64,000 nt of DNA from Opitutus terrae PB90-1 (GTDB lineage Bacteria > Verrucomicrobiota > Verrucomicrobiia > Opitutales > Opitutaceae), in contig NC_010571.1 in the NCBI RefSeq assembly GCF_000019965.1, positions 5,217,001-5,281,000 on the forward strand, given 5' to 3'. Shown piece by piece: positions 1 through 64,000 of the stretch. The notes below the pieces were generated by a model, which saw nothing but the letters and a program-made list of their open reading frames with translations, did not search any database and had not been told where the DNA came from. Position 1 is the first letter of the stretch, and the number at the start of each line of letters is the position of its first letter. Made by a program: the position numbers and the translations under genes.

Positions 1-537
1 GGACTCGCCGTGCACATGGACGGCGCGCGTTTCGCGAATGCGGTCGAGGCGTCGCACCTCTCGCCCGCCGATCTTACCTGGCGTGCCGGGGTCGACGTGC
101 TGTCGTTCGGCGGCACCAAAAACGGCATGCAAACCGCCGAGGCCGTCGTGTTTTTCAATCACGATCTGGCGCGAGATTTCGAATACCGCGTCAAACAGGG
201 CGGCCAGCTCGCCTCGAAAATGCGTTATGCCGGCGGCCAGTGGCTCGCGATGCTGCGCGATGGCGCCTGGCTCCGGCATGCGGCGCACGCGAATGCGATG
301 GCCCGCCGGCTCGCCGACGCGATCCGCCAGATTCCGTCGCTGCAGTTCATCGTCGAGCCGCAGGTGAACGCGCTCTTCGTCGAAATGCCGCCCGCGGTCT
401 ACGCCGCGCTCACGGCGCGCGGCTGGCAGTTTTATCGTTTCATCGGCGAGAACGGCTATCGGCTGATGTGCTCGTGGGCGACAACCGAGGCCGAGGTCGA
501 CGCGTTCGTCGCTGATCTGCGCGCGACGGCGCGATAG
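1..537 (+). CDS. ltaE: Threonine aldolase / beta-eliminating lyase, C-terminal part
   Basis: This is the C-terminal 178 residues of a PLP-dependent low-specificity L-threonine aldolase, which splits threonine into glycine and acetaldehyde. The frame is open from base 1, so the N-terminus lies outside the window. HMDGAR at fragment residues 5-10 carries the aspartate expected to contact the PLP ring nitrogen, and Lys40 in SFGGTKNG is the expected PLP Schiff-base lysine. The rest is the small C-terminal domain of fold type I enzymes, ending in the usual tail that reads RLMCSWATTEAEVDAF. With glyA 6 kb away it points to glycine/serine/threonine metabolism, but the two are not in one operon. The family is well supported; the exact aldol substrate is inferred. 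Confidence 0.88.
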   Translation, partial: GLAVHMDGARFANAVEASHLSPADLTWRAGVDVLSFGGTKNGMQTAEAVVFFNHDLARDFEYRVKQGGQLASKMRYAGGQWLAMLRDGAWLRHAAHANAMARRLADAIRQIPSLQFIVEPQVNALFVEMPPAVYAALTARGWQFYRFIGENGYRLMCSWATTEAEVDAFVADLRATAR

Positions 538-690
538 CGCGGCTTGGCAAAACTGCAGCCGGTGCAGATTGGAGGCAGCTCGATAAGCGGCCGCCCGTCC
601 GGCGGCCGCGTATTGCGGGTACATCTTTTTCTGGACCGCCGTAAGCCACGCTGCCGGTTGCGCCGAATCCCTCAGCGGAGCGGTAGCTCC

Positions 691-764
691 GGTAGGGCGC
701 GGACTCCGTCCGCGCCGCGTATCGGACAAGTCCTTCGCGGCGGCCACGGAGTGGCCGCCCTACC
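691..764. repeat. Intergenic palindromic GTAGGGC-family repeat
   Basis: The element opens with GGTAGGGCG (691-699) and closes with the reverse complement CGCCCTACC (756-764). Inside are two small hairpins, GCGGAC-tcc-GTCCGC and GGCCAC-gga-GTGGCC, whose loops ACTCCGT and ACGGAGT are themselves inverted. It fills most of the 296-base gap between the aldolase and the FKBP gene, in which I see no gene. Related copies occur at 5878, 22735 and 41085 and as half copies elsewhere. Function is unknown; it looks like a REP-type element. Confidence 0.75.
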
Positions 765-783
765 CATCTCAACACGTTCGCAC

Positions 784-810
784 AAAAAAAGCCCCGGCGA
801 ACCGGGGCTT
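784..810 (-). terminator. Rho-independent terminator of the FKBP gene
   Basis: AAGCCCCGG (789-797), the loop CGAA and CCGGGGCTT (802-810) form a perfect 9-bp stem. On the minus strand the stem is followed by a run of seven T residues. It lies 24 bases past the stop codon of the minus-strand FKBP gene, the ideal place for an intrinsic terminator. Confidence 0.9.
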
Positions 811-833
811 TGAAAGTGGAACGTTTGCCCGGC

Positions 834-1604
834 TTACTTCGCCGGCGCCGGGGCGGGCGCTTCGGTCGCCGCGGCCGCGGCGGCTGGCTTGATCTCCAGC
901 AACTCGACGTCGAACACGAGCGTGGACGCCGGCGGGATTTGCGGACGGCCCTCGTCGCCGTAGCCCAGCTGCGGCGGGATGTAGAGCTTGATCTTGCCAC
1001 CCTTCGAAATCTTCTGGAGCCCTTCGGTCCAGCCCGGAATCACCTGATCGAGCTGGAATTCGACCGGCTCGCCCCGCTGCACGGAGCTGTCGAAGGTCGT
1101 TCCGTTGACCAGCTTGCCCGTGTAGTGAACTTTCACCGTGTCCGTCGGCTTCGGCGTGGGACCTTCCCCCTGCTGCTCGATCTCGTAGACCAGCCCACTC
1201 GGCAGCACGACAACGCCCGGCTTCTTCTTCACCTCGGCGAAGAACGTCGCGGTCTCAGCCTCGCCCTGCTGCTTCAGCTTGGACATGTAGGCCGTCTGTT
1301 TCCGCTGCATGAACTCGTCCATCGCCGGCCCGATCTTCTCGAGCTCGTAGGGCGTGTCCTTGCCCTCGGCCGCGGCGACGATGCCTTTCACCAGGGCGTC
1401 GATCTGTTGCTTGTCGAAGCCGAGCTCGGCAATCCCGACGCGCTTGGCCATGAACCAGCCGAACTCCTCGACGAGTTGCGGTTCAGTGTATTGAGGAGCG
1501 GGGGTCGCCGGCTGGGGCGCAGGCGCGGCTTGCGTGTCTTGCGCACGCACCGCACCGCCCAGGCCGAGCAGCAGAGAAACCGCGAGGATGAGTTTGAATT
1601 TCAT
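834..1604 (-). CDS. Secreted FKBP-type peptidyl-prolyl cis-trans isomerase
   Basis: A 256-residue periplasmic prolyl isomerase of the FkpA/Mip type. Residues 1-22 form a signal peptide (MKFKLILAVSLLLGLGGAVRAQ, cleaved near Arg-Ala-Gln), followed by an Ala/Pro-rich linker, a helical FKBP_N dimerisation region (about 40-125) and a complete FKBP_C domain (about 135-240) with the landmarks VKVHYTGKL, FDSS, VIPGWTEGL and LGYG. The tail is a disordered Ala/Pro stretch ending in Lys. I chose the ATG at 1604 rather than an upstream in-frame ATG because the signal peptide starts there. It probably assists folding of exported proteins. It is a single gene with its own terminator, divergent from the next gene. 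Confidence 0.93.
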   Translation of the reverse strand: MKFKLILAVSLLLGLGGAVRAQDTQAAPAPQPATPAPQYTEPQLVEEFGWFMAKRVGIAELGFDKQQIDALVKGIVAAAEGKDTPYELEKIGPAMDEFMQRKQTAYMSKLKQQGEAETATFFAEVKKKPGVVVLPSGLVYEIEQQGEGPTPKPTDTVKVHYTGKLVNGTTFDSSVQRGEPVEFQLDQVIPGWTEGLQKISKGGKIKLYIPPQLGYGDEGRPQIPPASTLVFDVELLEIKPAAAAAATEAPAPAPAK

Positions 1605-1747
1605 GGGGACGAGTGAAGCGATATGGGAACGAATTGGGCGGGTTTTGTGCCCGGAAGTTTTTCCATCTGCCAGCCGGCCTTGCGGAATGCAACTCATTAC
1701 TCCCCGCTTGTGTCGCGGGGGCGAATCCCCTCAATCGGCCTTCCTTC

Positions 1748-3655
1748 ATGAACCTCGACGAATTCTGGACCAGCCAGGACGGACAGATCCTCACCGTACG
1801 CAACCAGGACGACCGGACCGTGGGGCTGACCCTCGCCTTCTGGCCGCGGCGCCCCGCCGAGCTCGAGTTTTTCAAGTCGCACGGCCCATCGCTGCAGTTC
1901 ACCGAACGCAGCTCGCTGGCGCGCATCGGCATCGAGATGCTCACGCGCGGCACCCCGCGGCTCGAAGGCAACCGGCTCGAACTCGACGCCGAGGCTTTCC
2001 TCTACGACCCCAGCTTCCCCGACGCGCCGTATTGGAAGAAGCTGCTCCGCTCCGGCACGCCCGTCGGCCGGCTCTTCCACGCCCCCGCCGCCGCCAAGCT
2101 CTCCACGCAGCAGATTTGGGATGCCGTCAAAGCCAACCGGCTGAAGTTGCCCGACACGATCAGCATCGACCGGCTCGGCCGCGTCTATCTCACCACGCAT
2201 CAGGTTTCCTACACGCTCAACCCGAAGCTGCAGCGGTTGAATTTCGAACGGATCGTCAGCGGCAACGCCGGCCGCTCGTTCCTCGACAAAATCCAGATTC
2301 GCCACGACGCCTCGCCGCTCACGATTCCGCCGCACTCCGGCATTCTCACCAGCTGCTCGATGTTCCTGAAGGAGCATTTCGTGGTGCTGAACCAGGGCGA
2401 GGGCAACTTTGGCATCCACACCGCCGCCGTCCTGCTCGATCCGATCAAGACTTTTGGCACGAACGTCATGCTCGAGATCTACAACTCGGGCGACCAGCCG
2501 GTGGTGAACCCGATGGTGTCGGTTGAGGTTTTCCGCGCGCCGGAGGCCGACGACCCGCAGTTCAAGACCCTGCAGAGAAAACGCCAGCGGCTGCTCGGCG
2601 CCACCACCGAAATCTACAAGTGCCTCGATGAAAGATCGCCGCGCGACAACCTCGACGCGAAGCCGAAGACCAAGATCACCGTCCGCAATCAGAGCGCGAC
2701 GATGGAGAACCGCTCCTTGCTCGTCCGCGCCGGCGACGAGCTGAAGAAGATCCTCGCCGACAATGGCGGCTCGTGCGGGCATCGCACGATGATCCAGGCG
2801 CTCGACGCCGCGCCGGAGAATGCCGACACCCTGATCGTCGACTATCTCCCCGATCTCCTGGAGCACATCGAGCTCGTGACGCGCATCGGCGACGTGCGGC
2901 TGAAGCGGATCATCTTCCGCAAGGCTTCGCGCACGCACGGCTACTTCCTCTCGAGCAACGCCCACGCGCGGCTCGACATGTTCGACGCGATCGGGCTGCA
3001 GGTGAATTGGTACGACGAGCTCACGCAGGAACTCTACACGCACGTCTACAAAAAGGAGCACGGCTTCTTCGTGCGCGAAGAGATGAGCCGCCGTTTTCAG
3101 GAGGCGACGATCCTCGCGTTCTACGGCTCGGCGGTCGGACTCGAGGGACCCGACACCGCGCGGATCGCCGGGCTGGTCGACAAGCTCACCGGCTTCTTCG
3201 GCGAAAACCTCGGCGTGCTCACCGGCGGCGGCGGCGGCGTGATGCGGCTCGCGACCGAACAGGCCCGCGGCAAGGGCGCGCTCACCGGCGCGTGCTTCCT
3301 CGAACTCGAGGCACAGCCCCCCGAGCTCGGCGTCGATTTCTTCAATACGTTCCAAGAAGCGTCGCGTCATTTCCGGCAAAAATGGTTCGAGGCGGCCGAC
3401 TTTTGCATTTTCAACGTCGGCGGCGTCGGCACGCTCGAGGAAGTCGGCATCGAGCTCTGCAACCTCAAGCTCGGGATCCGGCCCCGCGTGCCCTACGTGT
3501 TTTTCAACGCCCGGTTCTGGGGCGATCTCCGCAAACAACTCCGCGAGATGATCCGCACGCGCCGCGCACCGGCGTGGATCGCCGACTACGTGCTGTTCAC
3601 CGACGATCCCGACGAAGTCGTGGCCTTTTATCGGAAAACCTTGCAGGTGCTCTAG
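1748..3655 (+). CDS. LOG-family protein with long N-terminal extension
   Basis: A 635-residue cytoplasmic protein. The last 190 residues or so form a Rossmann-type LOG ('lysine decarboxylase-like') domain with GSAVG, LTGGGGGVM and NVGGVGTLEEVG, the last corresponding to the PGGxGTxxE signature of cytokinin-releasing phosphoribohydrolases (here the first Pro is Val). The first 440 residues are not a family I recognise; they contain no membrane segments. LOG domains act on nucleoside 5'-monophosphates, so a nucleotide hydrolase or binding role is possible, but the extension makes the substrate uncertain. The ATG at 1748 follows a G/C hairpin and gives MNLDEFWTSQDGQ; longer in-frame starts run into the FKBP promoter region. 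Confidence 0.7.
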   Translation: MNLDEFWTSQDGQILTVRNQDDRTVGLTLAFWPRRPAELEFFKSHGPSLQFTERSSLARIGIEMLTRGTPRLEGNRLELDAEAFLYDPSFPDAPYWKKLLRSGTPVGRLFHAPAAAKLSTQQIWDAVKANRLKLPDTISIDRLGRVYLTTHQVSYTLNPKLQRLNFERIVSGNAGRSFLDKIQIRHDASPLTIPPHSGILTSCSMFLKEHFVVLNQGEGNFGIHTAAVLLDPIKTFGTNVMLEIYNSGDQPVVNPMVSVEVFRAPEADDPQFKTLQRKRQRLLGATTEIYKCLDERSPRDNLDAKPKTKITVRNQSATMENRSLLVRAGDELKKILADNGGSCGHRTMIQALDAAPENADTLIVDYLPDLLEHIELVTRIGDVRLKRIIFRKASRTHGYFLSSNAHARLDMFDAIGLQVNWYDELTQELYTHVYKKEHGFFVREEMSRRFQEATILAFYGSAVGLEGPDTARIAGLVDKLTGFFGENLGVLTGGGGGVMRLATEQARGKGALTGACFLELEAQPPELGVDFFNTFQEASRHFRQKWFEAADFCIFNVGGVGTLEEVGIELCNLKLGIRPRVPYVFFNARFWGDLRKQLREMIRTRRAPAWIADYVLFTDDPDEVVAFYRKTLQVL

Positions 3656-3666
3656 AGAACCAAAGT

Positions 3667-3790
3667 CGAGAGTTGAGGGTTGAGCGTAGAGTGGAATCAT
3701 CCGCCGCGCTGCCCGTTGTTCCTCTCAACCCTCAACTCTCGTCTCTCAACTCTCCCCTCTCATCTCTCAACTCCCTCAACTCTCAACCTC
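3667..3790. repeat. CTCAACCCTCAACTCTC inverted-repeat array
   Basis: A purine arm at 3667-3684 is an exact 18-bp reverse complement of a pyrimidine arm at 3724-3741. The pyrimidine side continues as a degenerate CTCTCAACTCTC array up to the purD start codon. This fills the whole gap between the LOG gene and purD and could form a long hairpin just before purD translation begins. Similar arrays occur at 19365 and 29486. Confidence 0.8.
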
Positions 3791-5083
3791 GTGCCCCTTC
3801 CCCGCTCCGTTCTCGTCGTTGGTTCCGGCGGTCGCGAACACGCCCTCGTGCTCGCGCTCGCCAAATCGCCCGCGGCGCCGCGGCTCCTCTGCGCGCCAGG
3901 CAATCCCGGCATCGCCGAACTCGCCACGTGCATGCCCATCGCCGCCGATGAGGTCGCCGGCCTGATCGCGCTGGCGCAGCGCGAGCACATCGAGTTCGTC
4001 GTCGTCGGCCCCGAGGTGCCGCTGGCGCTCGGGCTCGTCGACGAACTCACGAAAGTCGGCATTCCCGCCTACGGCCCGAAAGCCGACGGCGCGCGGCTCG
4101 AAGCATCGAAAATCTACACCAAGGAGATTCTCCAGAAATACGGCATCCCAACCGCACCCGCAGCGTTCTTCACCGAACCTGAGCCGGCGATCGCCTACCT
4201 CCGCGCGCGTCCCGCCCCGATCGTGGTGAAAGCCGACGGACTCGCGGCCGGCAAGGGCGTGGTGGTCGCCGCCACGCACGCCGAAGCCGAGGCCGCCGTC
4301 CACTCGTTGCTCGCGCTCACCCCGCAATCAAAAATCGCCAATCAGAAATCGAAAATCCTCCTTGAGGATTGTCTCGTCGGTGAAGAAACCTCGATCCTCG
4401 TTGTCGTCTCGGGTCGCGACTACGTCGTGCTGCCCACGTCGCAGGACCACAAGCGCGTCGGCGAAGGCGACACCGGTCCCAATACCGGCGGCATGGGCAC
4501 CTACTCGCCGGCCGAGGTGGTCACGCCCGCGCTGCTCGCCCGCATCGACCGTGAAATCGTCCGCCCGTCGGTGGACGCAATCGCGGCAGAGGGCATCGAC
4601 TTTCGCGGCACGCTTTTCATCGGCATCATGCTCACCGCGGATGGCCCGAGCGTGCTGGAATTCAACACCCGCTTCGGCGATCCCGAAACACAGGTCGTGC
4701 TGCCGCGCATCGAGAACGACCTGCTCGGGCTCCTCTGGGCCGCGGCGAAAGGTCAGCTCGCCGGCACGCGGCTGAAAATCAGCTCCGCCCACGCGCTCTG
4801 CGTCGTCATCGCCGCGAAGGGCTATCCCAACAACTATCCGAAGGGCGACGCGATCACGCTGCCCAAGGCGATTCCCTGCTCGGTCTCGATCCTCCACGCC
4901 GGCACCGCCCGCACGCCTGCCGGCCAGCTCGTCACCCACGGCGGCCGTGTGCTCGGCGTGACCGCGCTCGCACCGACGCTGCATCACGCCGCGCTCGACG
5001 CCTACGCCGTGTGCGATGCGATCCAGTGCGCGAGCAAGTATTTCCGCCGTGACATCGGCGCGCGCCAGCTGCTGCGCGGCTAA
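3791..5083 (+). CDS. purD: Phosphoribosylamine-glycine ligase
   Basis: A 430-residue GAR synthetase, the second step of de novo purine synthesis (phosphoribosylamine + glycine + ATP). The N-terminal domain begins VLVVGSGGREHAL, followed by an ATP-grasp core with VVKADGLAAGKGVVV and the metal-site region LEFNTRFGDPETQ, and a C-terminal ATP-grasp extension. Length matches the family. I start at GTG 3791, which places the Rossmann start at residue 8; upstream frame is repeat sequence. Residues about 179-189 (SKIANQKSKIL) are encoded by AATC-rich low-complexity DNA unlike the rest of the gene and fall in a surface loop just before the conserved LLEDCLVGEE segment. Confidence 0.96.
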   Translation: MPLPRSVLVVGSGGREHALVLALAKSPAAPRLLCAPGNPGIAELATCMPIAADEVAGLIALAQREHIEFVVVGPEVPLALGLVDELTKVGIPAYGPKADGARLEASKIYTKEILQKYGIPTAPAAFFTEPEPAIAYLRARPAPIVVKADGLAAGKGVVVAATHAEAEAAVHSLLALTPQSKIANQKSKILLEDCLVGEETSILVVVSGRDYVVLPTSQDHKRVGEGDTGPNTGGMGTYSPAEVVTPALLARIDREIVRPSVDAIAAEGIDFRGTLFIGIMLTADGPSVLEFNTRFGDPETQVVLPRIENDLLGLLWAAAKGQLAGTRLKISSAHALCVVIAAKGYPNNYPKGDAITLPKAIPCSVSILHAGTARTPAGQLVTHGGRVLGVTALAPTLHHAALDAYAVCDAIQCASKYFRRDIGARQLLRG

Positions 5084-5173
5084 GCCCGCACATCTGTAAT
5101 GGCCCACGACACACTCACCAGCGGAGCGCGTTGCCCTCAACGCGTGGTCAAAGTCGCCACCGCGCTCGGGACG

Positions 5174-5839
5174 ATGCGGTGCGCAGCGCTGTTGATCGCT
5201 TGCGTCGCCTTGCTTGCTTCCGCTTCCGCCGCGCCACTCGAGAGCGATCTGGGTGAAGGGCTCCGCTACTACCGCGCCACCGAGCTGCCGACAGATCTCC
5301 CGCCGCCACCGACGGGCAAACCCACGCCGCTCGTGTTTGATCTTCGCTTCACGATCGCGGATGAGACCGCCGCCACCGCACTCGAGGCCTGGCTGAAATT
5401 CCGTGCCACCGCCGCCGCACCGGTGCTCGTGCTCGTGAATCATGAGACGGCTCCCGTCCTCCGTCCCGTCCTGGCCGCGCAAAAATCCAATCCCGGCCTG
5501 TTGACGATCGGAGCGACCGAACCGGAATTCACGCCGGACGTTACGGTCGCGGTGAAATCCGACGTCGAACGTCGCGCCTACGACGCCGCGCAAAACGGCA
5601 CGCCCGTCGCTGCGCTCGCCGCGCCGCCCATTGACAAGCCGCGCTCCGACGAAGCTGCGCTCATCCGGGATCGCGCCAGCCTGCCCGAAGACGACTCCGA
5701 TGCGGGTGTCGACGAACTCGGGCTCTCCGACGAGCCGCCGCCCACGCATGGCGCGCAACCCGCTCCACCGCCCGTGGACCTCGCATTGCAGCGCGCCGTG
5801 CAGATCCACCGCGGGCTCCGCGCGCTCAAACGGCTCTAG
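5174..5839 (+). CDS. Secreted protein of unknown function
   Basis: A 221-residue protein with a clear signal peptide (MRCAALLIACVALLASASA). The mature part has a segment of alternating hydrophobics (APVLVLVNHETAPVLRPVLAA) like a small alpha/beta domain in the middle, then an Asp/Glu/Pro-rich C-terminal third. I do not recognise the family. I prefer ATG 5174 to an upstream in-frame ATG at 5099 because it begins the signal peptide; the skipped stretch holds a GTTGCCCTCAACGCG repeat fragment. It lies 90 bases after purD on the same strand and could be cotranscribed. Confidence 0.6.
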   Translation: MRCAALLIACVALLASASAAPLESDLGEGLRYYRATELPTDLPPPPTGKPTPLVFDLRFTIADETAATALEAWLKFRATAAAPVLVLVNHETAPVLRPVLAAQKSNPGLLTIGATEPEFTPDVTVAVKSDVERRAYDAAQNGTPVAALAAPPIDKPRSDEAALIRDRASLPEDDSDAGVDELGLSDEPPPTHGAQPAPPPVDLALQRAVQIHRGLRALKRL

Positions 5840-5877
5840 CCGAATTCCTGCGTCGTCGCGGTTGCTCGCTCCCTCTT

Positions 5878-5909
5878 TGTAGGCGGGATCTCCCACCCCC
5901 GCCCTACAA
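5878..5909. repeat. Short GTAGGGC-family palindromic repeat
   Basis: TTGTAGGCGGGATCTCCC is followed by CCCCGCCCTACAA, giving an imperfect 32-base inverted repeat. It is a shorter relative of the element at 691 and sits in the 183-base gap before the phosphatase gene. Confidence 0.65.
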
Positions 5910-6022
5910 TCGACCGCCTCGGCGACGCAGCCGGTCATCTGTCCGTTCGATCGGAAAGCTCCCGCGCCACTCCGGTCTTTGCAAAGCGCGCGTTTTCGTG
6001 TCCATTCGACGGCCTGTCCGCC

Positions 6023-6514
6023 ATGTCCGAAACGGTGCTCGTAGTTTGCACGGCCAACATCTGCCGCAGCCCCATGGCTGCGGGATTGTTGCAGCATGCC
6101 CTCGCCGCCCAGCCGGAACCGCTGAAGTCGCTCAACGTCGTCTCCGCCGGCGTTTCCGCGCGCAACGGCGAGCCGGTGTCCGAAAACTCCGTCGTGGCGC
6201 TGCGCAAGGTCGGCATCGACATCTCCCAGCATATCAGCCGCCCGCTCACGCAGGAGATGCTGAACCAGGCGGCCGCCGTCATCTGCATGACCGAGTCGCA
6301 CCGCGCGATGATCCAGCTGCAGGCCGACCCCGCGCCGAAGCACATCTATCTTTTTCGCGAATTCATGCCCCAGCAGGGCGACAAGGAGATTCCCGATCCG
6401 TTCGGCGGCCCCCTGAAGGTCTACGAACTGTGCCGCGACGAAATGGTCGAAGCGATCCCTTCGTTGATCGAGTTCCTTAAGACACACCTGCAGGCGAAGT
6501 CCGCACCCAGCTGA
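6023..6514 (+). CDS. Low-molecular-weight protein-tyrosine phosphatase family protein
   Basis: A 163-residue cytoplasmic phosphatase. The P-loop CTANICRSPMA (residues 9-19) matches the C(X)5R(S/T) signature, with Cys9 the expected nucleophile and Arg15 binding phosphate. The general-acid aspartate lies in the late IPDPFGG motif. Members dephosphorylate phosphotyrosine or, as YwlE, phosphoarginine; related arsenate reductases share the fold but usually have extra cysteines, which I do not see here. It lies 78 bases before glyA in the same direction, an arrangement found for the YwlE type in many bacteria. Confidence 0.88.
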   Translation: MSETVLVVCTANICRSPMAAGLLQHALAAQPEPLKSLNVVSAGVSARNGEPVSENSVVALRKVGIDISQHISRPLTQEMLNQAAAVICMTESHRAMIQLQADPAPKHIYLFREFMPQQGDKEIPDPFGGPLKVYELCRDEMVEAIPSLIEFLKTHLQAKSAPS

Positions 6515-6592
6515 GTGACCGCGGCGATTTCGCTTCTTGCTGGCGCGCGGGATTCCCTTGAACATCGCGCCTCTTTTCGAACTCACCTCGCC

Positions 6593-7858
6593 ATGCTCAA
6601 CGCCTCGCCGCTCCAAACCTTGGATCCTCAAGTCTTCTCGGCCATCTCCGAGGAACTCGCCCGCCAGCAGAGCCACATCGAGCTCATCGCGTCGGAGAAT
6701 TTCACCTATCCGGCGGTGATGGAGGCGCAAGGCAGCGTGCTCACGAACAAATACGCCGAGGGTTATCCCGCCAAGCGCTGGTATGGCGGCTGCGAATTCG
6801 TGGACAAGGTCGAGGTGCTCGCGATCGAACGCGCGAAGAAGCTTTTCGGCGCCGAGCACGCCAACGTGCAGCCGCACTCCGGCGCGCAGGCCAACACCGC
6901 CGTTTACGCCGCGGTGCTGCAGCCTGGCGACAAGGTGCTCGGCATGAACCTGAGCCACGGCGGCCACCTCACTCACGGCAACCCGGCCAACTTTTCGGGC
7001 AAGCTCTATCAATTCTGCCAGTATGGCGTCCGCGAGGACAACGGGCTGATCGATTACGACGAACTCGCCGCCACCGCGGACCGCGAGAAGCCCAAGATGA
7101 TCACCGTCGGCGCCAGCGCCTACTCGCGGATCATCGACTTCGCCCGCATGGGCGAGATCGCGCGCGGCGTCGGCGCGTATCTCTTCGCCGACATCGCGCA
7201 CATCGCAGGGCTCGTCGCGGCCGGCGCGCACCCCTCGCCCGTGCCGCACGCCGACTTCGTCAGCACCACCACGCACAAGACCCTGCGCGGCCCGCGCGGC
7301 GGCTTGGTTCTGTGCAAGGCCGCGCACGCGAAGGCGCTCGACTCCGCGGTCTTCCCCGGCACGCAGGGCGGCCCGCTGATGCACATCATCGCGGCCAAGG
7401 CCGTCTGCTTCGGCGAGTGCCTGAAACCCGAGTTCAAGGCCTACTCCGAACAGATCGTCAAAAACTCCAAGGCGCTCGCGGCGGCCTTCCTCTCGCGCGG
7501 CTACAAGATCGTGTCCGGCGGCACCGACAATCACCTCTTCCTCGTCGATCTGCGCACGAAGTATCCGGAACTCACCGCCAAGAAGGCGCAGGAGACGCTC
7601 GATCTCGCCAACATCACGTGCAACAAGAACACCGTGCCGTTCGAAACCCGCTCGCCCTTCCAGGCCTCCGGCATCCGGCTCGGCACGCCCGCGGTCACCA
7701 CGCGCGGCTTCCGCGAAGCCCACATGGCCGACATCGCCGACTGCATTGACAGCGTGCTGGCGGCCATCGGCACCGAACGTGAGGCCGTGGTCGTAGCCGC
7801 GACCAAGAAGCGGGTCACGACGCTGACCTCGCGTTTCCCGTTGCCGTACCAGCTGTAA
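6593..7858 (+). CDS. glyA: Serine hydroxymethyltransferase
   Basis: A 421-residue PLP enzyme that interconverts serine and glycine while charging tetrahydrofolate with a one-carbon unit. The family landmarks are present: [21 protein letters not shown] near the N-terminus, [24 protein letters not shown] and the PLP-lysine motif [14 protein letters not shown]. Length is standard. The ATG at 6593 begins the conserved N-terminal helix ([15 protein letters not shown]); the frame is open upstream but lacks similarity. Supplies glycine and one-carbon units to the purine pathway represented by purD upstream. Confidence 0.97.
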
Positions 7859-8024
7859 GTTGACGCCGCGGCCCTCGGTCCCACAGCCGCCGTTACGTAA
7901 GTCAATCCCGGAATCCCCCTGAACGATCCTCGCTTGCGCGAACGCGGCGGATCAACAGCCTCTTGGCTGCCTGACCGCCACTTCCAGTTCAACCCCCCGG
8001 CCGTCCGCGGCCTCGGGACGGTAT

Positions 8025-10613
8025 TTGTTCGCGACCGTTCTTGGGATTGTTGTCGCCGGAACGTCGTTCTCCTTGTGGGGCTACCGGGCCGGCCGCGAGG
8101 CTGAAGCGAAACAGATCGAAGCCGAATTTGATCGCCGGGCCGACACCCGCGTCGCGCTCACCCGGCAGATCGTCGCTTACTACCAGTCCGGACTCTATGC
8201 GCTGAAAAGCCTCTTCGAGGGCAGCGATGCGGTCACGCCGGAGGAGTTTCGCGATGTCGCCGTCGATGTGATGACGCGGCATCCGGGTGTCTCCGCGCTG
8301 GAATGGGTGCCGGTGGTCCCGGCGGCGGAGCGGAACGAATTTGAAGCCGCGGTGAGCCGCGCGCTGGGACGACCGTTTCACATCACGGAGCGCGGCGCGG
8401 ACGGGAGCATGGTCCGCGCGGCCGACCGGCCGGAGTATTTTCCGGTTACCTACGTTGAACCCGCCACCACCAACGACCGGGTGCTCGGACTCGACGTGCT
8501 GACGGCGTTCAGCCGGCCGCAGCTCGAGCGGGCGCGGCGCACCGCCCAGTTCACCATCACGCCGCGGTTCCAGCTCGTGCAGGGCGGCACCGGCGTGGTG
8601 ATGGCTTGGCCCGTGTTCAACCGCGGCGTGGACGAGACGACCGGGCGGTTGTGCCGCGGTTTCGTGCAAGGCGTGTTCCGGATCGACGAGATGATGGAGC
8701 ACAGTCAGCTGCCGTTCCCGCCCGCGACGCTCGACGAACTCTACCTCGACGCCGGCGTGCAGGATGGCTACAGCCGTGTGCTCTACGCCCGCTGGGGTGA
8801 TGCCAATCCGCCGAGTGCTCCGCTCGCCGAGAGCGACATGCGCCGCGGGCTTTACCGCGAGTTCCCCATCGACCTCGGCGGCCGGAAATGGCTCGCGCTT
8901 TATCGTCCGCCCGCCGCGTGGCTGGCGGAGCAAGACACGCATCAGCCCGAGCGCTGGCTCGTCACCAATCTGCTGATCGTCGCGCTGCTGGCGAGTCTCG
9001 TCACCGTGATGGGCCGGCGGACGATCTCCATCCAGCGCGAGGTCGAGAGCCGCACCACCGAACTCAACGAGAGCCGGCGCCAGCTCGCGAGCCTGTTGCA
9101 CGCGCTGCCGGGCGTCGCCTACCGCTGCACCTGGCGCGAGCACCTCGACGAGGTCGTCTTCGTGAGCGAAGGCAGTCTGCAGCTCAGCGGCTACGCCGCG
9201 GAGGAATTCATCACCCGGCAGGTCTTTTTCCGCGATCTGATTCACCCGGAGGATCTCGCGGTGGTGCGCGAGCGGACTCGGGCCGCGTTGACCGCGAAAC
9301 AGGAGTTCGAAGTCGAATACCGGATCCGAACGCGCACCGGCGAAACCAAATGGGTACTCTCCCGCGGTCGCGGCGTCTACACCGCCGACGGCCAACTGGC
9401 GTTCTACGAGGGCCTGATGGTCGACCTCACCGGCCAGCGTCAGGCCGAAGCCGAAAAGATGGCGATGGAGCGGCGGCTGCTCGAAAGCCAGAAGCTCGAG
9501 AGCCTCGGACTCCTCGCCGGCGGGATCGCGCACGATTTCAACAACATCCTCACCGGCATTCTCGGCCACGCCAATCTCGCCCGCTGCGCCCCTGCGAGCG
9601 AAACCGAGCTCGTCGAACATCTCCGGCAGATCGAGGCCGGCGCCGCGCGCGCCGCGGAGTTGTGCCAGCAAATGCTCGCCTTCTCCGGCCGCGGCCGGTT
9701 CGTCACCGAGACGGTCGATCTGAACCGGATCGTCCGCGATACGCTCCCGTTGCTGCAAGGTTCGCTGCCCGTGCGCGCCCGGCTGCAGCTCGCGCTGGCG
9801 CCGGAACCGGTGCTCGTCACCGGCGACGCCACGCAATTCCGGCAAATCGCGATGAACCTCATCCTCAACGCCGGCGAAGCGCTCCCCCCCGCCGGCGGAC
9901 AGGTCGCGGTGCGCAGCGGGCGCCGCGCCTTCGATGCCACCTTCCTCGCCGGCGTTCGCGGCCAAAACAACCTGGCGGCCGGCGACTACGTCTTTCTCGA
10001 GGTGCACGACACCGGTTGCGGCATGACGCCGGAGACGATCGCGAAGATTTTCGATCCGTTCTTCACCACCAAGTTCACCGGCCGTGGCCTGGGGCTCGCC
10101 GCCGTGCTCGGGATCGTCCGCGGCCACGCGGGCGGGCTGCGCGTCGACAGCGAGCCCGGCAAAGGCTCGATCTTCACGCTGCTCCTGCCCCCCGCCGCGA
10201 ACACCCAGCTCACCGCGGTGCGCCCGGGTACCGCGACGCCCTGGCGGACCAGCGGTCGCGTGCTCGTCGTCGATGACGAAATCTCCGTTCGCGAGATCGC
10301 CGCCCGGATGCTCAGCTCGTTCGGTTTCACCGTCGTCACGGCCAGCGACGGCGTCGACGGTCTGCGGCAGTTCCGCGCCAGCCCCCGGTCGTTCGATTTC
10401 GTGTTCCTCGATTTGACGATGCCCGGGCTCGACGGGATCGAAACGTTGACCGCGTTGCGCGCCACCGCCGCCGACATTCGCGTGATGCTGGTCAGCGGAT
10501 ACAGCGAAAACGAGCAGATCGCACAACTGGGCAAGGACGGCCGGCTCGTGTTCCTGCAAAAGCCCTTCGCGCGCGCCCGGCTGGAGCAGAAGCTGAAGGA
10601 ACTGCTCGCCTGA
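8025..10613 (+). CDS. CHASE-PAS hybrid sensor histidine kinase
   Basis: A membrane hybrid kinase of about 862 residues. Order: TM1 (about 1-20), an extracellular CHASE domain (about 45-250, with the typical GVSALEWVPVV and FPVTYVEP segments), TM2 (about 305-325), PAS domain (about 350-465), HisKA with His503 in GIAHDFNN, HATPase_c with HDTGCGM and GRGLGLAAV, and a C-terminal receiver with Asp796 in VFLDLTMPG. The start is uncertain: TTG 8025 begins directly in TM1, and no ATG or GTG lies close upstream in frame. CHASE domains sense small extracellular ligands. The receiver would pass phosphate on to an unlinked partner; none is adjacent. Confidence 0.88.
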   Translation: MFATVLGIVVAGTSFSLWGYRAGREAEAKQIEAEFDRRADTRVALTRQIVAYYQSGLYALKSLFEGSDAVTPEEFRDVAVDVMTRHPGVSALEWVPVVPAAERNEFEAAVSRALGRPFHITERGADGSMVRAADRPEYFPVTYVEPATTNDRVLGLDVLTAFSRPQLERARRTAQFTITPRFQLVQGGTGVVMAWPVFNRGVDETTGRLCRGFVQGVFRIDEMMEHSQLPFPPATLDELYLDAGVQDGYSRVLYARWGDANPPSAPLAESDMRRGLYREFPIDLGGRKWLALYRPPAAWLAEQDTHQPERWLVTNLLIVALLASLVTVMGRRTISIQREVESRTTELNESRRQLASLLHALPGVAYRCTWREHLDEVVFVSEGSLQLSGYAAEEFITRQVFFRDLIHPEDLAVVRERTRAALTAKQEFEVEYRIRTRTGETKWVLSRGRGVYTADGQLAFYEGLMVDLTGQRQAEAEKMAMERRLLESQKLESLGLLAGGIAHDFNNILTGILGHANLARCAPASETELVEHLRQIEAGAARAAELCQQMLAFSGRGRFVTETVDLNRIVRDTLPLLQGSLPVRARLQLALAPEPVLVTGDATQFRQIAMNLILNAGEALPPAGGQVAVRSGRRAFDATFLAGVRGQNNLAAGDYVFLEVHDTGCGMTPETIAKIFDPFFTTKFTGRGLGLAAVLGIVRGHAGGLRVDSEPGKGSIFTLLLPPAANTQLTAVRPGTATPWRTSGRVLVVDDEISVREIAARMLSSFGFTVVTASDGVDGLRQFRASPRSFDFVFLDLTMPGLDGIETLTALRATAADIRVMLVSGYSENEQIAQLGKDGRLVFLQKPFARARLEQKLKELLA

Positions 10614-10792
10614 GCGCGCCTCTTTGTGCCACCGAAACCGCGCGCGTGGGAGCGCGGCCGTACCGGCCGCAGCCTCTTCGGAGGCAAGCCGGACCGCCGA
10701 GTTTCCCCGCCATCGCGATCCGCGGGGCCGTGGTCTGAAACTCGCTTTGTGCCTTGGCGTCGCCCAGAGAACCGCTTTCGTTCCCCTTCCAC

Positions 10793-12121
10793 GTGAATCC
10801 GCCCGCCGCCGCACCGCAGCCTTCCCGTCCGCTCTCGCTCGGAGTCATTTTCCTCACGCTGTACATCGACCTGATCGGGTTCTCCATCATCTTTCCGTTC
10901 GTTCCGGATCTGATGGAGTATTACCTGCGTGGCGAAACGCCGGGCGGTCTGCTCGCCTGGCTGCTCGCCCAGACCAACGCACTCGCTGCTCTCCTCGGCA
11001 ATCACGACCACCTTGCCGACGTGCTGTTCGCCGGCGTGCTGACGTCGTTCTTCTCCATTCTGCAGTTCGTGTTCGCGCCGTTCTGGGGCGCGTTGTCCGA
11101 CCGTCGTGGCCGCCGCAGTGTCCTGCTGCTCACCGTGTGCGGCACCGCGGCCGGTTACGCGCTCTGGGTTTTCAGCGGGTCGTTCTGGCTCTTCATGCTG
11201 TCGCGCGTCATCTGCGGCGCGTTCGGCGGCAATCTGTCCGTCGCCACGGCCGCGGTCGCCGACGTCACCAGCCGGCAGGAGCGTTCGCGCGCGATGGGTT
11301 TGGTCGGCGCGGCCTTCGGCCTCGGCCTCGTGACCGGCCCGATGCTCGGCGCGATTTCCGCCTCGCACAACCTGCTGGCGTCGTATCCCTCGCTCGCCCG
11401 CTTCGGCATCAACCCGTTTTCCGTTCCGGCGCTGATCGCGCTCGGCATGTCGCTGGTGAACGTGGTCTGGATCGCGCTGCGGTTCCGCGAAACGGTGAGC
11501 ACGGCAACGCGGGACGAATCCGCCGCGACGCGGCTGCGCAATCCGCTCCGCGCGATCTTCGCGCTGCCCAGCGCCGCGGTCCGCCGCGCCAACCTGGTCG
11601 CGTTCATCTTCTCGGTCGCATTCGTCGCCATGGAGACCTCGCTCACCTTCCTCGCCGCCGAACGGTTCGGTTATACCGCCCGGCAAAACGGCATGCTCAT
11701 GGTGTTTCTCGGCGTCTGCTCGATCATCACCCAAGGCATGATCGTGCGCTGGCTGCTGCGCGAAACCAGTGAACTGCGCGTGCTCGCCGGTGGGTTGATT
11801 GCGGCGGCCGCCGGGCTGGTGTGCATCGGACTGGCGCCCGCGCCCTGGCTGGTTTTCGTCGGTCTTGCGTTCCTCGCCACCGGCTCGGGGCTCGTCAATC
11901 CCTCCACCACCGGACTCATCTCGCTCTACAGCCACACCGCGGAACAGGGGCGCGCGCTCGGCGTGTTCCGTTCGCTCGGCTCGCTCTCGCGGGCGATCAC
12001 GCCGGTTTGCGCCGGCACAGCCTACTGGATCTTTGGCGGCGGCAGTGTATTTGTCGTGGCCGCGGGGTTCGCGCTGGCCGCACTCTGGCTCAGCCGCACC
12101 CTCCCCTTGCCCGACAAATGA
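10793..12121 (+). CDS. MFS transporter, TetA-like drug/H+ antiporter family
   Basis: A 442-residue, 12-TM major facilitator. TM1 begins LGVIFLTLYIDLIGFSIIFP, the cytoplasmic loop between TM2 and TM3 carries GALSDRRGRRSVLL (motif A, G-x-x-x-D-R-x-G-R-R), and TM5 has the antiporter-type GPMLGA. A long loop between TM1 and TM2 contains a leucine-rich stretch (LAWLLAQTNALAALLGN). Closest in style to the tetracycline-resistance subgroup, but substrate cannot be told. I use GTG 10793; TTG 10754 is possible. The stop overlaps the next gene's ATG (ATGA), so the two are translationally coupled. Confidence 0.87.
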   Translation: MNPPAAAPQPSRPLSLGVIFLTLYIDLIGFSIIFPFVPDLMEYYLRGETPGGLLAWLLAQTNALAALLGNHDHLADVLFAGVLTSFFSILQFVFAPFWGALSDRRGRRSVLLLTVCGTAAGYALWVFSGSFWLFMLSRVICGAFGGNLSVATAAVADVTSRQERSRAMGLVGAAFGLGLVTGPMLGAISASHNLLASYPSLARFGINPFSVPALIALGMSLVNVVWIALRFRETVSTATRDESAATRLRNPLRAIFALPSAAVRRANLVAFIFSVAFVAMETSLTFLAAERFGYTARQNGMLMVFLGVCSIITQGMIVRWLLRETSELRVLAGGLIAAAAGLVCIGLAPAPWLVFVGLAFLATGSGLVNPSTTGLISLYSHTAEQGRALGVFRSLGSLSRAITPVCAGTAYWIFGGGSVFVVAAGFALAALWLSRTLPLPDK

Positions 12122-13365
12122 GCCTTCGCGTTCCAGCTCCCGTCGCTCGTTGGGCGGCGCCTTCGCGCCGCCGCGGGGCGTGGACGCGGACGATGCTGGC
12201 GATCGGGCTCGCGCTGGCGTTCGGGCTGGGCACCGGCTGCCACATGTTCCGCCGCGAAATGCCGCGGCCTGGTCGCACCACCCTCGATTCGCCGCTGGTC
12301 ATGATCCCGGCCAGGACCATGGCCAACTACCTGATCGTGCAGGGCAAGTGGGACAAGCGCGGTCCCTACAATTTCCTCATCGATACCGGCGCGTCGGTGA
12401 CCTTGGTCGCCCCCGAGCTCGCCGCGCGCTATTCTGCCAAGAACACCGCCCCCGCCCCCACGCCGCTGGTGCGCGTCAAGTCAGCCGACGGCGAGACCGC
12501 GCTCCTCAGCGCCGCCACGCTGCGACGCATCGAGCTGGGCGATGCGCGATTCGAGAACGTGCAGGTGCTGATCTATGATTGCGCCGCGATTTCCGCCCAT
12601 CTCGGCGTGAAGATCGACGGCGTCCTCGGTTTCCCGCTGTTTCGCGAAACCTTGCTCACGCTCGACTATCCGCACTCGCGCGTCCTGCTCCAGAAGCGCT
12701 CCGCCAACCCCCTGCTGCCCGGCTCGGTCATTCCGTTCAACAACGACCGGAAAACGCCCATCATTCCGCTGCGGCTCGGCGACCAGACGTTCGTCGCGCT
12801 GATCGACTCCGGCAGTGACGCGACCCTCAGCCTCAACCCCGCCGGACTCGCTCCGACGTTCACCGTCCCGCCGCGGGTCGGTGCCACGGTCGCCACGCTC
12901 AGCGGCGATCGCGAACAGCACATCGGCCGGCTCGCGCAGGCGCTGCGCATCGGCGACTATCTCATCGACCAGCCCGTGGTGGATCTGACGGACGAGCTCA
13001 CGTCGCTCGGCGGCGGATTGTTGAAGCACTTCACCGTGACCTTCGACCAGGAGCACAGCCGGGTGACCTTCTACCGCGAGTCGACCGCGCCGGTCCCTTC
13101 ACGCTCCTCCCGCAGCACGGGGCTGAGTTTCAGCAAAGCGCCCGCCTATTGGCGCGTCGTCAGCGTGATCCCCCAGTCGCCCGCCGAAGCCGAAGAGATC
13201 CAGCCCGGCGATCTGGTCACGCGGATCAACGGCCAGCCCGTCGCCGAGTGGGATATTTCTCGCTACCAGGAACTCGTCGCGTCCGCTGACGAGGTGACGT
13301 TCACGTTTTTGAATGGCACGCGCGAAACCGAAAAGCGGCTGAAGGTATTCGATCTGGTTCCGTAA
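12118..13365 (+). CDS. Retropepsin-like aspartyl protease lipoprotein with PDZ domain
   Basis: A 415-residue exported protein. An internal Met at about 26 starts a lipoprotein-like signal (MLAIGLALAFGLGTGC), so the true start may be 12193. Two retropepsin-like halves follow: Asp89 in LIDTGAS and Asp230 in LIDSGSD, each in the D-[TS]-G-[AS] context. A single-chain protease with both aspartates is thus plausible. The C-terminus (about 325-415) is a PDZ domain with SVIPQSPAEAEEIQPGDLVTRING. Family members of this kind are poorly characterised; a periplasmic peptidase with substrate recognition through PDZ is inferred. Overlaps the MFS gene by four bases. Confidence 0.82.
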   Translation: MSLRVPAPVARWAAPSRRRGAWTRTMLAIGLALAFGLGTGCHMFRREMPRPGRTTLDSPLVMIPARTMANYLIVQGKWDKRGPYNFLIDTGASVTLVAPELAARYSAKNTAPAPTPLVRVKSADGETALLSAATLRRIELGDARFENVQVLIYDCAAISAHLGVKIDGVLGFPLFRETLLTLDYPHSRVLLQKRSANPLLPGSVIPFNNDRKTPIIPLRLGDQTFVALIDSGSDATLSLNPAGLAPTFTVPPRVGATVATLSGDREQHIGRLAQALRIGDYLIDQPVVDLTDELTSLGGGLLKHFTVTFDQEHSRVTFYRESTAPVPSRSSRSTGLSFSKAPAYWRVVSVIPQSPAEAEEIQPGDLVTRINGQPVAEWDISRYQELVASADEVTFTFLNGTRETEKRLKVFDLVP

Positions 13366-13462
13366 CGCCGGACGTGCCCGGGCGCGTTGAAGTTGTAGCC
13401 AGCCGCAGCGCCAATGCGTGGGCCGCGCCGTGGCCCGGCTGCTTCAACTTAAACTTCCGTCT

Positions 13463-14929
13463 TCAACTCGGCGCGGTGTTTTTGCGCAGCAAAAACGCCG
13501 CGCCGCCGTCGTGCCCGGCCTCCCACGGCCGCGAGATCTGATGGTTTTCCAGCTTCCACTCGCCCGGACGCGCTCCCGCCAGAAATTCCTGCACCACGTG
13601 CTCGTTCTCCTCCGTGTCGATGCTGCACGTCGAATAGACCAGCCGGCCTCCCGGCGCCACCAGCCGCGCTGCCGCCCGCAGGAGCGCCAGCTGCTGCAGC
13701 GGATGCTTGCGAAAATCCCCTTCTTGCAGCCGCCATTTCACGTCCACGCGATGGCGCATCACCCCGGTGTTGGAACACGGTACGTCCAGCAGGACCGCGG
13801 GAAACTGCGCCGGCAGTTTGTGCTCGCGGAGCAGCCCGGCCGGATCCTGGCGCAAGTCGCCCTGCACCAGCGCGACCTCCACGCCCGCCGGCACGCGCGC
13901 GAGGTTTTCCTTCAACCGGCCGATCCGCGCGCCGGGCAAATCCATCGCCACGAGCCGGCCTTGACGCATCGAGTCGGCGATCAACAGGCTCTTCCCGCCG
14001 GGCGCGGCACAGCCGTCGAGCACGAGTTCGCCCGCCGCCGGCGCCAACAGTTCCACCGGAATCCGCGTCGCCGGATCCTGGAGATAAATCCGTCCTCTTT
14101 GCAGCAGCGGCTCGATTTCCGTCCAATGTCCCGGCGGGATTTCGAAAAACCCCGCCCACGCCGTCGGCTTGAACCACGCCGGCACCGGTTCTTCCGCTTT
14201 GGGCGCCGCCTTCGCCGCCTCCACCGGAACGGGGTTGCCCTCCGTAGGCGCGGCGACCGAGAGCTTGTCCTCCGCAGGCTCGGCAAAGGAGGAACGCCAG
14301 CGTGCGTAGACCGGCGCCGGTTGCTGATTCCACTCCAGCAGCGCGCGCGTGGCGGCCGCGCCGAACTGCGCCAGCCAGCTCCGCACGAGCCAGACCGGAT
14401 GCGAGAAATACTCTGCCAGCACGTCCGCCGGCGCGAGCTTGGGCGGCGGCGGCTCGGCGAGCACCCCCGCCAGCTTGCGCACCACCGCATTCACCATCCG
14501 CGCCTCCGCGGGACTGGCGAGTTGCTTCGTCTGCTCCACCGCGTGATGCACGATTTTCGCAACCCGTCCATCCACGACAGGGGTCGGTTGATCCGGCGCG
14601 TTCGTGGTCCCCGCCTCGGATGCGCGTGTCGGCGCGCCGCCGCGCTCCGCCCGCGCTTCAATCAGCTCGAATCCCGCCACCAGCAGCACCGCGCGCGTCG
14701 CGAACCGCGGCGAGTGGGACACCAGCCGGCCGATGGCGGCATCGATGCGCCCGAAATGCCGGATCGCGCCGAACACCAGGTGCTGGCAACGCGCGCGTTC
14801 CGTGCCGGTTAGCGAACCGCCAAGCGATTCGAGGAGTTCGTCCACGCGCTCGCGCCGGTCCAACCAGCGCGCGAGCAATCGCGCCGCCGCCGGCCACGCG
14901 GTCGTTCTGGCTTCCACGGGCGCGCTCAT
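13463..14929 (-). CDS. rsmB: 16S rRNA m5C methyltransferase RsmB/Sun family
   Basis: A 488-residue SAM-dependent RNA methyltransferase. Residues about 10-150 form a NusB-like RNA-binding domain; the C-terminal half is the Rossmann methyltransferase with DGCAAPGGKS (SAM motif I), LDVPCSNTGVMRHRVDVKW (motif IV Cys) and YSTCSID (motif VI catalytic Cys). Known RsmB enzymes methylate C967 of 16S rRNA. Between the two domains, residues about 205-240 are an Ala/Pro/Glu-rich insert; its first part is encoded by the palindrome TCCTCC...GGAGGA at 14268-14293. Stop overlaps a TTGAAG/CTTCAA hairpin shared with the convergent protease gene. Start at ATG 14929 (MSAPVEART). Confidence 0.9.
   Translation of the reverse strand: MSAPVEARTTAWPAAARLLARWLDRRERVDELLESLGGSLTGTERARCQHLVFGAIRHFGRIDAAIGRLVSHSPRFATRAVLLVAGFELIEARAERGGAPTRASEAGTTNAPDQPTPVVDGRVAKIVHHAVEQTKQLASPAEARMVNAVVRKLAGVLAEPPPPKLAPADVLAEYFSHPVWLVRSWLAQFGAAATRALLEWNQQPAPVYARWRSSFAEPAEDKLSVAAPTEGNPVPVEAAKAAPKAEEPVPAWFKPTAWAGFFEIPPGHWTEIEPLLQRGRIYLQDPATRIPVELLAPAAGELVLDGCAAPGGKSLLIADSMRQGRLVAMDLPGARIGRLKENLARVPAGVEVALVQGDLRQDPAGLLREHKLPAQFPAVLLDVPCSNTGVMRHRVDVKWRLQEGDFRKHPLQQLALLRAAARLVAPGGRLVYSTCSIDTEENEHVVQEFLAGARPGEWKLENHQISRPWEAGHDGGAAFLLRKNTAPS
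14268..14293. repeat. Palindromic repeat inside rsmB
   Basis: TCCTCCGCAGGCTCGG followed by CAAAGGAGGA forms a hairpin with the outer stem TCCTCC/GGAGGA. It lies in the linker-coding part of rsmB and is translated in frame as part of SSFAEPAEDK. A diverged second piece, TTGCCCTCCGTAGGC, lies 30 bases away. The pattern matches the short palindromes common between genes of this type of organism. Confidence 0.6.
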
Positions 14930-15012
14930 GGCCGGCCGAGGGTGACACACTGTTTGACAAGGATGCGCATTCTCCGCTCAACTCTCCCGTTCAGGCCCTC
15001 ACTTTCGCAATC

Positions 15013-16863
15013 ATGAATTCTGAAGCTGTTTCCGCGCTCATTGCCAAAAACCCGCCGCTCAAAGCGGCCAAAGCTCAGTTGGAGGCCATGGAGCCGGGCG
15101 CTTATGTGATCCACCGCAGCTGGGGGTTTGGCCGGATCAAGGATTATGACGAGGCGGCGCAGCGGCTGATCATCGATTTCAAGAACAAGAAGGGCCATGC
15201 GATGGATCCGGCCTTTTGCCTGACAACCATGGAAATCCTTCCGGCCAACCACCTGCTGGTCCGCAAGGAAACCGATCCGAAGCAGGTTGCCGAGTTGATC
15301 GCCGAAAACCCCGTCCAGCTCGTCGTCGAAACGCTGCAGACCTACGACAATCACGCCACCACCGCGATCGACCTGGAGATCACGCTCGGCCAGGTAATCG
15401 GCGAGGATAAGTTCAAAAAGTGGTGGGCCGCGACCAAGAAGGCGCTCGCCAAGGACCCGCGCATCTCCGTTCCGCAGAAAAAAACCGAGTGCTACGTCCT
15501 ACGTGAGACTCCCGTTTCGGCCGAAGACGAGATTCTCGAGCAGTTCAACTCGACGCGGTCGGCGCGCCGCCGAATCACCCTGGCCGAGGAGCTGATCGAG
15601 GCCATAGGCAAGAAGGAGATCAACACCGATCTCTCCGTGGTCCTGACCGGCGTCGCCGAGGCGGTGAAAAGCTCCAACCAACTCGACCCGTCCGAGCGGC
15701 TGTACGGCGCCGCGGTACGTGACGAGCTGGCCCGCCACTTGGGGATCGACCCCGCCACGTTCGAGCCGCAGCAACCGGCGCTCGTCGCCAACGCCCGCGA
15801 TCTCCCGGCCATCGCCGAGAAGATCCCGGTGCACTTCCAGGCGCGTTTCCTCGAACTGGTGAACGCCACGCACCCGATCGAGGGGCGCGACATCCTCTTC
15901 AACCTGCTCAAGACCTCGCAGGGCAAGTTCACGACCGAGTGCATCAACTTCCTCGTCGAGCAGGGCCACGCCGACGAGCTCGCCGCCGTACTCAAGCGCT
16001 GGCAGACCGAGCAGAATCTCCGCGCCCCGGTCCTGCTCTGGATCGTCAAGAACCGGCATTCGAAGAAATTCGCGAAGCTGCTCAACGATCTCATCACGCC
16101 GCGGCTGCTCGGCGCCATTTTCTTCGCGATCGATTACGAGGCGCTCCAAGCCTCCAGCGCGCGCCGGATTCCGCTCGCCGACATCCTCAGCGACGATACG
16201 GAGCTGATCGCCGACCTGCTTTCCACCGCCGATCCGGAAACCGCCCGCGATCTGGCCAACACCCTGATGCTCAACCAGGGCTTCGAGGAGCTGACGAAAA
16301 AGTCGCTGCTCGCGCGGTTCATCAAGATCTTCCCCAAGATCCAGACGCTGGTCGACTCCGAGGCCGAAACGCGCGAGGAACAGCTCATCGTTTCGAAGGC
16401 CAGCTACGAGCGGAAGCGCGAGGAATACGAGACCATCGTCTCGAAGAAGATTCCGGAAAACTCCAAGGCGATCGCCGCCGCCCGCGAGCACGGCGACCTG
16501 CGTGAGAATTCGGAATACAAGATGGCCAAGCAGGAGCAGCAGGTGCTCATGGCGCACAAGACCAATCTCGAACGCGATCTCGGCCGCGCCCGCATCTCCG
16601 ATTTCAAGGACGCCTCGATCGATCAGGTCAGCGTCGGTACGGTCGTCGAGGTCGCCAGCGTCAAGGACGGCCACCATACCACCTACACCGTGCTCGGCGC
16701 CTGGGACGGCGATCCGGAGAAGCATTTCATCTCCTACAAGACGCCGTTCGGTGCCGCGTTGCTCGGCAAGAAAACCGGCGACGTCATCAACGTGAAGACC
16801 GACGCCTCGGACGAGGACTACGCGATCGTCAGCATCGCGCGCTACGCCGACAAGGCCTCGTAA
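15013..16863 (+). CDS. greA: Extended GreA-family transcription elongation factor
   Basis: A 616-residue protein. The last 160 residues or so are a full GreA/GreB: a coiled coil whose tip carries the acidic GDLRENSEYKMAK signature, then the globular domain ending in SYKTPFGAALLGKKTGD. This part rescues backtracked RNA polymerase by stimulating transcript cleavage. The first 60 residues or so contain PGAYVIHRSWGFGRI, a small beta-rich fold reminiscent of CarD/TRCF RNA-polymerase interaction domains, and residues 70-450 are helical and unassigned. Very long GreA proteins are known in Chlamydia, so this may be a PVC-group trait. ATG 15013 is the first start after the divergent rsmB gene. Confidence 0.85.
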   Translation: MNSEAVSALIAKNPPLKAAKAQLEAMEPGAYVIHRSWGFGRIKDYDEAAQRLIIDFKNKKGHAMDPAFCLTTMEILPANHLLVRKETDPKQVAELIAENPVQLVVETLQTYDNHATTAIDLEITLGQVIGEDKFKKWWAATKKALAKDPRISVPQKKTECYVLRETPVSAEDEILEQFNSTRSARRRITLAEELIEAIGKKEINTDLSVVLTGVAEAVKSSNQLDPSERLYGAAVRDELARHLGIDPATFEPQQPALVANARDLPAIAEKIPVHFQARFLELVNATHPIEGRDILFNLLKTSQGKFTTECINFLVEQGHADELAAVLKRWQTEQNLRAPVLLWIVKNRHSKKFAKLLNDLITPRLLGAIFFAIDYEALQASSARRIPLADILSDDTELIADLLSTADPETARDLANTLMLNQGFEELTKKSLLARFIKIFPKIQTLVDSEAETREEQLIVSKASYERKREEYETIVSKKIPENSKAIAAAREHGDLRENSEYKMAKQEQQVLMAHKTNLERDLGRARISDFKDASIDQVSVGTVVEVASVKDGHHTTYTVLGAWDGDPEKHFISYKTPFGAALLGKKTGDVINVKTDASDEDYAIVSIARYADKAS

Positions 16864-16887
16864 CGGACGGATTCGCGGCGAATCAGC

Positions 16888-16968
16888 TTCTCGTTCTCTT
16901 TATCGTTCTCGTTCTCTCAACAATTCCGGCGACGGAACCGAGAAAAAGAACGATGACGAGAACGAGAA
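16888..16968. repeat. TTCTCGTTCTC inverted-repeat array
   Basis: A pyrimidine arm (16888-16916, built on TTCTCGTTCTC) is followed after 23 bases by a purine arm (16940-16968) that is its imperfect reverse complement, 24 of 29 positions pairing. It begins 25 bases after the greA stop and may act as a 3' hairpin. Two further copies flank dnaE2 (36424, 39909). Confidence 0.8.
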
Positions 16969-17075
16969 TGAACTAGCCCTGCGGAGGCGACGCCTCACCT
17001 TCGATCGATGGCCCTGGACGAGCGTGTTGCCACCGGGCCGCGTAGTCTTCGCGGCGCGGATCACCTCAATCCCGC

Positions 17076-17699
17076 ATGGACATCTTTCTGAAAGGTCTGG
17101 CGATGGGCTTTTGCATCGCGGCGCCGGTCGGGCCGATCGGGCTGTTGTGCATCCGCCGCTCGGCGATCGATGGTCGCGCCGCCGGCTTCGTCACCGGGCT
17201 GGGTGCAGCCACCGCGGATGCGCTTTACGGACTCATCGCCGCGTTGGGCATCACCGCCGTCACTCATTTCCTCGTCGATCACCGCACGGCGATTCACTGG
17301 TTCGGCGGTCTGTTTCTGGTGTATCTCGGAATATCGCTGGCGCGGGCCAAGCCCGCTGCGACGACCGCCGCGCCGGTGCATGCCCGCAGTCTCGCAGGCG
17401 CCTACGTGTCGACGTTCGCCCTCACGCTGGCCAATCCCGCGACAGTCCTCGCCTTCGTGGCGATTTTTGCCGGGCTCGGCATCGGCGTGACAGCCTCCGG
17501 CGTCACTCCCGCGGCCGTGCTCGTCGCCGGCGTCTTCCTTGGTTCCGCCGTCTGGTGGCTGCTGCTCAGCACCGGGGCGAACTGGCTGGGCACCAAGGTG
17601 GGCGCCCACCGGCTCCACGTGATCAATCTCGCCTCCGGCACCTTGATCGCGCTCTTCGGTGCCTGGCAGCTCGCCAGCCTCGTGCTGACGCTCGGCTGA
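17076..17699 (+). CDS. LysE-family amino acid exporter
   Basis: A 207-residue inner-membrane protein with six predicted TM helices. The N-terminus MDIFLKGLAMGFCIAAPVGPIG carries the family's conserved APVGPI motif, followed by TGLGAATADALYG and the late FALTLANPATVLAF segment. LysE/RhtB proteins export basic or neutral amino acids; which one cannot be told. It stands alone, 212 bases after greA. Confidence 0.88.
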   Translation: MDIFLKGLAMGFCIAAPVGPIGLLCIRRSAIDGRAAGFVTGLGAATADALYGLIAALGITAVTHFLVDHRTAIHWFGGLFLVYLGISLARAKPAATTAAPVHARSLAGAYVSTFALTLANPATVLAFVAIFAGLGIGVTASGVTPAAVLVAGVFLGSAVWWLLLSTGANWLGTKVGAHRLHVINLASGTLIALFGAWQLASLVLTLG

Positions 17700-17899
17700 C
17701 GTCGTCGAAAACGGGCGGAGGTAGCCGAGGCGTCCTCGCCGGGCCTTTTGCCAGGCTCAAGGCGAGCCGTTTCGACCAGCCCACATGTTTTTGCAGAGCC
17801 AGCGCCGCGCCATCGAGGCTTTCCCGATCCTGCGATTCAGGTGCACCGATGCAGCCCATCGTTGACCCGTCCAACGGGCTGACTATCCTACGCCGCGTT

Positions 17900-18292
17900 A
17901 TGGATACCCCTCCTCCTGTCGCGCCCCAACCGGTTCAGCCGGTTCTCCCGCCCGCTGAAGCGAGCGTTCGGACTTGGTCGATGCTGGCCCACCTCACCGC
18001 CCTCTGCGGATTCATCATTCCCCTCGGCAACATCATCGGCCCGCTGCTCGTCTGGCAGATCAAAAAGCACGAGATTCCCGAGGTGGTCGTTCACGCCAAG
18101 GAAGCGCTCAATTTCCAGATCACCTGCTTCATCTACCTGGTGATCTCCGCCCTGCTGATCTTCATCGTGATCGGCTTCCCGTTGATGTTCGCCGTCGGCG
18201 TATTCAATCTGGTGTGCGTCATCATCGCCGGCCTGAAGGCGAACGACGGGAAACCCTGGCAGTATCCCATCACGATTCGGTTCCTGAAGTAA
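17900..18292 (+). CDS. DUF4870-type membrane protein
   Basis: A 130-residue membrane protein. A Pro-rich cytoplasmic start (MDTPPPVAPQPVQPVLPP) is followed by AHLTALCGFIIPLGNIIGPLLVW, a conserved loop that includes AKEALNFQIT, and two closely spaced hydrophobic helices, ending in a short basic tail. This is the DUF4870 (Tic20-like) layout. Function is unknown. A second member is encoded at 48639. The 200 bases before it hold no gene that I can support. Confidence 0.8.
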   Translation: MDTPPPVAPQPVQPVLPPAEASVRTWSMLAHLTALCGFIIPLGNIIGPLLVWQIKKHEIPEVVVHAKEALNFQITCFIYLVISALLIFIVIGFPLMFAVGVFNLVCVIIAGLKANDGKPWQYPITIRFLK

Positions 18293-18422
18293 TCCGGCCG
18301 GCTCTCGGCTCTTTCCCAGGCGGCGATCGCGGTTCGCCGCCTGTTTTGTGTCTGCCCGCGTCAGACCCACCGCTGATCCGGCCATTGCCATTCGCACGTC
18401 GGGTCCCCAGCGTGGTCCGCGC

Positions 18423-19361
18423 GTGAACGCCTCCTGGGACATCCTCAAAACTCTCTCCGATCCCACCCGCCTCCGGCTGCTTGCGCTCCTCGTGCGCGAA
18501 GAGCTGTCCGTCGCCGAGCTGCAGGAAATCCTCGGCATGGGCCAGTCGCGGGTGTCGTCGCAACTCGCGCTGCTGCGCCAGGTCGACCTCGTCACCGACC
18601 GCCGCGATGGCAAGAAGGCGTTCTACTCCATCCGGAGCAACCTCCCGCCGCGAACGCTCGCGCTGCTGAAGTCCGCCATCGATTCCGTCTCAGAGCTGGC
18701 AGTGATCAACGAGGACCGGGAAAACCTGGACCGCATCCTGCAAAAACGGCGGCGCACGCAGGAGCAGTATTTCAATCTCATCGCCGGCCGGTTGGGCAAA
18801 AATTACTGCCCGGGCCGCTCGTGGGAAGCGATCGGCCACCTCGCGCTGCGGCTCACACCCGCGATCGACATCGCCGATCTCGGTGCAGGCGAAGGCCTGC
18901 TGTCGCAGCTGCTCGCCGCGCGCGCGCGGCAGGTGTGGTGCATCGACAACTCGCCGCGGATGGTCGAGGTCGGCACGACGCTCGCGCGGAAAAACAACCT
19001 CGCCAATCTCTCCTACAAGCTCGGCGACATCGAGCACGTGCCGCTCGGCGATCGCTCCGTCGACCTCGCGATCCTGTCGCAGGCGCTGCATCACGCGCAG
19101 CATCCGCAGACCGCGGTGAACGAGGCCTTCCGCATCCTGCGCCCCGGCGGCCAGCTGCTGGTGCTCGATCTCAACGAGCACCATTTCGAAAAAGCCCGCG
19201 AGCTCTACGCCGATGTCTGGCTCGGCTTCAAGGAGAGTGCGCTGCACGGTTTCCTGAAGAAAGCCGGGTTCACCAAAGTCGAGGTGACTGCCGTTGCGAA
19301 GGAAACGACCGAACCCAGTTTCGAAACCCTCCTCGCCGCCGGCCTGAAGCCCGGCAAGTGA
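18423..19361 (+). CDS. ArsR-type regulator fused to a SAM-dependent methyltransferase
   Basis: About 312 residues. The N-terminal 85 form an ArsR-like winged helix (ILKTLSDPTRLRLLALL, with recognition helix region MGQSRVSSQLALLRQ). After a linker comes a class I methyltransferase (about 150-290) with SAM motif IADLGAGEGLLSQLLA, a DNSPRMV acidic loop and LRPGGQLLVLDL. No cysteine metal site of the ELCVCDL type is present in the HTH, so it is probably not a classical metal sensor. The fused family is seen near methionine/SAM-cycle genes elsewhere, but none lies here. GTG 18423 gives the family-like start; GTG 18348 would add 25 residues. Confidence 0.82.
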   Translation: MNASWDILKTLSDPTRLRLLALLVREELSVAELQEILGMGQSRVSSQLALLRQVDLVTDRRDGKKAFYSIRSNLPPRTLALLKSAIDSVSELAVINEDRENLDRILQKRRRTQEQYFNLIAGRLGKNYCPGRSWEAIGHLALRLTPAIDIADLGAGEGLLSQLLAARARQVWCIDNSPRMVEVGTTLARKNNLANLSYKLGDIEHVPLGDRSVDLAILSQALHHAQHPQTAVNEAFRILRPGGQLLVLDLNEHHFEKARELYADVWLGFKESALHGFLKKAGFTKVEVTAVAKETTEPSFETLLAAGLKPGK

Positions 19362-19364
19362 CCT

Positions 19365-19451
19365 CCCCTCCCCCTTCTCAACTCTCAACCTTCAACTCTC
19401 AACTTCTTCCGGCTCTCCGCTCTAGACTCTCAGCTCTAGCCTCTAGACTCC
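19365..19451. repeat. Pyrimidine-rich CTCAAC/CTCTAG array
   Basis: Repeats of CTCAACTCTC and CTCTAGACTC fill the gap from the methyltransferase stop to six bases before the EamA start codon. The strand composition is almost purely pyrimidine plus AA or AG steps. It resembles the arrays before purD and at the end of argH, but here the complementary purine arm is missing. Confidence 0.75.
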
Positions 19452-19456
19452 GTCCC

Positions 19457-19894
19457 ATGCCCGTCACCCCTTCCGCTTGGTTCACGTGGGCCCTCCTTTC
19501 GGCGGTGTTCGCCGCACTCACCGCGATCTTCGCGAAGATCGGCCTGCAGGGCGTGGATTCCGACTTTGCCACGCTCATCCGCACCTGCCTGATCTTTTTT
19601 GTCCTCGCGGCGTTTGTTTTCTTCGCCGGCAAGTGGTCCAACCCGCTGGCGCTTTCGTCCAAAACTTGGACTTTTCTCACGCTCTCCGCGCTGGCCACCG
19701 GCGCGTCCTGGGTCTGCTACTTTCGCGCGCTCAAGCTCGGGGACGCCTCCAAGGTCGCGCCGGTCGACAAGCTTAGCGTCATCCTGGTGGCGTTGATCGC
19801 GGTGCTTTTTCTCGGCGAGCGGCCGAGCAACCGCGAATGGTTCGGCATCGCGCTGGTGAGCCTCGGCGTCTTCGTCCTCGGCTTCAAACGCTGA
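19457..19894 (+). CDS. EamA/DMT-family small transporter
   Basis: A 145-residue membrane protein with five TM helices, that is one EamA repeat. It starts WFTWALLSAVFAALTAIFAKIGLQGVDSDFATLIRT and ends LFLGERPSNREWFGIALVSLGVFVLGFKR, both typical of single-repeat DMT proteins that work as dimers. Substrate unknown. The start codon follows the pyrimidine array directly, so no purine-rich ribosome-binding site is visible. Confidence 0.85.
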   Translation: MPVTPSAWFTWALLSAVFAALTAIFAKIGLQGVDSDFATLIRTCLIFFVLAAFVFFAGKWSNPLALSSKTWTFLTLSALATGASWVCYFRALKLGDASKVAPVDKLSVILVALIAVLFLGERPSNREWFGIALVSLGVFVLGFKR

Positions 19895-20057
19895 GTGAAC
19901 GCAGCCAGGGTGGAGTGCGTGGTCCTCAACGCGCCTGCCCGTAACCCGCGGCTTCGCCGTAGCGGAACGCGTCGGCGTTTCGCCGGAAGCCCCACCGCTT
20001 CCGCTACGCAAAGCGCCTCGACCGCAACGCGCTCTCCCGCCCCGCCACCATTCCGGC

Positions 20058-20309
20058 TCAGTGGTGATGCCGCCGTGCGTCGACCCGCATCCGCGGATGT
20101 TGCACTCGCGCCGTCCTGATTTCCTGATCGCACGCGGTGGTCGAAATCCCCAGCGCCGCGTACACGAGGCAAAATCCGGTGGCGGCGTTCACGATCGGGA
20201 TCAACCCGAGCAGCCCCCACCAACCAATGTAATGGTGGCCGAGCATGAGCAGCGCACATCCGGCCACGAATCGCACCGCCGCATCGAAGGATCCAACGTT
20301 CGTTTTCAT
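20058..20309 (-). CDS. DUF2892 (YgaP-like) inner membrane protein
   Basis: An 83-residue membrane protein starting MKTNVGSFDAAVRFVAG, the usual DUF2892 opening, with two hydrophobic helices (GCALLMLGHHYIGWWGLLG and LIPIVNAATGFCLVYAALG). The conserved CLVYAALGI is followed by an unusual basic, His-rich tail ending RRHHH. In other bacteria this domain often accompanies rhodanese; here it is alone. Confidence 0.82.
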   Translation of the reverse strand: MKTNVGSFDAAVRFVAGCALLMLGHHYIGWWGLLGLIPIVNAATGFCLVYAALGISTTACDQEIRTARVQHPRMRVDARRHHH

Positions 20310-20475
20310 GGGAGTTTTGTTGGCGCGAATCTACGCGCCCGCCCTCCCCCGGGCTGCGCACATCTTGGCCAACGTTGCCCGCTTTTCGCCTGCGAACGGA
20401 TCGCAGACCGCCCGCGCCGGCGGCAACTCGTTGAGTTCCCGTCACCCTCGGCTGCAGCCTCCCGCGCTGCCGTCG

Positions 20476-21018
20476 CTATGTTTTTTTCACTTTCGCCTGC
20501 CGCAAGGCGTGCGCCTTCGAGACCTCGACGTATTTCTCGGCCCAGCCCCGCAGCGCCGCTTGCTCCTCGGGTCTTAATGCCCGCGTCACCTTGGCCGGCG
20601 CCCCGAGGACCATCGAACCCGGCGGCACGATCGTGCGCGGCGTCACCACCGCCCCCGCCCCCACGATGCTGCGCGCGCCGATTCGCGCGCCGTCCAGCAC
20701 CGTCGCGCCCATGCCGATCAGGCACTCATCCTCGATCGTGCACGCGTGAACAATCGCCGCGTGCCCGATGGTGCACCACGCGCCGATAATCGCATCGAGA
20801 TCGTCGGCCAGGTGCACGATCGCGTTGTCCTGGATGTTCGTGCCCTCGCCGACGATGATCCGCGCGATGTCGCCGCGCAGCACCGCGCCGTAGAACACGC
20901 TCGCTTTCGGCCCGAGCGTCACGTCGCCCACCACCGTCGCGTTCGGCGCGACCCAGTTGGCCTGCGCGATGTCAGGCGTCTTCGTCAGATGCCGCTCCAG
21001 TCGTTCTTGCACCGTCAT
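20476..21018 (-). CDS. Gamma-class carbonic anhydrase-like hexapeptide protein
   Basis: A 180-residue left-handed beta-helix protein of the YrdA/CaiE/gamma-carbonic-anhydrase group. Hexapeptide repeats run from NATVVGDVTLG to about residue 150. The zinc-ligand histidines are placed as expected in NIQDNAIVH and IGHAAIVHA. The C-terminal helix (ALRPEEQAALRGWAEKYVEVSKAHALRQ) caps the helix. It probably binds zinc and may hydrate CO2, though many members have no shown activity. Start at ATG 21018 (MTVQERLERH); ATG 21027 is equally possible. Confidence 0.88.
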   Translation of the reverse strand: MTVQERLERHLTKTPDIAQANWVAPNATVVGDVTLGPKASVFYGAVLRGDIARIIVGEGTNIQDNAIVHLADDLDAIIGAWCTIGHAAIVHACTIEDECLIGMGATVLDGARIGARSIVGAGAVVTPRTIVPPGSMVLGAPAKVTRALRPEEQAALRGWAEKYVEVSKAHALRQAKVKKT

Positions 21019-21085
21019 GCCCTCCATCTTTGTCCGCCCACCGCGCTCCGCAAGCGGTGAAACGCCCTCGCCCGCGCGGAAGCAC

Positions 21086-21106
21086 TTTTCACGTATTACG
21101 TGAAAA
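21086..21106. repeat. Palindrome TTTTCACGT-ATT-ACGTGAAAA
   Basis: A 21-base palindrome with perfect 9-bp arms, 60-70 bases upstream of the carbonic-anhydrase start. The core is repeated 132 bases away at 21218. Together they occupy the 367-base divergent gap before the nucleoside transporter, which otherwise shows no gene. It could be an operator or the end of a small mobile repeat. Confidence 0.75.
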
Positions 21107-21217
21107 TCTATCCGCCGCGTTCGCTCTCGCGGCATGGCGCTGCCCTGCGCCTGCTCTATCTCCGGCTCTCGGCTGCCCCGCCGCGCGGGCGCTTTCCGTT
21201 CGCGACCGGGGCCGTCG

Positions 21218-21246
21218 GCTAATTTCACGTATTACGTGAAATTAGC
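21218..21246. repeat. Longer copy of the TTTCACGTATTACGTGAAA palindrome
   Basis: The same 19-base core as at 21086, extended to perfect 13-bp arms (GCTAATTTCACGT and its reverse complement) around ATT. The long perfect arms on AT-rich sequence in a GC-rich genome are striking. It lies 148 bases upstream of the nucleoside transporter start. Confidence 0.8.
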
Positions 21247-21394
21247 GTGCGCGGGCGGCCCTCGCACGCGGCCGAAGAAGGATGGCCCACGCCGGCAGGC
21301 GCAGCACGGCAGGCGCGGGCACTGATCGTCGCACCGCGTTTGTGGCTCGCCGACGAGACGCCGCGCCACAAGCTCGGGAGCACTGCTTTCTGGC

Positions 21395-22726
21395 ATGGAC
21401 TTCATCCTTCACCTCGGCCGCGGCTTTTTTGGCATCGCGGTTTTTTTGGCGATCGCCGTCGCCCTGAGCGAAAACCGCCGCGCCATCAGCTGGCGGCTGA
21501 TCGCCACCGGCGTCGCGCTGCAATTCACCTTTGCCGCACTCGTGCTCTACTTCGCTCCGGCGCGCATCGTCATCGAGTGGATTGGCTCCCGCTTCGTCGA
21601 CCTGCTCGGTTTCACCAACGCCGGCGTCGAGATGCTGTTCGGCTCACTCGCCGACAAGTCAAAGCACGGCGTGCTCTTCGCGATTCAGGTTCTTCCCTCG
21701 ATCATCTTCTTCTCCGCTTTCTCGTCGCTGCTCTACTACCTCGGCATCCTGCAAAAGATCGTGTTCGTGTTCGCCTGGGTGATGTCGAAGACGATGCGGC
21801 TCTCCGGCGCGGAAACCCTCAGCGCCTCGGCCAACATTTTCCTCGGCCAAACCGAGGCGCCGTTCCTGATCAAGCCATACCTGCCGACGATGACGCGCTC
21901 GGAGATGCTCACCATCATGACGGGCGGCATGGCGACGATCGCGGGCGCCGTGATGATCGCCTACATTGCATTCCTCGGCGGCGATGATCCGCAGCAGCAG
22001 GTGCTGTTCGCCACGCATCTCATCACCGCGTCGGTGATCAACGCGCCCGCCGGGCTCATGCTTTCCAAAATCCTGCTGCCGCAGACGGAGCCGGTGAGCA
22101 CGGACCTCAATGTCTCCAAGGAGCGGATCGGCTCGAACCTGGTTGACGCGGTCTGCGTCGGCACGACCGACGGCCTCAAGCTCGCCGTCAACGTGGGCGC
22201 CATGTTGATCGCATTCACCGCGCTGATCGCAATGCTCAACGCCTTGCTTGGCTGGTTCGGCAGCCCGCACGATCTGGTGATCGGCGGCGCCACGCTCGTG
22301 CACTACCCGGGGCTGAACGCCTGGATCCGGGAGGTGACCGACGGCGCGTTTCAAAGCTTCTCGCTCGAGTTGCTGTTCGGACTCGTCTACGCGCCGATTG
22401 CCTGGCTGCTCGGCATAGACTTGGGTCATTTGCTTCAGTCGGGCGCGCTCCTCGGCACCCGCACGGTGCTCAACGAATTCATCTCGTTCTCGCAACTCGC
22501 CGGCCTGAAGTCCTCCGGCGCGCTCACCGACGCGCGCACGATCATCATTCTCACCTACGCGATGTGCGGGTTCGCCAACATCGTCTCCATTGGCATACAG
22601 ATCGGCGGCATCGGTGCACTCGCGCCGAACCAGCGCTCCAACCTCGCGCAACTCGGCGTGAAGGCCATGATCGGCGGCACGCTCGCGTGCTACCTCTCCG
22701 CGTGCGTCGCCGGGATCCTGACGTAG
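21395..22726 (+). CDS. Concentrative nucleoside transporter, NupC/CNT family
   Basis: A 443-residue inner-membrane symporter. Family landmarks include the paired GLVYAPIAWLLG segment near the end, FLGQTEAPFLIKPYLPTMTRSEML (the QTEAP nucleoside-contact hairpin) and GGMATIAGAVMIAYI. About ten helices are visible. These proteins take up nucleosides with Na+ or H+; purine/pyrimidine preference cannot be told. Start ATG 21395 gives MDFILHLGRGFFGI. It follows the palindrome pair, which may regulate it. Confidence 0.92.
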   Translation: MDFILHLGRGFFGIAVFLAIAVALSENRRAISWRLIATGVALQFTFAALVLYFAPARIVIEWIGSRFVDLLGFTNAGVEMLFGSLADKSKHGVLFAIQVLPSIIFFSAFSSLLYYLGILQKIVFVFAWVMSKTMRLSGAETLSASANIFLGQTEAPFLIKPYLPTMTRSEMLTIMTGGMATIAGAVMIAYIAFLGGDDPQQQVLFATHLITASVINAPAGLMLSKILLPQTEPVSTDLNVSKERIGSNLVDAVCVGTTDGLKLAVNVGAMLIAFTALIAMLNALLGWFGSPHDLVIGGATLVHYPGLNAWIREVTDGAFQSFSLELLFGLVYAPIAWLLGIDLGHLLQSGALLGTRTVLNEFISFSQLAGLKSSGALTDARTIIILTYAMCGFANIVSIGIQIGGIGALAPNQRSNLAQLGVKAMIGGTLACYLSACVAGILT

Positions 22727-22734
22727 CCTTTTGC

Positions 22735-22816
22735 GTAGGGCCGGCGCTCGTCGCCGGCCGCAAACGCGTTGGCCGCTCCATCCTCACGCCCGGCTGCCGA
22801 TGAACGGCAGCCCTAC
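22735..22816. repeat. GTAGGGC-family palindromic repeat after the CNT gene
   Basis: GTAGGGC (22735-22741) and GCCCTAC (22810-22816) bound an 82-base element with two inner hairpins, CCGGCG-ctcg-TCGCCGG and GGCTGCCG-atga-ACGGCAGCC. It starts nine bases past the transporter stop and may serve as its 3' end structure. Confidence 0.8.
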
Positions 22817-22868
22817 AGTGCCTCCCTCACCGGGGCTGCAGGCGAGGCGCCCGCGCTTCCACCAACGT

Positions 22869-23249
22869 TTACTTTTTATACCACGTGCCGTCCGGCTTCT
22901 GCAGCCACACGCCCGGCGCGCTCGCGCCGGCGATCTGACGCGCGCGGGCCCGGCCCACCTGCTCCGGCGTCGTGCCCGTCTGCTTGGCCAGCTCCGCATA
23001 CACAATCGCGCGATCACGATTCTCCGCCGCCATCACGTCACCCGTCGCGGTGTCGCCGTCGCGCAGTTCGATCATGCCGCGATTGTTTTCACCCAACGCG
23101 CCGCTCGCCTTGAGCTGGTCGAGCTGCGAAAGCCGCTGGCTCATCCGGGACTTCACCGTCGCGAGATCCTCCGCGCGCGCGGTGAACACGCCCGCCCCAA
23201 AGGTCAGGGCTGCGGCAATGGCAAGCAGGCGAAAAAGAGACGTCTTCAT
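22869..23249 (-). CDS. ydbL: YdbL-like periplasmic protein (DUF1318)
   Basis: A 126-residue exported protein with a signal peptide (MKTSLFRLLAIAAALTFGAGVFTARAE). The mature part has the DUF1318 pattern: VKSRMSQRLSQLDQLKASGALGENNRGMIELRDG, then VMAAENRDRAIVYAELAKQTGTTPEQVGRARARQIA and the terminal GVWLQKPDGTWYKK. In E. coli the gene is last in ydbH-ynbE-ydbL, where the products take part in outer-membrane lipid homeostasis. Here it directly follows the YnbE-like gene (5-base gap), supporting the same role. Confidence 0.88.
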   Translation of the reverse strand: MKTSLFRLLAIAAALTFGAGVFTARAEDLATVKSRMSQRLSQLDQLKASGALGENNRGMIELRDGDTATGDVMAAENRDRAIVYAELAKQTGTTPEQVGRARARQIAGASAPGVWLQKPDGTWYKK

Positions 23250-23254
23250 GGTGA

Positions 23255-23458
23255 TCACGGTTTGACTGCGGGCGTTTCCAAGGTGGCGGATTTCTGGTCG
23301 AGGTCGCCAAAGAAATCGTTCAAAGCGCGATCGACCTTCACGTTCACATCGACGGTGACATGGATGGGTTTCACCTCGATGGGCTGAGTCTTGACGCTCA
23401 GGCAGCCGCCCGAGGCCAAACTCAGCAGCACGAGCGGAACGAGAAAGCGGGTGTTCAT
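23255..23458 (-). CDS. ynbE: YnbE-like small outer-membrane lipoprotein
   Basis: A 67-residue lipoprotein. The signal MNTRFLVPLVLLSLASGGC ends in a lipobox with Cys19 as lipid anchor. The short mature part (VKTQPIEVKPIHVTVDVNVKV) is the YnbE signature. In E. coli YnbE pairs with YdbH at the outer membrane to complete an intermembrane bridge. It lies between the YdbH-like and YdbL-like genes, as expected. Confidence 0.87.
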   Translation of the reverse strand: MNTRFLVPLVLLSLASGGCLSVKTQPIEVKPIHVTVDVNVKVDRALNDFFGDLDQKSATLETPAVKP

Positions 23459-23651
23459 GCGCGGAGACGTTGCGCTCGTAGACGCGCAGTTTCAACGCAA
23501 GTTTCGCGTCCGCCGCGCCGGCCGTGTGACCAAACCCATCCCGCGGGCCGCGGCGCGCCCTGCGCCCGCCGGGCCACATGAAACCGCACGCCGACCTACC
23601 TCGGCCCTGCGCGCAGGAATTTCGTCCGACGGAAACAACCTCTCCGCGCCC

Positions 23652-24902
23652 CTATCGGCCGCCGAATTGCAGGCGGTGGCTGGTGCCGAGCTTGATGAGC
23701 GATTCGAGCGGCCCACGTACGTTCACCGTCAGGTCCACCGGCGCGCGCAGCTTCGGATCGACCGGTCCACCCGCCAGGTGCACGTGCGCCGTCCGGCCCT
23801 CGCTGTCGCCGTCAGGCGTAAACGTCACCTCCAGCAACTCCGCCCGCAGCGGAATCTCGCCCGTCTCGATCTGTCCCAACCCCGGATAATGTTTCAGGAC
23901 CTCGGCGGGCAGGCTCGCGGAAATCAGCCCGGGCGTCGGCGCCAACCGCACTTCGGCCGGCTCGTCCTTGCGTACCGCGAGATGCCCCTCGCGCATTTGC
24001 AGCCCCTCCGCCTCGCTCCAGCGCAAACCCACCACGCCGTCGACCCGGCCGCTCGCAGCCGCAAGCGCGTCCGGCACGAGCGCGGCCAGATCCTGCAGCC
24101 CCACGCGTGTCAACCGGAGCTTCAGATCGAGCACCAGCGGCGACAGCGGCACCGTGCACGGATCGAGCGTCACGTCGCCCCCGGCGATTTCGATCCGCGC
24201 CTCACGCACGACCAGCGTCGCCGCGGCCTCGAGCAGCGCGCGCAGCAGAAAGTTTCGCGCGCCAAACCGCGTCGTCGTGATCGTGCCGATCGTCAGCTCA
24301 AACGGTCCTTCGCTCCGCACCTCACGCCGCGCTGCGTCGATCGCGAAATCGCCCGCCACCGCGAGCTGGGCCAACGCCCACCCGTCGGCTTCGTGCCGCA
24401 AACCGCCTTCGCGCCACACGACTTTCACCACGCCCATCGGCCCGCCCTCGCGCCACTCGCCTTTCCCTTCCAACTCGACCACGCCCTCCGCCGTCACGCC
24501 CTCTGCGGCTGCCCCGAGCTTTGGCGCCAACGCGCGCCACCACGTGCCCGCATCGAGTCGGCCGGCCGACAGCGCCCAGGTTCCGTTTCCAGTCGCTGCA
24601 TGGAGCTCAAGTTCGAGCTCCAGATGCGTGCCGTCGCCTTCCACGGCGATCCGCGCGACCCGCTTGCCCGGCTCCGGGGTGGCAACCGAGACCCGCCACG
24701 TCAGCTTGGGTGAGTTGGGCAGCAGCTTGAGGCTCGTCGCGCCGGAGACGGATCCATCCAACGGCGGAACCTGCCATTGCGCCGCGGCACGAGCCGGCAG
24801 GGTCCACACGAGCAGCGCCACGGCGGCGGCGAGAAACAGACGCCGGTCGTTGCCCCCGCGCACGGCGGCGCGGGCCGGCTTCGTTTCACGATGACGGATC
24901 AC
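23652..24902 (-). CDS. ydbH: YdbH-like AsmA-type intermembrane protein, short form
   Basis: About 416 residues from GTG 24902 (or 403 from GTG 24863). An N-terminal hydrophobic segment (LFLAAAVALLVWTLPARA) is followed by beta-rich, amphipathic sequence to the end, including SGRVDGVVGLRWSEAEGLQM, a repeat-beta-groove style segment, and a C-terminal LTVNVRGPLESLIKLGT. That end matches the conserved YdbH C-terminus. E. coli YdbH is more than twice as long, so this is a short form. Such proteins are thought to form a hydrophobic groove carrying phospholipids between membranes. It lies 38 bases past glgP and 193 bases before ynbE; that gap shows no gene. Confidence 0.75.
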   Translation of the reverse strand: MIRHRETKPARAAVRGGNDRRLFLAAAVALLVWTLPARAAAQWQVPPLDGSVSGATSLKLLPNSPKLTWRVSVATPEPGKRVARIAVEGDGTHLELELELHAATGNGTWALSAGRLDAGTWWRALAPKLGAAAEGVTAEGVVELEGKGEWREGGPMGVVKVVWREGGLRHEADGWALAQLAVAGDFAIDAARREVRSEGPFELTIGTITTTRFGARNFLLRALLEAAATLVVREARIEIAGGDVTLDPCTVPLSPLVLDLKLRLTRVGLQDLAALVPDALAAASGRVDGVVGLRWSEAEGLQMREGHLAVRKDEPAEVRLAPTPGLISASLPAEVLKHYPGLGQIETGEIPLRAELLEVTFTPDGDSEGRTAHVHLAGGPVDPKLRAPVDLTVNVRGPLESLIKLGTSHRLQFGGR

Positions 24903-24940
24903 GCGAAGCCGGGCACGAATGTTCGGAGGCAGCCACGCGC

Positions 24941-27481
24941 CTACGGCACGCGCACCGGCTTCAGATTCCAGATCTGCTCGGCGTATTCGCGAATCGTCCG
25001 GTCGCTCGAGAATTTGCCGACGCGCGCCGTATTCAGGATCGCCATCTTCGCCCAGTTCGCGCGGTCGCGGTACGCGCGGTCCACCTTCGCCTGGCAATCG
25101 CAGTAGGAACGGAAATCCGCCAGCACCATGAACGGATCCCCGCCGCCGAGCAGGCTGTGGTGCAGGATCGAGAACGCCCCGTGCTCGCCGGGCGTGAAAT
25201 AGTCGCTGCCCAGCCAGTCCACGATCGCGCGCAGTTCCTCGTCGCGCTGATAGACATCCCACGGCCGGTAACCCGCGGCGCGCAACTCCTCCACCTGCAC
25301 GACGGTCATGCCGAAGATGAAGATGTTTTCGTCGCCGACTTCCTCGTGGATTTCGACGTTGGCCCCATCCAGCGTGCCGATCGTCAGTGCGCCGTTGAGC
25401 GCCAGCTTCATGTTGCCGGTGCCCGACGCTTCCTTGCCCGCAGTCGAGATCTGCTCCGAGAGATCCGCGGCCGGGATGATTTTTTCCGCCAGCGACACGC
25501 GGTAGTTCGGCAGGAACGCGACCTTCAGCCGGTCGTTCACCCGCGGATCGCTGTTGATCTTCCCGCCGATCACGTTGATCGCGCGAATGATGTTCTTCGC
25601 GAGGTCGTAGCCCGGCGCCGCCTTCGCCGCGAACACGAAAACCCGCGGCACGAGGTCGAGCGACGGGTTCTGCAGGATGCGCCGGTAAAGCGCGAGGATG
25701 TGCAGCAGATTCAGGTGCTGCCGCTTGTATTCGTGCAGCCGCTTGATCTGCACGTCGAACAGCGCGTCGGGCGACACCTCCAACCCGCAGTCGCTGCGAA
25801 TGACCGCGGTGAGCTGAACCTTGTTGGCCCGCTTGATCGCCATGAACTCCTCCTGGAACGCGGCGTCGCCCGCGTGCGACTCGAGCCCGCGGAGCAGGTC
25901 GAGATCGCGCACCCACGCCTCGCTGCCCAGCGTCCGCGTGATCAGCGCGCTCAGCTGCGGATTGCACTGCGCGAGCCACCGGCGCGGGGTGATGCCGTTG
26001 GTCTTGTTCTGAAACCGGCCGGGGAAGAGTTCGTTGAACTCCGGGAAGAGCTGCTTCTTCAGCAGCTCCGTGTGCAGCGCCGCCACGCCGTTCACCGCAT
26101 GCGAACCGACGACGGACAGATGCGCCATCCGGATCATCTTGTTGCCGTTCTCCTCGACCAGCGAGCAGGTGCGCATTTTCTCGACGTTGCCCGGCCACTT
26201 CGCCTGCACCTTTTGCAGGAACCGGCTGTTCATTTCGTAGATGATCTGGAGATGCCGCGGCAGCACGCGCTCGAACAGCGACACGCTCCATTTCTCCAGC
26301 GCCTCGGGCAACAGCGTGTGGTTCGTATAACCGAAGGTGCGCTGCACGATTTCCCACGCCGCCTCCCATTCCATCTGGTGCTCGTCGAGCAGGATTCGCA
26401 TCGATTCGACCACCGCGATCGCCGGGTGCGTGTCGTTCAACTGCACCGCCACCTTCTCGGGAAAATTCGCCCAGGTGTTGACCGGATTGCGGAAATGCCG
26501 CCGCAGGATATCGCGCAGCGAACACGCTACGAAGAAATACTGCTGCACCAGCCGCAGCTCCTTGCCGTTCTCCGTCTTGTCATTCGGATACAGCACCTTC
26601 GAGATCGTCTCGCCCACGGCCTTCTCGCGCACCGCCTCCACGTAGCCGCCGGAGTTGAACGCCGCCAGGTCGAAGTCCTTCGACGCCTTCGAGGCCCACA
26701 GGCGCAGCAGGTTCACCGTCTTCGTGCCATAGCCCGCGATCGGGATGTCGTGCGGTACGCCCACGATCGTCTGCGTGTCCACCCAGCGCGGCCGCGAGTT
26801 GCCGCGGTCGTCGAACACGTTTTCCACGCGACCGTAGAGATGCACCTCCTGGGTGTAGTCGGCGCGAACCACTTCCCACGGATCGCCAAAGAGCAGCCAG
26901 CTGTCCGGATGCTCGATCTGATGGCCATTGACGAACTCCTGCTTGAACAGCCCGAATTCGTAATAGATGCCGTAGCCGAGCGCCGGATAATCGAGCGTCG
27001 ACAGCGAATCCAGAAAACACGCCGCGAGCCGGCCGAGGCCGCCGTTGCCCAGGCCCATGTCGATCTCCGCTTCGCGCACCGCGTCGAAATCGACGCCCAG
27101 CGATTTGAGCGCGCTGCGCGCGTCCTCGGTCAGCCCCGTCGCGAGCAGGTTGCTCTCGAACAGCCGCCCCATCAGATACTCAAGCGAGAAATAGTACACG
27201 CGGCGCACGTTCTCGATGTTGTGCACTGCCTGCGTCTCGATCATCCGCTCGTGGATGCGGTCGCGCGCCGCCAGCGCCGTCGCGATCCACCAGTCGCGCG
27301 GCGTCGCCGCCCCGGGATGCCGCGCCAGCGTCGAGGTCAGGTGCCGCAGGATCAGCGCGCGCAGATGCTGCACCGGCGGGGCGAGCGGCGCGAGGTTCTT
27401 GGTCAGGAACGGCGGAGCAGTGTGACCGCTTTCCGACGGCGACACGTCCGTCGCGGCGGGCTGGGGAGTGGTGGTGGGCAT
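24941..27481 (-). CDS. glgP: Glycogen phosphorylase
   Basis: An 846-residue PLP enzyme releasing glucose 1-phosphate from glycogen or maltodextrin. Signatures: [33 protein letters not shown], the [13 protein letters not shown] segment and [20 protein letters not shown], whose Lys carries PLP. Length is standard for the family. ATG 27481 gives a short disordered lead before the conserved core. It lies 49 bases downstream of mutL in the same direction, though function is unrelated. It marks glycogen storage in this organism. Confidence 0.97.
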
Positions 27482-27530
27482 GGTGGATTGGACTCTCGAT
27501 GATTTTGCGGCGGCGCGCATGGTACGGGTA

Positions 27531-29417
<1,887 letters not shown>

Positions 29418-29485
29418 GCGACGGATGGACGAGATGCGTGGAGAGGGTTGATTCTGGTGCCGAGAGCTGGAGCCCGATGGCCCCC

Positions 29486-29520
29486 GCTCAACCCTCAACG
29501 CTCAACCCTCAACTTCTTCT
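29486..29520. repeat. CTCAACCCTC array at the argH 3' end
   Basis: GCTCAACCCTCAACGCTC and a second CAACCCTCAACTTCTTC follow in tandem. The array overlaps the last codons and the stop codon of argH (29495-29497), so the repeat encodes the terminal KLRVER residues. It is the same family as the arrays at 3667 and 19365. Confidence 0.75.
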
Positions 29521-30907
29521 CCCACCGTTTGAATTGTTTCGCGAGCGCTCCGGGGCCGGGCATGCCGGTGCCGCTGCGCTTCGCCAGCGCGCGGCCGAGA
29601 TCGAACACTTCCGCCCAGTCCTCCTCGAACGCCGGGTGAATCTTCTTCATCTCCTCGGTCGGAATCTGATTCAGCGCCGCGTTGTTCTTTTCCGCGAGCC
29701 GCACCACCGCGCCCACGGCGTGATGCGCTTCGCGGAACGGCACGCCTTTCGCCACCAGATAGTCGGCGAGGTCGGTCGCCAGCAACGCCGGATCCGACAC
29801 CGCCGCAGCGCAGCGTTCGACCTGGATCTTCATCCCCGTCACCGTGCCGGCGAGCACGTCGGCACAGAGCGCGGTTTGATCGAAGCTGTCGAACACCGGC
29901 GGTTTGTCCTCCTGCAGGTCGCGATTGTAGGTCAGCGGCAGCCCCTTCGTCAGCGTCAGCAGGGTGTGCAGGTTGCCCTGCAGTCGCGCCGACTTGCCGC
30001 GCAGCAGCTCGCACGCGTCGGGGTTCTTCTTCTGCGGCATCAACGACGAGCCCGTGCAGAACGCGTCGGGCAGCTCCGCGAACTTGAATTCCGCGCTGCT
30101 CCACAGGATCAGATCCTCCGCGATCCGCGAAACGTGCACGCCGAAGAGCGCGCATGCGGCGGCGAATTCGATGAACAGGTCGCGGTCCGCAACCGTGTCC
30201 ATCGAGTTCTGCGTGACCTGCGGCCGGCCTTTCGCGTCCAGGAATCCGAGCGCCCGCGCGGTGAACTCGCGATCGATCGGCAGCGTCGTACCCGCGATCG
30301 CACCCGCGCCCAGCGGGCACCAGTTCGCGTGCTCCGCTACGTCGCGAAACCGCGCGCCGTCGCGATCGAGCATTTCGATCCAGGCGAAAAGGTGATGGGC
30401 GAGAAAGACCGGCTGCGCCCGCTGCAGGTGCGTGTAACCGGGGATCAGCACCGTGCGGTTCGCGGTGGCGACCTCGAGCAGCGCCCGTTGCGCGCCAGCG
30501 ATCTTCTGGGCGAGCACACCGCACGCGTGCTTGAACCACAGCCGCATGTCCGTTGCCACCTGATCGTTCCGGCTGCGCGCCGTGTGCAGCTTGGCGGCCG
30601 CCGGCACGCGCCGGGTCAGCGCCTGCTCGATGTTCATGTGCACGTCTTCGAGCTTCACCTCCCACTTGAACTTCCCCGCCTTGATCTCCGCGAGAATCGC
30701 GTCCAGTCCGGCGTGGATCGCGTCGCGCTCCGCCGCGGTGATCAAGCCGACGTGCGCCAGCATCGCCGAATGCGCCTTGCTACCCGCGATGTCGAACGGC
30801 GCCAGCCGTCGGTCGAACGACACCGATTCGCTGAATTGGAGCATCAAATCAGCCGGCGCAGCCGTGAACCGGCCGCCCCAGGTCGCTTGCGAGGACGTCT
30901 TGGCCAT
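29495..30907 (-). CDS. argH: Argininosuccinate lyase
   Basis: A 470-residue fumarase/aspartase-superfamily enzyme that splits argininosuccinate into arginine and fumarate, the last step of arginine synthesis. Landmarks: [20 protein letters not shown] at the start, [29 protein letters not shown] and the mobile catalytic loop with [12 protein letters not shown]. Length is standard. ATG 30907 begins [14 protein letters not shown]. The 200-base divergent gap upstream would hold the promoter; I saw no clear regulator site in it. Confidence 0.97.
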
Positions 30908-31107
30908 GAGCTGATCAGATGACCCCGCCCCGCGACCCCGCGCAACGCGAAAAAGGGACCGTGCCGCGACGAGGCGTCGCGGCTCCACGGGCGGCGACCG
31001 GGTCCCACGCGCCTCGCATGGAAGACGCAACGCTCTCGTCGTCCTTGGCCAGTCACTGACCACTCCCCACGCCTTGACCCCGCGGAGGCCCCGCCCAGAG
31101 TCCCGCC

Positions 31108-31572
31108 ATGTTTCGTCGCTGGTGTGCGGCCGTTGCCCTGCTTGGGCTTACCCTCGCGAGCCTGCCGGCCGAACCAGCGCCGCTCGCGCAGTACGACCAG
31201 GTGGAGATCGCGCCGACCAAGACGTCGATCTACATCGGCCGCGTGGCGATGACGCTGCCGCCGTTCGTCCGGCAAAATGGCACCTACACCTCGACCTACT
31301 CCGCCCACGTTTTTCCGTATTTCTTCCTGAACGAACAGGGCCGGCTTTCGATCGACGTGTCCGATAGCCAGCTGCGCGCACTCGAGCGAGGCGAGCGGAT
31401 CGAGTTTCACGGGCTCGCCCACAACACCCACGGCGAAGAACGCCGCGTCGAGGGCACGGCCACGCCAGCCGACGCCGACTCGGGCAAGATCAAGGTGCGT
31501 GTGTTCGTCTCCAAACGAATTCAGCTGATCTTCAACACCACCTACCGGTTCAGGCGCGCCTCAGAGTCGTAG
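31108..31572 (+). CDS. Small secreted protein of unknown function
   Basis: A 154-residue exported protein: signal peptide [23 protein letters not shown], then a compact beta-rich domain ([22 protein letters not shown], a run of Tyr/Thr/Ser residues, [19 protein letters not shown]) that ends with strands reading [22 protein letters not shown]. No catalytic motif is visible and I do not recognise the family. It is divergent from argH. Confidence 0.65.
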
Positions 31573-31673
31573 GGCCGCTGTTCACCGGCGGCCGGGCAAC
31601 ACCCCTTGCGCCAGCACTTCGTTCTCGGCGGGCGGCGAGCGCCGGCCTTGGCAGCGCGATCCCTGTCCGTCGC

Positions 31674-32087
31674 TCACTCTCCCGCCCAGTGAAACGTGAT
31701 CGGCGCGTCGATCGACGGATGCAGACTGTGATGCACCGGGCAGCCCAGCGCCGTGTTCTTGAGCAGCTTTTCCACGTCCGGCGTTTTCGCGATCGGCAGC
31801 CACAACTCGGTCGCCAGCCGCGCCACGCGGCGCGGGCCGTCCGCCGACATTTCCTTGGTCACGGCGAACTTCAGTCCCTGCAGCTCGATCCCGTGCCGAC
31901 GCGCCACAATCGCCATCGTGGTGGCGATGCACGTCGCAAACGAGGTCGCCAGCAGATCAGTCGGTGAAAACTCCTCGCCCCGACCCTGGTTGTCCTTTGG
32001 AGCGTCCGTGTTGAGTGACTGGCCCGAGGGGCCGTGGATCGCGACGCAACGGAGGTCGCCTTGGTATTCACCGGTGATCTTGACCAT
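31674..32087 (-). CDS. OsmC-family peroxiredoxin-like protein
   Basis: A 137-residue OsmC-fold protein. The two redox cysteines are present: SFATCIATTM in the long central helix and NTALGCPVHHSLHP near the end. GEEFSPTDLLATSFATC is the family's typical run. These enzymes reduce organic hydroperoxides with thiols. It belongs to the YhfA/OsmC-like branch rather than the Ohr branch found at 35036. Start ATG 32087 gives MVKITGEYQG. Confidence 0.9.
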   Translation of the reverse strand: MVKITGEYQGDLRCVAIHGPSGQSLNTDAPKDNQGRGEEFSPTDLLATSFATCIATTMAIVARRHGIELQGLKFAVTKEMSADGPRRVARLATELWLPIAKTPDVEKLLKNTALGCPVHHSLHPSIDAPITFHWAGE

Positions 32088-32410
32088 GCGCCAACGCTGC
32101 CACGTCGCGAGGCCCGCTGGCAATCCAGCTCCGCTGCGATTCGCACCGTCTCGTCGCCACCGTCCGTCAGCCCGGCTCCGCCATAATGTAACCTATAACG
32201 AGTTTCCCAAAGAAGTGACCAAGGGAGGCCTCAATGGTAGGGCGCGCCTACTGGGCATCGGCGGGCCCAGCGGTCACGCCCTTCCCAACGCGGCGTATTT
32301 TTGTTGGTCTGGCCAATAACAGATTACGTCGTCGCGAACCTGCCGCTGCGTTCGAAAGCAGCACAGGGTCGATCGCGCGCCCGAAGGCTCGTTGGCCTGG
32401 GTGAGCTGGG
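32088..32410. other. Intergenic region without a supported gene
   Basis: A 323-base gap upstream of the OsmC gene. It holds a relatively AT-rich stretch (about 32180-32215), a half copy of the GTAGGGC repeat near 32234 and a hairpin around CGGGCCCAGC. No frame shows family features. The promoter of the OsmC gene probably lies here. Confidence 0.5.
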
Positions 32411-32731
32411 CTACAGCGCCGAGGTCGCCCACGACGGAACCGGGATCTCCCGGTCGCGGCCGTAGTCGTTCAACAGATTCTCCAGCCAGGGCCGGTTGCA
32501 GGTGAACTGGCCGAGTCGGACCAACGTCTCACCGCCGTTCTGTCGCACCTCGTAGCGATCGATCCGGATTTTGATCGGCTCCGCTTCGCCGATGAGCGTG
32601 CAAACCACCTCGCCGGACTTGTTTTTCGAGTCGAGCTGCAGGGACTGGATCTCGCCGTAGCGCGCCATCCGCTGATTGAGGAACGTGCGGGCGGCCCGGC
32701 TGGTGATGGCATCTTTGGCGGCGGAAAACAC
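32411..32731 (-). CDS. Small conserved-looking protein of unknown function
   Basis: A 106-residue protein from GTG 32731. The N-terminal 25 residues form a helix (VFSAAKDAITSRAARTFLNQRM), then a beta-rich body (GEIQSLQLDSKNKSGEVVCTLIGE, IKIRIDRYEVRQNGGETLVRL) and LENLLNDYGRDREIPVPSW. Its codon positions are biased as in real genes and the fold looks like a small lipid- or ligand-binding sandwich, but I cannot name it. It is divergent from the UbiB gene by 111 bases. Confidence 0.6.
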   Translation of the reverse strand: MFSAAKDAITSRAARTFLNQRMARYGEIQSLQLDSKNKSGEVVCTLIGEAEPIKIRIDRYEVRQNGGETLVRLGQFTCNRPWLENLLNDYGRDREIPVPSWATSAL

Positions 32732-32842
32732 GGCAGCCGTAGATGGGCCGCCCGGGCGATTGTTCCGCCCGCCGCGCGAGCCCGAACTCGTCGGCCAAAC
32801 AGGTGTCCGTCTGTCGCTTGCCGATCGCCGTGGCGACGCCCC

Positions 32843-34513
32843 ATGAAACTCTCCCCCAACCATCTCAAGCGTTACAAAGAGATCGCCCGCCTGCTCTGGA
32901 AATACGGCCGCTCGGATCTGGTGCAACAGATCGCCGCCGCCAATGACTTCGATCCGGCCGAGAGCGGTCAGGTTGACGCGGGCGGCACCCCCGAACAGCT
33001 CGCCGCCGATCTCGAGGCGATGGGACCGACCTACGTGAAGCTTGGCCAGGTGCTCGCCGGCCGGCCCGACTTGCTGCCGGAGGCCTATGTCGCCGCGCTG
33101 GCGCGGCTGCAGGACAGTGTGAAACCGTTTCCCTACGCCGAGGTGGAGCAGATCGTGATGAGCGAGCTCGGCGTGCGGATCTCGAAGGCGTTTTCCCGCT
33201 TCGACACCGAGCCGATGGCCGCAGCTTCGCTCGGCCAGGTGCATTTCGCCCAGCTGCGGGACGGCCGGCCGGTCGTGGTGAAGGTGCAGCGGCCGAACAT
33301 CCGCGCGCAGATCGCGGACGACTTCGAAGTGCTCGGCGAAATCGCGACGTTCCTCGACGAGCACACGGCGATGGGCAAGCGCTTCCGGTTTTCGGCCGTG
33401 CTCGAGGAGTTCCGGCAGACGATTCAGGACGAGCTCAATTACCAGCGCGAGGTCCAGAACCTGATCAAGCTGGGCGAAAACCTGCGCGAATACCCACGCA
33501 TCATCGTGCCGCAGCCGGTCGTCGACTACAGCACCAGCAGCGTGCTCACGATGGATTACGTGAACGGCCGCAAGGTCACCACGCTCAGCCCGCTCGCGCG
33601 GCTCGATCTCGAGGCCGCGCCGCTGATCGAGGAGCTCTTTCGCTCCTATCTCAAGCAGGTGTTGGTCGACGGTATCTTCCACGCCGATCCGCATCCCGGC
33701 AACGTGTTCATCACTGACGACGGCCAGATCGCGCTGCTCGATCTCGGCATGGTGGGTCACGTCACGCCCGGCATGCAGGACAACCTGCTGAAAATTCTGC
33801 TCGCGTTGAGCGAGGGCAAGGGCGAGGAGGCAGCGGAAATCGTCATCCGCATCAGCGAACGCGTCGAGGGTTTCGATCCGTCGCAGTTCCGCCGGCAGAT
33901 CAGCCAGCTCGTCGCGACGCGCCGCGACCGCGGGCTCGATCAGATGAAGGTCGGCCGCTCGCTGCTCGACGTGAGCCAGCACGCCCGCGACAGCGGCTTG
34001 ATCGTGCCGAGCGAGCTCACCCTGCTGGGCAAAACGCTGCTCCAGTTGGACGAAGTGGGCCGGATTTTGGATCCGGAGTTCGACCCCAACGCGTCCATCC
34101 AGCGCAACGTCAGCGAGCTGATGTCGCGGCGGATGAAACGCGATCTGTCGCAGGGGAATCTCTTCAGCTCGTTGCTCGAGATGAAGGATTTTCTCGGCAG
34201 CCTGCCGGGACGGTTGAACCGGATCATGGATGCGATCACGGACTCGCAACTCCAGGTGAAGGTGAAGGCCGTCGACGCCGACGTGGTGCTCGAAGGAATG
34301 CAGAAGATCGCCAACCGCATTACCGCCGGCGTCGTGCTCGCCGCGCTGATCGTAGGCGCGTCGCTGCTGATGCAGGTCGACACGCGCTTCCGGATCCTCG
34401 GCTATCCGGGGCTGGCGATCGTGCTTTTTTTGGCGGCCGCGGCCGGCGCGTTCTATCTCGTCGGCAGCATTTTTTTGCAGGACTACCGCAGCCGGAAACG
34501 GCTGCGGAAGTGA
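32843..34513 (+). CDS. ubiB: ABC1/UbiB-family protein kinase-like protein
   Basis: A 556-residue atypical kinase of the ABC1/AarF/UbiB family. The KxGQ motif reads YVKLGQVLAGRPDLLP, the Ala-rich nucleotide loop AAASLGQVHFA, the catalytic lysine VVVKVQRPN, and the HADPHPGNVF and ALLDLGMVGH segments supply metal and catalytic residues. Two C-terminal TM helices (ITAGVVLAALIVGASLLM and LAIVLFLAAAAGAFYLVGSIFL) anchor it. Members support ubiquinone/menaquinone metabolism as ATPases; the exact target here is unknown. Confidence 0.92.
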   Translation: MKLSPNHLKRYKEIARLLWKYGRSDLVQQIAAANDFDPAESGQVDAGGTPEQLAADLEAMGPTYVKLGQVLAGRPDLLPEAYVAALARLQDSVKPFPYAEVEQIVMSELGVRISKAFSRFDTEPMAAASLGQVHFAQLRDGRPVVVKVQRPNIRAQIADDFEVLGEIATFLDEHTAMGKRFRFSAVLEEFRQTIQDELNYQREVQNLIKLGENLREYPRIIVPQPVVDYSTSSVLTMDYVNGRKVTTLSPLARLDLEAAPLIEELFRSYLKQVLVDGIFHADPHPGNVFITDDGQIALLDLGMVGHVTPGMQDNLLKILLALSEGKGEEAAEIVIRISERVEGFDPSQFRRQISQLVATRRDRGLDQMKVGRSLLDVSQHARDSGLIVPSELTLLGKTLLQLDEVGRILDPEFDPNASIQRNVSELMSRRMKRDLSQGNLFSSLLEMKDFLGSLPGRLNRIMDAITDSQLQVKVKAVDADVVLEGMQKIANRITAGVVLAALIVGASLLMQVDTRFRILGYPGLAIVLFLAAAAGAFYLVGSIFLQDYRSRKRLRK

Positions 34514-34579
34514 CGCACGGGAGCGTTCTCCAGCAAACAGCCGCCGCCTTCGCGCGCGTGCGAGCTTCGGCGCCCTGCC

Positions 34580-35029
34580 TCAGCTGCTCACTGCCGCCAC
34601 CGCGCCAACGCCACCCACCTCGCCGAGTGCTGCGTTCGAGTAAACCCGCTTGAGCCGGCGACCGACATCGGGCGAGAGCGTTTCGATGAGGGCGTTGTAA
34701 AGTGCCGGCGCGGCGGCCAGGTCCCAGCTGGCCATCGGATGTTCCCCCCAAAAGGCTTGGAGCTTCGCGGTAATCAGCTGCGCTTGCCGCCGGAAGTCCT
34801 CGCGCCGGCCGCCGTGCCCCACGCCCGCGCCGTTGCGTTCGGCGGTGGCACCAGGCACGGGGAAGCGCGTTGGCCCGCGGCGGGCCCGCGTTGGGAGCGG
34901 GACATCCTGCGGACCGAGATCGATGGACTCGACCAATTGCACGCGCGGCGGAAACGGCGCCAGCGTGTTGCCTTCGGTGTAGATCCGCAGCTGTCCGTGA
35001 TCCACGGCCACAATAAAGTGCTCACTCAT
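34580..35029 (-). CDS. Host-attachment / baeRF-like protein
   Basis: A 149-residue cytoplasmic protein opening MSEHFIVAVDHGQLRIYTE, the typical start of the 'protein required for attachment to host cells' (bacterial eRF1-like) family. A variable Arg/Pro-rich middle is followed by DFRRQAQLITAKLQAFWGEH, then WDLAAAPALYNALIETLSPDVGRRLKRVYSNAAL, the family's C-terminal pattern. Biochemical role is unclear. It sits six bases after the Ohr gene on the same strand, so the two form an operon, perhaps stress-linked. Confidence 0.65.
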   Translation of the reverse strand: MSEHFIVAVDHGQLRIYTEGNTLAPFPPRVQLVESIDLGPQDVPLPTRARRGPTRFPVPGATAERNGAGVGHGGRREDFRRQAQLITAKLQAFWGEHPMASWDLAAAPALYNALIETLSPDVGRRLKRVYSNAALGEVGGVGAVAAVSS

Positions 35030-35035
35030 GAGAGG

Positions 35036-35437
35036 TCAGTCGAAGGCCAGGCTTACGTTGATGTTGCCGCGGGTTGCCTTCGAATAGGGACAGGTTTGGT
35101 GCGCAAGGTTCAGCACATGACGCGCGTCGGATTCGCTGATCCCCGGCATCGCCGCCCTCAGCTCGACGTTCAGGTTGTAGCCGCCGCGCCGATCTTCCTC
35201 GAGATGAGCGCGCGCGAGCACCGTGAAACCCTCCGTGGGCAGATGCGCCGTCTCGGCCGCATTCTTCAGGGCGCCGAGAAAACAGGACCCATACGCGCCG
35301 GCGAACAGGTGCTCGGGGGTCACGCTCTCCGGTTTTTCGTCGGTTGACAGCTGCACCGCGAAACTGCCTTCGGGCGCTTCGACCGACCCGTCCCGACCTC
35401 CCTGCGCGATCATCTCGGCGATGTGGATCGTCTTCAT
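35036..35437 (-). CDS. ohr: Organic hydroperoxide resistance protein, Ohr-type
   Basis: A 133-residue OsmC-superfamily peroxidase. The catalytic cysteines sit in AGAYGSCFLGALKNAA and LAHQTCPYSKATRGNINV, the second being the Ohr-specific tail. Ohr reduces organic and fatty-acid hydroperoxides using lipoylated proteins. ATG 35437 gives MKTIHIAEMIAQGG. No OhrR gene is adjacent. The gene downstream is the host-attachment-like protein. Confidence 0.9.
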   Translation of the reverse strand: MKTIHIAEMIAQGGRDGSVEAPEGSFAVQLSTDEKPESVTPEHLFAGAYGSCFLGALKNAAETAHLPTEGFTVLARAHLEEDRRGGYNLNVELRAAMPGISESDARHVLNLAHQTCPYSKATRGNINVSLAFD

Positions 35438-35610
35438 CCCTGCGAATGTAGCGCGCCTGGCGGCGGTTGAAAATCGGGCCGGTTCTCCGAATTCGCGTGG
35501 GTAAATTCCCGAACACTTCTCGCCCGTGCCGCCACCTCGCGCCGCTGCCCAGTTTTTTTGCCCCGTCCGAAACTCCGGCCCACCCCGACTCTGAGCCGCG
35601 ACCAATTCCG

Positions 35611-35626
35611 TGTTACAGGTGTAACA
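35611..35626. promoter_or_regulatory. Palindromic operator-like site TGTTACAGGTGTAACA
   Basis: A perfect 7-bp inverted repeat around GG in the 340-base gap between ohr and udgX; no other gene is seen in that gap. Its core TACAnnTGTA equals the operator consensus of the BlaI/MecI/CopY repressor family. It is 174 bases upstream of the ohr start and past the end of udgX, so ohr is the likely target if any. Confidence 0.45.
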
Positions 35627-35777
35627 TCATTTTGGCCATCGCCGGCACCCGACCAAACGCCACCGCGCGCCCGAAACCTCTGGAGCACCGCGGATGACGC
35701 GCGGATATGGCAGCGCGGAAAGACACCGGGGGGGTCTGAAGATGTCGCGAAGAGCACAACGACGCGCACTCCGTGAC

Positions 35778-36386
35778 TCAGCGCGAGCGCTTCAAAAACC
35801 GCACCGCTGCTTTCAGGTCACTCACCAGTCCGGCATACGCCGCGTCACGATCGGGCGGAGGCGTGCGCAGGACGGCGGACGGATGGATGGTCGCGAGAAA
35901 CCCTTTCGCGCACGGCGCGGCGAGCACCTGGCCGTGTTGCTGCGTCACGCGAAACTGTCGGCCCATCAGGGTCTGCGCCGCCGTGGCACCGAGCGCGACG
36001 ATGAGGTCGGGCTGCACGAGCTCGAGTTCAGCCTCGAGCCACGGGCGGCACGCGTTGATCTCCGCCGCGTTGGGCTTCTTGTGCAACCGCCGCTTGCCGG
36101 CCCGCACCCACTTGAAATGCTTCACCGCATTCGTGACGAAGACCTCGTCCCGGTCGATCCCCGCTTCCTCCAGCGCCCGATTGAGCAACTGCCCTGCCGG
36201 TCCGACAAACGGCCGTCCCGCGATGTCCTCCTGGTCGCCCGGCTGCTCGCCGACCATCAGCATCCGCGCACCGACGCGGCCTTCGCCAAACACGGTTTGC
36301 GTGCCGGTTTTGTAGAGCGGACAGCGCGTGCAGTCCCGCGCCTGCGCGCGAACTTTCTCCAGCGTGCGACCCGTCGCCGTACTCAT
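35778..36386 (-). CDS. udgX: UdgX-type uracil-DNA glycosylase
   Basis: A 202-residue family-4-like uracil-DNA glycosylase. Cys19, Cys22, Cys113 and Cys159 are placed to bind the 4Fe-4S cluster. Motif I reads GEQPGDQEDIAGRPFVGPAG. After VTNAVKHFKWVRAG comes KRRLHKKP with His102; the KRRIH-type loop is the hallmark of UdgX, in which that His forms a covalent bond with the sugar after uracil removal. ATG 36386 gives MSTATGRTLEKV. It is the last gene of a minus-strand block after dnaE2, imuB, imuA and lexA, suggesting a damage-response role. Confidence 0.9.
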   Translation of the reverse strand: MSTATGRTLEKVRAQARDCTRCPLYKTGTQTVFGEGRVGARMLMVGEQPGDQEDIAGRPFVGPAGQLLNRALEEAGIDRDEVFVTNAVKHFKWVRAGKRRLHKKPNAAEINACRPWLEAELELVQPDLIVALGATAAQTLMGRQFRVTQQHGQVLAAPCAKGFLATIHPSAVLRTPPPDRDAAYAGLVSDLKAAVRFLKRSR

Positions 36387-36423
36387 CGGGAGCACTGACC
36401 CGCGTTCTCACAGCGGGTTACCT

Positions 36424-36494
36424 CCCGTTTCCGTCTCGTTCTCTTTCTCGTTCTCCCCGCGAACTCCGATCAAGAGAACGAGACGGAGAACGGG
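36424..36494. repeat. TTCTCGTTCTC inverted repeat between dnaE2 and udgX
   Basis: CCCGTTTCCGTCTCGTTCTC (36424-36443) is almost exactly the reverse complement of the purine arm at 36474-36494. With the extra pyrimidine run between, it can fold into a long hairpin just past dnaE2, before the udgX start. Same family as 16888 and 39909. Confidence 0.82.
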
Positions 36495-36549
36495 AAAGAT
36501 ACTCCAGCGAGGATCGACAAAGTGCCCGCTCGAGGTGCGGGCGGCGCCT

Positions 36550-39500
36550 TCACCGGAAATCGTGCGAGGTCTGCGTCGGCAACTCGGCCAGGTTCAACGC
36601 CTCGATCGTCTCCGCCTTCACGTGAATCACGCCGCGATCGCTCTGCATCCGCCCCACGATGCACAAGGCCGGTTCCTCGTTGATCGTCATCCGCCGTTGC
36701 TCGAACAGATCGGGATAAACGACCACGTTCGCGATGCCCGTCTCGTCCTCGAGCGACACGAACACGAACCCCTTGGCCGTGCCCGGCCGCTGCCGGCAGA
36801 TTACGCTGCCGGCCACTTTCACGCGCTCGCCGTCACGGCCGAGCGGCAGGTCGGCCGCGCGCCACACGTCCGGCAGCCGCTCGCGCACGAGCGCCATCGG
36901 ATGCGTGCCCACCGTCAGGTTCATCCCGCGAAAGTCCGCGTGCATCCGCTCCGCCGGCGTCATCGGCGCGAGCGGCGTAGCTGTGCGTGGCATGAGCGTC
37001 CCGCCCATGTCGGTCGATTCGGGCATCCGTTTCGTGATAATCTGTCGATCTTCCTTTGTTGTGTCACCCGGAGTCGACTCCACGGGCGAGACGCCCGTGC
37101 CACTGCTCTCCTGCCCTGCCTGTTGCAGCAATGTCTCCTCGGCCGACCACGCCGCCTCGACCTGCCACAGCGCCGCACGACGATGGCTCGCCAGCGTGCG
37201 CAACGCTCCGACCGCCGCCAGCGCCCGTCGCTCGGCCGCCGAGAAGCTTGTCCGTGCCAGCCAGTCATCGATCGACGTGAACGCCCGCGCAGCACGCTGG
37301 GCCAGCATCGCGCGCACGTTCGCTTCGCGCAGGCCCTTCACATAGCGCAGCCCGATCCGGATCGTGTCGTCCGCCTCCACCGTGCACTCCCAGCTGGACC
37401 GCTGCACGCACCCGGCCTTGACCTTCAGTCCGTGCCGCCGCGCGTCCTGGATCAGCGTCGCCGGCGAGTAAAACCCCATCGGCTGGTTGTTGAGCAGGCT
37501 TGCAGTGAACTCCGCTGGCCGATGCACCTTCAGCCAGGTGCTTGCATACGCCAGCAGCGCGAACGAGATCGCGTGGCTCTCGGGAAAGCCATACCCCGCA
37601 AACGTCGTCGACGACTCGAGCACCTTCTGCACCACCGCCTCGCTGTGGCCGCGCGCGCGCATCCCGAGCTGCAATTGCTCCACCACTTTCCTCAGCCGCG
37701 CGGTGTTGCGATTGAACCCAAACGCCCGCCGTAGCTCCTCCGCCTGCGCACCGCTGAACCCCGCCAGCACCATCGCCGTCTCCAACATCTGTTCTTGAAA
37801 CAGGATCACCCCCCACGTCCGCTCGAGAATCGGCTTCATCAGGTGCTCCACGCTCTCATCGAGATAAACGACCTTCTCCTCGCCGGCGCGGCGTTTGATC
37901 AGCGGATGCGACACCCGGCCCGCGATCGGTCCGGGCCGCACGATGGAGACGGCGATCGCCACGTCGTAAAAGTTCTGCGGCTGCAGCCGCGGCAGCGTCG
38001 CCTGTTGCGCGCGGCTCTCCACCTGGAACACGCCGATCGTATCCGCGCGTCGGATCGTGGCCAGGGTCTCCGGATCTTCCGGCGGCACCGTGTGCAGCGT
38101 CAGCGGCTCTCCGCGTTGCGTGCAAAGCGCGAACGCGTCCTGCAGCACCGCCATCATCCCCAGACCGAGGAAATCGACTTTCACCAGGCCCAGTTCCTCG
38201 CAGTCGTCCTTGTCCCACTGCACCACGCGCCGGCCTTCCATCGACGCGTTCTCGATCGGCACGACGCGATCGAGCCGGTTGGGACAAAACACCATTCCCC
38301 CCGAGTGCTGACCGAGATGCCGTGGCAGCCCCTGCATCTGCCGATACAACGCCAGCATCGCCGGCAACCGTGGATGCCCGCCCGGAAGCCCTGACAGTTT
38401 CACCTGCTGCGCAAGATCGAGCGTGTGCGGAAAATCGCCGTTCGCATAAAGCGCCGAGAACCGGTCGAGCACGTCCCCCGGCAGTCCGAGCACTTTGCCA
38501 ATCTCGCGCGCCGCGCTGCGACCGCGATACGTGATCACGTTCGCCACCATCGCCGCGCCGCGCGGCGCGTAACGTTGGTAGATTTCCTGGATCACCGACT
38601 CGCGCAAATCGCCGCTCGGCAGGTCGAGATCGATGTCGGGCCATGAGGGATGCCCATCCTTGCCGACGCGGCCTTCGCTCAAGAACCGCTCGAAGAGGAG
38701 CCGGTAGCGCAGTGGATTCACCGCGGTAATCCCGAGCGCGTAGCACACCGCGCTGTTCGCCGCCGAGCCGCGGCCCTGGATCAGGATCCCCCGCTGGTGG
38801 CACCACTGGCAGATATCCCAGACGATCAGGAAATACCCGGGGAATCCCAGCTTGTTGATCATCGCCAGTTCGCGGTCGAGCTGCGCGCGCAGCTTCGGCG
38901 TGAGCTCGCCGATCCGTTCGCGGGCGCCCGCATATGTCTGCTCGCGCAGCACGGACTCCATCGTCTCGCCGGGCCCGACCGGAAAATCCGGGAAACGGTA
39001 ATCGAGGTTCTGCAGCGTGAAATCCAGCCGCTCCGCGAGCCGGAGGCTGTTCACCACCGCCTCGGGATAATCCTGAAATAACTCGGCCATCGCGCGGCCC
39101 GAGCGCAGATGCCGCTCCGCGTTGGGCGAAAGCAGCCGGCCCGCCGCGTCGAGCGTGGTGTGTTCGCGCAAACACGTGAACACGTCCGCGATCGGCCGCT
39201 CCGCGCGCGTGGCGTAGCGCACCCCTCCGGTCGCGAGCAGCGGCAATTGCCGCGCCGCAGCGAGATCAGCGAGAAAGCACAGCGCCGTGTCCTCGCCGCG
39301 CTGCCGGCGCCGCTGCAGTTCGACGTAAAGCCGGTCCGCTCCGAAGATCGTCTGCAGCCGCGCGGCGACTGCCGCCGCGGCGTCGGCGCCGCGGTTCCGC
39401 CACGCGCTCAACACCGGCCCGTCCTCATCGCCGGTCAGCGCGATCAGCCCTTCCGCGTGCTCCGCCAGCTCGCGCCACGTCGCGAAGCAGGGTCGCTTCC

Positions 39501-39882
39501 GCGCCCGCGGATCCTCGTGGCTGTCCGCCGGCGTGACCAACGGATGCTCGCGCCGCCACGCCTCCACCACCGCCGCCTCGCGCGGCTCGAGTTTCGCCGT
39601 GCTGATTAGTCGGCAGAGATTCGCATAGCCCGTGCCGTTCGTCACGAGCAGCGGCAGCGCGGTGCCGTCCTCCAGCGTCACCTCCGCGCCGACGATGGCG
39701 CGCAACTGCAATTCCCGCGCAGCCTGATACAGCCGCGCCGCCGCATACACGCCGTCGCGATCGGCGATCGCCAGAGCCGGCAGTCCCAGCCGCGCCGCCT
39801 CCGCGGCCAGGTCCTCCGGCTGCGACGCTCCGCGCAGAAAACTGAACGCGCTGCTCGCGTGCAGCTCGACGTAATCGCTCAT
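36550..39882 (-). CDS. dnaE2: Error-prone DNA polymerase III alpha-like subunit
   Basis: A 1110-residue C-family polymerase of the DnaE2/ImuC type. The N-terminal PHP domain starts YVELHASSAFSFLRGAS; the palm carries GRGSAANSAVCYALGIT and the metal-binding WPDIDLDLPSGD; a C-terminal OB fold begins about residue 1000 and lacks the long tau-binding tail of DnaE1. Such polymerases bypass lesions together with ImuA and ImuB, both encoded just upstream. Start ATG 39882; ATG 39900 would add six residues. The flanking inverted-repeat arrays separate it from both neighbours. Confidence 0.96.
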   Translation of the reverse strand: MSDYVELHASSAFSFLRGASQPEDLAAEAARLGLPALAIADRDGVYAAARLYQAARELQLRAIVGAEVTLEDGTALPLLVTNGTGYANLCRLISTAKLEPREAAVVEAWRREHPLVTPADSHEDPRARKRPCFATWRELAEHAEGLIALTGDEDGPVLSAWRNRGADAAAAVAARLQTIFGADRLYVELQRRRQRGEDTALCFLADLAAARQLPLLATGGVRYATRAERPIADVFTCLREHTTLDAAGRLLSPNAERHLRSGRAMAELFQDYPEAVVNSLRLAERLDFTLQNLDYRFPDFPVGPGETMESVLREQTYAGARERIGELTPKLRAQLDRELAMINKLGFPGYFLIVWDICQWCHQRGILIQGRGSAANSAVCYALGITAVNPLRYRLLFERFLSEGRVGKDGHPSWPDIDLDLPSGDLRESVIQEIYQRYAPRGAAMVANVITYRGRSAAREIGKVLGLPGDVLDRFSALYANGDFPHTLDLAQQVKLSGLPGGHPRLPAMLALYRQMQGLPRHLGQHSGGMVFCPNRLDRVVPIENASMEGRRVVQWDKDDCEELGLVKVDFLGLGMMAVLQDAFALCTQRGEPLTLHTVPPEDPETLATIRRADTIGVFQVESRAQQATLPRLQPQNFYDVAIAVSIVRPGPIAGRVSHPLIKRRAGEEKVVYLDESVEHLMKPILERTWGVILFQEQMLETAMVLAGFSGAQAEELRRAFGFNRNTARLRKVVEQLQLGMRARGHSEAVVQKVLESSTTFAGYGFPESHAISFALLAYASTWLKVHRPAEFTASLLNNQPMGFYSPATLIQDARRHGLKVKAGCVQRSSWECTVEADDTIRIGLRYVKGLREANVRAMLAQRAARAFTSIDDWLARTSFSAAERRALAAVGALRTLASHRRAALWQVEAAWSAEETLLQQAGQESSGTGVSPVESTPGDTTKEDRQIITKRMPESTDMGGTLMPRTATPLAPMTPAERMHADFRGMNLTVGTHPMALVRERLPDVWRAADLPLGRDGERVKVAGSVICRQRPGTAKGFVFVSLEDETGIANVVVYPDLFEQRRMTINEEPALCIVGRMQSDRGVIHVKAETIEALNLAELPTQTSHDFR

Positions 39883-39908
39883 CACGCCCACCTCCGCCAT
39901 TTCTCCTC

Positions 39909-40022
39909 CTCGTTCTCTTTCTCGTTCTCGTTCTCATTCTCTTTCTCGTTCTCGTTCGTCAGGAAACGAGCACTCCGGTCTCCCGCCTGCGGCACGAACG
40001 GGAGAACGAGAAAGAGAACGAG
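39909..40022. repeat. TTCTCGTTCTC inverted-repeat array between imuB and dnaE2
   Basis: Perfect 21-bp arms (pyrimidine 39909-39929, purine 40002-40022) enclose 72 bases with more pyrimidine repeats. It fills most of the 162-base gap and overlaps the region where the dnaE2 ribosome-binding site would lie; the minus-strand purine-rich arm lies nearer imuB. Confidence 0.88.
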
Positions 40023-40044
40023 AATGATTAAGAGGAAAGATGGG

Positions 40045-41625
40045 TTAGTCATACTCCCCCTCCACGAACCAGCCTTCGCGCGTACGCAGCAACCGGTAGA
40101 GTCCGCCCGTCTCGAATTCCACATCCCACTCCTCGCGGGCCCACCGGCGCGTGCCATCCCACCATTCACCCGAGCCGCGCCACGGCCCCGCCACGGCTTG
40201 CACGGCGCCCGCCAGCGTCGAAGTCCACACAAACGCTGGCGCCGCCCCGGCGAGTTCCACGGTCGCGCGCAGCAGCGTACGATACCGGCGCAGCGGCAGC
40301 CCGCCCGGCGGATGCACCGCTTCGCGCGTGACCGGCGGCACGACGTTCGCCGGCACAGTGAGCGTCACCGCGTCCGGTCGATGCGTATCTGCGACCACCG
40401 GCGTGCCGATTCGATCCGCCCCCACCACCGCCGCGACGCGCCCCAAGGTTTCGGCAAATCCGTGCGGATCGCGCAGCGCGCTGTCGAACAGCCCGTGCTG
40501 CCGCGTCAGCGGCCGCACCGGCCGGCACTCCAGCCGCAGTCCGCGGACCGTCGCAGCGGTGTGCAGCGTTTCCAGATGCGTGTGCAGCACACGAAACAGG
40601 ATTTCCTCCTGCGCCGTCGGTTCCGGCAGTCGGAAATCACGCGCGTGCGCCGTCTCATCGCTCAACGACAGCGTGAGCGTCAGCTCCCCGGCGACGAAGC
40701 CCGCGTTGCGCAGCTCCAGCGCGAGCCGGTCGATAAACCGCCGCAGCACGAACAGCAGCGGTTCGAGCGTTTCCACCTCGTGCTCCAGCGTCAGCTCGGC
40801 GGCGAAGCGCTGCGTGGGCGCGATCAGCCGCAACGGCCGCGTCACCTCGCCCGCTGCGCGTTCCCACAACGCGAGCCCCGCGGGCCCGAGTCGCTGTGTC
40901 ACGTCCGCCTTCGTCAGCGCCGTCAGCTCGCCCAACGTGCGAATGCCCCAGCCGGCCAGGATCTCCGCCGTTTCCGGCAGCGGCTCCGCCACCGCCAGCG
41001 GCAGATCACGCAGAAACATGCGTTCGGTGCCCGGAGCAAGGTGAACAATTTCATTCCGTAGCGGCAGGCCGCTGCCTCCGAGCAGGTAGGGCGAGCCGTC
41101 CTCAGCGAGCCGCTGGAGCTCACGGCTCGGCGAGACGCCTCGCCCTACCCGCGCAGCGGAATTGTGATATTGTCCGAACCGCGCCGCATACAGCGCCAGC
41201 AGCGGCGTCGCAGCCAACCCCGCGGTCGCGACGAGCCCGAGTCCATGCAGTTGCGTCACCGCGGCGTGCAGTGCCGGCACACGACGTTCCTCCGCCAACC
41301 CGCCGACCTGCATCGTGCCCACGCCCGGCGCGGTGTCCTCGACGTGCGGCGAGATGGAAAACGCCGCCGCGAGCAGTGCCGCACGCGCTTCGGTCTCCGC
41401 GGCAGGATTCGCGTTGCGCAACGTGATCCCGGCACAACGTGCCATCGCCTGCGCGGCCGTCAGCCCCGCTTCGACTCCGCTCGCCCGCGCTTCCGGCGTG
41501 CATGCCACGATGGCCGGCGGCCGGAGGGTCTCGTCCAGCAATCCCACGGGCCGGCCGACGAGCTCGCGTTCGAGCCGCAACACGGCCTGCAGGGCAAAAT
41601 CGGAAAGATGGAGAACGGCGAACAT
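40045..41625 (-). CDS. imuB: ImuB-like inactive Y-family polymerase protein
   Basis: A 526-residue Y-family-like protein. The N-terminus FAVLHLSDFALQAVLRLER aligns with the start of DinB but lacks the catalytic acidic residues (DinB has DMDAFFASVE), the ImuB hallmark. The little-finger region and the C-terminal tail (ARRWAREEWDVEFETGGLYRLLRTREGWFVEGEYD) match ImuB, which links ImuA/DnaE2 to the beta clamp. Residues about 159-181 (RVGRGVSPSRELQRLAEDG) are encoded by an inserted palindromic repeat (41085-41149). Follows imuA by 245 bases, longer than usual for this operon. Confidence 0.9.
   Translation of the reverse strand: MFAVLHLSDFALQAVLRLERELVGRPVGLLDETLRPPAIVACTPEARASGVEAGLTAAQAMARCAGITLRNANPAAETEARAALLAAAFSISPHVEDTAPGVGTMQVGGLAEERRVPALHAAVTQLHGLGLVATAGLAATPLLALYAARFGQYHNSAARVGRGVSPSRELQRLAEDGSPYLLGGSGLPLRNEIVHLAPGTERMFLRDLPLAVAEPLPETAEILAGWGIRTLGELTALTKADVTQRLGPAGLALWERAAGEVTRPLRLIAPTQRFAAELTLEHEVETLEPLLFVLRRFIDRLALELRNAGFVAGELTLTLSLSDETAHARDFRLPEPTAQEEILFRVLHTHLETLHTAATVRGLRLECRPVRPLTRQHGLFDSALRDPHGFAETLGRVAAVVGADRIGTPVVADTHRPDAVTLTVPANVVPPVTREAVHPPGGLPLRRYRTLLRATVELAGAAPAFVWTSTLAGAVQAVAGPWRGSGEWWDGTRRWAREEWDVEFETGGLYRLLRTREGWFVEGEYD
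41085..41149. repeat. Complete GTAGGGC palindromic repeat inside imuB
   Basis: GGTAGGGCGAGCCGTC at the left and CGCCCTACC at the right bound a 65-base element with inner hairpin CGAGCCG...CGGCTCG. It is a full copy of the intergenic repeat family, yet is read through in frame by imuB with no stop codon. Confidence 0.82.
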
Positions 41626-41653
41626 GGCTCAACCCGTGTTTACGTGGCGCGCC

Positions 41654-41707
41654 TTGCCCTCAACGCGCGTTCCGAAAGGTACGACTCGCCCAGCGCGCTG
41701 AGGGCAA
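41654..41707. repeat. TTGCCCTCAACGCGC inverted repeat between imuB and imuA
   Basis: TTGCCCTCAACGCGC (41654-41668) pairs with GCGCGCTGAGGGCAA (41693-41707), 14 of 15 positions. Half copies occur near 5131 (before the secreted-protein gene) and 50362. The rest of the 245-base gap holds a second GC-rich hairpin around 41770-41830 and no supported gene. Confidence 0.75.
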
Positions 41708-41870
41708 ACGTGCTCCACCTGCACAGCAGATAAAGCCGACCTTGAGGTGAAAACCCGCCGTCCCGGCCGGCTGGCGGCCAGCCACCTCCTTCAGCCTGGC
41801 GGAGCCGCCGGGCTCCACCGGCCGGGAAACTCCGCCGCTCCTTCCCTTGAATCGCGCGCATGACGTCACC

Positions 41871-42515
41871 TCACCCGCTCGCTGCGATCTGTCGTTGCCG
41901 TTGCACCGCCGGCGTCAGCGCGGCGGCGAGTTGCAGCCGGTCGCTGCTCAAGGCGGTGAAATCATGCGACTGCGCCAACTCCAATCGCAGCCGCGCGCTG
42001 GGCACGGTCGCCTGCGGCGTGAACACTGCCAGCGCGAGGTCCGACGGCTCGGTCGAGCGCTGCAGCCGATACCAGAACTGCGCCGGCGTGCGTTTCAGCT
42101 CCGCCAGTGGCGCAAGCCGCAGATCGATCACCACGAGTTGCAGGTTTGCGTCGCGCGTGAGGATATCCGCCGCATGCAGCGCCATCGCCGTGTCGCAACA
42201 GCGCACCCACACCAGATGCTGCAGCCATTCGCCCGGCCACGATGCCGGATCGAAGCTGTCGTGGCCGTCGACCAGCGCCACGCGGCCACGCTCATGACGC
42301 GTCACCCGCAACAGTTCACCCAGCAAAAGCTGACTGCCGCAGCTCGGCGCCGCGCACACGATCTCCGTCACCGCGCCGCACGGCAGCCCGCCCACGCCGT
42401 CGTCAATCGCCGGCACACCCGTCGGCAGCGTGCGCGTGTCGCCGCGCGCGGCGCGAGGAAACCGCTCCGAGAGGAGCTGGCGCAGCGACGAGAGTTTGGC
42501 GACGGGACGAGACAT
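41871..42515 (-). CDS. imuA: ImuA-like RecA-fold mutagenesis protein
   Basis: A 214-residue protein with a RecA-like core. It begins with a helical lead (LSSLRQLLSERFPRAA), then LPTGVPAIDDGVGGLPCGAVTEIVCAAPSCGSQLLLGELL, in which the Walker A loop is degenerate, and a beta-strand LQLVVIDLRLAPL in place of Walker B. This is typical of ImuA/SulA-like partners of ImuB. It would assist DnaE2 lesion bypass. 263 bases separate it from lexA, filled partly by a CACAGATGAACACA hairpin; I found no TGTTC-N4-GAACA site directly upstream. Confidence 0.88.
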   Translation of the reverse strand: MSRPVAKLSSLRQLLSERFPRAARGDTRTLPTGVPAIDDGVGGLPCGAVTEIVCAAPSCGSQLLLGELLRVTRHERGRVALVDGHDSFDPASWPGEWLQHLVWVRCCDTAMALHAADILTRDANLQLVVIDLRLAPLAELKRTPAQFWYRLQRSTEPSDLALAVFTPQATVPSARLRLELAQSHDFTALSSDRLQLAAALTPAVQRQRQIAASG

Positions 42516-42684
42516 CGGAAAGCGGAGCGAGCATCGGATTGGAATGGCGTCGGGCCGGCTAGCTCACCCTAGGCTCGGCGAAGGTGGGTTACGGCGCGGT
42601 GTCTGGGGCGCAGTCTTGCTGCGCCCAGGGTGGTAGGCCGGCAGCGAACCGGGTTTCACGGCGAAGCGTCGGCTCAAGCTGCGC

Positions 42685-42761
42685 AACCACAGATGAACAC
42701 AAATGGACCCAGATAGGGAAGGGAACCCGGCATCTGTGTGCATGTGTGTTCATCTGTGGTT
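42685..42761. repeat. CACAGATGAACACA hairpin between lexA and imuA
   Basis: AACCACAGATGAACACA (42685-42701) is perfectly complementary to TGTGTTCATCTGTGGTT (42745-42761), a 17-bp stem. It begins 17 bases past the lexA stop. The AT-richer composition differs from the surrounding genes. It could end lexA transcription or be a dispersed repeat. Confidence 0.82.
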
Positions 42762-42778
42762 CTGTTTCGATAACTTGC

Positions 42779-43381
42779 TCACCGTTTCGCGCGGCCGATC
42801 AGCCCGACAAACACGCCTTGGATTTCCAGCCGGTCCTTCGGCACGATGAGCGCGTAACGCGCGTTCTCCGGCTTCAGCACCGGCTTGCCCTTCACATACG
42901 CGAGCCGCTTGAGCGTGGTGGTGGTCTCGTCCACCAGCGCCGCCACGATGTCGCCCGGCTTGGCCTCGCGGCGCTCGAGCACGGCGATGTCCCCATCGAG
43001 GATGTGCGCGTCGATCATCGAATCGCCGTGCACCTCCAGGCCCCAGAGCCGCTCGGGCCGGCGGAGTCGAAAGACCGCCGGATCGAACGTGATCGTTTCC
43101 TTCGGCTGCTGCTCCTGCATCGACGGCACACCGGCGGGAATCGTGCCGTAGATCGGCAGCTCGAAATGTCCCTGCACCTCGCTGACCTTCAGGCCCCACG
43201 TGGCGCCGTCGACCTGGTGCAACTGGCCTTTGCGCGCGAGCGCGCGCAGGTGGTTCATCGCCGCATTCTGGCTCTCGTAGCCGAAGTGCCGCTGGATCTC
43301 GCGCGTGCTCGGCGGCACTCCGCGCTGGGCCTGCACGCTGCGGATGTAATCAAGGATGGCTTCCTGTTTTTCGGTGAGCAT
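42779..43381 (-). CDS. lexA: SOS repressor LexA
   Basis: A 200-residue LexA. The N-terminal winged helix (EKQEAILDYIRSVQAQRGVPPSTREIQRHF) binds the SOS operator. The C-terminal peptidase has the self-cleavage bond Ala83-Gly84 (TIPAGVPS), nucleophile Ser121 (HGDSMIDAHI) and Lys158 (TTLKRLAY). On RecA-ssDNA activation it cleaves itself and releases damage genes, here most likely including imuA-imuB-dnaE2 downstream on the same strand. The operator at 43390 suggests autoregulation. Confidence 0.96.
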   Translation of the reverse strand: MLTEKQEAILDYIRSVQAQRGVPPSTREIQRHFGYESQNAAMNHLRALARKGQLHQVDGATWGLKVSEVQGHFELPIYGTIPAGVPSMQEQQPKETITFDPAVFRLRRPERLWGLEVHGDSMIDAHILDGDIAVLERREAKPGDIVAALVDETTTTLKRLAYVKGKPVLKPENARYALIVPKDRLEIQGVFVGLIGRAKR

Positions 43382-43389
43382 GGCGGATG

Positions 43390-43410
43390 TGTTCTCTTGA
43401 ACACATGTTC
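43390..43410 (-). promoter_or_regulatory. Overlapping LexA operator candidates upstream of lexA
   Basis: TGTTCTCTTGAACA (43390-43403) is a perfect TGTTC-N4-GAACA box, the pattern I associate with Verrucomicrobia LexA. GAACACATGTTC (43399-43410) overlaps it by five bases and is a perfect Gram-positive-type GAAC-N4-GTTC box. Both lie within 30 bases upstream of the lexA start codon. Confidence 0.85.
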
Positions 43411-43554
43411 AAGCGAACAGCCGGGCCGCCCGCTTGGCAAGCTCCGGCTGACGATTCCGCCGATCTCGTTGGGCGCCGGCACCCTGAGGGTGTTTGCTCG
43501 CGCCACCATCTTGCCTCAGGGTGCCGGTCCTGAAAGCGGCAGGATCCGCCAAGG

Positions 43555-44709
43555 TCAGGCGGAACAGCCGCAGCCGCTCGCACTCGGCCCGGTCGCATTG
43601 GCCTCGCCACCTTCCTGGGTGAGTCGTTCGGCGAGCTTCAGGATGTTGCGCGCCGGTGTTTCCTTCACCGTGGCGGCGAACGCGACCGCTTTGGCAATGT
43701 CCGCCGCGGAAATGCCCAGCTTCATCGCTTCACGCGTATGATGGCGCAGGCACGGTTCGCAGTTGGCGCCGATCGCCGCCCCGATGGCCACGAACTCGGC
43801 GGTGACCGCGTTGTAGAGGCTGGGCGTGGGCGTCGCCGACGCCGTCGCGCGCGGATCGGCAAAACACGAGGACATCGCGGCCGGGATGCCCGAAGCGGCA
43901 GCTGACGGCGTGGCGCAGCAGGAGGACATCGCGGCGGGCATGGCCGGCACGCCAGGTTGAGGAGTGGAACAGCAGGAGGAGGAGACCACAGACATGATCG
44001 TTTGATCGTTTGAGTTTCGCCCGGGCGGCTCGTCGCGACCTGCGACAAGATCGGGCTGTGGTTCCTTGGACGGAATCGCGAGGGACGGAGATACAGGCGG
44101 TTCCTCCCGGCGTCGATCGCAGGCGAGCGTGCCGGTATCGCTTTGGTAAAACTCGCAACCTTCCGCGAGCAGTCCCCGGAGCGCGATGCGCGCGCGATGC
44201 AGTCGGATTTTTGCCGCGGCGACACTGATCCCCAGCCCCGCGGCGATTTCGAGGTTGGTCAGCCCTTCGAGATCCTTGAGCGCGATCACTTCGCGATGCG
44301 AGGGCGCGAGCCGGTCCACATATTCGCGGATGCAGCCGTGCATTTCCTGCTGCTCGAGCCGGCTCGAAGCTTCGGCCTGCGCCACCAACGCCTCCGGCGG
44401 AGCCGATGCGCCCGTTTCCTCGCGGTCCTCTTTGGTCAGCGATTCCGTTCGCTGCGCTTCATGATGCCGCCGGCTGCGCAGATGATCGAGCACCGTACGG
44501 TGCGCGATCTGATGCAACCACGTGCCGATCTCGGACTCGCCGCGAAACGAAGCCAGCGCGCGCGCTGCTTTCACGAAAGTTTCCTGGAGCAGATCGTCGA
44601 TCTCGGCGGCCGGTGCCAGCCGGGTCAAGAGTTGGCGCACGGCGTCGCGATGCGCGGCCCACAGCCGGGTGAAATCGTCATGACCGCGAGTGGAAACGTC
44701 CGCGCTCAT
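43555..44709 (-). CDS. ECF sigma factor in frame with an AhpD/carboxymuconolactone-decarboxylase domain
   Basis: One open frame of 384 codons. Residues 1-185 form an ECF sigma factor (region 2 around LLQETFVKAARALASFRGESEIGTWLHQIAH; region 4 around LAPSHREVIALKDLEGLTNLEIAAGLGISVAAAKIRLHRAR). A Cys185/Cys197 segment (GCEFYQSDTGTLACDRR) follows, seen in sigma factors of metalloid clusters. After a Pro-rich linker, Met239 opens a second part: two repeats of PAAMSSC[CF]A, then an AhpD-type domain with the active-site CEPCLRHH (Cys317, Cys320) and a GCGCSA tail. An internal start at 43995 (no clear ribosome site) could give a separate protein. Overlaps ccdA by four bases. Confidence 0.82.
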   Translation of the reverse strand: MSADVSTRGHDDFTRLWAAHRDAVRQLLTRLAPAAEIDDLLQETFVKAARALASFRGESEIGTWLHQIAHRTVLDHLRSRRHHEAQRTESLTKEDREETGASAPPEALVAQAEASSRLEQQEMHGCIREYVDRLAPSHREVIALKDLEGLTNLEIAAGLGISVAAAKIRLHRARIALRGLLAEGCEFYQSDTGTLACDRRREEPPVSPSLAIPSKEPQPDLVAGRDEPPGRNSNDQTIMSVVSSSCCSTPQPGVPAMPAAMSSCCATPSAAASGIPAAMSSCFADPRATASATPTPSLYNAVTAEFVAIGAAIGANCEPCLRHHTREAMKLGISAADIAKAVAFAATVKETPARNILKLAERLTQEGGEANATGPSASGCGCSA

Positions 44710-45401
44710 CCGGCGGAATAGACCAGCCACGTCGCGCCCACCAGCACCAGCACGCCGCTGCTGCGGCGTAACCAGACCGCACCGCGTGAGGCTCCATGCC
44801 AGTCGAGGACGCGTTGAACCTTCTGGGTGAACACGCCGGCGGCGACGATCAACACGCAGTGACCGAGGCCGTAGGCCAGCACCAGCAGCGCGGCAAAGAG
44901 CGGCTGCGCGCGGGCCACGCCAAAAACCACGCCCAGCACGGGCGCGAGGTAGGCGAAGGTGCACGGTCCCAGGGCGAGACCGAAAACCAGCCCGAGCAGG
45001 AAGGCCGCGGCCGGGCCCTGGTAGCGCGGCAGGGCCATCGTCCGTTCCCACGGCAGCTTCAGCCACCCGAGGAGATGCAGCCCCACCGCCACCAGCACCG
45101 CAGCGACGAGGTAGCCGGTCCACGGACCGATATCGCCCAACATTCTTCCGGCCGCAGCCGTGACGCCGCCGATCGCCGCGATCGAGACGAGAATTCCGAG
45201 CGCGAAGAGCAACGCGACGCCAAGCGCCTGGCGCGGCAGGGTCTCGTCCCGCTGCGCGATAAATCCCACCACGAGCGGAATGCTGGCCAGGTGACACGGG
45301 CTGAGCACAAGGCTGGCCATGCCCCACCCCGCCGCCGCGACGACCGCGAGCCACGGCGCACCGGTCATCGCGTCGCTCAACCAGACGAACAGTGCGTCCA
45401 T
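44706..45401 (-). CDS. ccdA: CcdA/DsbD-like thiol-disulfide membrane transporter
   Basis: A 231-residue membrane protein with six TM helices. Conserved Cys residues lie in LVLSPCHLASIP (TM1) and LALGPCTFAYLAP (TM4), the two halves' redox cysteines that carry electrons across the membrane to periplasmic thioredoxin-like proteins. The thioredoxin gene lies four bases upstream, its likely partner. The stop overlaps the start of the sigma-factor gene (ATGA). Confidence 0.9.
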   Translation of the reverse strand: MDALFVWLSDAMTGAPWLAVVAAAGWGMASLVLSPCHLASIPLVVGFIAQRDETLPRQALGVALLFALGILVSIAAIGGVTAAAGRMLGDIGPWTGYLVAAVLVAVGLHLLGWLKLPWERTMALPRYQGPAAAFLLGLVFGLALGPCTFAYLAPVLGVVFGVARAQPLFAALLVLAYGLGHCVLIVAAGVFTQKVQRVLDWHGASRGAVWLRRSSGVLVLVGATWLVYSAG

Positions 45402-45405
45402 CGGC

Positions 45406-45798
45406 TTATTCGTTCTTCGCGGTTGCGGGTTCCTTCAACGCGACGCCGAGTTCTCGCCACTTCGCCAGAATCTCCTTCTTCCCATAAAACCCCTCGTGGC
45501 GAAACAGCTCCTGGCCGTCCGCCGCGTAGAAGATCTGTGTCGGGATCAGCCGGATGCCATAAGGCTCTGCCGCCGCGTTGTCTTCCCACACGTCGATGAA
45601 GACCACGGTGAACTGGTCCGCATACTCGCGCGTGAGCTCGGCGAGGATCGGCTTCATGCGTTTGCACGGAATGCATTTTCCCGCGCCGAGGTCGAGGAGC
45701 CGGGGCAAAGCCGGTGGCGCGGGCGCCGGCTTCGTTTCTTCGGCGTGCAGCAGCGCGGCACCGCAGAGGAGCGTGAACATCAACAGGGCGATTCGCAT
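45406..45798 (-). CDS. Exported thioredoxin-like protein
   Basis: A 130-residue protein with a signal peptide (MRIALLMFTLLCGAALLHAEE) and a thioredoxin domain. The active site reads GAGKCIPCKRMKPIL (CIPC instead of CGPC), the cis-Pro is in IRLIPTQIFY, and the C-terminal helix EILAKWRELGVAL completes the fold. It is expected in the periplasm, taking electrons from the CcdA-like protein. Confidence 0.92.
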   Translation of the reverse strand: MRIALLMFTLLCGAALLHAEETKPAPAPPALPRLLDLGAGKCIPCKRMKPILAELTREYADQFTVVFIDVWEDNAAAEPYGIRLIPTQIFYAADGQELFRHEGFYGKKEILAKWRELGVALKEPATAKNE

Positions 45799-45804
45799 GG
45801 CCGG

Positions 45805-46581
45805 CTATGGTTTGATCTTTTGAAAAAGCGCGGGCAGCCGTGTGCGATAGAGTTCGAGCACCTGCGGCTCCATTTCGGCGAGCGGCTTCACGGGCACGAG
45901 GTCCATCACGTCGGTGGGCGCGAGTCCGGAATCCACCAGCGTCCGCGCGGCGCCGCAGGTCATCCGCTTCAGCCCGACGTCGGCTTCGGCGGGGGTGAGC
46001 CCGAACGTGACCGCGAGTTCGCGCAGCGCCTGCATCTGGAACCACAAGTAGGTCGGCCCCATTGCGGTGAAGACGGCATAGGCCTCGATTTTCTCCTCGG
46101 CCACTTCAGGACTGTCCCCGAGCGGCGCGAACAGCGCGCGCACCGTGTCGCGATCGGCCGCCGTGAGCGCCGAGCCGAAGGCGAGCGGATTGAAGCCGGC
46201 ACCGACCACCGACGGCGCGTTCGGATTGGAGCGCGCGATCCGTGCGAATCCGCCCAGCAATGTGCTCAGCTTCGCGATCGGGAATTTCGGCGCGAGTGAA
46301 ACGAGGATCGCCGTCGGCTTGAGGGCCGCTGCAGCGCGGCCGGCGGCGTCGGCGAGCACCGGCGGATGGGTCGCGAGAAAGACCACGCCCTGCGCGGCAG
46401 CGGCCGTAAGGTCCGTGGTCGTTTCGATCGCCGGGAACTGCGCGCGGAGTTGGGTGAGCGCATCGGCATTCGGGTCAGCGACGACAATGCGCGCCGGCAG
46501 TTTCTGCGCGCGGGTCCAGCCGAGGAGGAAAATGCGGGCGACGCGGCCGCCGCCAATAAAACCAATCGAAGGAGCGCTCAT
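45805..46581 (-). CDS. ProC/F420-NADP-oxidoreductase-like dehydrogenase
   Basis: A 258-residue Rossmann protein. SIGFIGGGRVARIFLLGW is the NAD(P)-binding loop GxGxxA variant; VVADPNADALTQL and VFLATHPPVLADA follow as in pyrroline-5-carboxylate reductases, and the C-terminal helical dimerisation domain contains GPTYLWFQMQALRELAVTFGL and GAARTLVDSG. Whether it reduces P5C is doubtful; relatives in metalloid and thiol-redox clusters are unassigned. It lies six bases before the thioredoxin gene. Confidence 0.75.
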   Translation of the reverse strand: MSAPSIGFIGGGRVARIFLLGWTRAQKLPARIVVADPNADALTQLRAQFPAIETTTDLTAAAAQGVVFLATHPPVLADAAGRAAAALKPTAILVSLAPKFPIAKLSTLLGGFARIARSNPNAPSVVGAGFNPLAFGSALTAADRDTVRALFAPLGDSPEVAEEKIEAYAVFTAMGPTYLWFQMQALRELAVTFGLTPAEADVGLKRMTCGAARTLVDSGLAPTDVMDLVPVKPLAEMEPQVLELYRTRLPALFQKIKP

Positions 46582-46625
46582 GTTGAAGAGCTGGGAAGAT
46601 TCGCGGTGGTTCGAGATTCGCCTGC

Positions 46626-46859
46626 TCAGCGGACGAGTTGCCTGGCCTCATCCAGCGTCGGCACGCGGCCGGACAGCTTCACCACGCCGTCGACCACGAG
46701 CGCCGGCGTGCTCAGCACGCGAAAGCTCATGATCTGTTTGAGGTCGGTGACCTTCTCGAGTTCGTAGGGGACCGCGAGCGACTTGGCGGCCTCGTCAGCG
46801 ACCGCCGCGAGTTTCTGGCACTTGGCACAGCCGGTGCCGAGGATCTGGATTTTTTTCAT
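46626..46859 (-). CDS. Small thioredoxin, redox-active disulfide protein 2 type
   Basis: A 77-residue cytoplasmic thioredoxin-fold protein: MKKIQILGTGCAKCQKLAAVADEAAKSL with active-site CAKC, then STPALVVDGVVKLSGRVPTLDEARQL. This is the MTH895/'redox-active disulfide protein 2' group, which typically sits next to ArsP-like permeases. Starts 22 bases after the permease gene. Confidence 0.92.
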   Translation of the reverse strand: MKKIQILGTGCAKCQKLAAVADEAAKSLAVPYELEKVTDLKQIMSFRVLSTPALVVDGVVKLSGRVPTLDEARQLVR

Positions 46860-46881
46860 GGCAGAACGAGTTGGAAAATAG

Positions 46882-48015
46882 TCAGAGCAGCGCGTTGAAA
46901 AGGTAGCCCACGAGCAGAATGCCGCTCGCCACCACGCCAAAAAACGCCGCGATCAGGCGCGGCTTCAGCACCTGGCGCAGGATGATCGCCTCCGGCAGCG
47001 ACAGGCCGATCACCGCCATCATGAACGCCAGCACCGTGCCCAGCGCGGCGCCCTTGCCGAGCAGCGCCTGCACAACCGGAATGACGCCCGCGGCGTTCGT
47101 GTACATGGGCACGCCGAGCAGCACCGCGAGCGGGACGGACCACCACGCGTCGCGGCCCATGATCGAGGCCATGAGGTTCTCGGGGACGTAGCCGTGGATG
47201 CCCGCGCCGACCGCGATCCCGAGCAGCACGTAGATCCAGACTTTGCCAACGATCTCACGCACCGCGGTTACGCCCGCGCGAACGCGATCGGACCAGGCTA
47301 TCGGAGCGCCGTCGTCGCCACCTGATGCGCCGGTGCCGGAGAGGTTTTCAAATACCCACGGTTCGACGTGCCGCTCGAGTTTCAACCGGCCCAGCGTCCA
47401 ACCGGCGGCAATTGCCACGAGCAAACCCATGCCAAGATAGAGCGCGGCCACCTTCCAGCCGAACATCCCGAACAGCAGGACCAGCGCGACCTCATTAACC
47501 AGCGGCGCCGAAATGAGGAACGAAAACGTCACGCCCAAGGGCACTCCGGCAGTGACGAACCCGATGAACAGCGGCACGGCCGAACACGAGCAGAACGGCG
47601 TGACGGTCCCCAGGAGCGCCGCGAAGACATTGCCAGCCGATTCCCGCCGTCCCGCCAGCAGCCGACGCGTGCGGGCGGGAGTGAAGAAGGTGCGCACCAC
47701 GCCCACGCCGAAGACGACCAGCACCAGCAGCAGCAGCACCTTCGGCGTGTCGTAGAGGAAGAACTCGACCGCTGAACCGAGGGCGGAGTCGCGCTCCAGC
47801 CCGAAGACTTGGTAAGTCAGCCAGCGGGACGCCGGCGCGAGGTTTCGATACACCAGCCACCAGCCCACGAGTCCGACGAGCGCGAGACCCAGCCGGGCGT
47901 ACGGGAAACTGCGCGTCGGGCGGCCGCCGACCTGGGCGATGTCCGGCGCAATGCCATCAAGAGACGGCGATGCCGGTGTGGATGCAGTCGTCGCTGAATC
48001 GGGCTGGGCAGACAT
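46882..48015 (-). CDS. arsP: ArsP-type (DUF318) permease
   Basis: A 377-residue membrane permease with eight or more TM helices. The conserved TPFCSCSAVPLFIGF and VPMYTNAAGVIPVV motifs are those of the ArsP/SO_0444 group. ArsP exports trivalent organoarsenicals; others in the group move different metalloids. The adjacent cysteine-bearing ArsR and thioredoxins favour a metalloid or thiol-reactive substrate. ATG 48015 (MSAQPDSATT) is the likely start; ATG 48021 adds two residues. One operator-like site lies 16 bases upstream, between arsR and this gene. Confidence 0.88.
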   Translation of the reverse strand: MSAQPDSATTASTPASPSLDGIAPDIAQVGGRPTRSFPYARLGLALVGLVGWWLVYRNLAPASRWLTYQVFGLERDSALGSAVEFFLYDTPKVLLLLVLVVFGVGVVRTFFTPARTRRLLAGRRESAGNVFAALLGTVTPFCSCSAVPLFIGFVTAGVPLGVTFSFLISAPLVNEVALVLLFGMFGWKVAALYLGMGLLVAIAAGWTLGRLKLERHVEPWVFENLSGTGASGGDDGAPIAWSDRVRAGVTAVREIVGKVWIYVLLGIAVGAGIHGYVPENLMASIMGRDAWWSVPLAVLLGVPMYTNAAGVIPVVQALLGKGAALGTVLAFMMAVIGLSLPEAIILRQVLKPRLIAAFFGVVASGILLVGYLFNALL

Positions 48016-48030
48016 GATCAAAATTGTCCG

Positions 48031-48054
48031 CTATTTGGCGGAAACGCGTAATAG
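48031..48054 (-). promoter_or_regulatory. Operator-like site 2, between arsR and arsP
   Basis: CTATTTGGCG and CGCGTAATAG bound a 24-base site with partial dyad symmetry (CTATT...AATAG). It shares 18 of 24 bases with the site at 48420; the six differences are all in the middle. Its place directly upstream of arsP suggests a second promoter controlled by ArsR. Confidence 0.65.
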
Positions 48055-48065
48055 TGGGCAAAAAC

Positions 48066-48407
48066 TCACACGCACCCGCAGGGCTTCGCCCCGGCCTTGG
48101 CAGCGGGACGAACCGCTGTCTCGCTGGACCCGCTGCGGAGGCAGTCGAGGAAGGTGCCGACACAGGGCAGTGCCAGCCGGTAATACACCTGCAATCCACG
48201 TTTCTCGTCCTCCACCACGCCGGCGGTTTTCAGCACCGACAGATGCCGCGACACCGTGGACCAGCCTCCCTCCGAGATGTCAACGAGCTCACAAACGCAG
48301 CGTTCACCCGCGAGCAGTTCCTCGGCGATCCGCAACCGCGCCGGATGGCCGAGCGCCTTAAAGACGGCCGCGTGCTGCTTGCGTTGTTTGGTGTTGTGGG
48401 TGGCCAC
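48066..48407 (-). CDS. arsR: ArsR/SmtB-family metalloregulator
   Basis: A 113-residue winged-helix repressor. The helix with Cys37 and Cys39 (ERCVCELV) corresponds to the As(III)-binding ELCVCDL motif of classical ArsR. Further cysteines at 82 and 89 and a CGC tail (Cys110, Cys112) could add ligands. The recognition region is WSTVSRHLSVLKTAGVV. It would repress the downstream permease-redox operon until the metalloid binds. First gene of the minus-strand block. Confidence 0.92.
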   Translation of the reverse strand: MATHNTKQRKQHAAVFKALGHPARLRIAEELLAGERCVCELVDISEGGWSTVSRHLSVLKTAGVVEDEKRGLQVYYRLALPCVGTFLDCLRSGSSETAVRPAAKAGAKPCGCV

Positions 48408-48419
48408 GATGCCGCGTCA

Positions 48420-48443
48420 CTATTTCGCCGTTTTGCGTAATAG
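48420..48443 (-). promoter_or_regulatory. Operator-like site 1, upstream of arsR
   Basis: CTATTTCGCC followed by TTGCGTAATAG forms a 24-base site with CTATT...AATAG symmetry 12 bases before the arsR start codon. It nearly matches the site at 48031. Position and sharing point to the ArsR operator. The remaining gap to 48638 holds no gene. Confidence 0.7.
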
Positions 48444-48638
48444 CAAGCCGGATTTTTTGGGGCCTCTGCCAGGGATCGTAAGGAAAAGCGCGCCCCACGG
48501 CTCCGTCGGCTCCCCTTAGCCGAAAGGCGAATAGGCCGGAAACGTCGCAGCTGATAAGATCGCCGCGTTCCAAACGGGAAGCGCCGCGCCACGGACGGCG
48601 CCCGTGTTTTCCGTCCAACCACTCACCACCACATTCCC

Positions 48639-49004
48639 ATGACCTCCTCCCCTCTCTCGCCCGCGGCGGTTGCCGCTGAAGACAAGACGACCGCGATCGT
48701 CAGCTATCTCACCTTGATCGGCTTCATCGTCGCCATCGTGCTGCACAATTCCAAAAAAACCACGCTCGGTGCGTTTCACCTCCGCCAGTCGCTCGGGCTG
48801 ATGCTGACGTCGATCGCGATGATGTTCGTCGGCACGGTGCTCGCATTCATTCCCTACCTCGGCTGGCTGCTGAGCATGGCGCTTTGGGTGGGGCTGCTGG
48901 TGCTGTGGATCAGCGGGCTGCTCGCCGCGATCCAGGGCGAGCGCAAGCCGGTGCCAGTGCTGGGCCTGCATTACCAGAACTGGTTCGGCAACGCGTTCGA
49001 ATAA
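48639..49004 (+). CDS. DUF4870-like membrane protein
   Basis: A 121-residue membrane protein with three hydrophobic segments (IVSYLTLIGFIVAIVLH, LMLTSIAMMFVGTVLAFIPYLGWLLSM, LWVGLLVLWISGLLAAIQG). The central FHLRQSLGL loop corresponds to the AKEALNFQ loop of DUF4870 proteins. Function unknown; a relative is encoded at 17900. Divergent from arsR. Confidence 0.8.
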   Translation: MTSSPLSPAAVAAEDKTTAIVSYLTLIGFIVAIVLHNSKKTTLGAFHLRQSLGLMLTSIAMMFVGTVLAFIPYLGWLLSMALWVGLLVLWISGLLAAIQGERKPVPVLGLHYQNWFGNAFE

Positions 49005-49069
49005 TCTGAACAATCTCCTCCCCCAGAGGCTCCCCGGTCGCTCGCGCGGCGCGTGGAGCATTCCTTCCC

Positions 49070-50338
49070 ATGTCTTCCCGCGCTCGACGGCTGCTGGCCG
49101 TCATCCTGTTGCTTCTGCTCGGTCTGGCCGCGCTGCTGCTGATCCGCTGCGGGCACCCCGCCACGCCCCAAGCCACCGCCGCCGCGCAGTCCGCGCCAGC
49201 CACCCCCACCACCACCTCCTCCTCCACGCCCGCCGCGCCCGCACCGGCGACAGGCCCGAAGCCTGAAGTGCTCTCGCCTGCCACGGTCAAGGTGCCTGCG
49301 CAGGTTGCGGCTGGCGCCGCCTTTCACGTCGAGTGGACCGGTCCCGACAACGCGGGCGACTACGTTACGATCGTCCGGCCGGAGGCGCAGGCGGCGGAGT
49401 ATGGGCACTACGTGGATACGCGCCGCGGCACCCCGCTCGAGCTCACGGCCCCCATGGAGACAGGCGCCTACGAGGTCCGGTATGTGACCGCCGCATCTCA
49501 TACCGTCCTCGGGCACGCTGCGATCGAGGTGTTGCCAATCACCGCCACCTTGAGCGCCCCGGAGGAAGTGGAGCTCGGCAAGGCGATCGAAGTGACCTGG
49601 ACCGGTCCCAACAATGCGCAGGACTACATCACCATCGTGGCGAAAGACACGCCGGACGGTCGCTACGGCAACTACACGGAGACGAAGGAAGGCTCGCCGC
49701 TCTCCGTGCGCGCGCCCACCGAAGCCGGCGCCGCCGAGCTGCGCTACATGACTGGGCAGGGCTCCAAGGTGCTCGCGCGCCGCGACGTGAAAATCGTGAT
49801 GCCCGAGACCTCGGTGTCCGGTCCGGAGCAGGTGGTCGCCGGCGCGGCATTCACGGCGACCTGGGTTGGTCCGAACAATCCCGGCGACTACGTGACGATC
49901 GTAGCGCAGGGCACGCCCGACGGCCGCTATCAGAATTACGCGGAGACACGTCGCGGCAGTTCGCTGCAGATCACCGCGTTGATCGAGCCTGGCGAAGCTG
50001 AGCTCCGTTACATGACCGGGCAGGGCTCCAAGGTGCTCGCGCGTCGGCCGATTCGGATCGTGCCCGCGGAGATCTCGCTCGACGCGCCCGACGAGGCGAT
50101 CGCCGGTACGAAGGTGCCGGTCACGTGGAAGGGCCCCAACAACGCGGGCGATTACATCACGATTGTGCCGGCCAGTCTGCCCGACGGGCGGTATGCGGGC
50201 TACGCGGACACAAGGACGGGCTCGCCGGCCCAGATCGCGGCACCGAAGGAAGCCGGTCCCGCGGAGATTCGCTACATGAGCGGCCAGGGCGCGAAAGTGC
50301 TCGCTCGACGGAGCCTCACGCTGAAACGCGAGGGCTGA
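49070..50338 (+). CDS. Membrane-anchored protein with four tandem beta-sandwich-like repeats
   Basis: A 422-residue protein. A strongly hydrophobic N-terminus (AVILLLLLGLAALLLIRC) anchors or exports it, followed by an Ala/Thr/Pro-rich linker to about residue 60. Four repeats of about 90 residues then follow. Each has V-x-W-x-G-P-[DN]-N-[AP]-x-D-Y-[IV]-T-IV, a G-x-Y-x-x-Y segment, and a terminal ELRYMTGQGSKVLARR-type strand; repeats 2-4 are closest, and repeat 1 has diverged. These look like Ig-like adhesion or spacer domains. I cannot name the family. It follows the DUF4870 gene by 65 bases and may be cotranscribed. Confidence 0.72.
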   Translation: MSSRARRLLAVILLLLLGLAALLLIRCGHPATPQATAAAQSAPATPTTTSSSTPAAPAPATGPKPEVLSPATVKVPAQVAAGAAFHVEWTGPDNAGDYVTIVRPEAQAAEYGHYVDTRRGTPLELTAPMETGAYEVRYVTAASHTVLGHAAIEVLPITATLSAPEEVELGKAIEVTWTGPNNAQDYITIVAKDTPDGRYGNYTETKEGSPLSVRAPTEAGAAELRYMTGQGSKVLARRDVKIVMPETSVSGPEQVVAGAAFTATWVGPNNPGDYVTIVAQGTPDGRYQNYAETRRGSSLQITALIEPGEAELRYMTGQGSKVLARRPIRIVPAEISLDAPDEAIAGTKVPVTWKGPNNAGDYITIVPASLPDGRYAGYADTRTGSPAQIAAPKEAGPAEIRYMSGQGAKVLARRSLTLKREG

Positions 50339-50491
50339 GCCGCCGCGCGCGAGGTAAGCACGTTGCCCTCAAGTCGCTCGTGCCGCGTCGTAGCCGCATC
50401 GGTTACGACGCGGTCCGTGGGCGGAAACGGTGCCGCCGCGCGCGGGTGCGCGCATCAGACGCGAGTTCCGCTTTCCCGTCCGATACGCCGC

Positions 50492-50923
50492 TTACTCCGC
50501 GCCGCTGGACGCGGGGGCGCGGACCACCGCCCGGGCCGACTTTTTCGCTTTCGTTGCCGTGCGCAGCCACGTTTTCGCGGCTGCGAGCGTATCGAACAGC
50601 TCGAGGGTGAGATTCGGGTTGCGGTTCAACTCCTGCGCGAGCTGGCCCATGCGCCGCACTTCCGGCGTGTGCACGACCCACGCGCATTTGATCGGGTTTT
50701 TCAGCCGCAGACGCTTTTGCCGCAGCGAATGCTCGAAGATGGACCAGGGCTTGATTTGCGCCCCAGTCACCTGATCGAACGTGTGCAGCACGTTGGGCGC
50801 ATACCCGATTTTCGTGGCAATTTGTGGCATCTGTCGACCCAACGCGACCAAGTCCTCGTCGGTCATCTCACCGCACCACTCGATGAGCACAAACTCATCG
50901 GTCTGTGTGAATTGATAGGGCAT
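50492..50923 (-). CDS. SpoIIAA/STAS-like cytoplasmic protein
   Basis: A 143-residue protein opening MPYQFTQTDEFVLIEWCGEMTDEDLVALGRQM, a pattern like the SpoIIAA-like/STAS fold (DUF3478-type) with a strand, helix, then FDQVTGAQIKPWSIFEHSLRQ and KCAWVVHTPEVRRMGQLAQEL. The C-terminus is Ala/Lys-rich and probably disordered. Function unknown. It is convergent with the repeat-protein gene. Confidence 0.6.
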   Translation of the reverse strand: MPYQFTQTDEFVLIEWCGEMTDEDLVALGRQMPQIATKIGYAPNVLHTFDQVTGAQIKPWSIFEHSLRQKRLRLKNPIKCAWVVHTPEVRRMGQLAQELNRNPNLTLELFDTLAAAKTWLRTATKAKKSARAVVRAPASSGAE

Positions 50924-51261
50924 CGTCGGTGCCGGACGCGAGCTCCGGCGGCATGCCTCGATTCAACCCGGATCAGCTGCCGCCGCAATCTTCAAATGCC
51001 GCGCGGGGGTGAGCGCCACGCGGGTCGTTCTGCCGGCCTGGGCGGAAGGCCTCGTCCATGGGTCCGGCGTCTCGCCCGTGAGTGTGCTGGAAACCGAGAT
51101 GCGCCCGGGTGTCCCCACGACCGAGGCTGCGCATTTTTCCCCAGAGCGCGCTCCAGAATCGCTCGATGGAGAAGGTGCGCCCGCTGCATAAACTTGCCGT
51201 AGTTCCGGCCGACCGCGACGGCCGACCGGCATCCTCCTGACAACCTTTTTCTCGCTTGCTT
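50924..51261. other. Intergenic region without a supported gene
   Basis: A 338-base divergent gap. Open frames exist because of the high GC content, but none shows a family pattern or a convincing start. Promoters for the flanking genes probably lie here; I see no clear operator or repeat. Confidence 0.5.
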
Positions 51262-51711
51262 ATGCAACTCACGAGTTCCGCTTTTCGTTTTGGCGAATCC
51301 CTGCCCGACCGTTTCTCCCGCGAAGGAGGCAACGTCAGCCCGCCGTTGCTGTTCAGCGACGTGCCCGCTCCGACGCAGAGCCTCGCCCTGATCATGGATG
51401 ATCCCGACGCGCCGCGTGGCGTGTTCACCCACTGGGTGTTGTTCAACCTCGAACCGAACGTCGGCGTGCTCACCGAGAATCACGTGCCCGGCGGCACTCC
51501 CGGTCGCAACGACTGGGGCGAGGTCGGCTATGGCGGTCCGCGTCCGCCGTCCGGCACGCACCGCTACTTCTTCCACGCGTTTGCACTGGATGGCCGGCTC
51601 GCGCTCCCGCGGGGCGCGACCCGCCGCGAGGTCGAGCAGGCGCTCGAGGGCCACGTTCTGGCGCGCGCCGAATTGATGGGCCGGTTTACCGCTGCGCACG
51701 TTCACGCCTAA
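51262..51711 (+). CDS. YbhB/YbcL-family Raf kinase inhibitor-like protein
   Basis: A 149-residue phosphatidylethanolamine-binding-protein fold. Signatures: SAFRFGESLPDRFSREGGNVSPPLLFSDVP, LIMDDPDAPRGVFTHWVLFNL (DPDAP and the GxxxHW motif) and GYGGPRPPSGTHRYFFHAFAL. These small proteins bind phospholipid head groups or anions; the bacterial role is unclear. ATG 51262 begins MQLTSSAFRF. Confidence 0.93.
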   Translation: MQLTSSAFRFGESLPDRFSREGGNVSPPLLFSDVPAPTQSLALIMDDPDAPRGVFTHWVLFNLEPNVGVLTENHVPGGTPGRNDWGEVGYGGPRPPSGTHRYFFHAFALDGRLALPRGATRREVEQALEGHVLARAELMGRFTAAHVHA

Positions 51712-51943
51712 ACAGCTTGAGGCACACACCGTGCGCCCCCGCGGACCACGGCGATATGTCAGCTTCATCGGAAAATTTCTCACCCGAACTGGTTGCCCTC
51801 CGCGCGTTCTATTGAACGTTGGCAGAATTACTGACGCTTAGGCGGGTCCCGCTCTCGGGGCCGGCCGTCGGGGATCGCCCGCCTCCGCCGGGCCCGCTTC
51901 CCGCGCGGTCGCGGCAGCTGCCTGCGTGTCACGCTCTGCGTCT

Positions 51944-54733
51944 ATGCCTTTTTGTTCTTCGCTCCCCTCTGCCCGATGGCCGCGCTGCGTTTTGGCAGCG
52001 ATCCTCATCGCCACGGGGGTGCTGGAACTTGCGGCACAGCCGCTGCGACACCCCAACCTTTCCGGCGCGCGGCCCGGCGCGATCCTCAGTGAGGACGACC
52101 ACGCCCTGCTCGACGACATCCAGCGCGCGTCGTTTTTATATTTCGTCGAGCAGACGCATCCCGAAACCGGTTTGGTCCGCGACCGGGCGCGGGCGGACGG
52201 CTCGCCGAGCGAGGGCAAGGCCAGCATCGCGGCCTCGGGCTTCGCGCTGAGTTCGTGGGCGCTCGCGGCACACCGCGGCTGGGTCGAGCGCGACGAAGCG
52301 CTGGAGCGCGTGCGACTGATGCTGCGCTTCCTCGCCAACCAGGCGCCGCGGCGCCACGGATTTTTCTACCATTTCATGGAAATGGAGACCGGCGCGCGCG
52401 CCTGGCAGTGCGAGATCTCCTCGATCGACACCGGCCTCTTCCTCGCCGGCGCCATCATCGCGCGGGAATACTTTCAGGATCCCGAGATCACGGACCTGGT
52501 GAACCGGCTGTATCGCGACGTCGACTGGCGCTGGTTTCTCAACGGCGGCGACACGGTCTCGATGGGCTGGCACGACGAGACCGGTTTCTCGCGCTACCGC
52601 TGGCGCATCTATTCGGAACACATGATGATGAGTTTCCTGGCGATGGGCGCGCCGGCCAATGCGCTCGAGCCAAGCTACTGGCATGCGTGGAAGCGTCTGC
52701 CCGCGGGCACCTACGCCGGCTATCATTTCATGCAAGGGCCGCCGCTCTTCATCCACCAGTTCGCGCACGCCTATGTGGACTTTCGCGACCGACGCGACGC
52801 GTTTGTCGATTATTACCAAAACTCCGTCCTCGCGACGCTCGCGCAGCGAAGGTTCTGCATGGACCTGCGCACGGAGTTCTCCAGTTGGGGCGAGCGGCTG
52901 TGGGGGATAACCGCGTCCGACTCCGCGACGGGCTACAAAGCCTGGGGCGGTCCGCCGCGCACAACCGCTTACAACGCGCTCGACGGCACGATCGTGCCGT
53001 GCGCCGCCGCCGGCTCCGTGCCGTTCGCCCCGTATGAAACGATGATGGTGCTGCGGCACATTCGCACCGTTTACGGCGATCGGGTGTGGAAGCGCTACGG
53101 CTTCGTCGATGCGTTCAATCCGGAGACGGGCTGGGTCAATCCCGACGTGATCGGGATTGATCAGGGCATCACCATTCTGCAGGCGGAAAACGCCCGCACG
53201 GGATTTTTCTGGTCGTTGTTCATGCGGGCGCCCGAGGTGCAGCGCGCGCTGTCCCGTTCCGGCTTCGTGTCGAAACGTCGGGCGTTCACCTGGCCCGAAC
53301 GCGAGCAACTCCGCGAGCTCGCCGCCACCGCCTGGCAGTCGCTCGCCAACGAGCCCGTGACGCCCGACACGCTGGGGCTGCGCATCACCGCCGTGCCCGC
53401 TGCGCAGGCGTTGGGCCTGGTGGATGGCGCGTCGGCGCATCGGCAGCTGCGCGAGCTGTTGAGCGCCGCCGCGCCTCCCGCCACCGATACCGCCGTGGCC
53501 GAATACGCGGCGAGCCTCCTGACGTTGCGCCAGGCGGTGCCAAGCCTCGCAGCGGACGCGACCCGGCTGCTCGAGGCGATCAACTGGGAGCAGGTCACCA
53601 TCAGCTCGACCAAGCTCGGCTCAGCGAGCCGGCTGGCGACGTTTCTCAAGATTGGCGCGGGTAAGAGCGACCCGAGCGCGTGGGACCGGCTGGTCCGCAC
53701 TCCGGAGGTGCGCGGCATGGTCTTCGTGCTCTCCCCCGGCACCGTGGCGGACCAACTCCGGCCGTCGCTGTGGCTCGACGAATCGAGCATCATCACCGGC
53801 GCGTCCGGTGCGCAACTCGCCTACTCGGCCGCAGTCGTGCCGCCGCCGGCCAACGGCAACCCGCGACCGACACCGGATCTGCTCACGACCGCGCTGTTAC
53901 TCGACAACTACCCCGCCGAGCTGCTCGCGCGGATCAAGGACGCGCCGCCAGCGCCGGCCTGGATCACCAGCGCCGCCCCGGCCGATCGCGCGATCCTTCT
54001 CGCGACCGTGGCCAACGTACTCGTGCCCGAGATCGTCCGCGACTGGTTCCAGGCCGACGCGCTCGTGCGCGCCACGCGCGCCAACATCACCGATTTCACG
54101 CAGGCGTCATTTGGCCAGAATACCTCGCTCTACTGGCGCTACGAACTCGCCGGTCCCTTCGTGGAACCCGCGGAGCGCCGGGCCGTCGCGGTGCCCGCTT
54201 CCACCCCGCGCGAGGCCTGGCAATGGACCCGGATCGCCGGACTGGAATTCAAGGACTCGCCCGCAGACGTGCGCCCCGACGATCCGCTGCTCGAGCTGCG
54301 TTTCGCGTTCACCTGGGACAACGAAGCGCTGCACTTCCACGCGGAAGCGATCGACACGCCCGCGCCCAACCCGCCTGCACCCGAGCGCGAGGAAATCGTC
54401 GAGTTGCTGATCGATCCCAAAGGCGACGGTCTCGTGTGGCGCGGCCCCGAGGATTTTCACTTTGTGTTTCGCGGCTCGGGTGAAGCGATCGAGTGGAATC
54501 ACAATCGCGCCCCCGAGGCCCGCATCGAGCGCACGCCGCAGGGCTACACCGTCGAAGCCGACATTCCGTGGTCGCTGCTCGGACTCACCCCGCAGCCCGG
54601 GCTCGAACTCAACCTCACGACCGCTGTCGCTCGCAACGGCCGCTACGAATGGGAACCCTCGCTCAAGTTGAACTGGCGGTTCTTTCAGCGCCGCGACGAA
54701 CGCTACGGCCTCGGCAAGGTGAAGCTGCAATGA
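51944..54733 (+). CDS. Exported glucoamylase-like protein with C-terminal CBM9-like domain
   Basis: About 929 residues with a signal peptide (CVLAAILIATGVLELAAQ). Residues about 55-480 form the glycoamylase-like (alpha/alpha)6 domain found in cyclic beta-glucan synthases and related secreted proteins: SFLYFVEQTHPETGLVRDRA, ASGFALSSWALA, then GFFYHFMEM and ISSIDTGLFLAGAI. A helical middle follows. The last 170 residues (from about 760) resemble a family-9 carbohydrate-binding domain (LRFAFTWDNEALHFHAEAID, YTVEADIPWSLLGLTPQPG). Likely acts on an external glucan; the substrate is inferred only. GTG 51926 could add six residues. Confidence 0.82.
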   Translation: MPFCSSLPSARWPRCVLAAILIATGVLELAAQPLRHPNLSGARPGAILSEDDHALLDDIQRASFLYFVEQTHPETGLVRDRARADGSPSEGKASIAASGFALSSWALAAHRGWVERDEALERVRLMLRFLANQAPRRHGFFYHFMEMETGARAWQCEISSIDTGLFLAGAIIAREYFQDPEITDLVNRLYRDVDWRWFLNGGDTVSMGWHDETGFSRYRWRIYSEHMMMSFLAMGAPANALEPSYWHAWKRLPAGTYAGYHFMQGPPLFIHQFAHAYVDFRDRRDAFVDYYQNSVLATLAQRRFCMDLRTEFSSWGERLWGITASDSATGYKAWGGPPRTTAYNALDGTIVPCAAAGSVPFAPYETMMVLRHIRTVYGDRVWKRYGFVDAFNPETGWVNPDVIGIDQGITILQAENARTGFFWSLFMRAPEVQRALSRSGFVSKRRAFTWPEREQLRELAATAWQSLANEPVTPDTLGLRITAVPAAQALGLVDGASAHRQLRELLSAAAPPATDTAVAEYAASLLTLRQAVPSLAADATRLLEAINWEQVTISSTKLGSASRLATFLKIGAGKSDPSAWDRLVRTPEVRGMVFVLSPGTVADQLRPSLWLDESSIITGASGAQLAYSAAVVPPPANGNPRPTPDLLTTALLLDNYPAELLARIKDAPPAPAWITSAAPADRAILLATVANVLVPEIVRDWFQADALVRATRANITDFTQASFGQNTSLYWRYELAGPFVEPAERRAVAVPASTPREAWQWTRIAGLEFKDSPADVRPDDPLLELRFAFTWDNEALHFHAEAIDTPAPNPPAPEREEIVELLIDPKGDGLVWRGPEDFHFVFRGSGEAIEWNHNRAPEARIERTPQGYTVEADIPWSLLGLTPQPGLELNLTTAVARNGRYEWEPSLKLNWRFFQRRDERYGLGKVKLQ

Positions 54734-54890
54734 GCTGGCGTGCGCGGCAGCGGCGTGTGTCAGCAGTCGGCGGTGGGTGAAACCCCGATGCAACTCTCGG
54801 GTCTTTGCTGCAGTCGCGCGCGATTGGCAGCGCTCGTCACAGTTGAATGCCGGCCGCCGCGCTGCTTGACTCTCCGCCTCTCTTCTCCGC

Positions 54891-56129
54891 TTGGACCCAC
54901 TTTCTTCCCCTTCTTCTGCATCCGTCGCCTCCGACGATCCGCCCGCACCGCTGCAGGAACTCCGCGCCGAGCTTGACCGCGCGCGGGCTGAAGCCGCGGC
55001 CGCCCGCGAACGCAGCGACCGTTTTCTTTCCGGCGTGTCGCACGAGCTGCGCACCCCGTTGTCCGCCATCCTGCTTTGGACCACGCTGATCGAAGAGGAA
55101 AAGCTCGAAGAGCGCGAGCAGCTGCAGGAAGCGCTGGCTGCAATCAAGCACAGCGCGGAGGAGTTGCAGGCGCTGATCGACAACCTCGTCGAAACCACGC
55201 GCATCGTGAGCGGCCGGTTTACCTTGCAGCGCACCGTGGGCGAAATCGCGACCGTGGTGGAGGCGGCAATCGCGCAAGTGCAGCCCGCCGCCCAGGCAAA
55301 ACAAATCCCCCTGCACCGACAGATTGAACCGGCCAGCGCCCCCGTCGACCGCGCCCGACTGCAACAGACGCTCGTGCTTCTGCTCCAGAACGCCATCAAA
55401 GCCACCCCCCCGGGCGGGCGCGTGGAACTCAGCGTCGGCGTGCACGACGAGGAGATGCGCATTGCCGTGCACGATACGGGCGCGGGGTTGACCCCGGAGC
55501 GGCTCGCGCGGGTGTTCTCCGGCCCGCCGCCGAGCGCGCAGGCGAAAGCGCCGCGTACCGACGCCGGGCTCGGCTATGGGCTCATCGTCGCGCAGCAGCT
55601 CGTCCGCGCCCACGGCGGCGTGCTTACGGCGGCGAGCGGCGGACCGGGCCAGGGCGCCACCTTCACGATCCGGCTGCCCCTCGATCCCACGCGCGCAATC
55701 ACTGCGGTGGCGCCCGAGGCCCATGGTACGGCGCAGACACTCCACGGCCGCCGCGTGCTACTCGTCGTCGATGATGCGGAGCTTCGTCACCATCTCGCGG
55801 CGGGGCTGCACGACGCCGGGGCCGCCGTCTCCGCCGTCGATTCCGCGCCCGCTGCGGCGGAAGCGGCTGAGCGGCAATATCACGACGTGATTGTCTGCGA
55901 TCTCGCGCTGCCGACGATCGATGCCGGCGAGCTGCTGCAGGATCTACGCGAGCACGAAGTCACGCACGCGCGCCCCCACGCGCCGGCTCTCGCGTTGGCG
56001 CACGCCGACCACGCCGATGCCGCTTCGCTCGCGCTGAAGCACGGCTTCATGCGCTGTCTGCAGGCTCCGGTGGACCCGGCGACTCTGGCCGCCGCCGCCG
56101 CCGCGTGCTTGGCGGCCAATCCGCGTTAG
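54891..56129 (+). CDS. Soluble hybrid histidine kinase with degenerate receiver
   Basis: A 412-residue cytoplasmic kinase from TTG 54891. A coiled-coil lead (LQELRAELDRARAEAAAARERSD) precedes HisKA with FLSGVSHELRTPLSA, then HATPase_c with LLQNAIKATPP, HDTGAGL and a G2-like LGYGLIVAQQ. The C-terminal receiver is reduced: VLLVVDDAEL lacks the double Asp-Asp spacing of classical receivers but VIVCDLALP keeps the phospho-acceptor-like Asp. No sensor domain is visible, so input must come from a partner. The upstream 157 bases show no gene. Confidence 0.82.
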   Translation: MDPLSSPSSASVASDDPPAPLQELRAELDRARAEAAAARERSDRFLSGVSHELRTPLSAILLWTTLIEEEKLEEREQLQEALAAIKHSAEELQALIDNLVETTRIVSGRFTLQRTVGEIATVVEAAIAQVQPAAQAKQIPLHRQIEPASAPVDRARLQQTLVLLLQNAIKATPPGGRVELSVGVHDEEMRIAVHDTGAGLTPERLARVFSGPPPSAQAKAPRTDAGLGYGLIVAQQLVRAHGGVLTAASGGPGQGATFTIRLPLDPTRAITAVAPEAHGTAQTLHGRRVLLVVDDAELRHHLAAGLHDAGAAVSAVDSAPAAAEAAERQYHDVIVCDLALPTIDAGELLQDLREHEVTHARPHAPALALAHADHADAASLALKHGFMRCLQAPVDPATLAAAAAACLAANPR

Positions 56130-56329
56130 CAGGGTGTTGAAAAAGGTAGGGTCCGACCGCCGGGCGGACCGGCAGGGCGAACGCGGATCGAGGCAAATCT
56201 CAGCGAACCCATCGGTCCCGCCCAACCTCAGATCCATTTTCCAACAGCGCGCTAGTCTGCCGGTTCGACGCACCGCAGCGGCGAGTCTCACTGCATCGAT
56301 TTTTCCGCTCCGCCGTCAGGCCTCGGCCT

Positions 56330-58252
56330 ATGATTCGACCCTCGCTCTCACTCCTGCTCGGGCTCTCGCTGGCGACGCTCGCCGGCGGCGTCGAGCGCGC
56401 AACCTACAACAGCGCCGGCGCGCTCACCGCGCTGATCTGCGATGGCGCGGAAGTCCCGGTCCGCGGCGAGTTCGTGGTCGAGTTCGGCCAGGGCGTGCGC
56501 AGTTCTCTGCAACCGCACGACCAGCGTTCGCCGATCTGGCGCGAAGGCCGTGAGCTGCGCTGGCGCGGCGTGTCGACGTTCGCGAACAGCAGCCAGGCTC
56601 AGTTTGCCGCCGCGTGGACGGAAGCGGAGGACGGCGTCGCGCTGGTCGGCTCCGCTACCGCCGGAGGCCCGCCGCCCGCGGGCGCGCCCGCGGCGGCGAC
56701 GCGCGCATGGCCGCTCTTGGTGGAATCGGTCGACTACGTGATCGATCTGCCGCGCACGCTGTTCGCCGGCGGCCGGATCGACGGCACCTCGGCCGCGCTC
56801 GCCACCACCCGCCCATCGAATCCGCAGTTTTTTCAAGCGACCGTGGACCGGCTCGCGTTCGTCGACGCGCAGCAGAACTGGCGGCTCGAACTCCAGCTCG
56901 ATCAACCGCGAGCGGTCACCGTGTCCGACCGTTGGGAGAACGACGACCGCTCGTATCGCGTGCGGATCCGGCTCGGCGGCGGGCTCTGGCCGCACGGTGA
57001 GTCGTTCAAGCTCGCCGTGAACTTCAAGCTTTCCGGTCGTGCCCATGCGTCCCTCGCGCACGTGACGATCGATCCACACACGCCGCGCTATCCGTTCGAC
57101 GGGTTCGGCGGAAACTTCTGTTTCAACACCCAGACGCCGGTCGCGGACTACCTGCTGGAGAATCTCGAGCACGCGTGGGCGCGCTTCGAACTCAAGGGCG
57201 TGGCTTGGGATCGCGAGCGCGACCAGCCCGGGCCACAACTGGTGCGCGACTTCGAGCTGATGCAGCGCGTGCAACGGATGGGGCTGCCGTGGATCATCAG
57301 CCTTTGGCGGCTGCCCGAGCGCTACTACAGCGATCCGAATCAGAAGCCGGCGGGCACGTTTCATCGCAAGATCGCGGACGCACGCTGGCCCGAATTTCTC
57401 GATCTGATCGGAAGCTATCTGCTCCACCTGAAGAAAAACTACGGCGCCGAGCCCGACATGTTTTCCTTCAACGAGCCCGACCTCGGGGTCGACATCGGGT
57501 TCAACGGACCCGAGCACCGCGACATGATCAAGCGCATCGGCGCGCATCTCGAGTCGCTCGGCCTGAAGACGCGGCTGCTGCTCGGCGACACGGCCAACCC
57601 GCGCGATTCGCACAAATACGTGCTGCCGACCGCGGCTGATCCAGCGGCGATGCGCTACGTCCGCGCGCTATCGTTTCATAGCTGGGGCAACGGCACGCCG
57701 CAACAGTATCGCGCCTGGGGAGACGTAGCCGACTGGACGCAGCTCCCGCTGCTCGTCGGGGAAGCCGGCGTGGATCCCGGCTCCTGGCGCAACCGGATGT
57801 TCGACAGCTATGCCTACGGTCTCCGAGAGGCGCGCCAGTATCAGGAACTCCTGCGCGACACCCGGCCGCAAACCCTGCTCTTTTGGGAATACACCGAAGA
57901 CTATGGGGTCGTCCGCGTGGGCGACGACCAGCGCCTCGAGCCGACTGGCCGCTTCTATTTTTTGAAGCATTTCAGCAATCTCTCGCCGCGCCACGGCCAG
58001 GTGGTCGCCAGCTCCAGCGACCAGCCCGACGTACTGGTCAGCGCGTTCGCGAAAGGCGACGTGCTCGTCGTTCATCTCGTGAACACCGGTCCGGCGTGCG
58101 AGGCTCAGCTCGCCGGATTGCCTGCCGGCCCGTGGCGGCAGATCGTCACCACGGAAACCGAGGGTTTCAAAGAGGCCCCCGCGCCTACACTCGACGCACC
58201 GTTGGCGTTGCCGGCGCGCAGTTTCACCACGCTCGTGCGCAGCCCGCGGTAG
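56330..58252 (+). CDS. Exported GH30-like glycoside hydrolase
   Basis: A 640-residue secreted protein (signal MIRPSLSLLLGLSLATLAGG). A beta-rich N-terminal region is followed by a TIM-barrel from about residue 250 (YPFDGFGGNFCFNTQTPVADYLLENL, the GFGG start of GH30/clan A). Glu382 in SFNEPDLG is the expected acid/base and Glu478 in LLVGEAGVD the nucleophile; a beta domain closes the C-terminus. GH30 enzymes cut beta-glucans, xylans or glucosylceramides. The N-terminal module and exact specificity are unknown. With the glucoamylase-like gene upstream, polysaccharide use is likely. Confidence 0.8.
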   Translation: MIRPSLSLLLGLSLATLAGGVERATYNSAGALTALICDGAEVPVRGEFVVEFGQGVRSSLQPHDQRSPIWREGRELRWRGVSTFANSSQAQFAAAWTEAEDGVALVGSATAGGPPPAGAPAAATRAWPLLVESVDYVIDLPRTLFAGGRIDGTSAALATTRPSNPQFFQATVDRLAFVDAQQNWRLELQLDQPRAVTVSDRWENDDRSYRVRIRLGGGLWPHGESFKLAVNFKLSGRAHASLAHVTIDPHTPRYPFDGFGGNFCFNTQTPVADYLLENLEHAWARFELKGVAWDRERDQPGPQLVRDFELMQRVQRMGLPWIISLWRLPERYYSDPNQKPAGTFHRKIADARWPEFLDLIGSYLLHLKKNYGAEPDMFSFNEPDLGVDIGFNGPEHRDMIKRIGAHLESLGLKTRLLLGDTANPRDSHKYVLPTAADPAAMRYVRALSFHSWGNGTPQQYRAWGDVADWTQLPLLVGEAGVDPGSWRNRMFDSYAYGLREARQYQELLRDTRPQTLLFWEYTEDYGVVRVGDDQRLEPTGRFYFLKHFSNLSPRHGQVVASSSDQPDVLVSAFAKGDVLVVHLVNTGPACEAQLAGLPAGPWRQIVTTETEGFKEAPAPTLDAPLALPARSFTTLVRSPR

Positions 58253-58331
58253 CGCCCTCGCGGCGTTCAGCGGAATGCCCGCCCTACCTCGGAAACGTTG
58301 TTCGCGCGCGCCTGACGACCTCCGGCCGCAG

Positions 58332-58739
58332 TCAATCGAACATCAGTCGATACAGCGCGAATGCGATCACGCCGGCCGCAGCGACCGCCACCGCGGCCGC
58401 AGTGATTTTCGCCCAAAGCGGCCACGCCCGCCACGTGCACCGCGCGTCGCGCGCCAGCCGCCGAATCGTCACCTCGGACCAGTCCAGGAATCGCGCCACC
58501 GCCCGGGATTCGGTCGCGAGTAGCATGCCCGCGAGCGCGAAAAACAGGATCGCCGGCCCAGGGATGAAAACCAGTACGAGCCCGATCGCGACCGCCACGC
58601 CGGCAACGACGAAGCGCACGATCCGTCCGATCACCCCGCGCCGGTCGCTCCGCCGACTCGCGCGATAGCGATCCTGGAAGCGCCGGCCGGGACTGCCATC
58701 GCGAAGCCGCTGCCAGCCTGTGCGCAAAGCCGAACTCAC
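58332..58739 (-). CDS. PGPGW-type small membrane protein
   Basis: A 135-residue membrane protein from GTG 58739, which overlaps the stop of the VTT gene by four bases (GTGA). An Arg-rich cytoplasmic lead is followed by VVAGVAVAIGLVLVFIPGPAILFFALAGMLLATES, the conserved PGP turn of the family, and a second hydrophobic segment (AWPLWAKITAAAVAVAAAGVIAFAL). Function unknown; the two genes are translationally coupled. Confidence 0.75.
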   Translation of the reverse strand: MSSALRTGWQRLRDGSPGRRFQDRYRASRRSDRRGVIGRIVRFVVAGVAVAIGLVLVFIPGPAILFFALAGMLLATESRAVARFLDWSEVTIRRLARDARCTWRAWPLWAKITAAAVAVAAAGVIAFALYRLMFD

Positions 58740-59446
58740 GTGGAGGCCGATCCCGGTCGCGACGCGGCGGTGGCGTCGCGTTGTTGTTTCGCGTTTCGAA
58801 TCCGCCGCCGAATCCGCCAGATCAGATACGCGCACACCGCCAGCTTGAGCAGATAGACGCCGATGAGAATCGCGAGCCGCCGCCGATCCGGATCAGTGCC
58901 GAGATCGCCGATCAGAATCGTGACGTAGGAACGCGCCACGTAGAGCGGCAGACACACCCAGAAATAGGTGCGGAACGGCACGTCGGTGAGCGCGAGCAGG
59001 TAGTTGCGGGAAAAATAAGGCAGGCCGGGAATCAGCACGGCCATCGCGGCGACGGAGGCGTTTTCACCTTCCGGGACGTGGGGCAGTCGGTGTCCGCGGC
59101 GTTCCAAGAATCGCTGCAGCGGCTGACGCAGGAATGAGCGCGCGATCCAGAAGCTCGCGAGCAGATGCACGGCGGTCGCACCAGCCACGGCAATGCCACC
59201 GAGCACCGGCCCGAACTTCGCCCCCGCGACGAGGTAAACAACCATGATCGAGAATCCGCCAATCGGCAGCGTGGCCATCAGGGCGAAGACGATCGCGGCG
59301 TTGAACTCGGTCAGCGTATGAACGAGATCGCGCCACTCGAGGTCACCCCACAACCACGCCGCCATCGCAATCGCGGCAGCCAGCAGGACGACGAGGCCCA
59401 GCCAGCGTCCGCGGGATTTTCGGTGTTTTCGGTGGTGTGGTTGCAT
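58736..59446 (-). CDS. TVP38/TMEM64 (VTT/DedA-type) membrane protein
   Basis: A 236-residue integral membrane protein. Conserved VTT features: FALMATLPIGGFSIMVVYLVAGAKFGPVLGGIAVAGATAV (re-entrant loop with G...G...G), ASFWIARSFLR, and LIPGLPYFSRNYLLALTDVPFRTYFW. Such proteins are linked to lipid scrambling or export. Start ATG 59446 gives a basic lead (MQPHHRKHRKSRGR) before TM1. It is divergent from the cardiolipin-synthase-like gene. Confidence 0.87.
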   Translation of the reverse strand: MQPHHRKHRKSRGRWLGLVVLLAAAIAMAAWLWGDLEWRDLVHTLTEFNAAIVFALMATLPIGGFSIMVVYLVAGAKFGPVLGGIAVAGATAVHLLASFWIARSFLRQPLQRFLERRGHRLPHVPEGENASVAAMAVLIPGLPYFSRNYLLALTDVPFRTYFWVCLPLYVARSYVTILIGDLGTDPDRRRLAILIGVYLLKLAVCAYLIWRIRRRIRNAKQQRDATAASRPGSAST

Positions 59447-59600
59447 CGGCAGCACGGCCCGGCGAGGGACCGCGTTGCCTAGACACGTTAGACTCCAACT
59501 GGTGACGCGGCTCGCGCGGGAACCGCCGCGGCGCGCATCTGTCCTGACGCGCCGCCCGCGGTGGCATGATGCCGCCCCCCCTTTCCCCGTGTCGTCCCTG

Positions 59601-60941
59601 ATGCAGCGCGTCCGAAAATTGCGCCGGCCCTCCCGCGGGCCCCGGCACGAGCGGCCACCGCGCTCGCATCGCAACGAACTGGGCTGGCACTGGACGTTCG
59701 TGGCGCTCGGCATCGCGATGCTGCTCGGCGCGTATTTCTGGTATGTATCTGCGCGTATCCTGCAGGAGCCCGTCCGGCTGCATTACGGTCCCGAGGATCC
59801 GGCTTTCCCGGCCGCAGTCGGTCCGCTGCTGGGCGCCGAGTTCACCGGTGGAAACTCGGTCGAGCTCTTGCTCAACGGCGACGGCTTCTTCCCACCGATG
59901 CTGGCCGCGATCCGCAGCGCAAAAAAAACGATCACGCTCGAAACCTACATCTGGGCGCCCGGCCGGATCAGCGACGAGTTCATCGCCGCCCTCGCGGAAC
60001 GCGCGGAGGCCGGCGTCAAAGTCCACGTGATGCTCGATGGCATGGGTACCCTCAAATTCACCGACGAGGACAAAGGCCGGCTCACCGGCGCGGGCGTGGA
60101 GGTCGTGAAATACGGTCGGCAGCACTGGTATGAGATCAAACCGAACATCAATCATCGCACGCACCGCAAGATCCTCGTGATCGACGGCCGCATCGGTTTC
60201 ACCGGCGGCATGTGTGTCGACGACAGTTGGCTCGGCAACGCCGACCAGCCCGATCGATGGCGCGAGACGCAGGTGCACGTCGAAGGTCCCGCGGTCCGGC
60301 AGATGCAGGCGATCTTCGCGCAAAACTGGCTGCAAACCACCGGCCGGCTGCTGCTGGGGCAGGATTACTTTCCGGAATTCGAACGCGCGGGCCAGACCAC
60401 CGCGCAATGCTTCAGCAGCGGCCCGGGCGAAGGCGCGGAATCGGCGCGCATGTCCTACATGCTCGCGATCGCCTCGGCGCGACGGAGCATCGACATCGAA
60501 CACGCCTACTTCGTCCCCGATGAATACGCCGTGCGAATGCTGCTCGAGGCACGTCAGCGCGGAGTGCGCATTCGCGTGATCGTACCGGCACACAACGATT
60601 CGCGATTCGGGCGAGCCGCGTCCCGCTCGCGCTGGGACGAGCTGCTGCGCGCCGGCGTGGAGTTCTACCGCTACGAGCCCGCGATGCTGCACGCCAAAAC
60701 CATGTGCGTCGACGACACGTTCGTGACCGTGGGCTCGGTGAACTTCGACAACCGCTCGTTCAGCATCAACGACGAGGTCGCGCTGAACGTCATCGATCCG
60801 ACGCTCGGGCGGGCGCACCGACGGATGTTCGAACACGATCTCCAGCAGTCGACGCGCTACACGTGGGAGGAACACGCCGCCCGTCCTGCCTACGTGAAGT
60901 TGGCCGATTGGTTCTGCGGGCTCTTCCGCTCGCAACTGTAA
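59601..60941 (+). CDS. Cardiolipin-synthase-like phospholipase D protein
   Basis: A 446-residue protein with one N-terminal TM (WTFVALGIAMLLGAYFWYVSA) and two PLD domains. The HKD motifs are HRTHRKILVIDGRIGFTGG (first) and HAKTMCVDDTFVTVGSVNFDNRS (second), both with His-x-Lys-x4-Asp intact. Cardiolipin synthases join two phosphatidylglycerols, though phosphodiesterases share the fold. Neighbouring VTT and PGPGW genes also point to membrane lipids. Start ATG 59601; a GTG 12 bases upstream is possible. Confidence 0.9.
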   Translation: MQRVRKLRRPSRGPRHERPPRSHRNELGWHWTFVALGIAMLLGAYFWYVSARILQEPVRLHYGPEDPAFPAAVGPLLGAEFTGGNSVELLLNGDGFFPPMLAAIRSAKKTITLETYIWAPGRISDEFIAALAERAEAGVKVHVMLDGMGTLKFTDEDKGRLTGAGVEVVKYGRQHWYEIKPNINHRTHRKILVIDGRIGFTGGMCVDDSWLGNADQPDRWRETQVHVEGPAVRQMQAIFAQNWLQTTGRLLLGQDYFPEFERAGQTTAQCFSSGPGEGAESARMSYMLAIASARRSIDIEHAYFVPDEYAVRMLLEARQRGVRIRVIVPAHNDSRFGRAASRSRWDELLRAGVEFYRYEPAMLHAKTMCVDDTFVTVGSVNFDNRSFSINDEVALNVIDPTLGRAHRRMFEHDLQQSTRYTWEEHAARPAYVKLADWFCGLFRSQL

Positions 60942-61160
60942 ACGCAAGCCAGGTGGTTTTCGCGCAGCGGAAGCGCCAGCATTTCGCCGAACCGCGCACC
61001 GCGGCCGCCGCAGCGCACCGTGGCGCCTAACCCTTGCCGCAGCCGCGGTTCGGACGCGCGGGTGTGAACCGGACTACTTGGCCTCGGGGCCGGCGCTTCT
61101 GACCTCGGCCGCTGGCGGGTTCCTCATTGCGTGGCCGGACGCCACGCATATTTTGTCCTT

Positions 61161-62066
61161 ATGGAATTGAGTGGAGCACCTGACGTTCGCGCCATGGTCG
61201 ACCAGCTGCGGCAGTCGCGGATCTATCGCGACTACGAGCAGGCCTTCCGTGAGACGACGGGGCTGCCCATCAACCTGCGTGCGGTCGAGGCGTTCGACCT
61301 GCCGCACCACGGCGATCCGAAGGAAAACCCATTCTGTTCATTGATGGCGAGTTCGAACCGATCCTGCTCCTCCTGCCTGCAGTTGCAGCGCAAGGTCGAG
61401 GAGGAGGCGCGGCTCGAGCCCAAGACGCTGAAATGCTTCGCCGGGCTCTGCGATTCCGCCGTGCCGGTGCGCGTCGGCGAGAATCTTATCGCTTTCCTGC
61501 AGACCGGTCAGATTTTGCTGCATCAGCCGACCCAGACCCAGTTCAAGCGCACCACCCGGCAGTTGCTCCGCTGGGGCGCCACCGTGGACTTGCAGCAGCT
61601 CGAGGAGGCATTCTTCCAAACGCGGGTCGTCACGAAGAAGCAGTATGAATCCATCGTCCGGCTGCTGACGATCTTCGCCCAGCACCTTTCGTCGCTCAGC
61701 AACCAACTCTTGGTGAAACAGGAGACCGCCGAGTCGCCGGTGATCACCCGCGCCCGCGTCTACATCACGGATCACCAGAGCGAGGATCTCTCGCTTGGTC
61801 AGGTCGCGCAGGCGGTGAACATGAGCGCGTTCTACTTCTGCAAGACGTTCAAGAAGTCGACCGGGATGACCTTCACCGACTATCTCGCCCGCGTCCGCGT
61901 CGAGAAGGTGAAGAATCTGCTGCTCAATCCGCACAAGCGCGTCAGCGAGGCGGCCTATGAGGCCGGATTCCAGTCGCTGTCCCAGTTTAACCGCGTTTTT
62001 CGGAAAATTGCCGGCGAGTCGCCCAGCCGCTACCGCGAGCGCCTGCACGGCGCCGAGCACAACTGA
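61161..62066 (+). CDS. PocR-domain AraC-family regulator
   Basis: A 301-residue transcription regulator. The N-terminal PocR sensory domain (about 15-165) contains FCSLMASSNRSCSSCL and LKCFAGLCDSAVPV, the Cys-rich core of this family, which binds small metabolites such as propanediol-type ligands in the type member. The C-terminal 100 residues form an AraC helix-turn-helix pair (LSLGQVAQAVNMSAFYFCKTFKKSTG and VSEAAYEAGFQSLSQFNRVFRKIAGESPSRYRE). Target genes are unknown; the nearest downstream operon is cco. Confidence 0.9.
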   Translation: MELSGAPDVRAMVDQLRQSRIYRDYEQAFRETTGLPINLRAVEAFDLPHHGDPKENPFCSLMASSNRSCSSCLQLQRKVEEEARLEPKTLKCFAGLCDSAVPVRVGENLIAFLQTGQILLHQPTQTQFKRTTRQLLRWGATVDLQQLEEAFFQTRVVTKKQYESIVRLLTIFAQHLSSLSNQLLVKQETAESPVITRARVYITDHQSEDLSLGQVAQAVNMSAFYFCKTFKKSTGMTFTDYLARVRVEKVKNLLLNPHKRVSEAAYEAGFQSLSQFNRVFRKIAGESPSRYRERLHGAEHN

Positions 62067-62292
62067 GCGGCGCGGCCAGCCAGGGGATGAGGCGTAACCG
62101 TGCTGCGGCGACGTCGCACCGGACCGATCAATCGTTCGCGTCCGGGCTAGGCCCAGATATTTCACCCGCAGTTTTCTGACTGCTGAAGGAGCACCTTTAT
62201 GCCGCGATGGATCTCGCGCGGTCGGGATCGCGGCATGGAGCCGCTCCTACCGTGGAATCCACACTACCGGCACCGTGCGGACAATATCCCGA

Positions 62293-62436
62293 CTAGCCCG
62301 GAAATTTCATGAACAGGACTGAAGCTGGTCCGAAATTTCCGTCCGCCTGCGGCGGAGCAACCTTGTCGCGGCTAGCCCCGACAGAGTCGGCCCGGAGGGC
62401 GGATATTTCACGAACTTCGTGAAATATCCGGGCTAG
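62293..62436. mobile_element. MITE-like element with CTAGCCCGGA terminal inverted repeats
   Basis: The left end (62293-62313) and right end (62416-62436) are inverted copies, 19 of 21 bases matching, each starting CTAGCCCGGA. The right end is also half of a perfect 29-base palindrome (62401-62429, centre ACGAACTTCGT). A partial third copy is at about 62142-62166. No transposase is encoded. The right terminal CTAG supplies the stop codon of the minus-strand gene at 62433. The 366-base gap otherwise shows a GCCGCGAT hairpin and no gene. Confidence 0.65.
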
Positions 62437-62951
62437 GTCGCGGGCGTCGCTGCGGTGTGCGCCACTTCCGCGGTCGGCACCGCCACCGCGGACGCCTGCT
62501 TGGCGGGATGAGCCACCTGCGCCAACCGATGCTGGCAAACCGAGCAGAACGCATCCACTTCACGGCGGGCGATCGCACGGATCACGTAGTAAAGCTGATT
62601 CAACGCGGTGTCGCGCTGCGCCGGATCGATCGGCAGGTGGGCCGCCTGCTCCAGCACCAGCGCCTCCAGCAGCGCCTGCTCGCCCGCGAGGAAAAATGCG
62701 AGGAGCGGGTTGCGACCGCAGGGGCATTCGGGACGCGCCGCCGAACGGCCGCCGGCGTGCTCCGCCTTCTTGCGCGTCGCCGGATCCCGCAGTCCCGCAA
62801 AAATCTGATCCAGCGCCCATTCTATGAGATGCACCAATGCATCTGGATAAGCCAGCGGGCTGGTCACCCGCTCAGTGCGCAGCAGAACGTCCCAACGCGC
62901 ATGGATTGCTGAACGCTGGGCACAGAGGCTGTTCAGTAGGCTCTCCTGCAT
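62433..62951 (-). CDS. Cysteine-motif protein of unknown function
   Basis: A 172-residue protein, mainly helical, from ATG 62951 (MQESLLNSLCAQRSAIHARW). Two Cys clusters, PECPCGRNPLL near residue 75 and DAFCSVCQHRLAQ near 145, could bind a metal or act in redox. The C-terminus is Ala/Thr-rich. The stop codon TAG lies in the CTAG end of the MITE-like element, so the natural C-terminus may have been altered. I do not recognise the family. Divergent from the cco genes. Confidence 0.6.
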   Translation of the reverse strand: MQESLLNSLCAQRSAIHARWDVLLRTERVTSPLAYPDALVHLIEWALDQIFAGLRDPATRKKAEHAGGRSAARPECPCGRNPLLAFFLAGEQALLEALVLEQAAHLPIDPAQRDTALNQLYYVIRAIARREVDAFCSVCQHRLAQVAHPAKQASAVAVPTAEVAHTAATPAT

Positions 62952-63128
62952 CGTGGTAGAAGGTAGCCATGCCCGCGATGTGCTGCTTCGCATCACTTGG
63001 CGAACGATGCGCGTCTTTTGCGAGCGGATGAACCTCCACGCCAAGAAATGCTTAGCCATCGGCAACGACTGCGCAGCGATTCATTTCCGGCTGACCTAGA
63101 CTGCGCGCCTCAGCGAGGTCCCAACCTC

Positions 63129-63275
63129 ATGACACACACTTCGGTCCCCTCAGCCACCGTCCTCCTTGCGCCGGTCGTCCGCGTCGCGCTGTCGCGCCCC
63201 GACCACGCGGCCTCCTCACCGCGGGTCGTCGTTCCGCGGCGGCGCTGGCCGTGCTCGCTCAGCCCTGAGCCGTAA
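63129..63275 (+). CDS. Possible 48-residue peptide before ccoS
   Basis: An ATG at 63129 opens a 48-codon frame (MTHTSVPSATVLLAPVVRVAL...) ending 24 bases before ccoS. It is Pro/Arg/Val-rich without a membrane segment or known motif. It may be a chance frame in the 348-base divergent gap, where the cco promoter should also lie. Confidence 0.2.
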   Translation: MTHTSVPSATVLLAPVVRVALSRPDHAASSPRVVVPRRRWPCSLSPEP

Positions 63276-63299
63276 GTCCACCCGCCTTTCCATCCTTTT

Positions 63300-63491
63300 A
63301 TGTCCGTCATTCCACTGACCCTCACCATCAGCCTGTGCCTGGTCTTCACGTTCATCGTTTTCTTCATTCGGGAAAACGGGCGGCGGTTCAGCAGCCCCGA
63401 GCGTGATTCGCTGCTGCCTCTGGCCGACGAGAAACCCCGGCTCGCCGCGGCCCGCCCCGCCGAGTCTCCAGACGCGCCTTACGGCCGCTGA
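63300..63491 (+). CDS. ccoS: CcoS-type cbb3 oxidase assembly protein
   Basis: A 63-residue protein with one N-terminal TM (IPLTLTISLCLVFTFIVFFI) and a short hydrophilic tail. The helix followed by RENGRRFSSPERDSLLPL fits CcoS/FixS, which helps insert heme/copper cofactors in cbb3 cytochrome oxidase. The family usually has a cytoplasmic D-D-x-E-x-x-R motif that is not clear here, so the call rests on length, topology and the ccoN gene 15 bases downstream. Confidence 0.7.
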   Translation: MSVIPLTLTISLCLVFTFIVFFIRENGRRFSSPERDSLLPLADEKPRLAAARPAESPDAPYGR

Positions 63492-63506
63492 GCTTCTTCT
63501 TCTCCC

Positions 63507-64000
63507 ATGACCGACCAGAAAATCACGATCGAGTACAACGACAAGGTCGTCCGCCAGTTCCTCTGGGCCACGCTCATCTGGGGCGCCGTGGGCATGCTCG
63601 TCGGCGTGCTCGTCGCCTCCCAGCTCAACTTCTGGCAGCTCAACTTCAACCTGCCGTGGCTGACCTTCGGCCGTCTCCGGCCGCTGCATACAAACGCGGT
63701 GATCTTCGCGTTCGTCGGCAACATGATGTTCGCCGGCATCTACTATTCGACGCAGCGGCTGGTGAAGGCGCGGCTCGCGAGCAATTTTCTCTCGGCGCTG
63801 CATTTCTGGGGCTGGCAGGCGATCATCGTCGGCGCGGCGATCACGCTGCCGCTCGGTTTCAGCCGCGGCAAGGAGTACGCCGAACTCGTCTGGCCGCTGA
63901 ACATCGCGGTCGCGTTCATCTGGGTCGTCTTCGCGGTGAATTTCTTCTGGACGCTCGCGCGCCGGCACGAGCGCGCGCTCTACGTGGCGATTTGGTTCTA
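63507..64000 (+). CDS. ccoN: cbb3-type cytochrome c oxidase subunit I, N-terminal part
   Basis: The first 164 residues of the heme-copper oxidase catalytic subunit. TM1 (FLWATLIWGAVGMLVGVLVA) is followed by LRPLHTNAVIFAFVGNMMFAGIYYSTQRL, with the conserved TM2 His that binds the low-spin heme, then WGWQAIIVGAAITLPLG and the KEYAELVWPLNIA loop. The gene continues beyond the window, so a CcoNO fusion cannot be judged. It points to respiration at low oxygen. Confidence 0.95.
   Translation, partial: MTDQKITIEYNDKVVRQFLWATLIWGAVGMLVGVLVASQLNFWQLNFNLPWLTFGRLRPLHTNAVIFAFVGNMMFAGIYYSTQRLVKARLASNFLSALHFWGWQAIIVGAAITLPLGFSRGKEYAELVWPLNIAVAFIWVVFAVNFFWTLARRHERALYVAIWF

Follow-up and report, generated by a model that had tools for sequence, protein, structure and literature searches.

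Repeats of unrelated families recur in a loop of ImuB and in a loop of DnaE2 in Opitutus terrae and its relatives

The imuB gene of Opitutus terrae contains a GTAG-class REP dimer (REPIN), as its GTAG tag, hairpins, inverted pair of halves and multiple copies in the genome show. The dimer lies in a loop of ImuB that varies greatly in length among relatives, and repeats of several unrelated families appear to have accumulated at this loop in many Opitutaceae, as well as in one loop of DnaE2. Most probably, repeats of the RAYT type insert at many places and persist in those genes whose proteins can accommodate them, and the loss of catalysis freed the ImuB loop to take them up. The features of the window, the whole stretch of 64,000 nucleotides that was analysed, are collected in Table 1.

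Table 1. Features of the imuB–dnaE2 region, with positions counted from the first nucleotide of the window
Feature	Position	Strand	Description and basis
imuB	40045..41625	-	526 aa, ImuB-type homologue of Y-family polymerases; ORF, Pfam and fold matches to Pol IV/Dpo4
Hypervariable ImuB loop (residues 151-203)	41017..41175	-	Alignment of 97 ImuBs; low pLDDT at residues 161-190
REPIN-like doublet (inverted GTAG REP halves)	41085..41149	.	Pattern, fold and reading frame; dispersed partial matches in own genome
REP half GTAGGGCGAGCCGTCCTCAGCGAGCCG	41086..41112	+	GTAG foot beside imperfect palindromic stem
REP half GTAGGGCGAGGCGTCTCGCCGAGCCG	41123..41148	-	GTAG foot beside imperfect palindromic stem
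dnaE2	36550..39900	-	1116 aa, same cassette as imuB, downstream; ORF and alignment with 18 relatives
Repeat-bearing dnaE2 loop	36961..37125	-	About residues 926-980; palindromic fold; repeat family other than that of imuB

The imuB product matches the Pfam profiles IMS (E 3.2e-11) and IMS_C (E 3e-10). The 65-bp element inside the gene starts with GGTAGGGCGAG and ends with CTCGCCCTACC, and both of its hairpins have GTAGGGCGA at the start and GAGCCG at the end. The DNA of positions 41080-41155 has a folding energy of -27.5 kcal/mol, whereas 200 shuffled versions average -17.65 (z -4.26) and none of them is as stable. The element begins at CDS nucleotide 476 (0-based), is open in the frame of imuB and encodes residues 159-181; three of its six frames are open. 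The original prediction of a 65-base palindromic repeat within imuB, translated without a stop, therefore holds. Its figure of about 22 added residues describes the element correctly and understates the excess of the loop, which is about 41 residues (53 in O. terrae against 12 in the closest relatives without an insert). Since 65 bp is not divisible by three, a further insertion or deletion at the site presumably keeps the frame. No target-site duplication of 2 to 8 nt was found at the junction of the element and no empty-site allele of the insert was found, so the insertion event at imuB itself is unobserved. An outer inverted repeat around the REPIN had a score that 78 of 2000 shuffles matched, and is not claimed.

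The element had also been equated with others at 691, 5878 and 22735 of the window. They do have a GTAGGG tag and a hairpin plan in common with it; their stem sequences differ, which rules out strict identity, and the copy at 5878-5908 is one short hairpin and not a doublet. Across the genome, 14 places carry the doublet pattern GTAGGGCG-N25-55-CGCCCTAC, each on both strands, against 0 for the reversed control, and the half-site GTAGGGC-N14-17-GCCG occurs 356 times (178+178) against 103 (50+53) for its reversed control. With the whole 159-nt imuB loop as query, at least 22 matches were obtained in the own genome, self-matches included. Among the matches listed, the dispersed ones are confined to query positions 22-102 (the element is at 27-91), so the remaining loop DNA is single-copy at that threshold. 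The same query gave at least 7 matches in one relative's genome (G003) and at least 33 in another (G073), and none among the matches listed in G006, G026, G066 and G121. Match counts in these loop-DNA searches are lower bounds, 40 candidates being scored per genome.

Four RAYT-like (REP-associated tyrosine transposase) ORFs are present in the O. terrae genome, two above the NCBIfam cut-off (L054 and L055) and two below it (L053 and L056). The RAYT gene of L054 is flanked at both ends by GTAGGGC REPs (GTAGGGCCGGCG) of a subtype other than that in imuB. No GTAGGGC match was found at the other three RAYT loci, and the imuB subtype was seen beside none of the four. GTAG REPs and REPINs are presumably spread through the genome by RAYT-type Y1/HuH transposases, and the imuB copy would have moved in this way.

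At an E-value cut-off of 1e-20, a tblastn-type search detected ImuB in 68 of the 150 genomes of the family. The alignment comprises 97 unique ImuBs, including that of O. terrae and some from other phyla (by record titles); 25 partial ImuBs, 23 duplicates and two genomes with C-terminal matches only (G090 and G125) are outside it. Beyond residue 150, 33/97 proteins have a loop of 12 residues, 57 one of 12-16 and 32 one of 24 or more, with a maximum of 88. Two adjacent insertion points in this loop account for 1163 of the 1683 inserted residues over the 17 variable sites listed. The residues of the O. terrae insert, judged by eye over the displayed part of the alignment, recur in none of the 96 other unique ImuBs of this set.

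A tree was built from 82 ImuBs with the loop excluded and 15 distant ImuBs dropped; it was built by a quick method, leaves many forks open and has no bootstrap. In it the O. terrae protein clusters (support 95) with L035, L036, L043 and L103, whose loops have 12, 12, 12 and 16 residues. At least 14 changes are required for loops of 24 or more residues and at least 6 for GTAG-bearing loops, counts that stand without a shuffled-label comparison and, for the GTAG class, rest on eight loops assigned partly by eye.

The DNA of these loops is diverse. Among relatives, the loop holds a perfect 28-bp inverted repeat with GTAGGGACCG arms (L069), two GTAG palindromes (L030), a GTAG pair (L031), single hairpins (L059 and L099) or a GGGGTCAGG-type element (L046 and L047), and CT/GA-rich tracts are also present. 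Searched against its own genome, loop DNA gave at least 68 matches in G077, 57 in G016, 47 in G144 and 48 in G115, self and both-strand matches included; the loops of these four genomes thus hold their own dispersed repeats. Hairpins with a GTAG or GTGG foot number 10 (all GTAG) in 8,148 nt of loops, against 27 (9 GTAG) in 137,298 nt elsewhere in the genes; one palindrome may count on both strands, and the 10 loop matches come from 5 of the 97 genes. This strict scan misses the O. terrae imuB element, and L023, L033 and L061 were assigned to the GTAG class by eye. An inverted-repeat score above every control window of the same gene was reached by only 7 of the 32 long loops. The palindrome test alone was accordingly rejected as proof that long loops are repeats, and some of the variation in length may have arisen in other ways. 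Two side observations concern single genes. A Chthoniobacter-labelled ImuB (L141) has a tandem repeat in its loop, translated VDRVDRVD...GVDGVD. In another imuB (L081), an GTAGGGCGTGACCGCCGGGCACGCC hairpin lies at nucleotide 60, near the 5' end and outside the loop.

Such recurrence could also arise if the loop DNA were a preferred insertion target, by its sequence, single-strandedness or SOS induction, with tolerance playing no part. The number of changes on the tree and the presence of several unrelated repeats at one point are in keeping with targeting. However, the repeat types differ and include tandem and CT/GA-rich tracts, for which no common transposase is required, and the single junction inspected showed no duplication. 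We therefore regard targeting as unlikely, and return to tolerance of the loop as the preferred reading.

The second repeat-bearing loop lies in a neighbouring ORF, which we take to be dnaE2 from its sequence and the gene order. This ORF matches 19 of 20 stretches adjoining imuB in relatives, 18 of them nearly whole (tblastn). Of 20 stretches fetched, L304 (too short) and L295 (no match) were left out, and 19 proteins including that of O. terrae were aligned. The loop has 17-18 aa in 13 of the 19, 25 in one, and 44, 56 (O. terrae), 62, 71 and 111 in the other five. Its repeat has at least 59 matches in the O. terrae genome, self included, and none among the matches listed in two relatives. The ImuB loop of G127 and the DnaE2 loop of G144 are 85% identical over 153 nt. 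Just upstream of dnaE2, at about 39900-39990, there is a simple-sequence tract, one frame of which reads SFSFSFSF.

The position of the ImuB loop in the polymerase fold bears on its tolerance. When a profile of ImuBs is aligned to E. coli Pol IV (4irc), the loop falls at NKPNG. In Dpo4, a lysine of this loop touches the incoming nucleotide. In the DinB-type proteins of the family (the 30 best IMS matches), the distance from the NKPNG-type motif to the next conserved F is 11 residues in 28/28 readable loci; L282 and L286 were unreadable, 20 were read by pattern, and L272 and seven more by eye. The structural matches of the ImuB model are Y-family polymerases (Pol IV/Dpo4). In the AlphaFold model, block pLDDT is 96 before the loop, 77 at residues 151-160, 53, 54 and 45 over residues 161-190, and 91 after it. 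A poorly predicted segment between well-predicted parts fits the earlier idea that the insert occupies a surface loop. At the position of the catalytic SxDEA-type motif, O. terrae ImuB reads VEDTAPG (by eye). ImuB is described as catalytically dead in a published passage (PMC6511836).

Rates of substitution were compared between the loop and the rest of the gene in seven pairs, two of which (L030-L033 and L046-L047) fall outside the closer set, their loops being almost saturated and difficult to align. Of the five closer pairs, which have few substitutions in all, four show a loop dN near or above dS, with that of the rest well below it. The values of dN/dS are 0.038/0.029 in the loop against 0.020/0.097 in the rest for L059-L061, and 0.073/0.000 against 0.026/0.123 for L027-L117. 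Two pairs without inserts give 0.152/0.158 against 0.013/0.112 (L075-L076) and 0.099/0.000 against 0.034/0.303 (L084-L085). The fifth pair, L024-L028, has similar ratios in both parts (0.225/0.446 against 0.031/0.071). As substitutions are few, the comparison only leans towards relaxed constraint, which would predate the inserts.

These observations suggest the following course. A REP dimer would have landed in the loop that joins the palm helix of ImuB to the next strand. This loop, of fixed length at NKPNG in Pol IV, may have been released from constraint by a probable loss of catalysis in ImuB, and could then tolerate extra residues; this tolerance would in turn have let unrelated repeat families build up there. 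The imuB insertion itself would be neutral.

Survival in tolerant places also agrees with where REPs are found in the O. terrae genome. The census is a sample of places up to near 2.9 Mb and, beyond 0.86 Mb, covers the plus strand only. From 100 listed places, 91 entered (nine second halves of pairs being omitted), 10 non-palindromic ones were dropped and 3 merged, and 2.7 kb was fetched around each of the remaining 78. Coding was called from an open frame with good codon use on both sides, by a longer-window classifier that calls imuB and dnaE2 correctly. By this criterion, 10 of 78 REP sites lie inside an open coding frame, whereas random points pass at 97/154 in the same loci and at 169/300 in the window. 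Two of the 10 in-frame calls (L224 and L247) look, by eye, like fortuitous matches within native sequence. REPs are thus depleted in genes, where the rare copies are survivors. This is the opposite of the genome-wide excess of in-frame copies that had been proposed as a test. Two sampled proteins (L209, genome 578818, and L255, genome 2232670) have similar flanks and, by eye, a GTAGGGC REP pair at seemingly the same site, which reads VGPALAAGRE...PY.

A broader claim would be that, in the SOS mutasome of Opitutaceae, the ImuB and DnaE2 loops serve as common landing sites at which the genomes' own mobile repeats have repeatedly been made into protein, with fast lineage-specific remodelling that may alter activity; we hold this to be distinctly improbable. 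Also very improbable, in our view, is that the mutasome is altered by the repeats of ImuB and DnaE2, and that these are retained for tuning mutagenesis, a role in line with published speculation on REPs in repair genes (PMC3733652): two proteins of one mutagenesis cassette do carry repeat-bearing loops in the same genome, loops of the two proteins can be closely similar (G127 and G144), and replication and repair genes recur in the passages of that account, but the inserts of relatives differ in sequence and length, more than half of the ImuBs have loops of 12-16 residues, loop dN is raised even in two pairs without inserts, and the other in-frame hosts of the 78-site sample include proteins that by eye seem unrelated to repair. 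Neutral tolerance is therefore the best reading of the ImuB and DnaE2 inserts, ahead of an effect on mutagenesis, and the loss of catalysis would be the reason why the ImuB loop tolerates them.

The ImuB loop is a natural, replicated record of non-coding mobile DNA turning into protein at one defined loop. It comes with built-in controls, namely relatives without inserts, a partly decayed copy (L061 beside L059) and the constant loop of the DinB-type paralogue. With such a record it can be tested whether REPs inside repair genes ride along neutrally in loops that tolerate them or modify mutagenesis. A 2013 survey posed this question without settling it (PMC3733652).

That survey describes intragenic GTAG REPs, of which O. 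terrae has the most, and so contradicts the earlier statement that no such description exists for this type of organism. According to its passages, more than half of the intragenic inserts are dimers or groups encoding 20 to 30 residues, and many hosts are replication and repair genes, including both uvrA genes and the DNA ligase of O. terrae, and DnaE2 genes (PMC3733652). The imuB element resembles these inserts in its GTAG hairpins, its size as a dimer of 20-30 residues and its location inside an ORF; imuB was not found in the main text of the survey, which lists hosts in its Additional file 3. Different REPs occupy about the same site in recB of two Xanthomonas, and apart from this case those passages do not describe a single loop that receives unrelated repeats in a wide range of species (PMC3733652). 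Judged by titles and abstract openings, none of the publications listed by the literature searches describes the repeat-bearing loop.

The element also resembles the REPINs and RAYTs of Pseudomonas, as described in parts of PMC3116915, in being an inverted REP doublet in a genome with RAYT genes; the Pseudomonas REPINs are treated there as extragenic, whereas the O. terrae copy is intragenic. The likeness to Rickettsia palindromic elements that had been pointed out is fair, and the 2013 survey draws the same comparison (PMC3733652): in both cases a palindrome is read in frame inside a conserved protein. The imuB element is of the GTAG class, in contrast to RPE-4 and RPE-6, which passages of the survey place in the CGTC class, RPE-1 being longer by the same description (PMC3733652). 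The imuB copy itself thus belongs to a known kind, the intragenic GTAG REPs, whose new aspect, as far as the literature searches go, is that unrelated repeats recur across the family in a single ImuB loop and a single DnaE2 loop.
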